Shown: positions 1 to 35,834 of the stretch, piece by piece
Layout: every line of letters begins with the position of its first letter
How positions within the stretch are numbered: position 1 is the first letter of the stretch
Source: a virus
Length of the DNA stretch: 35,834 nt
Virus record (IMG/VR): IMGVR_UViG_3300029319_000185
Coordinates: 1 to 35,834 of that record
Strand: one strand, 5' to 3'
The notes under the pieces: generated by a model
What the model saw: the letters and a program-made list of their open reading frames with translations, nothing else
The model's database searches: none
What the model was told of the DNA's origin: nothing
Made by a program: the position numbers and the translations under genes

Positions 1-640
1 GTAGAGCAAGCAGGCAATACAGACAATTTACTATTTACTTCAGTAAGAACCGCAGATGGTTCTGATTGGACAACTGCTGCTCACAGGATCCAAAGAAAAG
101 TTGATTCAACCAAAATGGGTTTTATTCAATTTGGGCATCATACCGCAACAAATGGCAACACTATAACTTTTGGAGAGGATGAAACTGAGCGTATGCGTAT
201 TGACGCAGAGGGTCATGTAGGTATTGGGACTACTACACCTAGTGAAGCATTAGAAGTAGCAGGAAAAATTATAGCTACCGATGGAACAGACTTTGTAGAG
301 TTAGTAAACACAGGTGCAATAGAACTAAGAGCTGCTGCAGGTCCATTTATTGATTTTAAAGATGGAGATGAAGACAGAGATTGCAGAATAGGTCAATCTT
401 CTAATGGTTTTATATTTCAAGTAGGAGGTTCAAGTGCTGTAGCTACTAAACTACAGCTTACTTCTGATGGATTAGTACAAATAAATGGAGCTAATTCTGA
501 TGGAGATAGTATATTAAGATTAGAAACAAGTGGAGATAGTGATACCTCTGCTCTTCAATTTGCAGACACCTCTAGTGATAATATAGGTCAGATTGGCTAT
601 GTTCATACTGATGACTCCATGAGGTTTACTGTAAATGCTT
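1..640 (+). repeat. End overlap, copy A (allelic with 35183-35834)
   Basis: Bases 1-640 align to the window end. The first ~250 bases differ at about 3 sites and the last ~170 at about 5 sites. Bases of about 255-470 are strongly diverged but still homologous in protein. Copy A is 12 bp shorter, in frame. Confidence 0.95.
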
Positions 641-1641
641 CTGAAAGATTAAGAATTGATTCATCAGGTGATGTAGGTATAGGAACAGTTAACCCTGAAA
701 CAGCAATACACATAGAAAATACATCTGAGAATCAGATAACTTTAACAAATAATTCTGGTGATTTTAGTAGAATTAGAAGTAAAAGAGGTTTAGTTCTAGC
801 TGCTGACTTTGATACTGATTCGGGCGCGCAACAAAGTTTTATGGCTTTTGAAACTGATAATGCCGAAAGAATAAGAATTATTGCAGGTGGTGATGTAGGT
901 ATTGGAACAACTAGCCCAGATACAAAATTACACGTAAAAGGAACTGATAATAGTAACCCTGTATCTGTTACAATAGAAAATGCTGGTACTAATCAAGCTG
1001 CTTTAAAATTAAAAAATTCTGAAAGAACATTTTCTTTGGAATCAGATGACGACCAATTTAGAATTTTTGATTCTGATGAAAGCGCAACAAGGTTCCAAAT
1101 ACATTCAGATGGTGCAATACGCATAGGTACAACAACAGAGACTGCTTATGGTGCAAAAACATTTATTCAAAACGATGTTAGCGATGCAAATGCTTGTTTA
1201 ACTCTTAGGCATGTGCAAACTGGTGACAGAACTATGATGGCATTTGTAGTTGGTTCAGACGTAGTAGGAAGAATCAATGAAGCAAGTGGTACAATATCTT
1301 TGGTTCAAGGATCTGATTATCGTCTTAAAGAAGACATAATTGATATGGATACTGCTGTTGATAAGGTAAAACTATTAAAGCCACGTAACTATGCTTTAAA
1401 GAAAAATGGAGTTCGTTTTGATGGATTTATTGCTCATGAATTAGCTGAGGTATGTCCTCAGGCTGTATTTGGTGAAAAAGATGCAATGAGAATGGAGCCG
1501 TATGAAGGAGGTACTCGAGAAGTAGAGGACCATCAAGGTATTGACCCAACAAAACTTGTACCACTTTTAACCAAAGCACTACAAGAAGCCCTTACTAAGA
1601 TTGAATCCCTAGAAGCTAGGGTAGCCGTCCTTGAATCCTAA
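1..1641 (+). CDS. Tail fibre / receptor-binding protein, C-terminal part with peptidase S74 chaperone (5' partial)
   Basis: The frame is open from base 1, so the 5' end lies outside the window start and the ATG at 115 is internal. The protein is a chain of beta modules marked by repeated GxVGIGTTxP-type motifs (near 211-237, 676-700 and 892-915), which is common in phage fibre shafts. The C-terminus is an intramolecular chaperone of the peptidase S74 type. The motif SDYRLKEDI places the catalytic Ser at codon 1312-1314 and the Lys at 1327-1329, followed by a FDGFIAHELAEV segment and a terminal coiled coil. In this family the chaperone trimerises the fibre and then cuts itself off at that Ser. 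The gene overlaps the next one by TAATG at 1639-1643. The matching 5' part is the gene at 34682-35834, which reads into this one in frame if the ends are joined (about 717 aa). Function is confident from the S74 motif; the receptor is unknown. Confidence 0.9.
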   Translation, partial: VEQAGNTDNLLFTSVRTADGSDWTTAAHRIQRKVDSTKMGFIQFGHHTATNGNTITFGEDETERMRIDAEGHVGIGTTTPSEALEVAGKIIATDGTDFVELVNTGAIELRAAAGPFIDFKDGDEDRDCRIGQSSNGFIFQVGGSSAVATKLQLTSDGLVQINGANSDGDSILRLETSGDSDTSALQFADTSSDNIGQIGYVHTDDSMRFTVNASERLRIDSSGDVGIGTVNPETAIHIENTSENQITLTNNSGDFSRIRSKRGLVLAADFDTDSGAQQSFMAFETDNAERIRIIAGGDVGIGTTSPDTKLHVKGTDNSNPVSVTIENAGTNQAALKLKNSERTFSLESDDDQFRIFDSDESATRFQIHSDGAIRIGTTTETAYGAKTFIQNDVSDANACLTLRHVQTGDRTMMAFVVGSDVVGRINEASGTISLVQGSDYRLKEDIIDMDTAVDKVKLLKPRNYALKKNGVRFDGFIAHELAEVCPQAVFGEKDAMRMEPYEGGTREVEDHQGIDPTKLVPLLTKALQEALTKIESLEARVAVLES

Positions 1642-2129
1642 TGCCTTATAACCGTTTACTTCAGTCCGTACAGGTAGCCCTTGAGAACAGAACTCAAAGG
1701 GATGCACTACTTGCTATGGATGAGGTCGTGGACTTCTGCATAGAACACGAAAATGGTAAGGTATTCGATGGTTGGGACAAAGAACTAATACGTCTTATGG
1801 TAGCCTATCACTGGGCTAAGAAAACTATCATTGTTCACTACAACGATGACGATGATATACAGGGTGTATTTATGTGGTATAATTGCAACGCAGACGATGG
1901 ATGGGATTTTATAAATAATTGGGAACCTGATAGAAAGGACGGAGATAGTATATTTTTAGCCTTTTTATTTGCTGAAAGTAAGGATGCTTTTAAACAGCTT
2001 ACAGAGGATTTTTTAGAGCGTTGCCCCGAAGCATTAGAAAAAAATAAAATTGGCATACGTCATAGAAGTGGTTTTCCAAAACGAGTAAATTACGACAATA
2101 GACTTTTTAAAAAAATATTAAATAATTAA
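1641..2129 (+). CDS. Hypothetical protein between fibre and internal virion genes (possibly GNAT-like)
   Basis: A 162-residue protein whose ATG overlaps the fibre stop codon (TAATG), so it is probably translated by coupling. It contains an acidic stretch HYNDDDDIQGVFMWYNC in the middle and a basic C-terminus (KRVNYDNRLFKKIL). The alternation of strands and helices and its place just before large internal virion genes recall the small acyltransferase-like proteins at the equivalent site of T7-like phages (gp13 type). That is a weak resemblance judged by eye, not a clear motif match. There is no signal peptide and no membrane segment. The gene itself is convincing from coupling, length and codon use; the function is open. 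Confidence 0.75.
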   Translation: MPYNRLLQSVQVALENRTQRDALLAMDEVVDFCIEHENGKVFDGWDKELIRLMVAYHWAKKTIIVHYNDDDDIQGVFMWYNCNADDGWDFINNWEPDRKDGDSIFLAFLFAESKDAFKQLTEDFLERCPEALEKNKIGIRHRSGFPKRVNYDNRLFKKILNN

Positions 2130-2134
2130 ATATT

Positions 2135-5100
2135 ATGGGTAAGGGAAGAACAACAATACAAGCACCAGATCCTATAAATCCAGGTCAGGCTCAAGGAGAA
2201 TATCTTTTTGGACAAAACTTTACAGATTTTCAAGGTGTTACTGATCCTAGATTACAAAATCGCTTAATAGCATCAGAACGAGCTTTTCGTCCTCAATATA
2301 CTGCTCTGGAGTTAGCTGATATTCAGACACTGGCTCAAGGTACACAAGCAGGTCAAGCGAATCCTGAGTACCAAAGATTACAACAAGAACTTGCTGGATT
2401 AAGGGCAGGCGATCAAACTGCAGTAGCAGGAGCAAATGCAGAATTACAAAGACAATATGAAATTGAAGCAAATGCTATTTATCCAGAGCCAGATAGACCT
2501 GAAAATAAAGATAAAAAACAAGAACGTCTAGATAAGATTCAAAAATACATTGATGATAAACTAGCAAGTCCTGTAGAAAGAAATGCAGCAAGGGCTGAAA
2601 GAATAGCTACACTTGAAGCACAACTTGCTAGTACTCCACAGACCCTTGAGGCAACACCTGGATTATTTGGTTTATTAGGAGATGCTTCAAGAGATGCTGC
2701 TCAGTTGCAAAGAGAACAACTTGGATTACAGCGAGAAGCTGATGTTGCGGCATTAAGAGAGTTCTCACCACAAGTTGTAGACGCTTATCGTCGTGCTGAT
2801 CCATCAAGTGCTAATTTAGCTCAATTATCTGCTGAAAGAGCTGGAGATTTTAGTATTCGTGAACAAGAACTAAAAAATAGTGTTGATGCTTTTAATTCTG
2901 TGCAAAGAAAGTTACTTGAAGCTGGTGGCGATCCTAGAGGAAAAGATTTTAGAAACGCTTATAAAAGCCAAAAATTTAGAGATAGTTTAACAGATGGAGA
3001 AGCGTATTACTTGTATCAAGCAGGTTTCATAAATGCTGATAAATCACCTAAAAAAAGATTTGATGTTGTGGACTTCCAAAAGGAAGCTCGCAATGCTGAA
3101 GCAGATATAAAATCAATACAAGATGGTACGTTTCAACCTGACCCTTCTGACAAAATAGGAGCAGTAGGTGAGACATTGCTTGGTAGGGGAGTACAAGATG
3201 CTAGTTTATCAGAACAAGAGTTAGAAAGAAGAGGACTAGCTGATACCTTTTTTACAGGACAAACTCCTACTAAAGACGAAATAAATTTACGTACTAGAGG
3301 CACAGCCGATGTTTCTTCAGAATTAAGAGATGCTGGTGATACAGAGCAAACAGTGCAAGCGCGAGGCCTAGCTGATGCTTTTGCAGCTCGTGAAGCAGCT
3401 ACAGATGCAGAAGAATCTATACGTACCAGAGGCACAGAAGATATATTTGCAGATAGAGAAGCTGCAACAACAGGCGAACAACGATTACGAGAAAGGGCTA
3501 GGCTAGATACGTTTGCACAGCGTGAGGCTCCTGGCATGAATGAAAAGCGTTTAGCAGAGAGAGCAAGACGAGATATTTTTGCGCAGCGTGAAGGTGCAGG
3601 AATAGGTGAGCAGCGTTTACAAGAAAGAGCAAGACGAGATATTTTTGCACAACGTGAGGGTGCTACTGCAGGAGAAAGGGCTTTACAGGCACGAGGGCTA
3701 GCTAATCTTGGATCCGGACTAGGGGCAGCAAGTATAGCTGAAAGGGCTATACAAGCAAGGTCATTAGGTGATTTAAATGCGCGGTTGCAAGCTGCTTCTG
3801 GAGCTGAACAGGCTTTAGCAGGACGTGGACTTGCAGATGCATTTGCAGGTCTTCGAGCTGCTTCAGGAGCCGAAAGAGCTTTAGCAGGACGTGGACTTGC
3901 AGACATAAATGCACGTCGTGAAGCAGCAAGTTCTGCGGAACGACAGTTGCAGCGAATGGGTATGACTCTTGGTGACCTGTCTCCTACCGAACAAGAGGCA
4001 TTAATTTCTGGCAGAGGTTCTGAATTTATTCAATCCACTGGCGAGCTTACACCTTTAGAATTAAGACGCGCACAACAAGCAGCTAGACAAGCATCGGTTG
4101 CTCGTGGAAGAGGACTAGGACAAGGAGCTTTAGCTGACGAGATAGCAAATCGTTTTGCTCAAGAAACAAATAAAAGAGAACGTGAAATAGCATTAGGAGC
4201 GCAGTTACTAGGTCAAGAAGCAAGTATGCGTGGAACAAGGCTTGGTCAAGGAGCAGGTTTACTACAAGACTCCGAAGCATTAGCAGCACAGCGCAGATTA
4301 GAACAATTACAACGTCAACAATTAGGAACGCAGACTTTAGATCAAGCTGAGGGATTAGCTGCACAGCGTCGTGCTGAACAACTACAGCGTCAGATGTTTG
4401 GATCACAAAATCTTGCTCAGGCGGAGGGTCTAGCAGCACAACGAAGGGCTGAACAATTCCAACGTCAACAGGCTGGACTACAGGGACTTGGTTTAACAGA
4501 TGATCAAATTGCTCGTCGTATGCAACAACAGTTACAACGTCAAATGTTTGGAGCGCAAAATATAGAGCAAGCTGCAGGATTAGCGGAACAACGTAGAGCC
4601 GAACAATTACAACGTCAACAAACCGGCGTTCAGACAACGGCACAGGCTGAAGCATTAGCTGCACAAAGAAGAGCTGAACAGTTACAACGTCAACAAACTG
4701 GTATAGCTACAACTGGACAAGCTGCAGAATTAGCTGCACAAAGAAGAGCCGAACAATTCCAAAGACAGCAAGCTGGTGTAGATACCACTGCACAATCGGA
4801 AGCATTAGCTGCACAAAGAAGGGCTGAGGAGCTTCAGCGTCGTCAAACTGGTATACAAACGCTTGGGCTAGCCGATGATATGGAAGCACGTCGTAGGGCA
4901 GAGGAGCTTCAGCGTCAACAGGCAGGAATACAAACACTTGGACTTGCTGGCGACTTAGAGGCTGCTCGAAGACAAGACCTTTTAAATAGGCAGCGATTTG
5001 GGGTATCTACACTTGGATTAACGGATGACCAAGCTGCTCGTCGTAGAGCCGAACAATTACAAAGACAACAATTTGGAACAAGTGTTCTTGGTCTTACAGA

Positions 5101-5494
5101 AAACCTAGCAGCTCGTCGTAGAGGAGAGGAGCTACAGGGTATACAGTTAGGCTCAGGGTTGATTGGACAACAACAAGGACAGCAATCCAATCGTTTAGGT
5201 CAAGCGTTCGACATGAGCAGAAACTTGTCCGGTGATTTAGGTAACATTATCTTAGGTCGTCCTTCATCAGCTATTCAACTAGGACAACAGACACTAGGAC
5301 AAGCTCAAGCAGGTGCTGCAGGTCCTATGGGTCCTCAGTTGTTTGATCCTAACGTAGGTATAAATATGGCATTACAAAACCAAGCTAACCAGTTCGGCTT
5401 ACTTGGCGCGCAGGCGCAGGCTGATGCAACACGTAGTGCAGGTGGACTTGGATTTGCTGGTGGTATACTAGGTGGAATTTTATCAAGACCGTAA
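2135..5494 (+). CDS. Large repeat-rich putative internal virion (ejection) protein
   Basis: An 1119-residue protein very rich in Gln, Arg, Ala and Glu and predicted to be almost entirely helical. The N-terminal 350 residues are mixed and charged. Residues 362-603 are 11 tandem copies of a 22-residue unit (consensus like ALxxRGLADxFAxREAASxAE). Residues 714-1013 are 12 copies of a 25-residue unit centred on LAAQRRAEQLQRQ. The C-terminus is Gly/Ala/Gln-rich and ends with a short hydrophobic GGLGFAGGILGGIL segment. It is followed by two more large proteins, matching the three internal core or ejection proteins of short-tailed phages. A tape-measure-like role would be another reading, but the short-tail gene set argues against it. 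The start ATG at 2135 lies 5 nt after the previous stop and has no clear Shine-Dalgarno site. Confidence 0.8.
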   Translation: MGKGRTTIQAPDPINPGQAQGEYLFGQNFTDFQGVTDPRLQNRLIASERAFRPQYTALELADIQTLAQGTQAGQANPEYQRLQQELAGLRAGDQTAVAGANAELQRQYEIEANAIYPEPDRPENKDKKQERLDKIQKYIDDKLASPVERNAARAERIATLEAQLASTPQTLEATPGLFGLLGDASRDAAQLQREQLGLQREADVAALREFSPQVVDAYRRADPSSANLAQLSAERAGDFSIREQELKNSVDAFNSVQRKLLEAGGDPRGKDFRNAYKSQKFRDSLTDGEAYYLYQAGFINADKSPKKRFDVVDFQKEARNAEADIKSIQDGTFQPDPSDKIGAVGETLLGRGVQDASLSEQELERRGLADTFFTGQTPTKDEINLRTRGTADVSSELRDAGDTEQTVQARGLADAFAAREAATDAEESIRTRGTEDIFADREAATTGEQRLRERARLDTFAQREAPGMNEKRLAERARRDIFAQREGAGIGEQRLQERARRDIFAQREGATAGERALQARGLANLGSGLGAASIAERAIQARSLGDLNARLQAASGAEQALAGRGLADAFAGLRAASGAERALAGRGLADINARREAASSAERQLQRMGMTLGDLSPTEQEALISGRGSEFIQSTGELTPLELRRAQQAARQASVARGRGLGQGALADEIANRFAQETNKREREIALGAQLLGQEASMRGTRLGQGAGLLQDSEALAAQRRLEQLQRQQLGTQTLDQAEGLAAQRRAEQLQRQMFGSQNLAQAEGLAAQRRAEQFQRQQAGLQGLGLTDDQIARRMQQQLQRQMFGAQNIEQAAGLAEQRRAEQLQRQQTGVQTTAQAEALAAQRRAEQLQRQQTGIATTGQAAELAAQRRAEQFQRQQAGVDTTAQSEALAAQRRAEELQRRQTGIQTLGLADDMEARRRAEELQRQQAGIQTLGLAGDLEAARRQDLLNRQRFGVSTLGLTDDQAARRRAEQLQRQQFGTSVLGLTENLAARRRGEELQGIQLGSGLIGQQQGQQSNRLGQAFDMSRNLSGDLGNIILGRPSSAIQLGQQTLGQAQAGAAGPMGPQLFDPNVGINMALQNQANQFGLLGAQAQADATRSAGGLGFAGGILGGILSRP
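3218..3943 (+). repeat. 11 tandem copies of a 66-bp (22-aa) coding repeat
   Basis: Units begin at ELERRGLAD and continue through ALAGRGLADINARREAA. All 11 have exactly 22 residues with no indels. The conserved core is R-G/A-x-x-D-x-F-A-x-R-E-A-A. A period of 22 equals two 11-residue hendecads, which fits a long, slightly right-handed helical coiled coil. Adjacent copies are more alike in protein than in DNA, which suggests an old array kept by selection. Confidence 0.9.
4274..5173 (+). repeat. 12 tandem copies of a 75-bp (25-aa) coding repeat
   Basis: Each unit carries a variant of LAAQRRAEQLQRQ followed by a 12-residue linker such as QTGIQTLGLA. Copies 1-12 stay in register at 25 residues with no indels. 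The Arg/Gln-rich helix differs from the array at 3218-3943 in both length and sequence, so one gene carries two separate repeat families. Confidence 0.9.
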
Positions 5495-5520
5495 GTAAAT
5501 TTTAGGAGGATTATAATAAG

Positions 5521-6600
5521 ATGGCATTTCAAACAGGAACACAAGTTAACCCTAGCTTAGGGGCATTGGACTTCAGCGGATTTACTAACGCAGCTAATAT
5601 ACAGGCTGCTAGTCTTGCTAGTCTTGGTGATGCTATAGGTGGAGCCATAGAAAAATACAATAAGAAAAAAGAAGACGAGGTAAATATAGAAACATTACAA
5701 GGTTTATTGAACGTTGATCAAGAGCAAGCTAGATCTATATACAAAGATCCTACTGTTAGAAGCGCATACGAATTTACTAAAAAGCAAGAACAAGCCAGAG
5801 AGTTAGCTAATATAAAAGCGCAAAATGATTTAAGTGCTAGAGAAGAAAAAATTAATCTTGTAATGAGAGCAAACCCTGGTTTATCATACAAAGATGCTGC
5901 TAACGTAGCATTAGGGATTGTAGAGGTCGTACAAAACCCAGCAACCAATCAAGTATCTTTAGTAAATATATTAGATGCAACAATGACTCCTGTTTCTGAA
6001 ACTACAATAGAAACACCAGATGATGGCGGTGTTATTGATACATCAAATATGGGCGTTACAGGAACTGGTACTCCTCAAGAAACATTATTTGAGCTTGTAG
6101 ATCTAAATATAACAGGTGCTGCTCCTACAATTCTAACAAAACTTCAAGGAATTTTAGGTGGACTTACTGGTGCTGATCTTAATATTCAAAGTCCTGAAGT
6201 TATAGAGGCTCAACAAACCTTTAAGACTGAGCAAGAATACATAGTTAAGGCACTAAGAGCAAGTCCAAAAGTGTTAGCTACTGAGATGAGCAATTTAGCT
6301 GAGGCCTTAGACATATCTCCTGGTGTCTTTACGGACGCAAAAACTTTAAGATCTAAAATGCGTAGTATTGATAAGACAATAACCAATAGAATTAATGACA
6401 TAAACAAAACTTTAGAAGACCCTGAATATCCGATGCGTGAAAAAGGAGAGCTACGTAGACTTCGTACTGATTTAAGCAACTTTCAAAAAAAGTTAGGGGT
6501 TCCGAAGGTAATGCCAGGTGAAACTCAATCTGTAAACTTATCTACTCTTGATCTTGCTGAACTAGCTAGACAAGAAAAAGCAAGAAGAGGATTAAAATAA
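5521..6600 (+). CDS. Putative internal virion protein, 359 aa
   Basis: No known domain is recognised. The N-terminus is compact and Ala/Gly-rich (LGALDFSGFTNAANIQAA), followed by a charged helical region. The middle is a TxTPxSETTIETPDDGG-type linker, and the C-terminus is a long charged helix ending RQEKARRGLK. The ATG at 5521 is preceded by a strong AGGAGG about 11 nt upstream, one of the few clear Shine-Dalgarno sites in the late genes. The gene is set between the repeat-rich 1119-aa protein and the 923-aa protein, so it is probably the middle member of the ejection protein trio. This rests on position and composition only. Confidence 0.75.
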   Translation: MAFQTGTQVNPSLGALDFSGFTNAANIQAASLASLGDAIGGAIEKYNKKKEDEVNIETLQGLLNVDQEQARSIYKDPTVRSAYEFTKKQEQARELANIKAQNDLSAREEKINLVMRANPGLSYKDAANVALGIVEVVQNPATNQVSLVNILDATMTPVSETTIETPDDGGVIDTSNMGVTGTGTPQETLFELVDLNITGAAPTILTKLQGILGGLTGADLNIQSPEVIEAQQTFKTEQEYIVKALRASPKVLATEMSNLAEALDISPGVFTDAKTLRSKMRSIDKTITNRINDINKTLEDPEYPMREKGELRRLRTDLSNFQKKLGVPKVMPGETQSVNLSTLDLAELARQEKARRGLK

Positions 6601-6604
6601 AATA

Positions 6605-9376
6605 ATGGCAATAGATCTTTCAAGATTAAGTGATTCAGATTTAGATGCTCTTGAACAAAATGATTTTTCAAAAATATCTAATGAAGGTTTAGATATTTTA
6701 GAGAATGCTACATTCGTCGAGAGTGTTCCTGTTGAAGAGCCTATAACAAATAAGCGCACTAAACAAAGCCGTGCATTTATGCAAAACAGAGCATCTGTTG
6801 ATCCTACTAAAAGAGGCTCTCAAAGAGAAGATTCCGATGATCTTGGGTTCATGCCGTTTCTTAACAGAAGCCTAGCCCAAATAGCAGGTAGTCCTGTTGA
6901 TGTAACTAACGCATTATTACAAAGCATAGGTTTAGGTTCAGAGCAACCATTTGGTGGTAGCCAAAGCATTCGCGCAGGTATGGAAGCGATTGGCGCACCA
7001 ACACCCGATAGAGATCCAGAAACATTTGCTGAAACTGCTGGTACAGTAGCAGGTGAAATAGCTGCATTTAGCGCACCGGTAAGTGCTACCGCTTTAGCCT
7101 TGTCAAAAGGCTCAGGTACAGTAGCGAATATATCAAAAACACTTATTAATGACTTAATAAATAGACCTGTCAGAACAGCAGCTACTGAAGCCGCGCTTGT
7201 TTCTCCTATAGCGTTAGCTCGTCAAGCAGGAGAGTCTGGAGACTTGGGTCCAACACAACAGATTCTTGCTGAAACTGCTGCTGGGGTTCTGCCGGCTACC
7301 GCAGTACAAACTGCTTCTAAATTTACACTGGGTAATCTTGGTCTAAAAGCCATAGCACCATTTACCCAAGCTGGTGCAAAAGCAAGAGCCGCTAGACGTG
7401 TTCAAACATTAGCAGAAGATCCACTAGACGCTGCAAGAAGAATAGAAGATCTAAGAGGCACAGACCTATTGCCTGCTGCTCGATCAGAAGATCCAGGTCT
7501 AATGGCCTTAGAAGAAACTGTTATTAGAGAAACGCCACAACAAAGTTCTCAGATGTCTACTAAGCGTTCTGACATAATGAACGATTTATCAAATACAATT
7601 ATTAAAAGCGGTAATGCAGCCAGTACACAAGACTTCTTCAAACTAAGAGCAGAAAGACTAAATCTAGCTATGCAAGCAAGGATTGAAAAAGCTACAGAAG
7701 AAGCTGCTGATGCTTTACGCATACTTGGTGATGAAAACCTAAGCCCAACAGAAGTGCGTCAATCATCCAATCAAATAGTAAGAGATGCACTTGAAAGAGC
7801 TTTAGATGACGCTAAAAAACAACAAGACGAGTTATGGAAAGCTATACCACAGAGTGCCAGAGGACCTGTTAAAAACACTATACAAACTTACAAAGATATA
7901 GTATCAAGAACTGCGAGCGCACAGATAGGTGATATTCCGGATTCAGCTAAACGAATTATAGGACCTAGCGCAAGAAGAAAGGGAAGGGGTCGAGTAACAC
8001 GTACAACAGTAAGAGAGCTTGATGGTTTATATAAGAAATTAGGAGAAGAGGCTAGAGATGCTAGAGCATCAGGATTCTTTAACGAAGCTAGAATCGCGGA
8101 AGACCTTAGAGAGGCTATTTTAAACGATTTAGGTAGCTTTACGTCAGATGAAGTATTTGTATCAGAGGCTATTGATGCCGCACGAACTTTTAGCCGTCAA
8201 ATGAATGAAAAATTTAACCGAGGCCCAGTTGGTAAAATACTTGCTTTTTCAAGAGAGGGCGGTGAAAAGATTGCTACTGAATTAACTATTTCTACTATAT
8301 TGCAACCAGGAGTAAAAGCAACGATTGGCTTTGAGGCTTTAAAAAAAGCAACAGATGATCCACTAGCCTTTGAAGCTATTTCTAACTTTCTAAAATCTAA
8401 GTTTTTCAGCCAAGTAGTTGATCCAACAACTGGTAGAATACGTAATCAATCTTCTGTGGATACTTTTTTAAGACAAAATGAAGATATACTTGATTTAGTT
8501 CCAACTGTAAAGGCTCAGTTAACCACAGCTAGAGATGCAGATGATGCTTTAAGATTAATTACAAACAGATCAGATGCTTTGAGAAAGAGTCTAGATAATC
8601 CTAAAATATCAAGTTTTGCATCAATAATTAATCAACCTGCGGACGTAGCAATTAATCAAGTATTTAATAATGTTGATCCACAATCAGCAATGCAACGATT
8701 AATCAATGCCGCAAGAAAGGATAAATTAGGTCAAGCGTCTGATGGATTAAAATCATCAGTTTCAGAGTACTTAATAAACAGAATTACTACTGGTAGATTA
8801 GATAGTCAAGGAAGGCCAGTATTAAATGGATTAGAATTACAACGGTTACTAAAAGATACAAAAGTATCTAAAACTCTAAGTTTAATATTTAATCCACAAG
8901 AACTTTCGGAGTTAAGTAATGTTGCTAAACAGATGTCATCTTTGCAACTACAATCACAAATAAATCCATTAACAAGAATATCAGATGACCGTGCTGGATT
9001 TATTGTAGAAAAAATTGCTCAAATTATTGGTGCTAAAATTGGGGCTAAATTATCTAGCACTTCTGGTGGGTCAATACAATCAGCATCCATTGGCTCTACT
9101 GTTGCTAGAAAGTGGTTGAACAATTTAACTTCTAGAACAGCAAAACAATTATTAATTGATGCAGTCCGTGATCCAGAGCTAATGGTGACTCTGTTGCAAC
9201 ATAGAACTGCTAACAAAGCCAATGAGAGAGTAATACGAAACTATATGATCTCTCCATTAGGATCCAGGCTAGTTGACCCAGAACTATTAGAGGAAGCCAA
9301 AGAAGAGGCTAAGGCTTTTGCAGGTTCTCCTAAATCTAAAAAAATTGGTCAGCAACGAGGCCGTGGGACACGTTAA
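6605..9376 (+). CDS. Large putative internal virion / DNA-ejection protein, 923 aa
   Basis: It starts at an ATG 5 nt after the previous stop. Residues 1-70 are acidic and low in structure (LSRLSDSDLDALEQNDFSKI). Residues of about 140-250 are Ala/Gly-rich and mildly hydrophobic (AETAGTVAGEIAAFSAPVSA), as in ejected proteins that enter or cross membranes. The rest is charged and helical. I see no lytic transglycosylase or other catalytic motif. As the largest and last protein of the late transcript, just before the convergent junction, it fits the role of T7 gp16-like ejection proteins by position and size; sequence homology is not evident. Confidence 0.75.
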   Translation: MAIDLSRLSDSDLDALEQNDFSKISNEGLDILENATFVESVPVEEPITNKRTKQSRAFMQNRASVDPTKRGSQREDSDDLGFMPFLNRSLAQIAGSPVDVTNALLQSIGLGSEQPFGGSQSIRAGMEAIGAPTPDRDPETFAETAGTVAGEIAAFSAPVSATALALSKGSGTVANISKTLINDLINRPVRTAATEAALVSPIALARQAGESGDLGPTQQILAETAAGVLPATAVQTASKFTLGNLGLKAIAPFTQAGAKARAARRVQTLAEDPLDAARRIEDLRGTDLLPAARSEDPGLMALEETVIRETPQQSSQMSTKRSDIMNDLSNTIIKSGNAASTQDFFKLRAERLNLAMQARIEKATEEAADALRILGDENLSPTEVRQSSNQIVRDALERALDDAKKQQDELWKAIPQSARGPVKNTIQTYKDIVSRTASAQIGDIPDSAKRIIGPSARRKGRGRVTRTTVRELDGLYKKLGEEARDARASGFFNEARIAEDLREAILNDLGSFTSDEVFVSEAIDAARTFSRQMNEKFNRGPVGKILAFSREGGEKIATELTISTILQPGVKATIGFEALKKATDDPLAFEAISNFLKSKFFSQVVDPTTGRIRNQSSVDTFLRQNEDILDLVPTVKAQLTTARDADDALRLITNRSDALRKSLDNPKISSFASIINQPADVAINQVFNNVDPQSAMQRLINAARKDKLGQASDGLKSSVSEYLINRITTGRLDSQGRPVLNGLELQRLLKDTKVSKTLSLIFNPQELSELSNVAKQMSSLQLQSQINPLTRISDDRAGFIVEKIAQIIGAKIGAKLSSTSGGSIQSASIGSTVARKWLNNLTSRTAKQLLIDAVRDPELMVTLLQHRTANKANERVIRNYMISPLGSRLVDPELLEEAKEEAKAFAGSPKSKKIGQQRGRGTR

Positions 9377-9429
9377 AAAAAACAAATAAAAAAGGGCTGC
9401 TCCGCGAAATTGATAAAACGGAACAGCCC
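9374..9429 (-). terminator. Intrinsic terminator of the leftward (early) transcript
   Basis: Arms 9394-9404 (GGGCTGCTCCG) and 9419-9429 (CGGAACAGCCC) pair over 11 bp with one C-A mismatch around a 14-nt loop. Read on the minus strand, the hairpin is followed by TTTTTTATTTG and then eight more Ts. The plus strand has no T tract after it, so it acts on minus-strand RNA. It lies in the convergent junction between the late genes (end 9376) and the early genes (end 9579). Confidence 0.85.
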
Positions 9430-9545
9430 CAAGGATTGAACAAAAGGGAGGACTATGAAAACCTCACTTCGCTTGGGATTACTCCTTCAGCTTACCTTGT
9501 ATTTTATATGTGAACCAACTAACACACAAACCACCGTGTGATAGA
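9394..9545 (-). ncRNA. Candidate small RNA (promoter-to-terminator unit)
   Basis: A minus-strand promoter at 9549-9582 and the terminator at 9374-9429 frame about 150 nt with no credible minus-strand gene. Read on the minus strand, the 5' end can form a CACAC/GTGTG hairpin (near 9524-9541). Next comes an open stretch, TGTTAGTTGGTTCAC, complementary to the AACCAACTAA leader found before several early genes. An inner GAGG/CCTC hairpin and the terminator follow. It could instead be the 3' untranslated end of the early transcript. Existence as a separate RNA is inference. Confidence 0.35.
9455..9541 (+). CDS. Possible 28-aa hydrophobic peptide (doubtful)
   Basis: On the plus strand GGGAGG stands 3 nt before ATG 9455. 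The frame encodes MKTSLRLGLLLQLTLYFIC followed by EPTNTQTTV: a basic start, a hydrophobic stretch and a Cys, like a very short signal or lipoprotein-type peptide. It lies just after the late genes and opposite the candidate small RNA. The Shine-Dalgarno spacing is short, and the residues before the Cys (YFI) fit a lipobox poorly. A chance reading frame is quite possible. Confidence 0.3.
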   Translation: MKTSLRLGLLLQLTLYFICEPTNTQTTV

Positions 9546-9548
9546 ATA

Positions 9549-9582
9549 AGTATATCATGCCTGACTTGTGTTCTTATGTCAA
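9549..9582 (-). promoter_or_regulatory. Candidate sigma70-type promoter, leftward
   Basis: On the minus strand TTGACA (9577-9582) is followed 17 bp later by CATGAT (9554-9559). An extended -10 TGATATACT lies at 9549-9557. The -35 overlaps the stop codon of the HNH gene. The -35 box is perfect; the -10 is either weak at optimal spacing or good but spaced 22 bp. Confidence 0.45.
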
Positions 9583-9830
9583 GAAGAATGCTCTAGCCTA
9601 TGACAGTTCGAGCATAGAAGTTCGCACTTTTCTAACTCCTGTAGGAACTCCTCCTTAGTGCCGGACCTAACAAAGTCCCTTATGGATTTTAGTTTTTCGT
9701 GACCAGGTAAATGGTGACAATCGAACTGCACTGCCTGTCCCTTGAAGTGACACCTGCTGCAGACATAGCCACCAAAAAAATCTTCTATAATTTTCCGGTA
9801 CCTAACAGTCCGCTTCTGGTGTTGCTTCAT
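9579..9830 (-). CDS. HNH endonuclease, small
   Basis: The ATG at 9830 is one base after the dnaB stop codon. A longer frame reaching 9941 would run inside dnaB and is not preferred. The 83-residue product has a CSRC pair, a central QFDCHHLPG segment with the catalytic His region, and a second pair, LLCSNCHRLEH. The two Cys pairs would bind structural zinc, as in HNH nucleases. It is last in the leftward operon. It may be a phage nuclease for recombination or packaging, or a free-standing homing-type enzyme. The zinc and His residues are intact, so activity is plausible. Confidence 0.85.
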   Translation of the reverse strand: MKQHQKRTVRYRKIIEDFFGGYVCSRCHFKGQAVQFDCHHLPGHEKLKSIRDFVRSGTKEEFLQELEKCELLCSNCHRLEHSS

Positions 9831-9831
9831 T

Positions 9832-11118
9832 CTATATGAATTGTGAAAAGTCCTCCATCCTTTGGGTTGCTTTGTAGAAGTTGATACGGCCTTGGGAGTA
9901 ACCAATGCCCTCTCTTTGTTTTGCAAGAGTCCACCGCACAAAGTCAGCTTGCTCTTCTTTCTCCGACAAAGTTTGCCAAAGAAATATTATACTATCAGCG
10001 TCCTGTTCTAAGGCTCCACTCTCACGTAGGTCAGACATAATAGGTGACCGATCATCCTTCTCTGATTCACGGTTCACCTGAGCCAGCAATATAACTGGTA
10101 CGTCAAGATCCTTAGCAAGCAACTTCATCTCACGGCTAATCTCTGCTACCTGTTGCTCTCTCGATATATTCTGAGACATAGGCTTGATCAACTGGCAGTA
10201 ATCAATAATGATTCCATTTAAGGAATGCTTTCGGTGCATACCTCTTGCCGTGGCTAGTATGTGGTCAAGCTTGTACACTCGGTCACGGATATGGCACTTC
10301 CATCCCTTTACAATTTTTGTGGTGTCCTTCAGTGCCTGTACCCTATGCTCTGGAGCTAGTCCATCTTCGAACCTACGCATATTAAGATTCGAGTGAATAC
10401 TAAATATACGCTTCATAATCTGACTAGCACCCATCTCTAGATTAAAGAGAAGTGCTGCATTGTTATTCATGCAGGTGTTACGTAGAAAGTTCAGAGCGTA
10501 GGCGGTCTTACCGCACCCTGGTCTTGATGCTAGTACACAGAGTTGACCTGGTCCGTAGCCATTCCTGTAAAGCACATCGTCGATGGATTGAATACCAGTT
10601 TTTAAATACTTGCAATAATTAACCTTACTGGTAACGTCCTTGTAAGTCTCATCGACAATACTTTCTAGGGTATCTTGTGACGGAGCTAGTGAAGATATAC
10701 TATCGCAATGGCTCTGAACAGTAGTAAGGATCTCTTCTGATTCCTTGCCCTCAGATAGCGCATCTTTAATTGTAAGTGACAGCCGAGACAGTCTACTTGT
10801 TCTGTAGCCCTCTACCATTTCCGTGACTAGATTACTGTAGTGCAGTTCACTTAGCCCATCGTCATTAATTGACCATACCTCGTTAGGCTTTAGTTCATTG
10901 TCACCTTTTTGTAGATGAGTAAACAGCGATACCGTATCAAGGACTACACCCTTGGAATCCAGTTCGCACATAGCGTCCCACATAGCACGTGTATCGTACG
11001 CTAGGAAAAACTCAGAGCTTATGCCAGCTTCTCTTGCTTCTGTTAGTAAAGCATTGGAGCCGTCATTGATTTCTGCTTTGAGTATAGTCCCTAAGAGACT
11101 TCTTTCTAATTCTTTCAT
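9832..11118 (-). CDS. dnaB: Replicative DNA helicase, DnaB family
   Basis: A 428-residue protein with a short N-terminal DnaB-like helical domain (to about residue 115) and a RecA-type motor. Walker A is ASRPGCGKTA at residues 197-206; Walker B lies in GIIIDYCQLI. The conserved DnaB block LLAQVNRE, then SDLRESGALEQDADSIIFLW, is complete. DnaB forms a hexamer and unwinds the replication fork with ATP. No polymerase or primase is visible in the window, so this helicase probably loads host replication enzymes onto phage DNA. The start is ATG 11118 with the AT-rich leader AAATATAAATACTATG and no Shine-Dalgarno site. An intrinsic terminator stands just upstream at 11143-11175. Confidence 0.95.
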   Translation of the reverse strand: MKELERSLLGTILKAEINDGSNALLTEAREAGISSEFFLAYDTRAMWDAMCELDSKGVVLDTVSLFTHLQKGDNELKPNEVWSINDDGLSELHYSNLVTEMVEGYRTSRLSRLSLTIKDALSEGKESEEILTTVQSHCDSISSLAPSQDTLESIVDETYKDVTSKVNYCKYLKTGIQSIDDVLYRNGYGPGQLCVLASRPGCGKTAYALNFLRNTCMNNNAALLFNLEMGASQIMKRIFSIHSNLNMRRFEDGLAPEHRVQALKDTTKIVKGWKCHIRDRVYKLDHILATARGMHRKHSLNGIIIDYCQLIKPMSQNISREQQVAEISREMKLLAKDLDVPVILLAQVNRESEKDDRSPIMSDLRESGALEQDADSIIFLWQTLSEKEEQADFVRWTLAKQREGIGYSQGRINFYKATQRMEDFSQFI

Positions 11119-11142
11119 AGTATTTATATTTAATGTTAAGAT

Positions 11143-11175
11143 AAAAAAAGGGGAGAGGACTTACCCCCTCCCCTT
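11143..11175 (-). terminator. Intrinsic terminator inside the early operon, before dnaB
   Basis: On the minus strand AAGGGGAG (11168-11175) pairs perfectly with CTCCCCTT (11148-11155), and the stem can extend inward through a G-U and further G-C pairs. A run of Ts follows (11149 down to 11143). It sits between the SSB-like gene and dnaB, so it should lower helicase and HNH expression relative to the upstream recombination genes. Confidence 0.85.
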
Positions 11176-11187
11176 GTACCACTAACC

Positions 11188-11454
11188 CTAAAAAGGATCG
11201 TCCTCTACAGCAGCAGCGGTCGGTTGACTTAGGACACTGCCTCTTCGATATTGCTCAGGCTGTTTGTCCTCGTCAAGACGTGTTAGTCTTAGGTTCATAA
11301 CAGGTCCTGACTTGCTTTGGTTCTTCCATGCAGCTGCACGATACTTACCAGCTTGAGTTACCTCAAGTGTTCCTGTTGCGTGAGGCGCAGAATCGGACTC
11401 ACGGTTACTCTCGGGGAATAGCACCCCTGTGTTTTCATTATTGTATTTAGTCAT
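11188..11454 (-). CDS. Small single-stranded-DNA-binding-like protein
   Basis: An 88-residue protein. Its N-terminus (MTKYNNENTGVLFPES) and a central GKYRAAAWKNQSKSGPVMNL strand pair resemble a small family of phage and plasmid proteins with short OB-like beta folds. The C-terminus ends in VEDDPF, close to the acidic DDDIPF tip by which bacterial SSB recruits replication partners. It lies directly downstream of the ERF annealing gene, where phage single-strand binding proteins often sit. No Shine-Dalgarno site; the leader is CTAACTAACCATAATCAATATG-like. The family assignment is tentative; the acidic tip is directly visible. Confidence 0.7.
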   Translation of the reverse strand: MTKYNNENTGVLFPESNRESDSAPHATGTLEVTQAGKYRAAAWKNQSKSGPVMNLRLTRLDEDKQPEQYRRGSVLSQPTAAAVEDDPF

Positions 11455-11469
11455 ATTGATTATGGTTAG

Positions 11470-11925
11470 TTAGAAATCAAAATTTGTACTAACAGTAGCC
11501 ATTGGCGTTTTTGGCTTCTTGCCATGATCGTTGGTAGCATCAGCGTCTTTTGTATCATCGATAGCAAAGAGTCCATTGAGTGCGTACTTACGTGCGTAAG
11601 AACTAGCGGAGCCAGTAATCTGTGAATCGTCCATACCCTTGCGTGACTCAGCTTCTCTTGCAAAGCCCTGTACTTGTATAGAATAATCCGATTCAGCTTC
11701 AGCTAGGACTGCGGTGGCTTTGACATATACTCTGCCCTCTACCCCAACTATATCGTCGGAGAGAACAAGCGTACAACTGTACTCAGATAGTAACGGTTTT
11801 ACTGCTGTGAGTATGTCTTCAGCGGAGCGATACGAGTACCCTCCGAACTTATTAGTCTGCCCCTTAGGAGCTTTGAGGGATGACTGAATCCCTTGTAGTT
11901 TTTCATGTATGGTTCTTTTTTCCAT
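11470..11925 (-). CDS. erf: ERF-family single-strand annealing recombinase
   Basis: A 151-residue protein with the hallmark ERF signature GSASSYARKYAL followed by LFAIDDTKDADAT, and an N-terminal NKFGGYSYRSAEDI segment. ERF proteins anneal complementary single strands during phage recombination and genome circularisation. It is somewhat shorter than P22 Erf (about 204 aa), lacking much of a C-terminal extension. It is preceded by the EndoVII-like gene, which overlaps its start by 23 nt, and a RecB-type exonuclease lies upstream in the operon, giving an exonuclease plus annealing system. The ATG at 11925 has an AT-rich leader (AACTAAACATAAATATG) and no Shine-Dalgarno site. Confidence 0.92.
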   Translation of the reverse strand: MEKRTIHEKLQGIQSSLKAPKGQTNKFGGYSYRSAEDILTAVKPLLSEYSCTLVLSDDIVGVEGRVYVKATAVLAEAESDYSIQVQGFAREAESRKGMDDSQITGSASSYARKYALNGLFAIDDTKDADATNDHGKKPKTPMATVSTNFDF

Positions 11926-12358
11926 ATTTATGTTTAGTTAATTCACGGAATAGTTTGGTTCGTTCTGAGGCGTTAGAACATTCCATGAGTTGTATTCGTT
12001 TCGCCCCTAGATCTACTAAAGTGGCTTTCTGTTCTTGTGATGTCAAGCATTTAAATTTTTTGCATAGTTGAGTTAGTCCTACTGGGTGCAGTACATCGAG
12101 TTGCTTTCTCTCTAAGTAATTGGCTATACTTCTTAGAACGGATGGTAGCTCTTTTGGCTCAACTTGGCATCTTCTGAACGCGAAGTTTTCTATCTTGCCT
12201 AGCAAAGCATTACCTACCCTGGACACTACGCCTCGTACCATACCAGACTTGTGACAGTGATCCACCACCCAGTCCGAGGTCTTGCGTAACAATAAGGGAC
12301 ACCGCTTGGGTGTGTTCTCAGTCCTCCACTTCTTCAGTCTGCTCTGCGGTAGGTACAT
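11903..12358 (-). CDS. Recombination endonuclease VII-like protein with altered zinc site
   Basis: A 151-residue protein with the EndoVII core WVVDHCHKSGMVRGVV followed by GNALLGKIENF, matching the usual DHdH-x-tG-x-vRG-x-l ... N-x-x-LG pattern. These enzymes resolve branched DNA before packaging. The usual C-x2-C and LCxxCN zinc ligands are missing: only one Cys remains before the His motif, and the later pair reads SRVGN. It may fold without zinc or be weakened. The start ATG 12358 lies inside the upstream 70-aa gene by 41 nt; no better start is visible. The C-terminus is basic and helical (KHKYGKKNHT). Homology is good; activity is uncertain. Confidence 0.8.
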   Translation of the reverse strand: MYLPQSRLKKWRTENTPKRCPLLLRKTSDWVVDHCHKSGMVRGVVSRVGNALLGKIENFAFRRCQVEPKELPSVLRSIANYLERKQLDVLHPVGLTQLCKKFKCLTSQEQKATLVDLGAKRIQLMECSNASERTKLFRELTKHKYGKKNHT

Positions 12359-12530
12359 CCTCGTACAATATTTTTAGTAAGTCCTTGAGATTCTTTTTCT
12401 CTTGGCTGAGTTGCTTACGCTGCTCTAGCATTCTTTCGATTCTAAATGACATTGTGCGTGACTCCTGACGAATCATGTCAATGCGTGTCTGTATACGCTC
12501 TACATTACTTTCTATTTGTGATATGCTCAT
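12318..12530 (-). CDS. Small coiled-coil protein, 70 aa
   Basis: Starts at an ATG sharing TAATG with the upstream nuclease stop (12528-12532), so it is translated by coupling. The sequence is a single charged helix with heptad character (ESNVERIQTRIDMI, then RIERMLEQRKQLSQEKKNLKD) and an acidic tail, TAEQTEEVED. There is no catalytic motif. It may be an oligomerising partner of the neighbouring nucleases. The function is unknown. Confidence 0.7.
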   Translation of the reverse strand: MSISQIESNVERIQTRIDMIRQESRTMSFRIERMLEQRKQLSQEKKNLKDLLKILYEDVPTAEQTEEVED

Positions 12531-13000
12531 TACTTTTTAAATGCACGGAGTTGGTTTTGCTCAAGCGCATAGCCCCTTCCGTAACCTAGGTCTTGTATAT
12601 TTTTGTCGTTGATTAGTTCTTTCTTCCAGCACCAGCCGACTATCTTTACGGTCCACCGATCAGGTGTAAGGCACATAATGTACATATCCACATCTCGGTT
12701 TTCTTTTAGTGTAGCTAGTAACTTTCCAAATTCGTGTTGAGTACTCTTCACATCGTAGGTGTACCCCTTCATAGTACCATCGGCCGTGCCGGATCTTGGA
12801 CTCAGTCCCATATCAAAGAATGTATTGAAGTGCTTAGACACTGCGTACTCAGCCGTGACTCCCTGAGCGTCTATGTCTAATCCCGACATATCAGCATGCT
12901 TCTTATCTTGGACATTATTGCTACGTGACATTACAGAGCGTAGGTGTCCTATGTGCCGACACATCATTACCTCCTCATCAGTAAGCTCAATCTTAATCAT
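12530..13000 (-). CDS. Putative PD-(D/E)XK-type nuclease
   Basis: I place the start at ATG 13000, which overlaps the upstream stop as ATGA. A longer frame to 13069 would run inside the previous gene. The 156-aa product begins MIKIELTDEEV. It has a helix with Glu (GVTAEYAVSKHFN), then strands ending YTYDVKST and a later VDMYIMCL strand. The order Glu, then Asp and a D-V-K core matches the restriction-endonuclease fold. Such proteins in phage recombination operons degrade or repair DNA. The fold call is from motif order only; the substrate is unknown. Confidence 0.7.
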   Translation of the reverse strand: MIKIELTDEEVMMCRHIGHLRSVMSRSNNVQDKKHADMSGLDIDAQGVTAEYAVSKHFNTFFDMGLSPRSGTADGTMKGYTYDVKSTQHEFGKLLATLKENRDVDMYIMCLTPDRWTVKIVGWCWKKELINDKNIQDLGYGRGYALEQNQLRAFKK

Positions 13001-13293
13001 TCCGTGATTCCATCGCTGTATGAACATTGACCAGTAAGTTTCCTTTCTAAGTTTGCTAAGGCTCGCCACGCTACCTTATCCCACTCTTCTTCAATCATGT
13101 GGCGCATAAGCGCATCCAGTTCGTCTTTGGACTTCTCGGGATCCCAATGCACTGGTTGGCCAGGGTGATGCTGTTGACCGCCAAGATAGCTTACATGCGA
13201 TACCCTAGCTATAGCGTGAGGAAAGTATTTTATTACCCCTGAATATACAGGGTAAGTCTTGCGTTCTTTTGCGTCAGTTGGTAATGGTTTCAT
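12997..13293 (-). CDS. dATP/dGTP diphosphohydrolase-like (MazG/MazZ-type) protein
   Basis: A 98-residue protein resembling the phage family annotated as dATP/dGTP diphosphohydrolase N-terminal (DUF5664-like). Visible marks are KTYPVYSGVIKYFPHAIARV, then QQHHPGQPVHWD, KSKDELDALMRHMIEE and VAWRALANLE. The Glu/Asp-rich helix EL-D-A-x-x-RHxxEE is the metal-binding, MazG-like core. Relatives hydrolyse dNTPs to dNMPs, and one branch (MazZ) serves 2-aminoadenine genome synthesis. No PurZ homologue is visible here, so a general nucleotide-pool role is more likely. Start ATG 13293 lacks a Shine-Dalgarno site. The family call is from memory of its pattern. Confidence 0.75.
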   Translation of the reverse strand: MKPLPTDAKERKTYPVYSGVIKYFPHAIARVSHVSYLGGQQHHPGQPVHWDPEKSKDELDALMRHMIEEEWDKVAWRALANLERKLTGQCSYSDGITE

Positions 13294-13294
13294 A

Positions 13295-14074
13295 TTATTG
13301 TTTTACTACAGGTTGCATTCTTAACATCCAATAAAGGTTTGCAGCAGTCTTGGCTACTCTTATACCCCACTGAGTTTCTTCTTCGGTCCACTCGTAGTGC
13401 ATATGCTCTGCTGTATCGCAGTCCACTATGACCGAGCGTATCTTTGGGAGGTAAGGAAGTTTTTGTAACTGCATAATCATATAAGCCTCGATAGCTAATT
13501 GCGAGCAGTCCTTTTGATATCGTTTAGCCTTGCCCTTAGTATTAACTCTGCACTTGTAATCAGCTAAAAATATTCTTGAGTCCTTCATACCTACGAAGTC
13601 AACTGAGCCAGCTATCTTAATACCACCGTGACTTACAAGTTTCTCACAAGCAATGACTTGCACATTGTTTTCCGTGATCCAATCTAAAAAGGGCAATGCC
13701 CACTTATCCCAACAGGACTCACCAGGATCCTTTTGTATTCCTAGTATCTGATGGTTTATCATACGCTCTATTGTAGCGTGAACCGATGTTCCAAATTCAT
13801 GAGATGGTATTAGCTCACCGTCTTTTGGGTGAGGCCTTGTACCGTATACCATCTCTGTAAGGTCAGACCACGGCAAATCTGGATTGTCTCTCGCAAGTTC
13901 AGTCAGCATTCTAGGCTTGTACACATCATCAAGGAACGAGTCCTTGACTATGCCTAATACAGTTGTAACCGATGGATAAACATCTTCTCCAGCCTTGCGA
14001 GCTTGTGCAGGAGTACCCACCTCGGCCTCAAACTGAGGCTCTGATGGGTTCTTGCAACTGTAAAAATGACTCAT
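13295..14074 (-). CDS. PD-(D/E)XK exonuclease (RecB/Cas4-like)
   Basis: A 259-residue protein with the complete RecB-nuclease motif order: FGTSVHATIE (His99), an E144 in ACEKLV, AGSVDFVG (Asp159), LADYKCR (Asp172 and Lys174), and KDCSQLAIEAY (Gln192). These residues bind metal and cut DNA. Such exonucleases make the single strands that ERF-type proteins anneal, and the ERF gene lies downstream in the same operon. The start overlaps the previous stop as ATGA at 14071-14074. There is no Cas4-type C-terminal Cys cluster, so an iron-sulphur form is unlikely. Confident at fold level. Confidence 0.88.
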   Translation of the reverse strand: MSHFYSCKNPSEPQFEAEVGTPAQARKAGEDVYPSVTTVLGIVKDSFLDDVYKPRMLTELARDNPDLPWSDLTEMVYGTRPHPKDGELIPSHEFGTSVHATIERMINHQILGIQKDPGESCWDKWALPFLDWITENNVQVIACEKLVSHGGIKIAGSVDFVGMKDSRIFLADYKCRVNTKGKAKRYQKDCSQLAIEAYMIMQLQKLPYLPKIRSVIVDCDTAEHMHYEWTEEETQWGIRVAKTAANLYWMLRMQPVVKQ

Positions 14075-14448
14075 AGTTCTTCCTGATCAAGGATAAAATT
14101 CAGCCCATCCCTAAGAGCATCAAGGTCAGTATAATCTTGTTTTACGTAATCAAACTTAAAAAGCTCTGCGCCTTCAGGACACATAATTAATATACTCCTT
14201 TTCGTTTTATCTATAATGTTATCAGTATAAACAGTACTCAATTTTTTGTGAGCCAATAGAGCTAACAGCTGAGTGTCTGATCGAGGTACAATTTCACTCC
14301 GTACAGGCATAGTGTACTGATCTCCCTCATCCAACATCCCTATACGAAGTTCATTGAATCGTCCCCAGTCATTCATTACTGAAACTACCTCGTCTTGAGG
14401 TAATGTGGCTGCTGGCCCTTGCGGGTAAGTATGTATTTTTATTTTCAT
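14071..14448 (-). CDS. Hypothetical early protein, 125 aa
   Basis: The ATG at 14448 (MKIKIHTYPQGPAATLPQDE) is preferred over a start at 14481, because MKIKI is the usual opening of early proteins here and the leader ACCAACCAATAAATACATG matches other early leaders. The protein is mixed alpha/beta with an acidic C-terminus (DLDALRDGLNFILDQEEL). No domain is recognised. It is the first gene after the candidate promoter at 14602-14630 and couples by ATGA to the exonuclease gene, so it may act in the same recombination pathway. Confidence 0.75.
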   Translation of the reverse strand: MKIKIHTYPQGPAATLPQDEVVSVMNDWGRFNELRIGMLDEGDQYTMPVRSEIVPRSDTQLLALLAHKKLSTVYTDNIIDKTKRSILIMCPEGAELFKFDYVKQDYTDLDALRDGLNFILDQEEL

Positions 14449-14477
14449 GTATTTATTGGTTGGTTCGTTTTGTGTAG

Positions 14478-14502
14478 GCACAGCTCCACTTAAAAACTGT
14501 GC
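14478..14502 (-). promoter_or_regulatory. Leader hairpin before the 125-aa early gene
   Basis: GCACAG (14478-14483) and CTGTGC (14497-14502) form a perfect 6-bp inverted repeat around a 13-nt loop in the untranslated leader downstream of the candidate promoter at 14602-14630. There is no T tract, so it is not an intrinsic terminator. It may affect RNA stability or translation. Confidence 0.4.
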
Positions 14503-14601
14503 AAGAAAATTCTAGTGCTATGTAACAGCGATCGGATGTTAAGTAAAAGCATTCTAGTAATATGGTTCAGCTATTGATTGCTATGGGTTCCACCTAATTC
14601 T

Positions 14602-14630
14602 ATTTAGAGTCCCCAAAAAAGCTATGTCAA
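14602..14630 (-). promoter_or_regulatory. Candidate sigma70-type promoter for the recombination/replication block
   Basis: On the minus strand TTGACA (14625-14630) lies 17 bp from CTAAAT (14602-14607), in a 225-bp gap without genes (14449-14676). It would start a transcript around 14595 covering the 125-aa gene to HNH. The -35 is perfect and the -10 partial. The rest of the gap holds the hairpin at 14478-14502 and two imperfect direct repeats, ATTCTAGTNNTATG, at 14509 and 14551. Confidence 0.55.
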
Positions 14631-14676
14631 GCAAAAAAGTTTTTTTTTGGTGGTTCTCCTTGATTATCAACGATAT

Positions 14677-15156
14677 TTAATTTCTTACACGATTCACTAT
14701 ATGAGGTAAATTAAGCCTTCCTTTAGCTGCATAGTACTGATTTATATCTATGCTACTTTCTTTAATAACTTCGTCTAGAGTCTTGTGGCTGTTACGCGCA
14801 GTATCGTTTACTCTCCTAGCCTCAGCATCAATTCTTTCCCTAGCCTTTGCCTTCTTAGCCTTAAACATAGCTGGATTGAAGATACCTCGCCTGATCGCTA
14901 AGTCTCGTAATGCTTCAGGTCTACCGTCCCATGGCGTACCCTTGGCTGCCTGAGGCCACTTCATGCCATCTTCTTCAATTCTTTTGATTACTAACGCTAG
15001 CCAATTAGCTTCAGCTTCAGGGCTAACGCATATCTTTTGTCTTCCTGGTCGACGCTTGACTGGTTCTACCATATCTCCAGTCTTAAGTAACTCACGATAT
15101 TTTTGGGTCATTGATTTGCAAAAATCTAAAGTAGATCTTGCTGGTTCGTAATACAT
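14677..15156 (-). CDS. Hypothetical basic protein, possibly DNA-binding
   Basis: A 159-residue protein with a basic patch KRRPGRQK near residue 34 and a helical segment LAIRRGIFNPAMFKAKKAKARERID. It is lysine/arginine-rich, unlike its acidic neighbours, which suggests nucleic-acid binding. The middle (NWLALVIKRIEEDGMKWPQAAKG) has helix spacing that could hold a helix-turn-helix, but this is not a clear match. It is one of few early genes with a Shine-Dalgarno-like AAGAGG, 7 nt before ATG 15156. It may be an early regulator; the function is unknown. Confidence 0.7.
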   Translation of the reverse strand: MYYEPARSTLDFCKSMTQKYRELLKTGDMVEPVKRRPGRQKICVSPEAEANWLALVIKRIEEDGMKWPQAAKGTPWDGRPEALRDLAIRRGIFNPAMFKAKKAKARERIDAEARRVNDTARNSHKTLDEVIKESSIDINQYYAAKGRLNLPHIVNRVRN

Positions 15157-15183
15157 TATTTTCCTCTTGTTAATAGTTAATTA

Positions 15184-15399
15184 TTAGTCGGTTATGTTTC
15201 TTAACATATCGTGTTGAATGTCAACAAAGTAATGTTCGTGTTCTATTGGTTTGTCTATATCTCCCTCAAATGACAGTTTGAGCCAATTATTAATTTGAGG
15301 TTGAATAGTAGCTCGTTTTAAATAGCCATTAAAAACATATACATCGTTTTCATCGCCCGATCTTCGTATTGATAATATGGTGATTTGATTATTCCTCAT
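15184..15399 (-). CDS. Hypothetical early protein, 71 aa
   Basis: A small beta-rich protein (NNQITILSIRRSGDENDVYVF) ending KPIEHEHYFVDIQHDMLRN. Its leader ACTAACCAACTAATACTATG contains the last codons and stop of the upstream 80-aa gene, so the two are tightly linked. No family is recognised. It belongs to a run of small early genes of the sort that often modify the host or block defences. Confidence 0.65.
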   Translation of the reverse strand: MRNNQITILSIRRSGDENDVYVFNGYLKRATIQPQINNWLKLSFEGDIDKPIEHEHYFVDIQHDMLRNITD

Positions 15400-15417
15400 A
15401 GTATTAGTTGGTTAGTG
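15396..15417 (-). repeat. Early leader motif, copy 1
   Basis: This 22-bp sequence is identical to 15941-15962. Read on the minus strand it is CACTAACCAACTAATACT followed by ATGA. It ends with the start codon of the 71-aa gene and contains the stop codon of the 80-aa gene. Looser versions stand before most other early genes. Confidence 0.85.
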
Positions 15418-15646
15418 TTTCTTCGTAGTAAGTTTCGAAGTCGTGCCTTTCGTTAGTAGCAATGTGACCTATGTGATTTATGTAGTGCTGCGGTGCGCCG
15501 TAACAGTAAGTGTTTTCGTGTTCAGTGATTGACCATATTTGATTATCGTCAAAACCTGCGTCCTTAGCTTCTTGCCAAGAATCAAACCAGTCCCCCGATT
15601 CTCTACCTATTTCCTCAAATGGAAACTCTCCTTTTATTATTTTCAT
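15404..15646 (-). CDS. Hypothetical acidic early protein, 80 aa
   Basis: About 17 Asp/Glu against 5 Lys/Arg. The motif-like parts are WFDSWQEAKDAGFDDNQIW and YGAPQHYINHIGHIATNERHD. The latter resembles a conserved phage protein of unknown function I have seen in marine phages. His and Trp are frequent. There is no membrane segment. It starts at ATG 15646 with leader ACTAACCACGCAAAATATG. It could be an anti-defence or host-takeover protein, by size, charge and position only. Confidence 0.7.
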   Translation of the reverse strand: MKIIKGEFPFEEIGRESGDWFDSWQEAKDAGFDDNQIWSITEHENTYCYGAPQHYINHIGHIATNERHDFETYYEETLTN

Positions 15647-15662
15647 ATTTTGCGTGGTTAGT

Positions 15663-15944
15663 TTATTTGATATTGGCTAGATCATAGTCTTGGTCGAACT
15701 GGTAGGATTCGATATTCCACTCGCCCTCTCCGTCATTTACGCAATGAGCTTTTAATTCGTCCATATCTTCAAACCAGTAATGTATGTCGTTATCAAATCC
15801 AAATTGGTTGTCTGACCATTCGTCTTCATCTCCCCAAACTAGATAAGGATCAGCACCAACTGCTACTAAAGTCGGCGGTGATGAATCATCAGAGTTGTCA
15901 CTCCATTTCCATTCGATCCGATATACTTTAATTTCTGTTTTCAT
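15663..15944 (-). CDS. Hypothetical strongly acidic, Trp-rich early protein, 93 aa
   Basis: About 24 Asp/Glu against 6 Lys/Arg (net charge near -18) and six Trp, for example VWGDEDEWSDNQFGFDNDI. No family is recognised. Its small size, early position and high negative charge are shared with phage DNA-mimic proteins such as Ocr, which block restriction enzymes. This is analogy, not homology. The ATG at 15944 is preceded by the exact early leader copy at 15941-15962. Confidence 0.7.
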   Translation of the reverse strand: MKTEIKVYRIEWKWSDNSDDSSPPTLVAVGADPYLVWGDEDEWSDNQFGFDNDIHYWFEDMDELKAHCVNDGEGEWNIESYQFDQDYDLANIK

Positions 15945-15962
15945 AGTATTAGTTGGTTAGTG
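15941..15962 (-). repeat. Early leader motif, copy 2
   Basis: Identical over 22 bp to 15396-15417. It ends with the start codon of the 93-aa acidic gene. It contains no Shine-Dalgarno-like sequence, so the leader itself probably guides ribosomes or a regulator. Confidence 0.85.
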
Positions 15963-15963
15963 G

Positions 15964-16107
15964 TTAGAATATGCAATCAATAATGACTGCGATTGTTATA
16001 AAGGCAATGGAGCCAGTAGTTGTAAAGAAGATAAGTATTGCATCTTCAGCGTGTTTCTCAGTCTTTACTGCCTGAGTTTTTACTAGGTCTTTGATTAGTG
16101 TTTTCAT
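15964..16107 (-). CDS. Small single-pass membrane protein, 47 aa
   Basis: The start is ATG 16107 (MKTLIKDLVKTQAVKTEKHAEDA), with a partial early leader AAGACCAACTATG. A longer frame to 16185 has no support. The last 22 residues form one hydrophobic segment (LIFFTTTGSIAFITIAVIID). The charged N-terminus should lie in the cytoplasm. Small early membrane proteins often serve superinfection exclusion or host membrane control. The function is unknown. Confidence 0.65.
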   Translation of the reverse strand: MKTLIKDLVKTQAVKTEKHAEDAILIFFTTTGSIAFITIAVIIDCIF

Positions 16108-16144
16108 AGTTGGTCTTGCTATCGCACTCTGTGTGTTTGTGTGT

Positions 16145-16348
16145 TTATTGGTTAGATAGTAATTCATTACGCCAAGCGTTAGCATATTTTAAGGCGGTCT
16201 TTTTGTTTGCAAGTGGGTCTTCTGTCGATATATGAACTCTTTTAATTGTGCGGTCTGTCTTGCTGTCTATGTCTTGCTCAATTAAGACTGGCAGAAAAGC
16301 GTCAAGACCTTGATAAGTGATTTTTTTGGTTGCGGTGTGTATTTTCAT
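16145..16348 (-). CDS. Hypothetical early protein, 67 aa
   Basis: A small charged protein (MKIHTATKKITYQG ... KKTALKYANAWRNELLSNQ) that looks like a strand pair plus C-terminal helix. No family is recognised. The ATG at 16348 has the AT-rich leader ACCAACAAAATAATACACATTATG without a Shine-Dalgarno site. It is part of the early small-gene run. Confidence 0.65.
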   Translation of the reverse strand: MKIHTATKKITYQGLDAFLPVLIEQDIDSKTDRTIKRVHISTEDPLANKKTALKYANAWRNELLSNQ

Positions 16349-16394
16349 AATGTGTATTATTTTGTTGGTGTTCTGTAACGAATACCTTTAGTGA

Positions 16395-16835
16395 TTAAAG
16401 GGATTCTACTGCGTCAAATAGCTTTTGAGCAGGGACGTCAAAAGGTAGCTTTTCAACAAGTAGGAACTCGTTGAAGAACTCCACGGCAAGCCTTTCTACA
16501 ATTAAAGAAGCAATGCTACCCATTACCTTATCAAGATAATCTTCACCATCATGGCAGCCTTGTACTTGGCTTTCGGCATCATTGAAATATTCCATTTCTT
16601 CCATAGTGCCAAAGCGAGCCACGTTGCAAATTTGCCAAGTGTCATAATAGTAGATGACAAAGTCACTTGCTATATACTGAGAAGCTTCTCTAATTTCGTC
16701 TTCATAAAAGAAGCCGTCAATTTCACCATATTGATCCAGTGCTTCTTTGATATCTTCGCGGTTATCTTCAATGTGATTTTGAACTGACTTCTTAACAAGT
16801 TGTTCAAGGTCATAGAATGATTGTATTTTTTCCAT
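16395..16835 (-). CDS. Hypothetical acidic early protein, 146 aa, first gene of the leftward operon
   Basis: The first gene after the TATAAT promoter at 16895-16924. The protein is acidic and helical (IEDNREDIKEALDQYGEIDG, then FYEDEIREASQYIASDF), with repeated Tyr residues and few Lys/Arg in the middle. No domain is recognised. As the promoter-proximal early gene it is a good candidate for host takeover or anti-defence. The ATG at 16835 has leader AAAATACTATGG and no Shine-Dalgarno site. A CCTTTA/TAAAGG hairpin overlaps its stop codon but lacks a T tract. Confidence 0.75.
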   Translation of the reverse strand: MEKIQSFYDLEQLVKKSVQNHIEDNREDIKEALDQYGEIDGFFYEDEIREASQYIASDFVIYYYDTWQICNVARFGTMEEMEYFNDAESQVQGCHDGEDYLDKVMGSIASLIVERLAVEFFNEFLLVEKLPFDVPAQKLFDAVESL

Positions 16836-16856
16836 AGTATTTTTATTTTATGTTTA

Positions 16857-16890
16857 TTAAGCTTTATTGCTTAATAGATCGTATTTAAGC
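16857..16890 (-). promoter_or_regulatory. Alternating GCTTAA/TTAAGC blocks in the early leader
   Basis: TTAAGC at 16857-16862, GCTTAA at 16869-16874 and TTAAGC at 16885-16890 lie between the promoter and the first early gene. The middle block can pair with either outer block, giving two mutually exclusive hairpins. A further palindrome CTTAATTAAG at 16939-16948 lies upstream of the promoter. This could be an operator set or an RNA switch. Confidence 0.45.
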
Positions 16891-16894
16891 ATAC

Positions 16895-16924
16895 ATTATA
16901 TATTATTGCAAGCTTTTTTTTCAA
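16895..16924 (-). promoter_or_regulatory. Sigma70-type promoter for the early operon
   Basis: On the minus strand TTGAAA (16919-16924) is 18 bp from a perfect TATAAT (16895-16900). Start is expected near 16888, about 50 nt before the 146-aa gene. It is one of two candidate promoters feeding the leftward operon. Confidence 0.65.
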
Positions 16925-16978
16925 GATAATTAATAGCACTTAATTAAGCTAATATATAGGAGGGATAGTATCTCTCTT

Positions 16979-17203
16979 TTACTCCTTTATAATAGGTTGA
17001 TTAACTTGGTATAGATTGTCTTGAATACATCTAGCCAATGCAAAAGAAATAATCCTTTCATATGAAAAGCAATTCCTAATAAGAAATACACGTAAAATAT
17101 TTATTATATTAGTGCAAAAGCTAAGGGGGGGAGGGGGTAAGCTAGTTGCATTTGTCTGTGTATATATATCATCAGACACCCCCTTAAAAAATATCCTTCT
17201 CAT
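16979..17203 (-). CDS. Doubtful 74-aa reading frame in the control region
   Basis: An open frame (MRRIFFKGVSDDIYTQTN, then a Pro run from the C tract). It crosses the G/C tract and inverted repeats, has odd composition and lacks a Shine-Dalgarno site or early leader. It is more likely a by-product of a structured region than a gene, but it is the only frame in the 540-base gap 16836-17375. Confidence 0.2.
   Translation of the reverse strand: MRRIFFKGVSDDIYTQTNATSLPPPPLSFCTNIINILRVFLIRNCFSYERIISFALARCIQDNLYQVNQPIIKE
17113..17186. other. Structured G-tract element in the divergent control region
   Basis: A run of seven Gs and a run of five Gs (17125-17137) are flanked by an imperfect inverted repeat TGCAAAAGCT/AGCTAGTTGCA (17113-17122, 17140-17150). 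TAAGGGGG (17122-17129) can instead pair with CCCCCTTA (17179-17186), enclosing a second inverted repeat TGTCTG/CAGACA (17153-17158, 17173-17178) around an AT loop. It may be an origin, a packaging site, or the structured leader of the early transcript. Confidence 0.5.
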
Positions 17204-17281
17204 AGGGACTTAGCTCCCGGACTCCCCCTTGTATTACTCAGTATGGTTACTGCTCTGATGGGGTTCCCTTCATCGATCGCT

Positions 17282-17293
17282 GAATCCGGATTC
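17282..17293. promoter_or_regulatory. Perfect 12-bp palindrome overlapping the leftward -10
   Basis: GAATCCGGATTC is self-complementary over all 12 bases and covers part of the -10 box at 17290-17295. It has the form of an operator for a dimeric regulator. The regulator is not identified; the HTH-like protein at 20164-20427 is one candidate. Confidence 0.45.
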
Positions 17294-17318
17294 TATGTTT
17301 CATGAAAATAGGTGTCAA
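17290..17318 (-). promoter_or_regulatory. Leftward sigma70-type promoter of the divergent pair
   Basis: On the minus strand a perfect TTGACA (17313-17318) is 17 bp from TAGAAT (17290-17295, five of six to consensus). Its transcript would read through the structured element into the early genes, giving a leader of about 450 nt before the 146-aa gene. Confidence 0.7.
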
Positions 17319-17339
17319 GCATAAAATCAGATATTTTTA

Positions 17340-17368
17340 TTGACATATCTGTAAGTGCTTCCTATCAA
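17340..17368 (+). promoter_or_regulatory. Rightward sigma70-type promoter of the divergent pair
   Basis: TTGACA at 17340-17345 is 17 bp from TATCAA at 17363-17368 (four of six). The expected start, about 17375, falls on the ATG of the small terminase gene at 17376, so the message may be leaderless. It is the only clear promoter seen for the packaging genes. Confidence 0.55.
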
Positions 17369-17375
17369 AGAAGTA

Positions 17376-17960
17376 ATGAGTCAAAAAAATCTTACTGATG
17401 AGGAACTCAAACTGGATCTGATGTCCAGTATTTCAGAGAGTATACAGGCCGTAGCAAAGGAGAAGGAGTCCTTGAAAATGAATAGTCTTAGTAGAACTGA
17501 ACCTAGAAAGGTGGCCGAGATACTGTATCACTACGCTATGGGCGAGACTCAGACTAAAATAGTAAAAAAGTACAAGTTCGCTAGGAGTACAGTGATTTCC
17601 GTTCTCACGGATTATGCGGACTATCTAGGCAAGTTCAGAGAAGTAACAGGTAGACTAGCTGCTAGGAACTATTTGAATCTTAGTTCACTAGAAGAGGATC
17701 TCATTGAAAAGGTCAGAGGTAGATTGGAGGCGGATCCTGACTTCGAAGTTACTTTCCGTGACTTAAAGGAGCTATCCATAGCTAAGGCTAACGCAGGTAG
17801 GGAGGCATTGACGGCTAGAGGTGAGGCTACACAGATCACGGAAGATAGGAAGGTGTACAGCCAGGAGGACTACGAGGCTACTATTCAGGCTGCCAAAGAA
17901 AGAATGAAGAAGATAAAAGAGCAAAGCGTTGATGCAGAGCTAGTTAAAGAAGATGGATGA
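17376..17960 (+). CDS. terS: Terminase small subunit (putative)
   Basis: Starts at ATG 17376 (MSQKNLTDEEL); a GTG at 17355 is inside the promoter and unlikely. The 194-residue product has a helix-turn-helix at about residues 60-85 (GETQTKIVKKYKFARSTVIS), then charged helices for oligomerisation (SLEEDLIEKVRGRLEAD) and a basic C-terminal helix. Small terminases bind the packaging start site and hand DNA to the large subunit. The call rests on the HTH plus coiled-coil layout and on the large terminase gene 187 bp downstream. It overlaps the next small gene by 8 nt. Confidence 0.8.
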   Translation: MSQKNLTDEELKLDLMSSISESIQAVAKEKESLKMNSLSRTEPRKVAEILYHYAMGETQTKIVKKYKFARSTVISVLTDYADYLGKFREVTGRLAARNYLNLSSLEEDLIEKVRGRLEADPDFEVTFRDLKELSIAKANAGREALTARGEATQITEDRKVYSQEDYEATIQAAKERMKKIKEQSVDAELVKEDG

Positions 17961-18147
17961 ACAAATAGCCGGCAAAATAAAAGAGATACTAGGGGAGTTC
18001 TACCCTAACTATATTGTATTAGTCCTTGATGAAGAAGGAGAAGTGCAATCAAGGTGTACTAGTTTCTCTGTAGGACGTATGCTAATTAAGGAAGCTGCCC
18101 TAGAGTTCTGTGACGATAATACAGAAATACTTTACGAAGATGAATAA
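17953..18147 (+). CDS. Small acidic hypothetical protein between terminase subunits
   Basis: A 64-residue protein (MDEQIAGKIKEILGEFYPNY ... DDNTEILYEDE) with an alpha-beta-alpha look and a strongly acidic C-terminus. It overlaps the terS stop by 8 nt, so its translation is coupled. The strand IVLVLDEEGEV and following turn look like a small sensor-type fold, but no family is recognised. It may help packaging, from location only. Confidence 0.7.
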   Translation: MDEQIAGKIKEILGEFYPNYIVLVLDEEGEVQSRCTSFSVGRMLIKEAALEFCDDNTEILYEDE

Positions 18148-19806
18148 TTGTTCTACGTGGAACTTATATTTACAGAGCATCCTTTTCTAGAAACTCCTAC
18201 AGATGAGGAGATAGTTACTCTTGGTGAGATGGATCCCAAGTTACTTGCTTCTTTGCATGAGGCTCATGAGGGTAGGATACGTTCTGCTGAAGAAGATCCA
18301 CTGCGTCACGGATTTGAGTTACCAGGGTGGAGCAGAATGCGAGATGCCCTCAAGGACTTTGATGAAGTTATTACCTTCGGAGGAAACAGAAGTGGTAAGA
18401 CAACTGGTTGTGCCAAGATGGTTATGGAAGCAGTAACTAATAATATGGATGGTCATATTGTATGCTTCAGTCAGAACGCTGACACATCTATTAAAGTACA
18501 GCAAGCTGCTGTATGGTCTATGATGCCCAAGGAGTTTAGAAAGAAAACAAAAAGTATTGAAGGATATATTAATTATAGTATGCAAAACGGTTTTACCGGT
18601 AGTAGTTTTATATTTCCAGATACTAGAACTAGAGTTGATTTCAAAACTTACACGCAGTTCAGCAATAACCAAACTATTCTAGAAGGTTTTGAGTTCGGTT
18701 TCCGTAATCCTACAGGGACAAATATAGGGGCGTGGCTTGATGAGTACCTAGGGGATGCAGCACTAGTCAACACCCTACGCTTTCGTCTAGCGACCAGAGA
18801 TAGTAAGATGCTTCTAGGTTTTACTCCTATTGATGGGTACACACCCTTTGTTGCTGAATATCTCAAGGGTTCTGAGACACTAGAGACTAAGTCAGCAGTT
18901 CTTTTAGGAGGAGAACAAGTACCAGTAAAGCAGTACAGCCCTGAACGTGATGCTGGTGTAGTGTACCTGCACTCGGACGAGAACCCATTCGGGGGCTATG
19001 ACCGTATAGCTAAGGATCTAAAGAACGCAAACCGTGACACAATTATGGTCCGTGCGTATGGATTACCCACAAAATCAATGACTTCACTGCTACCAAACTT
19101 TAGTCCAGAGGTAAATGTGCTAAATAATACACCTAACAAACACGGTATATCGTTCCCTGACAAGGACTTACTAACTTGGTATCATGTAGTTGACCCAGCT
19201 TTTGCTAGGAATTATGTTGCAATATGGGCAGGAGTATCAGAAGAAGAAGAGATATTTATACGTAGAGAGTGGCCGGACAGAGATACATACGGTGAGTGGG
19301 CATTGTTCGGCGATCCAAAGTGGCGTAAAGGTCCAGCCTCAGAGAAACTAGGCTATGATGTAGAGAAGTACTGCGAGTTATTTAAGGAGATTGAAGAAGA
19401 GTTAGGTATCGAGGTCACGGAACGTATAGGTGACTCCAGGTTCTTTGCTAAGGAAAACGAGAACAATGTAGATTTATTCACGGCTTTTTATGACTTCGGT
19501 ATGAACTTTACACCATCGGACGGACAACAGGAGGGCATAGGTAACACAAGCCTAGATGATTGGTTCTTTTATAATCCGAACTACGACATTGATGCAGCCA
19601 ACAGACCAAGGTGCTATGTTCACGAGGACTGCGGAAATCTTATAGAAAGTATGATTAATTACAACGCAGCCGGCAAAGCCGACGAAGCACTAAAGGACTT
19701 CTTTGACCTCATACGTTATTTGCGTATGTCCAACGGTGGAATGGGTCCTGATTATTTTGCATCTTCTGATATGGAGATAACTAGAAGAAAACAAGGAGGT
19801 TACTAA
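18148..19806 (+). CDS. terL: Terminase large subunit (packaging ATPase/nuclease)
   Basis: About 550 residues. Walker A is GGNRSGKT at residues 78-85; Walker B is GAWLDE with Asp198-Glu199. The C-terminal RNase-H-like nuclease has WYHVVDPAF (first Asp), ERIGDSRFF (second Asp) and a later SLDDWFF segment. The enzyme cuts concatemers and pumps DNA into the head. The start is unclear: TTG 18148 directly follows the previous stop, and GTG 18157 (VELIFTEHP) is equally possible. No ATG occurs before 18229. It ends in TAATG with the next gene, which also has AAGGAGG before it. Confidence 0.95.
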   Translation: MFYVELIFTEHPFLETPTDEEIVTLGEMDPKLLASLHEAHEGRIRSAEEDPLRHGFELPGWSRMRDALKDFDEVITFGGNRSGKTTGCAKMVMEAVTNNMDGHIVCFSQNADTSIKVQQAAVWSMMPKEFRKKTKSIEGYINYSMQNGFTGSSFIFPDTRTRVDFKTYTQFSNNQTILEGFEFGFRNPTGTNIGAWLDEYLGDAALVNTLRFRLATRDSKMLLGFTPIDGYTPFVAEYLKGSETLETKSAVLLGGEQVPVKQYSPERDAGVVYLHSDENPFGGYDRIAKDLKNANRDTIMVRAYGLPTKSMTSLLPNFSPEVNVLNNTPNKHGISFPDKDLLTWYHVVDPAFARNYVAIWAGVSEEEEIFIRREWPDRDTYGEWALFGDPKWRKGPASEKLGYDVEKYCELFKEIEEELGIEVTERIGDSRFFAKENENNVDLFTAFYDFGMNFTPSDGQQEGIGNTSLDDWFFYNPNYDIDAANRPRCYVHEDCGNLIESMINYNAAGKADEALKDFFDLIRYLRMSNGGMGPDYFASSDMEITRRKQGGY

Positions 19807-20177
19807 TGAAAGTAAAATTAACAGAGTTCGTGAAGTACCATAATGAGGACTTCGATAACGCACTTAAAATAGTAAAAGAAAAACTACCTAGTGAATACGT
19901 CACTGGTAAAGGAAAGAACACATGGCTAAGTGTAGAGGGTCAGGACATATTAGCTCAGGGTTTATTTATTAACGAAATAATACCTAAGCATTACAAGGGC
20001 AAGGTTCTATCCGTGTGTCCAAACCCAAGATTTAACATGGTTCACTTCGTTGAGATAGGAAAAAAAGTTCCTGTTCTTATACCCAAACGTTTAAGTGGGA
20101 GATTTGTAGGAAAGGTTATTTGCTTCGAGGCTATAGAAACAGACTCAGGAGTCAGTTACCGTTATGTCAAAAACTAA
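19806..20177 (+). CDS. Hypothetical protein, 123 aa
   Basis: An ATG in TAATG with the terL stop and a strong AAGGAGG upstream inside terL. The N-terminal half is helical and basic (HNEDFDNALKIVKEKLPSE). The C-terminal half looks like a small beta barrel (GKVLSVCPNPRFNMVHFVEI, VPVLIPKRLSGRFVGKVI). There is no catalytic motif. It could be a nucleic-acid-binding packaging accessory; no family is recognised. Confidence 0.75.
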   Translation: MKVKLTEFVKYHNEDFDNALKIVKEKLPSEYVTGKGKNTWLSVEGQDILAQGLFINEIIPKHYKGKVLSVCPNPRFNMVHFVEIGKKVPVLIPKRLSGRFVGKVICFEAIETDSGVSYRYVKN

Positions 20178-20427
20178 CAGGACTAAAATTTTTTATAACA
20201 GAAACCCCAAGACAGGACAGCTTGAGGACGAACATATTACGACTGATTACAAGTGGAACCAGCAAAATAAAGATCGACTAATTATGTGGGAAACTTTTAT
20301 ACGTTATGTAAAACATGAGTCCGATTTGCCTATGACTAATATGGAGTTATGTGATAAGATAGGCAGTTCGAGGACCCTTCTAAGCAATATGCTTCAAATA
20401 ATAAAACAACGACTCAATGGAGAATAA
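20164..20427 (+). CDS. Small protein with helix-turn-helix-like C-terminus
   Basis: An 87-residue protein overlapping the previous gene by 14 nt. The C-terminal third (LPMTNMELCDKIGSSRTLLS followed by NMLQIIKQRL) has helix-turn-helix spacing with Gly in the turn. The N-terminus is basic and beta-rich (SKTNRTKIFYNRNPKTGQL). It may regulate transcription, perhaps at the palindrome near 17282, or act in packaging. The DNA-binding call is moderate. It overlaps the portal start by 11 nt. Confidence 0.7.
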   Translation: MSKTNRTKIFYNRNPKTGQLEDEHITTDYKWNQQNKDRLIMWETFIRYVKHESDLPMTNMELCDKIGSSRTLLSNMLQIIKQRLNGE

Positions 20428-22507
20428 AAATATTTCAGAGGCTCTTACGTACGTAACTGATGAGCCTGACGTTAAAACTTTACGGTATGCTTACGAGCAA
20501 ACCATTACAGAACTAGAATCATATTTTGATCTATGTCGCACTAGCTACGATGATCGAAGAAACTGGTGGCCTGGCAAGAGCCGTGACCATCGCAAGCACG
20601 GGTCCGATGCTTTTCCTTGGGAAGGTGCAAGTGACAGCGAGTGCCACCTTATAGATGAGAGAATTACAAAGCTTACCTCCCTCTTTATATCTGCCCTTAA
20701 ACGTGCTAACGTAAGGGCGTTCCCAGTAGAAAGTGGTGATATAGCAAGAAGTAAACTGGTATCAGGATTTCTTAAATGGATGATTCGTTCTGGATACATC
20801 CCTCGTTTTTATCGTGAGATGGAACTAGGTGCTAACTATTTACTAGAACGTGGTATTTTAGTTACTTATGTTGGTTGGCATATGGAAGATCGATCTTTTG
20901 AGCAAGAGATAGAATTAGAACAAATAGCACAGATGTCTCCTGAGATAGCAGAACTCATACAGGAAGCAGATAATGATGATGCACTAATTTTATTACTTCA
21001 ACAAACTTTTGGCGGCGTTACAAAAAAACGAGCGAAGAACGCACTCAAAGATCTAAGAAAAAATGGAATGGCGAAACTGCCCGTAGTACGCCGTCAAATT
21101 AATTGCCCAGAAGTAAAAACACTAGCACCTGATGGTGACTTTTTGTTTCCTCCTTATGTTACGGATCCACAACGTGCGCCTTATTGTTTTTGGAAAACTT
21201 ATTACACTCCACAAGAACTAGAATTAAAAGTTACTACTGATGGATGGAATGAAGACTTCGTGGACACAATGATTGAACGATACCGTGGTGTAAATATCGA
21301 TAGTCTTGAGCGTTATGAAGAAGGTCGTCGTAGCATGAGTCTAACAGATACTGCTTATGAAGCTGACGAATTGATAGAAATAATCTATGGTTACCAAAGA
21401 CTTATTAATGAAGAAGATGGTTCAGAAGGTATTTATTGCACAGTCTTTCACAAAAACTTTACTGGAGATGATAGTACAGGCACACCAGCCTTTGCTAAGT
21501 TTGAATTACTTAATGGTTATGAAGATTATCCAGTTGTAGTTACACGTCTTTCTGAGGATACAAAACGTCTTTACGATGTATCAACAGTTCCTAGTATTTT
21601 GCGTGGTATTCAGAACCAAGTAAAAGTAGAGCGTGATTCACGGATTGACCGTAACAGTCTAGCAACGCTACCTCCTATTTTGCACCCAGTAGGTCAAGCA
21701 CCCAATGATTGGGGACCAGGTAGAATGATACCTTATCGTCGTAAGGGTGATCTTGATTTTGCACCTACACCTGCGTTCAATCAAGGTTCTCTTGAAATGG
21801 AAAGAACATTAATAAATCAAGCTGATAGAATGATTGGACTAGATCCTCAGGATCCAATGTCTCAGGCAAGGCAACAGTTCATGGTTGACAAGTTTTTAGG
21901 TCATGTAGCAGAGGTTATTCGTATGTCCTATAAATGCTTCCAAAGATTTGGACCTGATCAAGTATTCTTTCAAGTTACTGGGATTCCTGACCCACAAATA
22001 ATAGATAAAGGTAATCCTAATGAAAACTTCGATATAATGATTAATTTTGATGTGCTTGACACTGATCCTGAAATAGTTGAGAAAAAGTTACAAGGATTTG
22101 TTTCATTACAACAACTTAATGTAAACAATAGAATGAATGTAGATGGGCTTCTTGATATTGCAGCAGCAAGTATTGATCCAGTTATGGCTGATGCAGTTTT
22201 GCAACCAGCACCTGATGCTCAAGAAGAGATGGTTAAAAATGTTACTGATGATCTTACAAAAATATTTGCAGGTATTGAAATGCCGGCACGTCCTGCTGGC
22301 GCACAGATTGCTATGCAAGTGATTCAACAGTACGCTCAACAACCTGATGTTCAACAACGACTACAACAAGATGAAGCATTCCGTGGACGTTTGGAAAAAT
22401 ATCAAGGTCAGTACACATTCCAAATGCAACAAGCACAGAATGCAGAAATTGGTAGAGTTGGCACAGCCCCTGCACAAATGGGTGAAGTCAGTACTCAGAA
22501 TATGTAG
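20417..22507 (+). CDS. Portal protein
   Basis: A 696-residue protein with the portal pattern of podoviruses: WWPG, then DAFPWEGASDSECHLIDERI near the N-terminus, a long clip/wing region (LATLPPILHPVGQAPNDWGP) and a Gln-rich C-terminal helix (QMQQAQNAEIGRVG). Twelve copies form the ring through which DNA enters and leaves the head. The length fits the large portals of P22/SU10-like phages. The position after the terminase and before the scaffold is standard. Its last 26 nt overlap the lysozyme start. Confident. Confidence 0.9.
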   Translation: MENKNISEALTYVTDEPDVKTLRYAYEQTITELESYFDLCRTSYDDRRNWWPGKSRDHRKHGSDAFPWEGASDSECHLIDERITKLTSLFISALKRANVRAFPVESGDIARSKLVSGFLKWMIRSGYIPRFYREMELGANYLLERGILVTYVGWHMEDRSFEQEIELEQIAQMSPEIAELIQEADNDDALILLLQQTFGGVTKKRAKNALKDLRKNGMAKLPVVRRQINCPEVKTLAPDGDFLFPPYVTDPQRAPYCFWKTYYTPQELELKVTTDGWNEDFVDTMIERYRGVNIDSLERYEEGRRSMSLTDTAYEADELIEIIYGYQRLINEEDGSEGIYCTVFHKNFTGDDSTGTPAFAKFELLNGYEDYPVVVTRLSEDTKRLYDVSTVPSILRGIQNQVKVERDSRIDRNSLATLPPILHPVGQAPNDWGPGRMIPYRRKGDLDFAPTPAFNQGSLEMERTLINQADRMIGLDPQDPMSQARQQFMVDKFLGHVAEVIRMSYKCFQRFGPDQVFFQVTGIPDPQIIDKGNPNENFDIMINFDVLDTDPEIVEKKLQGFVSLQQLNVNNRMNVDGLLDIAAASIDPVMADAVLQPAPDAQEEMVKNVTDDLTKIFAGIEMPARPAGAQIAMQVIQQYAQQPDVQQRLQQDEAFRGRLEKYQGQYTFQMQQAQNAEIGRVGTAPAQMGEVSTQNM

Positions 22508-23072
22508 TATTGTACTAATACTCTGTTGTTCAACAAGTTACACAATGGCAGACAATAAGACACCTAAAGAATTAGCTAATCGTCGAGTTAAAGAGCAACG
22601 CTCTAAGAACTATTTTAATATGTTCAAGCTAAATGAGGGTAATAAACCAAAGGTTTACAAGGATAGTAAAGGTAATCGAACTATAGGCATAGGATTTAAT
22701 CTTGAAGACGCAGGCAACAAAAAGTTTTTACAAGAACAAGGTATTGATATAAACGAATTATTTAAGGGTCGAGAACTTACTGACAAAGAAACAAAAACTC
22801 TTTATAATCATAGCCTTAGGCAAGCATTTGCTGATGCACAAAAATTTGATCCAAATTTAGCTAAACGCCCAGAGGCAGCAAGAATGGCAATAGTTGACAT
22901 GGCTTTTAACCTAGGTTTAACAAAGTTAAATAAATTTGTAGAAATGAAAAAAGCGTTAATGAATAATGATTATCAAAAAGCTGCTGATGAAATGGTTGAC
23001 AGTAACTGGTACAAACAAGTAAAGTCCAGAGGACCAAGAATGGTAGAGATAATGCGTTCAGCATCAAGATAA
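22482..23072 (+). CDS. T4-type lysozyme (endolysin) with N-terminal signal or signal-anchor
   Basis: The catalytic triad of phage lysozyme (GH24) is complete: LNEG (Glu52), 8 residues, YKD (Asp61), 5 residues, Thr67 in GNRTIGIGF, with the T4 lysozyme spacing. I choose GTG 22482, because it gives a basic, hydrophobic N-terminus (KSVLRICSIVLILCC, then STSYTMA) typical of a secreted or signal-arrest-release endolysin. ATG 22545 would give a cytoplasmic form without it. An ATG at 22347 lies inside the portal gene and is less likely. Three Cys near the signal could matter for activation. The gene lies between portal and scaffold, far from the holin at 29278. It cleaves peptidoglycan at lysis. Confidence 0.9.
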   Translation: MKSVLRICSIVLILCCSTSYTMADNKTPKELANRRVKEQRSKNYFNMFKLNEGNKPKVYKDSKGNRTIGIGFNLEDAGNKKFLQEQGIDINELFKGRELTDKETKTLYNHSLRQAFADAQKFDPNLAKRPEAARMAIVDMAFNLGLTKLNKFVEMKKALMNNDYQKAADEMVDSNWYKQVKSRGPRMVEIMRSASR

Positions 23073-23073
23073 T

Positions 23074-23292
23074 ATGAATATTCAAGACGATATAAAAACA
23101 CTTTACAATTACGAAGCATTTGCTAGATTTATAAAAATGGTTCATGAATTAAGAGAAGAATCCATTGAAGAACTGCACGAGGCAACAAATAACAATATAC
23201 AACAAATATCAGGAAGAATCATAACATATGATCAATTACTCCAGCTTGTAAACTGGGAAGAACTACGTAATCGTCATCGTGAAAACTTTTAG
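23074..23292 (+). CDS. Conserved small podovirus protein, 72 aa
   Basis: Starts two bases after the lysozyme stop (TAATATG). It is helical and charged (YNYEAFARFIKMVHELREES, then GRIITYDQLLQLVNWEEL). Similar small proteins sit between portal and scaffold in many podoviruses; their role is not established, but head assembly is likely. Its stop codon lies in the hairpin at 23291-23312. Confidence 0.8.
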   Translation: MNIQDDIKTLYNYEAFARFIKMVHELREESIEELHEATNNNIQQISGRIITYDQLLQLVNWEELRNRHRENF

Positions 23293-23312
23293 GTGAATCA
23301 TACTGTTCACCT
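23291..23312 (+). promoter_or_regulatory. Hairpin between the 72-aa gene and the scaffold gene
   Basis: AGGTGAA (23291-23297) and TTCACCT (23306-23312) form a perfect 7-bp stem around an 8-nt loop and include the upstream stop codon. No T tract follows, so it is more likely an RNA-processing or stability element than a terminator. Confidence 0.45.
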
Positions 23313-23360
23313 GTGTTAAAGTAAATTATCGCAATCTCTCGGCGTAAATGAGTGGAAATT

Positions 23361-24467
23361 ATGACAGACGAAATCGCAACTGCTGACTCTGGGGCAGATA
23401 CAAAACCAGTGGAAAATACTAATATATCCGTTACGGATTTTGCAAATCGCCGATTGGGGCAGATGAATTCTCAGAGTACTGAGAAAGAATCAGAACCAGT
23501 TGACGAAGAGCCAACTGCGGAAACAACCGAAGAAACGACAGAAGAGGTTTCAAAAAATACTGAAACTAATGAAGAAGTTTCCCAGGAAGAGACTAAAGTT
23601 GAATCAACATCTGAAGATGTTCTTTCACAGATTGATTTGGACAACGTGTCCGAAGAGGAGCTAAAGGAACTAGCTGAAAAACTAGGTAGTAAAGCTGTTG
23701 CACGTTTTGGAGAACTTACCGCAAGACGTAAATCAGCTGAAGAAAAACTAGCTAGGTTGCAGGCACAAATGCAACAGCAAAGTCCCCTTGAATCTAATAA
23801 GAAGATACAAAATAACCCATTTAGTAATCTTACTACTATTGAGGATTTACAAAATAAATCTCAAGAAATAGACAGTATAGTAGACTGGGCAGAGGATCTT
23901 CTTTTTGAAAATGCCGATCATGCAGCCGATGATGTAATCACGGAAGTAGAGGGTCAAGAAATGACCAAGGCACAGGTTCGTAAGTCTCTTATGCAGGCAC
24001 GTAAAGCAAAAAAGACCTTTCTACCGGATCAACTTTCTAGATTACAAGCACAGTTAGCTGCTCAAAATATGGAAGTTGCTTTCAAAGAAAAAGCTAAACA
24101 AGAGCTATCTTGGCTAGATGGTGAAGACAATGACGTGCGTAAACAATACGAAGCTACAGTGAATGATGCTCGTTTTCAACATATGAAAGAGATCATATCA
24201 AAAGAAGCTCCCGAAGTTGCAGGTCAGTTAGATTATTGGTTTGCTCACGCAGCAAATAGTATCTATGGTCGTAAACCTATAGTTGATGGAAAGCCTAGCA
24301 TGAAACTTACACCACCTAAGGGTGCAACAACAAGTAGTGCAAACGCTGATAAGTCCCAATCAAGAACTGCAAAGAACCTCAAGGAAATGCAAAATCGATT
24401 CAAGCAATCAGGTAACGCCCGTGATTTCGCCGAACTTAGAAAACTACAAATGGCCTCGCGCCAATAA
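23361..24467 (+). CDS. Scaffolding protein
   Basis: A 368-residue protein just upstream of the major capsid gene. The N-terminal 90 residues are highly acidic and low in complexity (EEPTAETTEETTEE). The middle is coiled coil (ELTARRKSAEEKLARLQAQ), and the C-terminus is basic (RTAKNLKEMQNRFKQSG), as scaffolds need for capsid contact. ATG 23361 (MTDEIATAD) is preferred over GTG 23352; GAGTGG upstream may act as a weak Shine-Dalgarno site. The scaffold guides procapsid assembly and then leaves. Assigned from composition and position. Confidence 0.85.
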   Translation: MTDEIATADSGADTKPVENTNISVTDFANRRLGQMNSQSTEKESEPVDEEPTAETTEETTEEVSKNTETNEEVSQEETKVESTSEDVLSQIDLDNVSEEELKELAEKLGSKAVARFGELTARRKSAEEKLARLQAQMQQQSPLESNKKIQNNPFSNLTTIEDLQNKSQEIDSIVDWAEDLLFENADHAADDVITEVEGQEMTKAQVRKSLMQARKAKKTFLPDQLSRLQAQLAAQNMEVAFKEKAKQELSWLDGEDNDVRKQYEATVNDARFQHMKEIISKEAPEVAGQLDYWFAHAANSIYGRKPIVDGKPSMKLTPPKGATTSSANADKSQSRTAKNLKEMQNRFKQSGNARDFAELRKLQMASRQ

Positions 24468-24487
24468 CTCATTAATAATTAAATAAA

Positions 24488-25495
24488 ATGGCATTCTCAA
24501 ATACATTCGATACTACAAATACAGGATCGGCTGTCTCAAATCGTGAGGACTTGACAGATGTCTTGACTATTCTTGCGCCCGAAGAGACTCCTATCCTTTC
24601 GTCTGCTAACAAAGAACGCGCATCTGCAACTAATGTTGAGTGGACTGTTGACAGCCTTTCTGCACCCAGCACTGCTGGTATCTCAGAAGGAGCTGACGTA
24701 ACAGCATTCACTGACAAATTTGCAAGCCGCGCTCGTCTTAACAATCGCATACAAAAATTCCGTCGTGACTACATGGTTTCTGATCTGCAAGAAGCAGTTG
24801 ATTCCGTAGGTCCTGCTAAAATCGCACAAGCTGAAGCTAAAGCTATCCGTGAACTAAAACGTGATATTGAAGCTACACTTGCTGGAACTCAAGACAAAGC
24901 CACAGAAGATGGTGCTGGTACAGCAAATGCACTTCGTGGTCTTGGTGATTTCCTTGATTCTGCTGGTCCTTCTGATGTTCCTGCTGCTTATCGCACACCT
25001 GCTGATAGCATTTACACAACTTCAGAAGCTAATTCTGCTGAGTTTAGTGAATCTAAACTTAATGACATCATCAGTTCTATATTCCGCGTAACTGGTTCTG
25101 CTAACAATCTTTCGCTTGTTGCTGACACTGGTCTACGTCGTGTAATATCTGATTTTGCTCGTACAACTACATCTGCTACAGATAATGTTCGTACAGTAAA
25201 CTATGATGGCAACAGTGGTACTATTAAACTATCTGTTGATCTTTATGAGTCAGATCACGGAGTTGTTTCAATCGTAAATCAAAACCCTGATTGTGCGCCT
25301 AACTTTGGCGGTAACACAACCACTGGTTCTGGTTACATTGTCAACCCTGAGTACTATGGTATCCACGAACTTATCCCAATGGGAAGCACTCGTCTTCCTA
25401 ATCTTGGCGGTGGTGAGCGTGGATTTGTTGATTGCGCTTTGACCCTTGGTGTATATCACCCAGGCGCACATGGTGTTATCCAAGACATAACCTAA
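24488..25495 (+). CDS. Major capsid protein, SU10-like
   Basis: A 335-residue protein. The N-terminus matches the SU10-type major capsid family: NREDLTDVLTILAPEETPIL, an NVEWTVDSL segment, then RLNNRIQKFRRDYMVSDLQE and a KAIRELKRDIEATL helix (the spine helix of the HK97 fold). The C-terminus has the beta-rich axial domain and ends PGAHGVIQDIT. It builds the icosahedral shell. The start ATG 24488 has only an AT-rich leader (AATAATTAAATAAAATG) without a Shine-Dalgarno site, unusual for such a highly made protein. The following gene has a strong one. Confidence 0.92.
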   Translation: MAFSNTFDTTNTGSAVSNREDLTDVLTILAPEETPILSSANKERASATNVEWTVDSLSAPSTAGISEGADVTAFTDKFASRARLNNRIQKFRRDYMVSDLQEAVDSVGPAKIAQAEAKAIRELKRDIEATLAGTQDKATEDGAGTANALRGLGDFLDSAGPSDVPAAYRTPADSIYTTSEANSAEFSESKLNDIISSIFRVTGSANNLSLVADTGLRRVISDFARTTTSATDNVRTVNYDGNSGTIKLSVDLYESDHGVVSIVNQNPDCAPNFGGNTTTGSGYIVNPEYYGIHELIPMGSTRLPNLGGGERGFVDCALTLGVYHPGAHGVIQDIT

Positions 25496-25515
25496 AATAA
25501 AGGAGATATAACACT

Positions 25516-25977
25516 ATGGCTAAATTAACAGTAAACGAAGCCGGTACTTCTGGCTACACTCACGTCATATCACTTAGCTTTTCAGATCTAAATGATATTA
25601 AGACAGGAACTAATCCATTCACAGGAGAGTCTCTTGGCACTGCTACACAACTTCCTATTGCAACCATCCCAGCTGGTGGTGCTGTAGAGTTAGCTGGTGT
25701 CTTTGAGTCCACTGCACTTGCAGGTGCTACTGACATTACTCTTGATGTAGGTACAACTGGAGGTGATCCTGATGAGTTCATTGATGCTCTTGATGTTGAT
25801 GCAATGTCTGCACCAGTATTTAATTCTGGTGATGGATTTACTGGCAATCAATCACAAGCTGTAGGATTCCAAGCTGAAACTTCAGTTCTTGCTGAAGTTA
25901 ATGGAACTACAGGTGACTTGACTGCTGGTAACATTGTTATCGCATTACGTATCATTGACCTTGGTTCATTTGCGTAA
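25516..25977 (+). CDS. Putative capsid decoration protein
   Basis: A 153-residue, beta-rich and Gly/Thr-rich protein directly after the major capsid gene. It has no charged helices and no Cys, as in head decoration proteins (TLDVGTTGGDPDEFIDALDV; ending IVIALRIIDLGSFA). It has the best ribosome site in the window, AAGGAGATATA before ATG 25516, implying high expression. It is the last gene before the UUCG terminator, so it shares the capsid transcript. Function is by position and composition. Confidence 0.75.
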   Translation: MAKLTVNEAGTSGYTHVISLSFSDLNDIKTGTNPFTGESLGTATQLPIATIPAGGAVELAGVFESTALAGATDITLDVGTTGGDPDEFIDALDVDAMSAPVFNSGDGFTGNQSQAVGFQAETSVLAEVNGTTGDLTAGNIVIALRIIDLGSFA

Positions 25978-25992
25978 TAATTAATTCTAGTT

Positions 25993-26016
25993 GGGGGCTT
26001 CGGCCCCCAGCTTTTG
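25993..26016 (+). terminator. Intrinsic terminator after the capsid genes, UUCG tetraloop
   Basis: GGGGGC (25993-25998), TTCG loop (25999-26002), GCCCCC (26003-26008), then AGCTTTTG. The C(UUCG)G loop is the classic extra-stable tetraloop. The T tract is short, so read-through into the tail genes is likely. The next start codon (26020) is only 11 nt past the stem. Confidence 0.85.
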
Positions 26017-26019
26017 ATT

Positions 26020-26328
26020 ATGGATGTAATTATTCCTAAGCTAAAGAGGTACTCTGATGGAGAGATTGATCGTGCGTTCATGCGTGAAATTAAGAATGGC
26101 TTTAGACTAGAACGTGAGACAGAAGAAAAGCGAGTTATAGCTGCGGCTAAAGAAGCTCAAAAACTAAAAGGCACAAAACATCCAGTTCTGGGTCGACCAG
26201 TTGCAAGTATTCCTCCTAGGGAGTACTTTCGGCTAATAAAGAAGTACGGACATGATACCGTACATTCTAAAGAATTTTTAAAGTACTACAACAAGAAGTT
26301 CCCTGAACTCAGTCCAAACAAAGCATAA
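26020..26328 (+). CDS. Hypothetical head-tail region protein, 102 aa
   Basis: The start is ATG 26020 (MDVIIPKLKRYSDGEIDRAF); a TTG at 26014 is less likely. The protein is basic and helical with a PPREYFRLIKKYG segment and a KxFLKYYNKKFPEL C-terminus. It is placed between decoration and adaptor genes, so it may be a connector accessory. No family is recognised. It ends in TAATG with the adaptor gene. Confidence 0.75.
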   Translation: MDVIIPKLKRYSDGEIDRAFMREIKNGFRLERETEEKRVIAAAKEAQKLKGTKHPVLGRPVASIPPREYFRLIKKYGHDTVHSKEFLKYYNKKFPELSPNKA

Positions 26329-27278
26329 TGCAGACTAGAACCTACGGCGAGTTATTTAAGTTAATAAGATCCTTAGCTGGGGTTGGTTCTTTTTCTACAG
26401 CTGAGTTAGACGATATTGCAAACCTAATTAACAGAAGGTTCTTACAAATATTTAACGAGAGTCCTATATGGCCTCGATACTTAGTATCCTCAGAAAAAAG
26501 AGATGTCTTAGCTTTAACGCTCTCAGGTGCTACAGCAAGCACAGACACAACTGTAAATCAGAACTACAAACTACTAGGTTCTAATACAACTGGTGGTTCT
26601 AATGTTTACCAAGGTGCAACTACTAACACTGTTATTATTTATAATACTGGCACCGCTTGGCGTGTAGATACTGCAGCATCAGCTGCTGAACAAACTGACG
26701 GAACATTTACAGTAACTTCTGGTACTCAACAATTTATTGAAGCAGACACTAACAAGAAAGACAATATTACTGAAGTAGAAACCTTTACACCACGTGATGG
26801 TACAGATTCATTACTTGTTGAAGGTAAGAACCTTGTGCCATATGCACAAAGTGGTAAAACTACTATTGGTTCTTTTAATCGTATTTACAGAAAGCAACCT
26901 TTCTTAAATCAATCAGCACTAGAATATGAGTTCTTTGTTGATGTCACTGGAGCCAATATATTAAATATTGCTTCTACTACTGATAACTCAGTATTTGTTA
27001 CTTACAAACAACAATTTAGTCCTTTTACAGTTACTGGTACAGTCGCTTCTGATTTTACAGATAGTACAGTAGAAGTACCAGGAGAGTTTTTCTCTTACTT
27101 AGCCCATGCAACCTATGCTGATTTTCTTCGTATGGATGGTCAGACTGACAAAGCATTCCAAGAAGAAGAAAGGGCTAACGTAGCCATGGCTTTAGAACTG
27201 GAGAAGATAGATATAATATCTAATAACAATACCGTAAACAAACGGTTCTCAACTTACGTAAATCGGCAATCCCGATAG
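26328..27278 (+). CDS. Putative head-to-tail adaptor (tail tube A-like)
   Basis: A 316-residue protein. The N-terminal helices TYGELFKLIRSLAGVG and SFSTAELDDIANLINRRFLQ and the C-terminal helices PGEFFSYLAHATYADFLRMD and KAFQEEERANVAMALELEK fit the helical bundle of short-tail adaptors (T7 gp11-like). Between them is a large beta insertion (about residues 65-240) rich in Thr, Gly and Asn. The position after the head genes supports the call. It joins the portal ring to the nozzle. No strong sequence motif, so this is fold-level inference. Confidence 0.7.
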   Translation: MQTRTYGELFKLIRSLAGVGSFSTAELDDIANLINRRFLQIFNESPIWPRYLVSSEKRDVLALTLSGATASTDTTVNQNYKLLGSNTTGGSNVYQGATTNTVIIYNTGTAWRVDTAASAAEQTDGTFTVTSGTQQFIEADTNKKDNITEVETFTPRDGTDSLLVEGKNLVPYAQSGKTTIGSFNRIYRKQPFLNQSALEYEFFVDVTGANILNIASTTDNSVFVTYKQQFSPFTVTGTVASDFTDSTVEVPGEFFSYLAHATYADFLRMDGQTDKAFQEEERANVAMALELEKIDIISNNNTVNKRFSTYVNRQSR

Positions 27279-27291
27279 TAACCCCCTGTGA

Positions 27292-27297
27292 TACAAT
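27292..27297 (+). promoter_or_regulatory. Weak extended -10 element before the small tail gene
   Basis: TGATACAAT (TG at 27289, TACAAT at 27292-27297) has the extended -10 form, but no -35 is seen. The same TGATACAAT recurs at 30523. It is a low-confidence promoter after the adaptor gene. Confidence 0.25.
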
Positions 27298-27305
27298 AAT
27301 TAATT

Positions 27306-27560
27306 ATGGCAAAATCAAGAAATAACGCATTGGAGTTTAGCTCCGCAGGTTCAATAGTAATTAATGCTGCCGATGGAGCAACTTCCGGTACATTTGGTGC
27401 TATCCAGTTTTTGAAGGACTCGACTCTTTCAGCACTGACTGCTACTAATGTTGATAACTCAGCTGACCTACTTACATCGTTTGGAGCCGGTACTATTATC
27501 TATGGTAACTTTACTTCTGTTACTATTAGTGCTGGCTTAGTACAACTGCACAAGGTTTAA
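27306..27560 (+). CDS. Small beta-rich tail-associated protein, 84 aa
   Basis: A compact Gly/Ser/Ala-rich protein (GTFGAIQFLKDSTLSALTAT, then AGTIIYGNFTSVTISAGLVQ) with regular strand spacing and almost no charge. Similar short proteins stand next to adhesin genes in other phages and may trimerise at the tail tip. No Cys, no signal. The function is unknown, but the conserved-looking pattern and location suggest a virion part. Confidence 0.75.
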   Translation: MAKSRNNALEFSSAGSIVINAADGATSGTFGAIQFLKDSTLSALTATNVDNSADLLTSFGAGTIIYGNFTSVTISAGLVQLHKV

Positions 27561-27561
27561 T

Positions 27562-28902
27562 ATGCACACTAGCCTCGATTCAGCCCTAGGTCGGCAGAGA
27601 CGGCTGAACCAAATAGGAGAGACTATTAACTCAATAGCTACTCCTGCTGCTGCGTTTAGTCTTAGAAGTCTTACTGGTGGTGACCCTTTGGCGGTGCGTG
27701 TACGCAGGTCAGGCGATAATACCGACCAAGATTTTACTGTATCTGAAGTAGCTTCTGGGGCTTTACTTAATTACATAAATGAAGATGTTGTAACTGAGCA
27801 ATCGGACTTTACATCTGGCGTAGATAGTTACGCAAAAGATAGTCAAGGAACAGTTAGCAGAGAGGCAAGTTTTGAAGGTAAAAGTGATGTATTAAAATAT
27901 GAGTTTGCATCGAGTGGTAGATTTGGAATTAAAAAAACTAGTATAGCTTTAGACCTCACTTCTAGTTATACAATAACTTTTGAGTACTATGCTGATACTG
28001 CGTATAATGGTAAATTTTGGGGAATAGAAGATGCATTTGCAGATAGAGTAAGTGCCTCAAATACTCCTGCTGTTGTATCAGATGCTTGGACCTCCGTTAC
28101 TCTCAATGTTCCAAGTGGAAGAACAACTGGTGTAACAAGTTTACATATTAGATTACAAGCAGGTACTAGTGATACTTTTGGTCTTACGGGCATAACAGCA
28201 AATGTAAGATTCAAAAACATTGTTGTTACTCAAACAACTGGTTCTGGTTTTGTTGATACTTGGTATGACCAATCAGGCAATGATAGACACGCTGTTCAAA
28301 ATACTGATGCACAGCAACCTATTATTGTTGAATCAGGAACTTTTCAAGATGGTTTAAAATTTACTCACGCTGACACTACCAATGGAAAAAGATTATCTTT
28401 TGACCGAGACACATCACAACTAGGAACTGAATTTGCTTTGGTTTGGGTAGGATTTTATACAGGCAGTAGCGGCACTATGAAAAATATATTAGGAGCAACT
28501 AGAGGCGTACAAGGATACAACTCTGGCTCAGTAAGTATAACTGCAACACCCAGTAGTAATCAATTTAGCTTTGTAAATGAACAATCAGGCTCAGCTCGCC
28601 AAATTTTAAATGGAACACAAACTCTTGCAGCAGAGACGCGAGGTGTTGTGTTTGCAAGCTACGATGACGATGCAGTATTAATTTCTGTAAATGGAAATTC
28701 CAACACATCTACATTTTCTAGTACAGTTTTAACAAATACTCGTGACTTTAACATTATGAGTGCAACTTCAACTGGCGGTACTTATAGAACTTTAGAAAGT
28801 GCGCCAGGTACTTGTTCAGAAGTAATAGTATATGATACTAATCAAGTTAATAATCGTACAAGCATAGAAACCAATATAATTAACCATTATTCAATATCTT
28901 AA
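27562..28902 (+). CDS. Adhesin-like tail protein with concanavalin/LamG-type lectin and carbohydrate-binding domains
   Basis: A 446-residue protein. After an N-terminal piece, AFSLRSLTGGDPLAVRVRRS, comes a beta-sandwich of about residues 75-220 resembling a carbohydrate-binding module (SSYTITFEYYADTAYNGKFW). Then comes a lectin-like domain introduced by FVDTWYDQSGNDRHAVQ, typical of LamG/concanavalin-like proteins. The carbohydrate-binding module appears inserted between two halves of a motif (AVRVRRSGDN ... TWYDQSGN) normally close together. It could be a second receptor-binding protein besides the S74 fibre. No clear catalytic residues. It couples by TAATG to the next gene. Confidence 0.75.
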   Translation: MHTSLDSALGRQRRLNQIGETINSIATPAAAFSLRSLTGGDPLAVRVRRSGDNTDQDFTVSEVASGALLNYINEDVVTEQSDFTSGVDSYAKDSQGTVSREASFEGKSDVLKYEFASSGRFGIKKTSIALDLTSSYTITFEYYADTAYNGKFWGIEDAFADRVSASNTPAVVSDAWTSVTLNVPSGRTTGVTSLHIRLQAGTSDTFGLTGITANVRFKNIVVTQTTGSGFVDTWYDQSGNDRHAVQNTDAQQPIIVESGTFQDGLKFTHADTTNGKRLSFDRDTSQLGTEFALVWVGFYTGSSGTMKNILGATRGVQGYNSGSVSITATPSSNQFSFVNEQSGSARQILNGTQTLAAETRGVVFASYDDDAVLISVNGNSNTSTFSSTVLTNTRDFNIMSATSTGGTYRTLESAPGTCSEVIVYDTNQVNNRTSIETNIINHYSIS

Positions 28903-29126
28903 TGATTTACTTAATATACGACACTGAAGAAGAGGCTTATGCTCGTGCTGACATAGAAGGGCAAAGAATAGGATACTCTTACTGGACCGAAGGTAAAGGC
29001 ACTCGTTGGGCTACAGCACCAGAGCCAACAGCAGAAGGCAAGTACGCATTAAATGTTACTACCTATAATTTAACTGAAGAAGAAGAATCCGCTACAGTTA
29101 ATTCTTATAACCCAGTAGAAGAATAA
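28902..29126 (+). CDS. Small acidic protein, 74 aa
   Basis: Begins MIYLIYDTEEEAYARADIEG. Similar proteins with the MIYLIY opening follow adhesin genes in other marine phages, possibly as assembly helpers. Acidic C-terminus (TEEEESATVNSYNPVEE). Coupled by TAATG on both sides. The function is unknown. Confidence 0.7.
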   Translation: MIYLIYDTEEEAYARADIEGQRIGYSYWTEGKGTRWATAPEPTAEGKYALNVTTYNLTEEEESATVNSYNPVEE

Positions 29127-29281
29127 TGGAAACTATGCTTAGAGGAACAGTAGGATCAACAGGCTTTTTTGCCTGTATGGGATTACAAAGCGTCAATACC
29201 ATAGTCAGCCTAGTTGTTGGGGTAATGACTTTTATATTTCTAGGACTATCTATTTATAAGTTACTAAAAGATCTAAAATGA
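29126..29281 (+). CDS. Small membrane protein, 51 aa (possible holin partner)
   Basis: ATG 29126 overlaps the previous stop; the stop overlaps the holin start as ATGA (29278-29281). The sequence METMLRGTVGSTGFFACMGL is followed by one clear membrane segment, IVSLVVGVMTFIFLGLSIY, and a basic tail KLLKDLK. The weakly hydrophobic front half might form a second segment. Tight coupling with the holin suggests an antiholin or second holin. Confidence 0.75.
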   Translation: METMLRGTVGSTGFFACMGLQSVNTIVSLVVGVMTFIFLGLSIYKLLKDLK

Positions 29282-29682
29282 CTACTGAACTTATAGCTAT
29301 GCTAGGTGGTGGTGCATCTGGTTTCTTGTTTAAGTTGATCGGTACAATGGTTACTGCTCAACAGAACAATGTAAATAATCTTATCAAAAGACAAGAGGCA
29401 TCAAGCGCAAGTGCTGATGCAGCTGCAAAACGCACAGGAGATGGTGGTGCCTGGGTGCGAAGAGTCATAGTAGTAACAGTTCTATTTGGTGTAATTATAG
29501 CCCCTTTCATACTAGCTCACAGTGACGAAGGAGTAACAGTAGCCAGTGAGTACAGCAAATTTTTTGGGTTCAAGAAAGGTACAACATTTCAGACTCTGCA
29601 CGGCTATGTTATACTACCAGAGATACGCCAAACAGTTTTAGCCATAGTAGGTTTTTACTTTGGTTCATCCTCAGTCAAATAA
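29278..29682 (+). CDS. Holin, three transmembrane segments (GTA/3-TM holin-like)
   Basis: A 134-residue protein with segments at about 5-25 (LIAMLGGGASGFLFKLIGTM), 61-81 (VIVVTVLFGVIIAPFILAH) and 115-131 (TVLAIVGFYFGSSS). An amphipathic charged linker with RQEASSASADAAAKR separates the first two. The layout matches the 3-TM holins of gene transfer agents and related phages. It would open the inner membrane or collapse its potential so that the lysozyme at 22482 can act. The match is by topology. Confidence 0.8.
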   Translation: MTTELIAMLGGGASGFLFKLIGTMVTAQQNNVNNLIKRQEASSASADAAAKRTGDGGAWVRRVIVVTVLFGVIIAPFILAHSDEGVTVASEYSKFFGFKKGTTFQTLHGYVILPEIRQTVLAIVGFYFGSSSVK

Positions 29683-29683
29683 T

Positions 29684-29902
29684 ATGAAAAAATGTAATGT
29701 ATGCGACAAGCCTAAGAGCATCTGCTCTTGGTGTTCACCAATCCAATGGATTACAAAAACGCTCAACAAAAACTCTCTGAACTTCGTGATAGCCTCGATA
29801 AAGTCCTTGGTAGTAAAACCGAAGGACCTAGCCGGGAAGACGCTGAGAAGGCTCTCAAGACGGCTAAAGACGGTGCTAGGCGGGCTAAGAAAACGCTCCT
29901 AG
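29684..29902 (+). CDS. Small zinc-ribbon protein overlapping the next gene
   Basis: ATG 29684 is one base after the holin stop. The 72-residue product begins KKCNVCDKPKSICSWCSP: two CxxC pairs six residues apart, a clear zinc knuckle. The C-terminal 45 residues are very basic (KTLRRLSRRLKTVLGGLRKR) and are read in a different frame of the following acidic gene (157-bp overlap). It may bind nucleic acid. If the overlap is real, both frames are under selection. No canonical slippery heptamer is seen at the junction, so a frameshift fusion is less likely. Confidence 0.55.
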   Translation: MKKCNVCDKPKSICSWCSPIQWITKTLNKNSLNFVIASIKSLVVKPKDLAGKTLRRLSRRLKTVLGGLRKRS

Positions 29903-30525
29903 GCAGAATTAAGGAGTTACCTGTAGTTGACAAGATAACACAGCTTGGAGCCGCAGGAACAGTAGCTGTAAGCACGGCAGCAGTTACTCAGACTAATATA
30001 GCCGTGGATGAGACGGAAGTATTTGTAGCAAGTGTAGCTAACGACGTAGTACATGAAAGACTAAGATTCCCACCAGTGATAAATAACTTTGTAGATTTTA
30101 GTGCATTGAACTCTTGGGGACAAGAAGTTATGCAAGCAAAGGTAGCTAAGGTACAAGCAGAGGTAGCCAAGGTAGAGGCTAAGGTAGCACCGGTTGAGTC
30201 ACAGCCCACCGAAGAAACCAAGAGCCAAGAACCACAAGCCCAAGAAGAAAGTACTAATAACAGCCAAGAAGATAGAGGAAGTGCAGAGGAAACTAAGCAA
30301 GATGCAGAAGAGGTTGATAGTGAAGAAGTAAAGAGTGAAGAGACACAAGAGTCCCAGCCAGCAGAAGAAGCAGAACCTGTGCCAGAGGAAGAAAGCAGTG
30401 AAAGTGTAGACGAAATAGATCCAGTCAAGCCGCATTCAGAAGTTCAGTCCGATGAACTAGAAGAGCCAATAATTACACCAGATGACTTACCAACAGTTTC
30501 TCCAGAACAACCAAGACAGGTATGA
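29746..30525 (+). CDS. Acidic low-complexity protein with coiled coil, 259 aa
   Basis: ATG 29746 (MDYKNAQQKLSELRDSLDKV) is chosen; TTG 29728 is an alternative. The N-terminal 60 residues are a charged helix. A mildly hydrophobic patch, LGAAGTVAVSTAAVTQT, follows, then a helical KVAKVQAEVAKVEAKVAPVE and a 110-residue Glu/Ser/Pro/Gln tail (EEVDSEEVKSEETQESQPAE). It lies in the lysis and membrane cassette; an i-spanin-like or scaffold-like role can be imagined, but there is no proper membrane segment. It overlaps the zinc-ribbon gene upstream and the small membrane gene downstream (ATGA). The function is unknown. Confidence 0.7.
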   Translation: MDYKNAQQKLSELRDSLDKVLGSKTEGPSREDAEKALKTAKDGARRAKKTLLGRIKELPVVDKITQLGAAGTVAVSTAAVTQTNIAVDETEVFVASVANDVVHERLRFPPVINNFVDFSALNSWGQEVMQAKVAKVQAEVAKVEAKVAPVESQPTEETKSQEPQAQEESTNNSQEDRGSAEETKQDAEEVDSEEVKSEETQESQPAEEAEPVPEEESSESVDEIDPVKPHSEVQSDELEEPIITPDDLPTVSPEQPRQV

Positions 30526-30686
30526 TACAATACATAGTTGATAATTACAAAGAGAACCTACTAGGCATGCTATTTGCGTACATAGGAATATTTTCTATTG
30601 TCGTTATGTTTCTACCTAAGAATAATATAATATCTAGAGCTTTCAAAGAGTTCGCATCAATATGCACGTCTATCTTCAAAAAATAA
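30522..30686 (+). CDS. Small single-pass membrane protein, 54 aa
   Basis: ATG 30522 overlaps the previous stop as ATGA. One membrane segment, MLFAYIGIFSIVVMFLP, is flanked by a charged N-terminus (IVDNYKENLLG) and a basic C-terminal helix (KNNIISRAFKEFASI). Its last 25 nt overlap the next gene. It is a possible lysis or envelope accessory protein. No homologue is recognised. Confidence 0.65.
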   Translation: MIQYIVDNYKENLLGMLFAYIGIFSIVVMFLPKNNIISRAFKEFASICTSIFKK

Positions 30687-31279
30687 AATTTTTATTAGCA
30701 CCATTGTTAATAGCTTCGATTGCTTGGGGTGCTGTGCAACTAAACAGCGTGGTCTATGATCTAGAGGTAGGTATAGATGAAACCTATAGTGTATCTGATT
30801 TTAACCCAGAGGGTGGCAAAACTTACTATAACCCAATGATATTTACTACCTCCGTAGGTGGGCAGTACACATTTGAAAACTATTCTAGCGATCTAACAGG
30901 AGGAACTCAAGATACTGCACTTTTAATTTATGATGATCTAAAAGCTGACTTTGTAATTGATCAGCCTGTAATATTCAATGATGGTCCTAACATAGGATTT
31001 GGCGGAGGACAACTTGACACATTTCAAGGATTTGAAAGGTATAACGAACCATTCAACGGAACTATTACCTTAGCCGAAGACACTACTTACGCTGCTGTGT
31101 TTTCATCGTTTACACCAGATGCGTTAGGTACTATGCAAGTTCGACTAACTGCACCAGGACAAATTTATAGTGTTGATTTAGTGCCTATACCAGAATTAAA
31201 AGATACTGGATTATGGATTGCACTAATCATAGGATTCTTTGTAGCATTCAGCTACATGAAAATAAAAAGCGGTATGTAA
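30662..31279 (+). CDS. Exported protein with membrane segments at both ends, 205 aa
   Basis: The N-terminus, LQKIKFLLAPLLIASIAWGA, is a good signal peptide or anchor. The C-terminus, TGLWIALIIGFFVAFSYMKI, is a membrane anchor with basic tail. Between them is about 150 residues of beta-rich, acidic ectodomain (YTFENYSSDLTG, DTALLIYDDLKADF, TFQGFERYNEPFNGT) with the look of a small beta-sandwich. It is in the lysis cassette, so a one-protein spanin is possible: u-spanins also tether both membranes by a beta ectodomain. But no lipobox Cys is seen. Superinfection exclusion is another option. Confidence 0.7.
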   Translation: MHVYLQKIKFLLAPLLIASIAWGAVQLNSVVYDLEVGIDETYSVSDFNPEGGKTYYNPMIFTTSVGGQYTFENYSSDLTGGTQDTALLIYDDLKADFVIDQPVIFNDGPNIGFGGGQLDTFQGFERYNEPFNGTITLAEDTTYAAVFSSFTPDALGTMQVRLTAPGQIYSVDLVPIPELKDTGLWIALIIGFFVAFSYMKIKSGM

Positions 31280-31308
31280 CCGCATAACTAATAACAAAAG
31301 GATACATC

Positions 31309-31422
31309 ATGCCAATGGGAAAAGGAACATACGGAAGTAAAGTAGGTCGTCCATCTAAAGCTGCTAAAGCTCAAGGAATGAAAGGAATGGCCAAAAAGAA
31401 AATGCTAAAACGAAAGAAGTAA
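31309..31422 (+). CDS. Tiny basic protein 1 of 6, 37 aa
   Basis: MPMGKGTYGSKVGRPSKAAK, then a KKKMLKRKK end: 13 Lys/Arg and no acidic residue. AAAGGA lies 7 nt before the ATG, making it the only member of the cluster with a clear ribosome site. The stop overlaps the next start (TAATG). Similar short GKGTYGSKVGRP-type proteins are found in other marine phages. The function is unknown. Confidence 0.75.
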   Translation: MPMGKGTYGSKVGRPSKAAKAQGMKGMAKKKMLKRKK

Positions 31423-31562
31423 TGCCATTTAGCAAATACAGTCCAAAACAGAAGAAGATAGCTAGAGTTGCTGCACCTCGTAATAAAATTACTGGGGCTG
31501 ACTTCAAAGTACTAAGGGGTAGAAATGCACAGAAAAATACTAACCGTCGCAAGAAAGCTTGA
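31422..31562 (+). CDS. Tiny basic protein 2 of 6, 46 aa
   Basis: MPFSKYSPKQKKIARVAAPR followed by NKITGADFKVLRGR and a RRKKA end: 15 Lys/Arg and one Asp. The N-KITGADFKVLRG segment looks conserved in phage relatives. It is coupled to its neighbour by TAATG, and the next gene starts inside it. Probably nucleic-acid binding; unproven. Confidence 0.7.
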   Translation: MPFSKYSPKQKKIARVAAPRNKITGADFKVLRGRNAQKNTNRRKKA

Positions 31563-31647
31563 GAAAGCTTCTAAGGCTCACGCAGGACAAGCAAAACTAT
31601 TAAAATCATTAGCAAGTCATGGCAAAAAAAGCAAAAAGCGGAGGTAA
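31525..31647 (+). CDS. Tiny basic protein 3 of 6, 40 aa
   Basis: MHRKILTVARKLEKASKAHA ending GKKSKKRR: 14 Lys/Arg and one Glu, an amphipathic helix with a basic tail. It overlaps the genes on both sides in other frames (38 nt and 29 nt). A helix followed by a poly-basic tail suits DNA or RNA binding. Confidence 0.65.
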   Translation: MHRKILTVARKLEKASKAHAGQAKLLKSLASHGKKSKKRR

Positions 31648-31789
31648 AATATGCCCCGAAGGTAAAGCCTGGGCTAGGCGTACATTTGACACCTATCCAA
31701 GTGCTTATGCTAACATGGCAGCATCTAAGTACTGCAAGAACCCAAACTATGCAAAAAAAGCAAAGGGTGGTAAACGCAAAGGAAGATAA
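31619..31789 (+). CDS. Tiny basic protein 4 of 6, 56 aa
   Basis: GGKICPEGKAWARRTFDTYP, then SAYANMAASKYCKNPNYAKK: 16 Lys/Arg and two acidic residues. The pattern of a Cys, then YPSAYAN and KYCK, is one I recognise from many marine phages, so this is a real conserved family of unknown role. The two Cys may bind metal. TAATG links it to the next gene. Confidence 0.8.
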   Translation: MAKKAKSGGKICPEGKAWARRTFDTYPSAYANMAASKYCKNPNYAKKAKGGKRKGR

Positions 31790-32028
31790 TGGGACAACTC
31801 AAACAATGGAGAGAACAGAACTGGGTACGCATAGGGACTGATGGAAGCATTAAAGGACCTTGCGGAACGTCTAAGGACAAGAAGAACCCAGACCGTTGTC
31901 TCCCTAAAAGAAAGGCTCTCTCGCTTACGAAAGCAGAAAGAGCTAGCACTGCCAGAAAAAAGAAGAAGGCAGGGGCAAGAGGAAAAACAGTTGTCGCAAA
32001 CACTCCTAGAGCAAGAGTCAGAAGCTAA
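31789..32028 (+). CDS. Basic protein 5 of 6, 79 aa (DUF5872-like)
   Basis: QWREQNWVRIGTDGSIKGPC followed by RCLPKRKALSLTKAERA and a basic KKKKAGARGK tail. The W-x-x-x-x-W-V-x-I ... GPCG ... RCLP-x-x-KA pattern matches a family seen in T7-like marine phages and giant viruses (DUF5872-like, from memory). The two Cys may bind metal. An overlapping frame (31841-32050) is rejected as a shadow. Coupled by TAATG on both sides. Confidence 0.8.
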   Translation: MGQLKQWREQNWVRIGTDGSIKGPCGTSKDKKNPDRCLPKRKALSLTKAERASTARKKKKAGARGKTVVANTPRARVRS

Positions 32029-32264
32029 TGAGGAAGGAACACAAGAGTAAAAAAGGTGGTCTTACTGCTGCTGGCAGAGCGTACTTCAAGAGGAAGACTG
32101 GTGCTAATCTAAAGCCTCCAGTCACGGAGTCTAATCCAAAGGGCAAGAAACTAGCTAGAAAAAAATCATTTTGTGCTAGAATGGCTGGTGTAAAAGGTCC
32201 AATGAAGGACAAGAAAGGTAGACCAACTAGAAAGGCACTAGCCTTGAAGCGTTGGAAATGTTAA
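32028..32264 (+). CDS. Basic protein 6 of 6, 78 aa (DUF6321-like)
   Basis: KKGGLTAAGRAYFKRKTGAN, then a KARKKSFCARM-type segment (here KLARKKSFCARMAGVKGP) and the end ALALKRWKC. These marks match the DUF6321-like family of phages and large viruses, whose role is unknown. About one third of residues are Lys/Arg. Next to the DUF5872-like gene, as in other genomes I recall, which suggests a joint role. Confidence 0.82.
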   Translation: MRKEHKSKKGGLTAAGRAYFKRKTGANLKPPVTESNPKGKKLARKKSFCARMAGVKGPMKDKKGRPTRKALALKRWKC

Positions 32265-32267
32265 TAA

Positions 32268-34682
32268 ATGTCAAGGTATTCTACATACGGCAGTCTTGAT
32301 GACCGCATTGACCAAGATGGCGATGTAGGTTTTGTTGGTTTTAACAACAGGCTACGCCCTGATCAGTTACCTACTGGTATGCTTGCTGATGCTCAGAACA
32401 TACGCACGGATCGTAGTGGACAGGCGCAAGTACGTAAGGGTGTAGATCTAGTCAATGCTCCACTATCTGTGGGTCCTGATGCAATGACATTACCTTTCTT
32501 TATACTTGATGCTACTAAGACTACGAATAGTACAGCAATAAGTAGCGGTGAATTGTTATTAAACTTCGCATCCGATCATACATTAGAGGCAGGAGCAACT
32601 GCTCAAGTAAAATTAAGTGGACTTAGTGGTGTTGTTCCTACAAGCGCAGATGGAAGATATACAGCCACTGTAGTAGATACAGACACAATAAAACTAACCG
32701 ACAAGACTTATACGAATGCTGCTAGTGGAAATGTAACTGTAGAGATACCTACATTAGATGACACTGCTGTTAATAACATATACGGATCTACAGATTTTTC
32801 TGACCCAAACCAAGCAAGCACTCAATATATTATACTTAGTTCAAATACCAAGGCAGTAGGGATTGATATAGCTAATGGTATTACTTTTGATATAGGGTAT
32901 CCATCTTTACTAAGTGTTTCTCAAAATGTAGATATGATTCAAGCCTTTAATAAGGTGTTTATATTTAGAGAGGGTAATACTGCTTTAGAAAATAATCTTA
33001 GAATATCGACAATTAGTGCAGCTTCTGTTTCTAGTAGTACTGATTTAGTTACTATAACAACTAGCACTAATCATAATCTATCAACTGGTGATCTTGTTAC
33101 AATTAGCGGAGTTCTGGGTGCAGGCACAGATGGAGCATTTACTAGCCTTGACCCAAATGGTTCAAGTAAAAATATTACAAAAACTGGAGACACTACGTTT
33201 ACCTTTGCCTTAGATGTTGACGGAAATGAAACCTATACGGTTTCTAGTTCTTCTATAGTAGCTACGGACTTTGCAAAAGTACAAAGTGGCACATATGCAC
33301 AACCAGTAGAGCTTGATTCAACAGGTTTTACTATTACTAATGGATTAGCTACTGTTACTGTTTCTAATACACTTGCTGCTGGTGATAATGTTATACTAAC
33401 ATCAGCAGGAAGTAGCACACTAACACAGGGAGATTCTTTTGTAGTTTCAGAAGCGTCCTCATCAGCATTTAAATTCTTTGTAAATACTGATGATGTTACT
33501 AACCAAACTGATGTACATTTTACAAAACGAGTATCCGTAGGTCTTGGCTTTATTCACATGCCGGCACCACCCTTTGCTACATATCACCAGCGTAGATTAA
33601 TTATGCCCTTTAAATTTGTGTCTACTGGCACTGATACATTTGAAACTAGAAATATACTTGATGAAGTTATAGCATCCGATGTACTAGACACTGATACTTA
33701 TGATCAGGTCTACGCTCAATATAGATTTAACGCAGGAACATCAGATTTTGTTGTAGCACTGCATTCATTTGCTGAGGACAGATTACTAGTATTTAATCGT
33801 AACAGTATTCACATAGTTACTAACACTACTGATTTAAAGGGTGCTAGTACACAAATTTTAACGGATGAGGTGGGCTGTGTGGCTCGCAAATCTATTGAGC
33901 AGGTTGGTAATCAGGTTATTTTCTTGTCCGATAATGGAGTATATGGAACGCAATTCTTGGATGAATACAATCTGCGTGGTACAGAGACACCTCTTAGCGA
34001 GCCAATAAACGAGAGCATACAAAGAATAAATAAAAATGCACAAGAGAACGCAGTAGCTGTTTATTTTGATAACAGGTACTACATAGCTGTACCTTTGGAT
34101 AGTTCTACTAATAATAACGCAATATTAATATATAACTTCCTTAACAAACAATGGGAAAGCATTGATACAGTAAATGACGCTAACTATCATGTTAGTAACT
34201 TATTGGTGCTTGGCGAAGGTGACAAACGTGGAGTATATGCAGTCAACGATATAGGTGGCGTTCATAGGATTGATCATAGGCTTGATGGTGTGGATCGAGT
34301 TATTACACAAATAGGAGGTTCTGAGCTAAGTCTTCAGATCCCTGGTGCTTTGACTACAAGACAATATACACTTGGCACCCTTGATCGTAAACGCTGGAAG
34401 GAGTTCGACTTTCATATTCAATCCAGTGACTTGAATACTTCTGACCTTAACATTGACTTCGAAACAGAGAACCCAGATGATACAGGAAGTATAGGGACTT
34501 TATCTGATTTTAATGGTGAAGTATTAGCAATAGACGAAGATGTTTCCATCCGTGGTAGAATAGGTAACAGACGAGGATACGGAATACAATTTACATTTAA
34601 TAATACAGTAGGAAGGCCCATTATACGAGCAACAGAAGTACAAGGGGCAACTACTATGAGATCAACAAATAAGGCAATATAA
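32268..34682 (+). CDS. Putative tail nozzle (tail tube B-like) beta-propeller protein
   Basis: An 804-residue protein. The N-terminus has NNRLRPDQLPTGMLADAQNI and an RTDRSGQAQVRKGVD strand, a pattern of short-tail nozzle proteins. The second half has propeller-type blades (LLVFNRNSIHIVTNTT, VIFLSDNGVYGTQFL, YYIAVPLDSSTNNNAILIYN). Three small beta domains of about 55-65 residues, with H-x-L-x-x-G-D-x-V-x-I-S-type cores, are inserted in the first half (near 32520-32730, 33040-33240 and 33330-33500). The nozzle closes the DNA channel and carries the fibres; the fibre gene follows directly by TAATG. Fold call is moderate. Confidence 0.75.
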   Translation: MSRYSTYGSLDDRIDQDGDVGFVGFNNRLRPDQLPTGMLADAQNIRTDRSGQAQVRKGVDLVNAPLSVGPDAMTLPFFILDATKTTNSTAISSGELLLNFASDHTLEAGATAQVKLSGLSGVVPTSADGRYTATVVDTDTIKLTDKTYTNAASGNVTVEIPTLDDTAVNNIYGSTDFSDPNQASTQYIILSSNTKAVGIDIANGITFDIGYPSLLSVSQNVDMIQAFNKVFIFREGNTALENNLRISTISAASVSSSTDLVTITTSTNHNLSTGDLVTISGVLGAGTDGAFTSLDPNGSSKNITKTGDTTFTFALDVDGNETYTVSSSSIVATDFAKVQSGTYAQPVELDSTGFTITNGLATVTVSNTLAAGDNVILTSAGSSTLTQGDSFVVSEASSSAFKFFVNTDDVTNQTDVHFTKRVSVGLGFIHMPAPPFATYHQRRLIMPFKFVSTGTDTFETRNILDEVIASDVLDTDTYDQVYAQYRFNAGTSDFVVALHSFAEDRLLVFNRNSIHIVTNTTDLKGASTQILTDEVGCVARKSIEQVGNQVIFLSDNGVYGTQFLDEYNLRGTETPLSEPINESIQRINKNAQENAVAVYFDNRYYIAVPLDSSTNNNAILIYNFLNKQWESIDTVNDANYHVSNLLVLGEGDKRGVYAVNDIGGVHRIDHRLDGVDRVITQIGGSELSLQIPGALTTRQYTLGTLDRKRWKEFDFHIQSSDLNTSDLNIDFETENPDDTGSIGTLSDFNGEVLAIDEDVSIRGRIGNRRGYGIQFTFNNTVGRPIIRATEVQGATTMRSTNKAI

Positions 34683-35834
34683 TGGCAATATTATCAAAAG
34701 GAAATACATTTGCAACAGGGGACCAAGTAACGGCCCTAAAACTTAACAATTTAGTAGATAACTCTACATTTGCATCTGGTGCAGTAGATGATTCTACTAC
34801 TCAGCTAGACGGCAGTGGACGCATTATAGTCAAGGATGGAGGTATAACCTCAGCTAAACTTAACCTTAGCGCAACAGGAGCATCTCAAAATATAGCTACT
34901 TTTAAAACAACGCAGACGCATGACAGTGGTACAGTTGGTAGATCACTAGATATAAGAACTCCAGCTAGTACAACAGATATTAATTCACCTTTTGAGATTC
35001 ATACAGAAAATGCAATTCAATTTATAGTTGATGATCATACAGTTACAATAGATTCTGATGGTAAAACAAAATTTGGCACTGGTAACATAGAGAGTACCAA
35101 CACTAGCTTGTTCCAAGTAAATATTAATACTGATGCTGTTTTAGGTACAACCGCAGGCAACGAACAAGGTATTCTTAGGTTAGTAGAGCAAGCAGGCAAT
35201 ACAGACAATTTACTATTTACTTCAGTAAGAACCGCAGATGGTTCTGATTGGACAACTGCAGCTCACAGGATCCAAAGAAAAGTTGATTCAACCAAAATGG
35301 GTTTTATTCAATTTGGGCATCATACTGAAACAAATGGCAACACTATAACTTTTGGAGAGGATGAAACTGAGCGTATGCGTATTGACGCAGAGGGTCATGT
35401 AGGTATTGGGACTACTACACCTAGTGAAGCATTACAAGTGGTAGGAGATATAAAAGCTACTGACACAACTGATTCTGTAGTCATAAGACAAAATGGATCA
35501 ATAGAGCTTAATCGAGCATCTAATCCATTTATTGATTTTAAAAACGCAGCTGGCGACGATCATGATTGTCGAATAATTCAAGCTAGCGATGGTTTTCAAT
35601 TCTTAACAGGTGGTAATGATTTATCTGGAGGCCCTAAAGTTAGAGTAGTTCTTACTTCTGATGGATTATTACAAGTAAATGGAGCTACTTCTGATGGAGA
35701 TAGTATATTAAGATTAGAAACAAGTGGAGATAGTGATACTTCTGCTCTTCAATTTGGAGACACCTCTAGTGATAATATAGGTCAGATTGGCTATGTTCAT
35801 ACTGATGACTCCATGAGGTTTACTGTAAATGCTT
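34682..35834 (+). CDS. Tail fibre / receptor-binding protein, N-terminal part (3' partial, continues at base 1)
   Basis: ATG 34682 overlaps the nozzle stop (TAATG). The N-terminus, FATGDQVTALKLNNLVDNST, is followed by SGRIIVKDGGITSAKLN, a virion-attachment domain common in marine phage fibres. Beta modules follow, with GHVGIGTTTPSEALQVVGD near 35395-35450. The frame is open to the last base. From 35183 on it repeats bases 1-640 in the same frame and codon phase, with a diverged module near 35440-35660. It is therefore the front of the S74-ended gene at 1-1641, or a first repeat copy of it. Confidence 0.9.
   Translation, partial: MAILSKGNTFATGDQVTALKLNNLVDNSTFASGAVDDSTTQLDGSGRIIVKDGGITSAKLNLSATGASQNIATFKTTQTHDSGTVGRSLDIRTPASTTDINSPFEIHTENAIQFIVDDHTVTIDSDGKTKFGTGNIESTNTSLFQVNINTDAVLGTTAGNEQGILRLVEQAGNTDNLLFTSVRTADGSDWTTAAHRIQRKVDSTKMGFIQFGHHTETNGNTITFGEDETERMRIDAEGHVGIGTTTPSEALQVVGDIKATDTTDSVVIRQNGSIELNRASNPFIDFKNAAGDDHDCRIIQASDGFQFLTGGNDLSGGPKVRVVLTSDGLLQVNGATSDGDSILRLETSGDSDTSALQFGDTSSDNIGQIGYVHTDDSMRFTVNA
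35183..35834 (+). repeat. End overlap, copy B (allelic with 1-640)
   Basis: Same gene, same frame and same flanks as 1-640, but the middle module reads LQVVGDIKATDTTDSVVI and so on instead of LEVAGKIIATDGTDFVEL. Both share PFIDFK, D-CRI and LTSDGL anchors. This indicates either a circular contig with two fibre alleles or a true in-gene duplication. Confidence 0.95.

Follow-up and report, generated by a model that had tools for sequence, protein, structure and literature searches.

The c4 RNA is a structured antisense RNA of phages. It is catalogued as RF01695 (PMC2864571), and further phage-encoded RNAs are covered in PMC12197685, where P22 sar, lambda OOP, and lambda aQ are each described for a single message, lambda PreS for host dnaN, and VP882 VpdS for effects on phage and host mRNA levels through Hfq. 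Regulators can also come from the transcript they control: in the account of PMC7398697, OppZ and CarZ of Vibrio cholerae are autoregulatory small RNAs derived from 3' untranslated regions, processed by RNase E, that inhibit translation of their own transcript. A single phage factor acting on many messages is exemplified by T4 RegA, presented in PMC3014915 as a translational repressor protein that competes with ribosomes for initiation regions on about 30 mRNAs.

Here we analyze a locus in a virus record of 35,834 bases (the window, meaning the whole stretch of DNA that was analyzed), in which late genes lie on the plus strand and the early/replication block lies on the minus strand. At the point where the two blocks converge, after the HNH endonuclease gene ends at 9579, sequence comparisons suggest that marine phages carry an uncatalogued folded RNA at the end of their early genes, and that this RNA may control translation of those same genes. 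The reading we favor, to which we give roughly an even chance, is that of a conserved structured RNA of the operon end whose seed, in the window's own clade (clade 1), would pair in trans with early leaders and damp early translation.

A candidate transcription unit at the early-late junction

The RNA site covers minus-strand positions 9542–9388, behind an extended -10 promoter; from its 5' end it comprises a hairpin, the exposed stretch GUUAGUUGGUUC, a core folded as a three-way junction, and a terminator (Table 1). The predicted transcript start is near 9542 on the minus strand. The initial annotation had described about 150 nt here as free of minus-strand genes, and no minus-strand open reading frame of at least 40 amino acids was found between the HNH gene and the convergent late gene. 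Its promoter, consisting of TTGACA and an extended -10, and its CACAC/GTGTG hairpin followed by an exposed stretch were likewise borne out, being present in the sequence and conserved in relatives. The terminator it placed at 9374 to 9429 is also present, but over a slightly shorter extent than claimed.

Table 1. Positions of the candidate RNA, its signals, neighboring genes, and predicted targets in the window
Feature	Position	Strand	Remarks
Last late gene, convergent	6605..9376	+	Opposite the RNA site
Intrinsic terminator stem and U-tract	9388..9429	-	Sequence and relatives
Core	9430..9499	-	P1 CAAGG/CCUUG; J12 UAA; P2 9491-9471, GNRA loop GUAA; P3 9468-9445; J31
Exposed seed GUUAGUUGGUUC (GTTAGTTGGTTC), 12 nt	9512..9523	-	Identical in all 53 relatives reaching the site
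5' hairpin CACAC/GTGTG	9523..9540	-	Sequence and relatives
Extended -10, TGATATACT (TG-A-TATACT)	9549..9557	-	TGnTATA[AC]T in 35/35 distinct relatives
TTGACA (-35-like box)	9577..9582	-	22 nt upstream of the -10; canonical spacing, 17
HNH endonuclease gene	9579..9832	-	Last early gene; promoter begins at its 3' end; start near 9831 read from sequence
DnaB-like helicase gene	9832-11118		RNA site lies downstream
SSB-like gene	11188..11454	-	Leader AACTAACCA; predicted target
Erf-like annealing protein gene	11470..11925	-	Leader GAATTAACTAAAC; predicted target, strongest duplex
AACCAACTAA leader element	15404..15413	-	Before gene 15399-15184, predicted target
AACCAACTAA leader element	15949..15958	-	Before gene 15944-15663, predicted target

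The distance between TTGACA and the -10 is 21 or 22 nt in relatives, and this placement of the -35-like box makes the extended -10 the more secure element for calling the promoter. TTGACA is retained in relatives whose HNH stop codon is shifted upstream (L043 and L058), so its conservation does not come merely from coding sequence. Many clade 1 relatives also carry the inverted repeat ACATAGG-ACA-CCTATGT in the promoter spacer (for example, at L019:8373); this repeat is absent from the window and, lying between the -35-like box and the -10, is a possible operator.

Relatives were collected by a helicase search, which yielded 57 contigs. Conservation of the seed in related phages had been named as a check on the original proposal, and the exact 12-nt seed is found at the site, in one copy each, in 53 of these contigs, the other four ending before the RNA site. 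A pattern scan added three contigs, two in which the end of the HNH gene precedes the RNA and one that starts within the RNA. Hairpin, seed, and extended -10 are common to 35 distinct sequences, a set picked by the exact seed and counted after 2 of 54 seed-bearing sequences had been dropped (L003, at a contig end, and L005, which has GTTGACA for CTTGACA). Because promoter, hairpin, and seed are all conserved in relatives, they are not chance features. Judged by sequence only, the site has its own promoter (-10 in 35 of 35) and terminator (in 52 extracted sequences), with no conserved open frame.

Near-identical copies of the RNA can be followed, right after the terminator, by unrelated late-gene ends (L006 versus L018 and L019 versus L052), so the RNA marks a module boundary. 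The window itself is a mosaic of two lineages, as its capsid protein (24488-25495) is 69% identical to that of phage C75C1 and its helicase (9832-11118) 27%.

A three-way-junction core found across phage clades

In the consensus fold, P2 has an internal loop and a GNRA tetraloop, P3 has a U-rich loop, and the terminator comes after the core. In an alignment of 25 chosen sequences (A5, a selection from the loci that was fitted to the model and so leans to the model's structure), 15 of the 19 pairs vary at both positions, and none of 500 shuffles equaled the alignment in any of five measures. The pair test inside clade 1 alone gave a modest result. AGGUAA and the GNRA loop are kept in clades 2 and 3, where the helicases are 26 to 28% identical to that of the window.

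The decisive test of the fold was a model built from clade 1 alone and searched against other phages. Among 27 loci searched besides the window, it matched 13, from other clades, with E values of 2e-7 to 3e-4, the next match having an E value of 8.5, and all 13 matches lie at the end of the early operon. In a second set, 6 of 23 further loci matched (E values of 1e-6 to 1e-3, with L203 at 0.048); these cores sit at the operon end before a terminator, followed by a convergent gene where the locus extends far enough. The core of L112 was missed by the clade 1 model and was detected with a broader model only. A match within the helicase gene of L198 (E value of 0.81) was taken as chance. No match at an E value of ≤1 was obtained with the core model in 82 capsid-related phage loci (680 kb), and no matches came from searching phage records at the DNA level with the junction or from a helicase scan of genome contigs.

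Against Rfam 15, the window and nine relatives had no match at the gathering cutoff, the element giving subthreshold matches only, and the RNA was not found in a literature search judged by titles. By these comparisons, the core is a covariation-supported RNA family missing from Rfam 15; it spans dozens of phage contigs in helicase-guided searches, with phage C75C1 as the one named relative. Mimicry of the 16S rRNA 3' end by ACAAGGUAA and the GNRA hairpin was considered and rejected because only AGGUAA is kept and the rest of P1 covaries between clades.

The seed and promoter belong to the window's clade

In at least four phage clades, the early/replication operon closes with core and terminator, and the parts upstream of the core differ among these clades. 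In clade 3 (L113-L115, L123, L124, L126, and L127), the core follows directly from the last early gene, starting at its stop codon, and is accompanied by no promoter, 5' hairpin, or seed; clade 2 likewise has the core and lacks the seed. Phage C75C1 (L104) has a TGTTATAAT box and a different 5' hairpin ahead of its core, and no seed. Promoter and seed are thus a feature of the window's clade, set before an older 3'-end element. On this comparative evidence, the early operon has long ended in the core, and the promoter and antisense seed were additions made in the window's group. Since the core exists without the seed, and in one clade also without the promoter, leader pairing cannot be the only role of the RNAs that contain it. 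The layout of a trans-acting small RNA claimed in the initial annotation survives as a conserved structured RNA with a leader-matching seed, but the larger part of that RNA is an older core independent of the seed.

Alternatively, the site could be a cis-acting 3' structure of the early mRNA, serving as a stabilizer, a processing signal, a protein-binding site, or a regulated terminator, with the seed a secondary or incidental addition in one clade. The bare clade 3 core, starting directly at a stop codon, fits such a role, as does the fact that the core always adjoins the terminator. We regard it as unlikely, although a serious contender, since in clade 1 the promoter, hairpin, and 12-nt seed are conserved as well as the core is, and the seed is the best leader complement that the early transcript contains.

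L129-L136 had no core match at the corresponding site. After the helicase-adjacent gene, these loci have a different conserved hairpin in the core's place, with a GTTTTTCGTCCTTTCTTC core, closed in several of them by GGCTAACCA/TGGTTAGCC; a tRNA-Arg follows this hairpin in L132 and L133.

Complementarity between the seed and early leaders

In the window, AACCAACTAA occurs three times, one copy being the complement of the seed (9513-9522) and the other two lying on the early strand immediately ahead of start codons, in agreement with the 10-base match originally noted for at least two early genes. The chance mean is 0.17, and none of 100 shuffles reached three occurrences. The initial annotation also noted partial matches to further leaders. 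With two mismatches allowed, the whole window holds 54 sites versus 51.6 by chance, which is not above expectation. RNA-RNA prediction, a check that had been proposed for the early leaders, gave duplexes stronger than nearly all shuffles (P ≤ 0.04) for 6 of 18 leaders, those of the SSB-like and Erf-like genes included. The other 12 had no significant duplex, and 4 of the 18 gene coordinates used in this test are not on a start codon.

Leaders across relatives were taken from ATG-started open reading frames of at least 45 codons, chosen by length and deduplicated by similarity, and some of these starts are wrong. Unbiased word counts over 142 early leaders of clade 1 placed GAACC, AACCA, GAACCA, and AACCAA at or near the top; GAGGA stands there instead in 104 late clade 1 leaders, and GAAAGG and GGAGG are among the top words in early leaders of clades 2 and 3. 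At least eight Watson-Crick pairs to the seed are available in 14 of the 142 early leaders (shuffled mean, 1.3; maximum, 3), compared with 0 of 104 late leaders and 2 of 138 early leaders of clades 2 and 3. At seven pairs, none of 300 permuted seeds did as well as the real seed against early leaders. When one leader was counted per gene family, to remove redundancy, AACCAA (the seed complement) was found in about 21.7 of 70 early families versus 3.8 after shuffling, and in 1.0 of 33 late families.

The seed is the top leader-complementary 13-mer among the 7,944 in the window's 7.9-kb early transcript, and it ranks first among them against leaders of other phages as well. Of 27,858 late 13-mers, 16 equal or better it against other phages' leaders and 9 against the clade's own. 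In the window's clade, many early genes have the motif AACCAAYUAA close to where a Shine-Dalgarno sequence would lie. Of 39 AACCAA sites, 34 are followed by C or U, as pairing with the seed G requires; AACCAAU is as common as AACCAAC though its pairing to the seed is weaker, and agreement with the seed at the base following Y is weak. A conserved, exposed seed is thus complementary to several messages, and the RNA lies at the 3' end of the operon whose leaders it matches, the pairing being predicted only; the same motif also occurs without the RNA.

Similar leaders in phages without the RNA

Seven contigs (L186-L192) whose helicases are 39 to 42% identical to that of the window carry AACCAA in 17 of 78 leaders, versus 5.2 expected. 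Their contigs contained no convincing core (best E value, 0.63) and no sense-strand seed. All seven have TTAGTTGGTT, in one orientation only per record, and at the compared positions it equals the leader complement. Because the leader motif occurs here without seed or core, it does not depend on the RNA and is not by itself evidence of coevolution. Leaders and seed that fail to change together had been named at the outset as counting against the proposal, and these contigs present part of that picture, with the motif kept and the seed and core absent. In clades 2 and 3, where the seed is absent, AACCAA leaders are few (7 of 138); inside clade 1 the seed never varies, which leaves no seed-leader covariation. 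The motif may be older than the RNA or independent of it, and the RNA may have adapted to the motif. A/C-rich leaders of the AACCAACTAA type largely replace the Shine-Dalgarno sequence in clade 1 and in L186-L192, with and without the RNA, and this leader type possibly belongs to a common host.

A seed whose main targets are messages or small RNAs of the host, or messages of both host and phage with this leader type, would fit a motif that is shared by phages lacking the RNA. We consider such targeting improbable: in the only two metagenome-assembled genomes (MAGs) with capsid relatives, AACCAA occurred in 2 of 80 leaders versus 0.6 expected and in 2 of 170 versus 1.2, no clear enrichment in genomes whose link to the host is weak, and late phage leaders are without the motif. 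Naming a host from these capsid relatives, which lie in one Rickettsiales and one Opitutae MAG contig, was rejected since the contigs are short and may be misbinned; 16S rRNA was searched for in both MAGs and found in neither. A host homologue of the core was also rejected, since a scan of 141 genomes from a single class gave two R1 matches, both antisense within a coding gene and taken as chance.

Slimmer still is the prospect that the RNA aids translation of early genes lacking a Shine-Dalgarno sequence, with leader pairing favoring ribosome loading or protecting the mRNA. AACCA does end most often 8 to 9 nt before the AUG (18 of 44), which is the Shine-Dalgarno place, and only 2 of 142 leaders combine AACCA with a Shine-Dalgarno-like word; however, phages with such leaders and no RNA exist, and pairing at the Shine-Dalgarno position normally blocks initiation. 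We find it very hard to credit a hairpin acting at the DNA level as a replication or packaging signal. Its position downstream of a DnaB-like helicase gene would suit that role, but in clade 5 the core is 1 to 3 kb from the helicase and still at the operon end, and G-U pairs outnumber A-C mismatches 13 to 3 in the core helices (27 rows aligned by hand, three clade 3 rows omitting one outer P2 pair), as expected for RNA of the minus strand, to which the GNRA loops, upstream promoter, and downstream U-tract also point. A plus-strand peptide of 28 amino acids (9455-9541), with an ATG behind the purine-rich GGGAGGA and the minus-strand signals incidental, was ruled out because the frame is lost in near relatives, varying from 7 to 74 amino acids in 35 distinct sequences and shifting with 1- to 2-nt changes in the P3 loop.

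Other RNA elements in clade 1

The tmRNA model, scored in four loci scanned, matched stretches of 66 to 67 nt in the early region of clade 1 at 53 to 58 bits, above the cutoff (L025:1876-1942, L011:3170-3236, L040:2863-2929, and L032:3529-3594). The same start motif is present in L008, L020, L027, L033, and L038. The element is tRNA sized; its copy in L025 has a CCA end and, in a search of that copy by itself, also matches the tRNA model. ARAGORN called no gene at the element, except for a tRNA-Glu overlapping the L027 copy. It looks like a tRNA- or tmRNA-like gene without a tag frame. The window had no tmRNA-like match. RAGATH-24 RNA (RF03049) scored above the cutoff in two clade 1 relatives, at L025:153-223 and L032:363-592.

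Proposed role and comparison with known systems

Under the reading we favor, an RNA of about 155 nt would be made as an independent transcript in the window's clade, and probably also by read-through. Its seed would bind, in trans, the leaders of early genes, the SSB-like and Erf-like genes among them, covering the initiation region, and this pairing would damp early translation as feedback or shut-off. Repression of early translation is the likeliest role suggested by the sequence comparisons. For the core we offer a plain guess: as a stabilizer of the RNA or a protein-binding platform, most likely in a capacity older than the antisense function. More tentatively, it is possible that the widespread fold is a scaffold to which one lineage attached an antisense arm directed at a common early leader, giving a regulator of the early regulon or even a trans-acting guide that replaces the Shine-Dalgarno sequence of such leaders. 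Cores without a seed in other clades suggest how an operon-end structure can become a regulator, and the locus offers a concrete example in which a single phage RNA is matched to many early genes by a leader they share. If the proposal is true, a single RNA would regulate a whole early regulon, as an RNA counterpart of T4 RegA.

The RNA differs from the c4 antisense RNA (RF01695) in having no Rfam match and a different location. Like sar, OOP, aQ, PreS, and VpdS, it is phage encoded and matches phage or host messages, the pairing here being predicted; unlike those RNAs as described in PMC12197685, it matches a leader motif common to many early genes. It resembles OppZ and CarZ, in the account of PMC7398697, in coming from the 3' end of an operon and matching its own transcript, again with predicted pairing, and differs from them in having its own promoter in the window's clade, a three-way-junction core, and many putative leader targets. 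Like T4 RegA as presented in PMC3014915, it would be one phage factor acting at many early initiation regions, but it would do so as an RNA, through base pairing, whereas RegA is a protein.

Follow-up and report, generated by a model that had tools for sequence, protein, structure and literature searches.

Divergent contig ends point to two strain alleles of one tail-fibre domain in a circular phage genome

The window analysed here (the whole stretch of DNA, a 35,834-base IMG/VR record that is classed there as linear) is best explained as a circular phage genome from a sample that would hold at least two co-occurring strains, each with a different version of one tail-fibre domain, so that the contig ends differ by strain; we put the probability of this reading at roughly 0.84. 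The window would then run exactly once around a circular-mapping tailed-phage genome, cut open inside an S74 tail-fibre gene, and the two versions, A and B, would lie in different genomes. The ends carry the following parts of this gene.

34682–35834, plus strand: 5′ part of the tail-fibre gene, with allele B last (384 aa, running off the window end; ORF and translation, PHROG tail-fibre matches, N-terminus conserved in relatives)
1–1641, plus strand: 3′ part of this gene, with allele A first (546 aa, running in from the window start) and a C-terminal S74 chaperone domain (Pfam, PHROG)
253–456, plus strand: diverged module of allele A (41% nucleotide difference and dS ~1.1 relative to allele B)
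35435–35650, plus strand: diverged module of allele B, which exceeds that of A by 12 bp in frame (alignment with allele A)

Window positions 1–640 and 35183–35834 align over their full length at 86.8% identity (blastn, MAFFT), and both are open in one frame of one tail-fibre gene. The left flank (1–252) differs at 3 of 252 nucleotides (1.2%) and the right flank (457–639) at 5 of 183 (2.7%), against 83 of 204 nucleotides (40.7%) plus four gap codons in the module (253–456, corresponding to 35435–35650); dS between A and B is 1.09 in the module and 0.03 in the flanks. The alignment and the shared open frame confirm the original prediction that the same gene segment stands at both ends in the same codon phase, with near-identical flanks around a diverged block and a 12-bp in-frame length difference (the four gap codons), and the block limits that it gave, 255–470, were right to within ~15 bp. 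An error of sequencing or assembly, or a chimera of unrelated phages, would leave no biological alleles to explain and is in keeping with the break itself being an assembly artefact, yet both versions are open frames that differ in length in frame and share domain residues, and 17 of the 52 changed module codons are synonymous, a pattern that random error would not produce. We regard this explanation as highly improbable.

Joined with a single module, the fibre is 713 aa (A) or 717 aa (B) long with no inner stop. Its 3′ part matches Pfam Peptidase_S74 at residues 438–489 (1.1e-7, 32.5 bits versus a cut-off of 22) and PHROG tail fibre (1.4e-54), and the SDxxxK autoproteolysis motif is present as SDYRLK (residue 605 in the 713-aa version with one module). 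The module occupies approximately residues 252–323 of 713, mid-fibre and well away from the C-terminal S74 end, and the domain may influence binding, the receptor-binding surface and host-range diversification of the original prediction being possibilities only; an AlphaFold monomer model of the A-side fibre had a mean pLDDT of 49.5, which is low confidence. At the amino-acid level the A and B modules are ~49% identical, and their identities to the modules of two other phages (L004 and L008) are 43–52%, with flanks at 97–99% nucleotide identity. Since A and B are as unlike as the modules of other phages between flanks this similar, the sequence comparison points firmly to replacement of the module, rather than drift after copying, as the source of its divergence. 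A plain duplication would be expected to diverge evenly, yet the difference is 1–3% in the flanks and 41% in the core.

The variants might also be made by targeted diversification, through a diversity-generating retroelement or an invertible cassette within the fibre, and the limitation of the variation to one stretch of the fibre gene would suit such a system. However, the proteins scanned (Pfam and PHROG families) included no invertase or integrase and no reverse transcriptase, near the fibre or elsewhere. Against a retroelement, 29 of the 84 changes fall at adenines of allele A, with all four bases affected and in-frame indels besides; against an invertible cassette, the inverted-repeat check of the fibre 5′ part found just a 13-bp imperfect inverted repeat and no long ones. 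Targeted diversification is thus largely refuted, and we allow it a very slight probability.

The outermost identical runs of the overlap, a detail absent from the original description, are exactly 77 bp each, and after the 5′ run the first difference between A and B falls at base 78.

1–77, plus strand: shared k-mer X, a graph branch vertex (run lengths, k = 77 graph boundary)
35183–35259, plus strand: other copy of shared k-mer X (run lengths, k = 77 graph)
564–640, plus strand: shared k-mer Y, which recurs unchanged as the last 77 window bases (run lengths, k = 77 graph)
35758–35834, plus strand: shared k-mer Y at the window end, a graph merge vertex (run lengths, k = 77 graph)

We modelled the fibre neighbourhood, carrying either single-module allele, as a small de Bruijn graph and compared k = 55, 77, 99 and 127. 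In the k = 77 graph the first A-only unitig starts at window base 1 and the last B-only unitig ends at base 35834, whereas the break positions in the k = 55, 99 and 127 graphs differ from the window ends. Given ends of exactly 77 bp and k = 77 breaks at both 1 and 35834, we conclude that each end of the window marks a branch point in the assembly graph and not a biological or physical terminus. A genome end formed by a direct terminal repeat was rejected, as the two ends are not an identical repeat (they match at 86.8% and differ in length by 12 bp). A k of 77 is a standard SPAdes value and appears in the k list of PMC10914622; metaSPAdes contigs have shared ends of length maxK at breaks (PMC10914622), and at strain bubbles an assembler takes one branch or stops (PMC10563150). 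The end-overlap breaks treated by COBRA (PMC10914622) resemble those described here in that exactly maxK bases are common to contig ends at branch points, but here the shared k-mers bound a diverged overlap on its outer sides, inside a single contig. With two strains in the sample, the two versions would form a bubble in the k = 77 graph, the contig exiting to the right through B and re-entering from the left through A, and it would stop where each branch meets shared sequence.

An ordinary overlap had been expected to be identical, an expectation contradicted by five of six near-complete relatives (G001 and G003–G006), whose end regions match at 94–99% and not exactly. The imperfect overlaps of G001 and G006 start with an exact 127-bp run and adjoin the homologue of window 27562–28902, another virion protein. 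This frequency of imperfect ends among the near-complete relatives suggests that strain mixtures are a common source of them, some falling at variable structural genes. Viral contigs classed as ‘linear’ whose ends overlap imperfectly can be read as closed genomes that carry two strain alleles, and an exact-k end run quickly reveals whether an end is a graph break.

Exact-k ends alone cannot separate a strain bubble from a repeat, because both predict branch ends of length k. In a tandem internal duplication, one fibre gene would carry B and then A across an unseen linker, and the contig would have broken in the repeats: repeats of at least k also yield ends of exactly k, and fibres in the group gain and lose modules. 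A long internal fibre duplication occurs in one of 59 relatives (L031, fibre at 1579–2859), where it spans 229 bp at 80% identity and provides a precedent. Such a fibre would nevertheless need at least 930 aa here, against 199–591 aa for the largest fibre-region ORF in the 59 relatives, so that the single-module gene of the window is already the longest. Moreover, an identical run of 106 bp (147–252) ends at the left edge of the module, and the assembler seems to have carried both copies through it; paired reads phasing both copies through this run should reach, and expose, the linker of a tandem, whereas a strain bubble should expose only its own ends. Counted against the allele reading is the oddity that the assembler took different branches on the two sides. 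On the combined strength of fibre size in relatives, replacement-like divergence and this assembly logic, we favour two strain alleles and consider tandem duplication unlikely. No other contig turned up in exact IMG/VR searches with the shared runs, although near records may be missing from the set searched, and IMG/VR searches for contigs with the same module or the shared runs found none of the same species.

The genes on either side of the fibre bear on the shape of the genome.

32268–34682, plus strand: upstream neighbour, an 804-aa tail protein, head closure-like, directly 5′ of the fibre in relatives (phrog_578, synteny)
1641–2129, plus strand: downstream neighbour, a 162-aa protein, 3′ of the fibre region in relatives (synteny)

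In 59 relatives (including the L003 layout) the 804-aa gene, a fibre region of at least one ORF and the 162-aa gene are consecutive. Because these two genes bracket the fibre region throughout the relatives, the genome circle closes, as judged from gene order, through the fibre gene at ~35.18 kb; its size would be ~35,182 bp with allele A and 35,194 bp with allele B. Phage C75C1 (OQ984151.1), whose record is circular, shares 66.8% major head protein identity with the window and has a similar gene order (head closure, tail fibre, structural genes, DnaB, SSB, Erf, endonuclease VII, exonuclease); it differs in its own fibre gene, which is short (735 bp) and has only distant fibre kinship. The reading preferred in the original prediction, a circle of ~35.2 kb with population alleles of a fibre module exchanged by recombination between conserved flanks, is therefore the best supported, drawing on synteny, breaks at two-allele k = 77 branches and module replacement, while the internal duplication that it offered as the other choice persists as an unlikely alternative.

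Several further observations concern the window and its relatives. The 804-aa gene is itself mosaic: its counterparts in L007 (2693–5104) and L042 (890–3547) contain a diverged block, whereas the surrounding sequence of these two relatives is 96–98% identical. Homologues of window 27562–28902 (L177, L178, L187, L188) have repeated C-terminal domains with WYDQSG repeats. Degenerate tandem repeats with ~66-bp and 75-bp periods lie at 3490–5071 inside a 1119-aa gene that has no Pfam or PHROG match. An exact 22-bp direct repeat (15396–15417 and 15941–15962) stands near junctions of small minus-strand genes and is possibly regulatory, and a phage lysozyme or endolysin gene (22347–23072) overlaps the end of the preceding 696-aa ORF. 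No RNA families or tRNAs were found in the window. Naming a host was also considered and rejected, since a single capsid relative, from a MAG that carries the label Rickettsiales MED657, is too thin a basis for assignment.

Within the fibre, the left edge of the module coincides with a repeat motif, and divergence begins one residue past it.

217–252, plus strand: VGIGTTTPSEAL motif directly 5′ of the module, allele A copy, putative left swap edge (motif scan; run 147–252 ends here)
35399–35434, plus strand: VGIGTTTPSEAL motif directly 5′ of the module, allele B copy (motif scan, identical runs)

The fibres of L007 and L042, which come from two samples, are 98–99% identical apart from a 222-bp module that L007 has and L042 lacks, and the junction of that module lies inside the same VGIGT motif. 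This junction indicates that module gain or loss at the motif, as read from the aligned fibres, is seen in the phage group. The two versions in the window would have arisen by homologous recombination that replaced the domain beside the conserved VGIGT..P...L motif, and the following products of the phage plausibly helped the exchange.

11470–11925, minus strand: Erf-type single-strand annealing recombinase, which may mediate the module exchange (Pfam ERF 3.9e-38, phrog_155)
11903–12358, minus strand: endonuclease VII-like junction resolvase (Pfam Endonuclease_7 1.2e-8, phrog_423)
13295–14074, minus strand: exonuclease, PD-(D/E)XK (phrog_298, PDDEXK_1)

Erf, exonuclease, SSB and endonuclease VII make a plausible set for short-homology recombination, and we infer their involvement, that of Erf included. 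A broader hypothesis, which we hold only tentatively and think rather doubtful, is that the fibres of the group are built of interchangeable beta domains, with VGIGT..P...L motifs as recurrent recombination joints and a pool of variants in one population generated by cassette exchange and by module gain or loss. An exchange joint at a fibre repeat motif is nonetheless a concrete and testable idea of how fibres diversify.

The ERMRID..G.VGIGT..P...L repeats of the fibre match, by sequence, the solved chains of Bdellovibrio mosaic adhesive trimer (MAT) fibres (bd2133 and relatives). MATs form trimeric beta fibres that carry capping-loop motifs, use domains in mosaic fashion and include an S74 subgroup with SDxxxK, and MAT motifs similar to VGIGT form the capping loops of beta-helix domains (PMC10769870). 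By analogy, the VGIGT motif of the phage fibre and the MAT capping-loop motif may be the same feature. The likeness covers the repeat and the S74 domain only, not the whole protein, and MAT fibres differ in being bacterial surface proteins with signal peptides. A close parallel for the variation itself comes from nearly identical co-occurring marine phages, in which host-recognition genes, including tail fibres, differ (Mizuno et al. 2014, PMC3909814). In those metaviromic islands, as here, the variation lies in tail-fibre genes, with S74 among the fibre domains, and Pfam and PHROG place the module of the window in just such a tail-fibre, host-recognition gene. The islands were, however, detected by read recruitment and affect mostly C-terminal fibre parts, whereas the window holds what appear to be two alleles of one mid-fibre domain inside one contig. 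Within-population fibre variation in marine phages is already established (PMC3909814), and the window would be a clear example of this known kind of variation.
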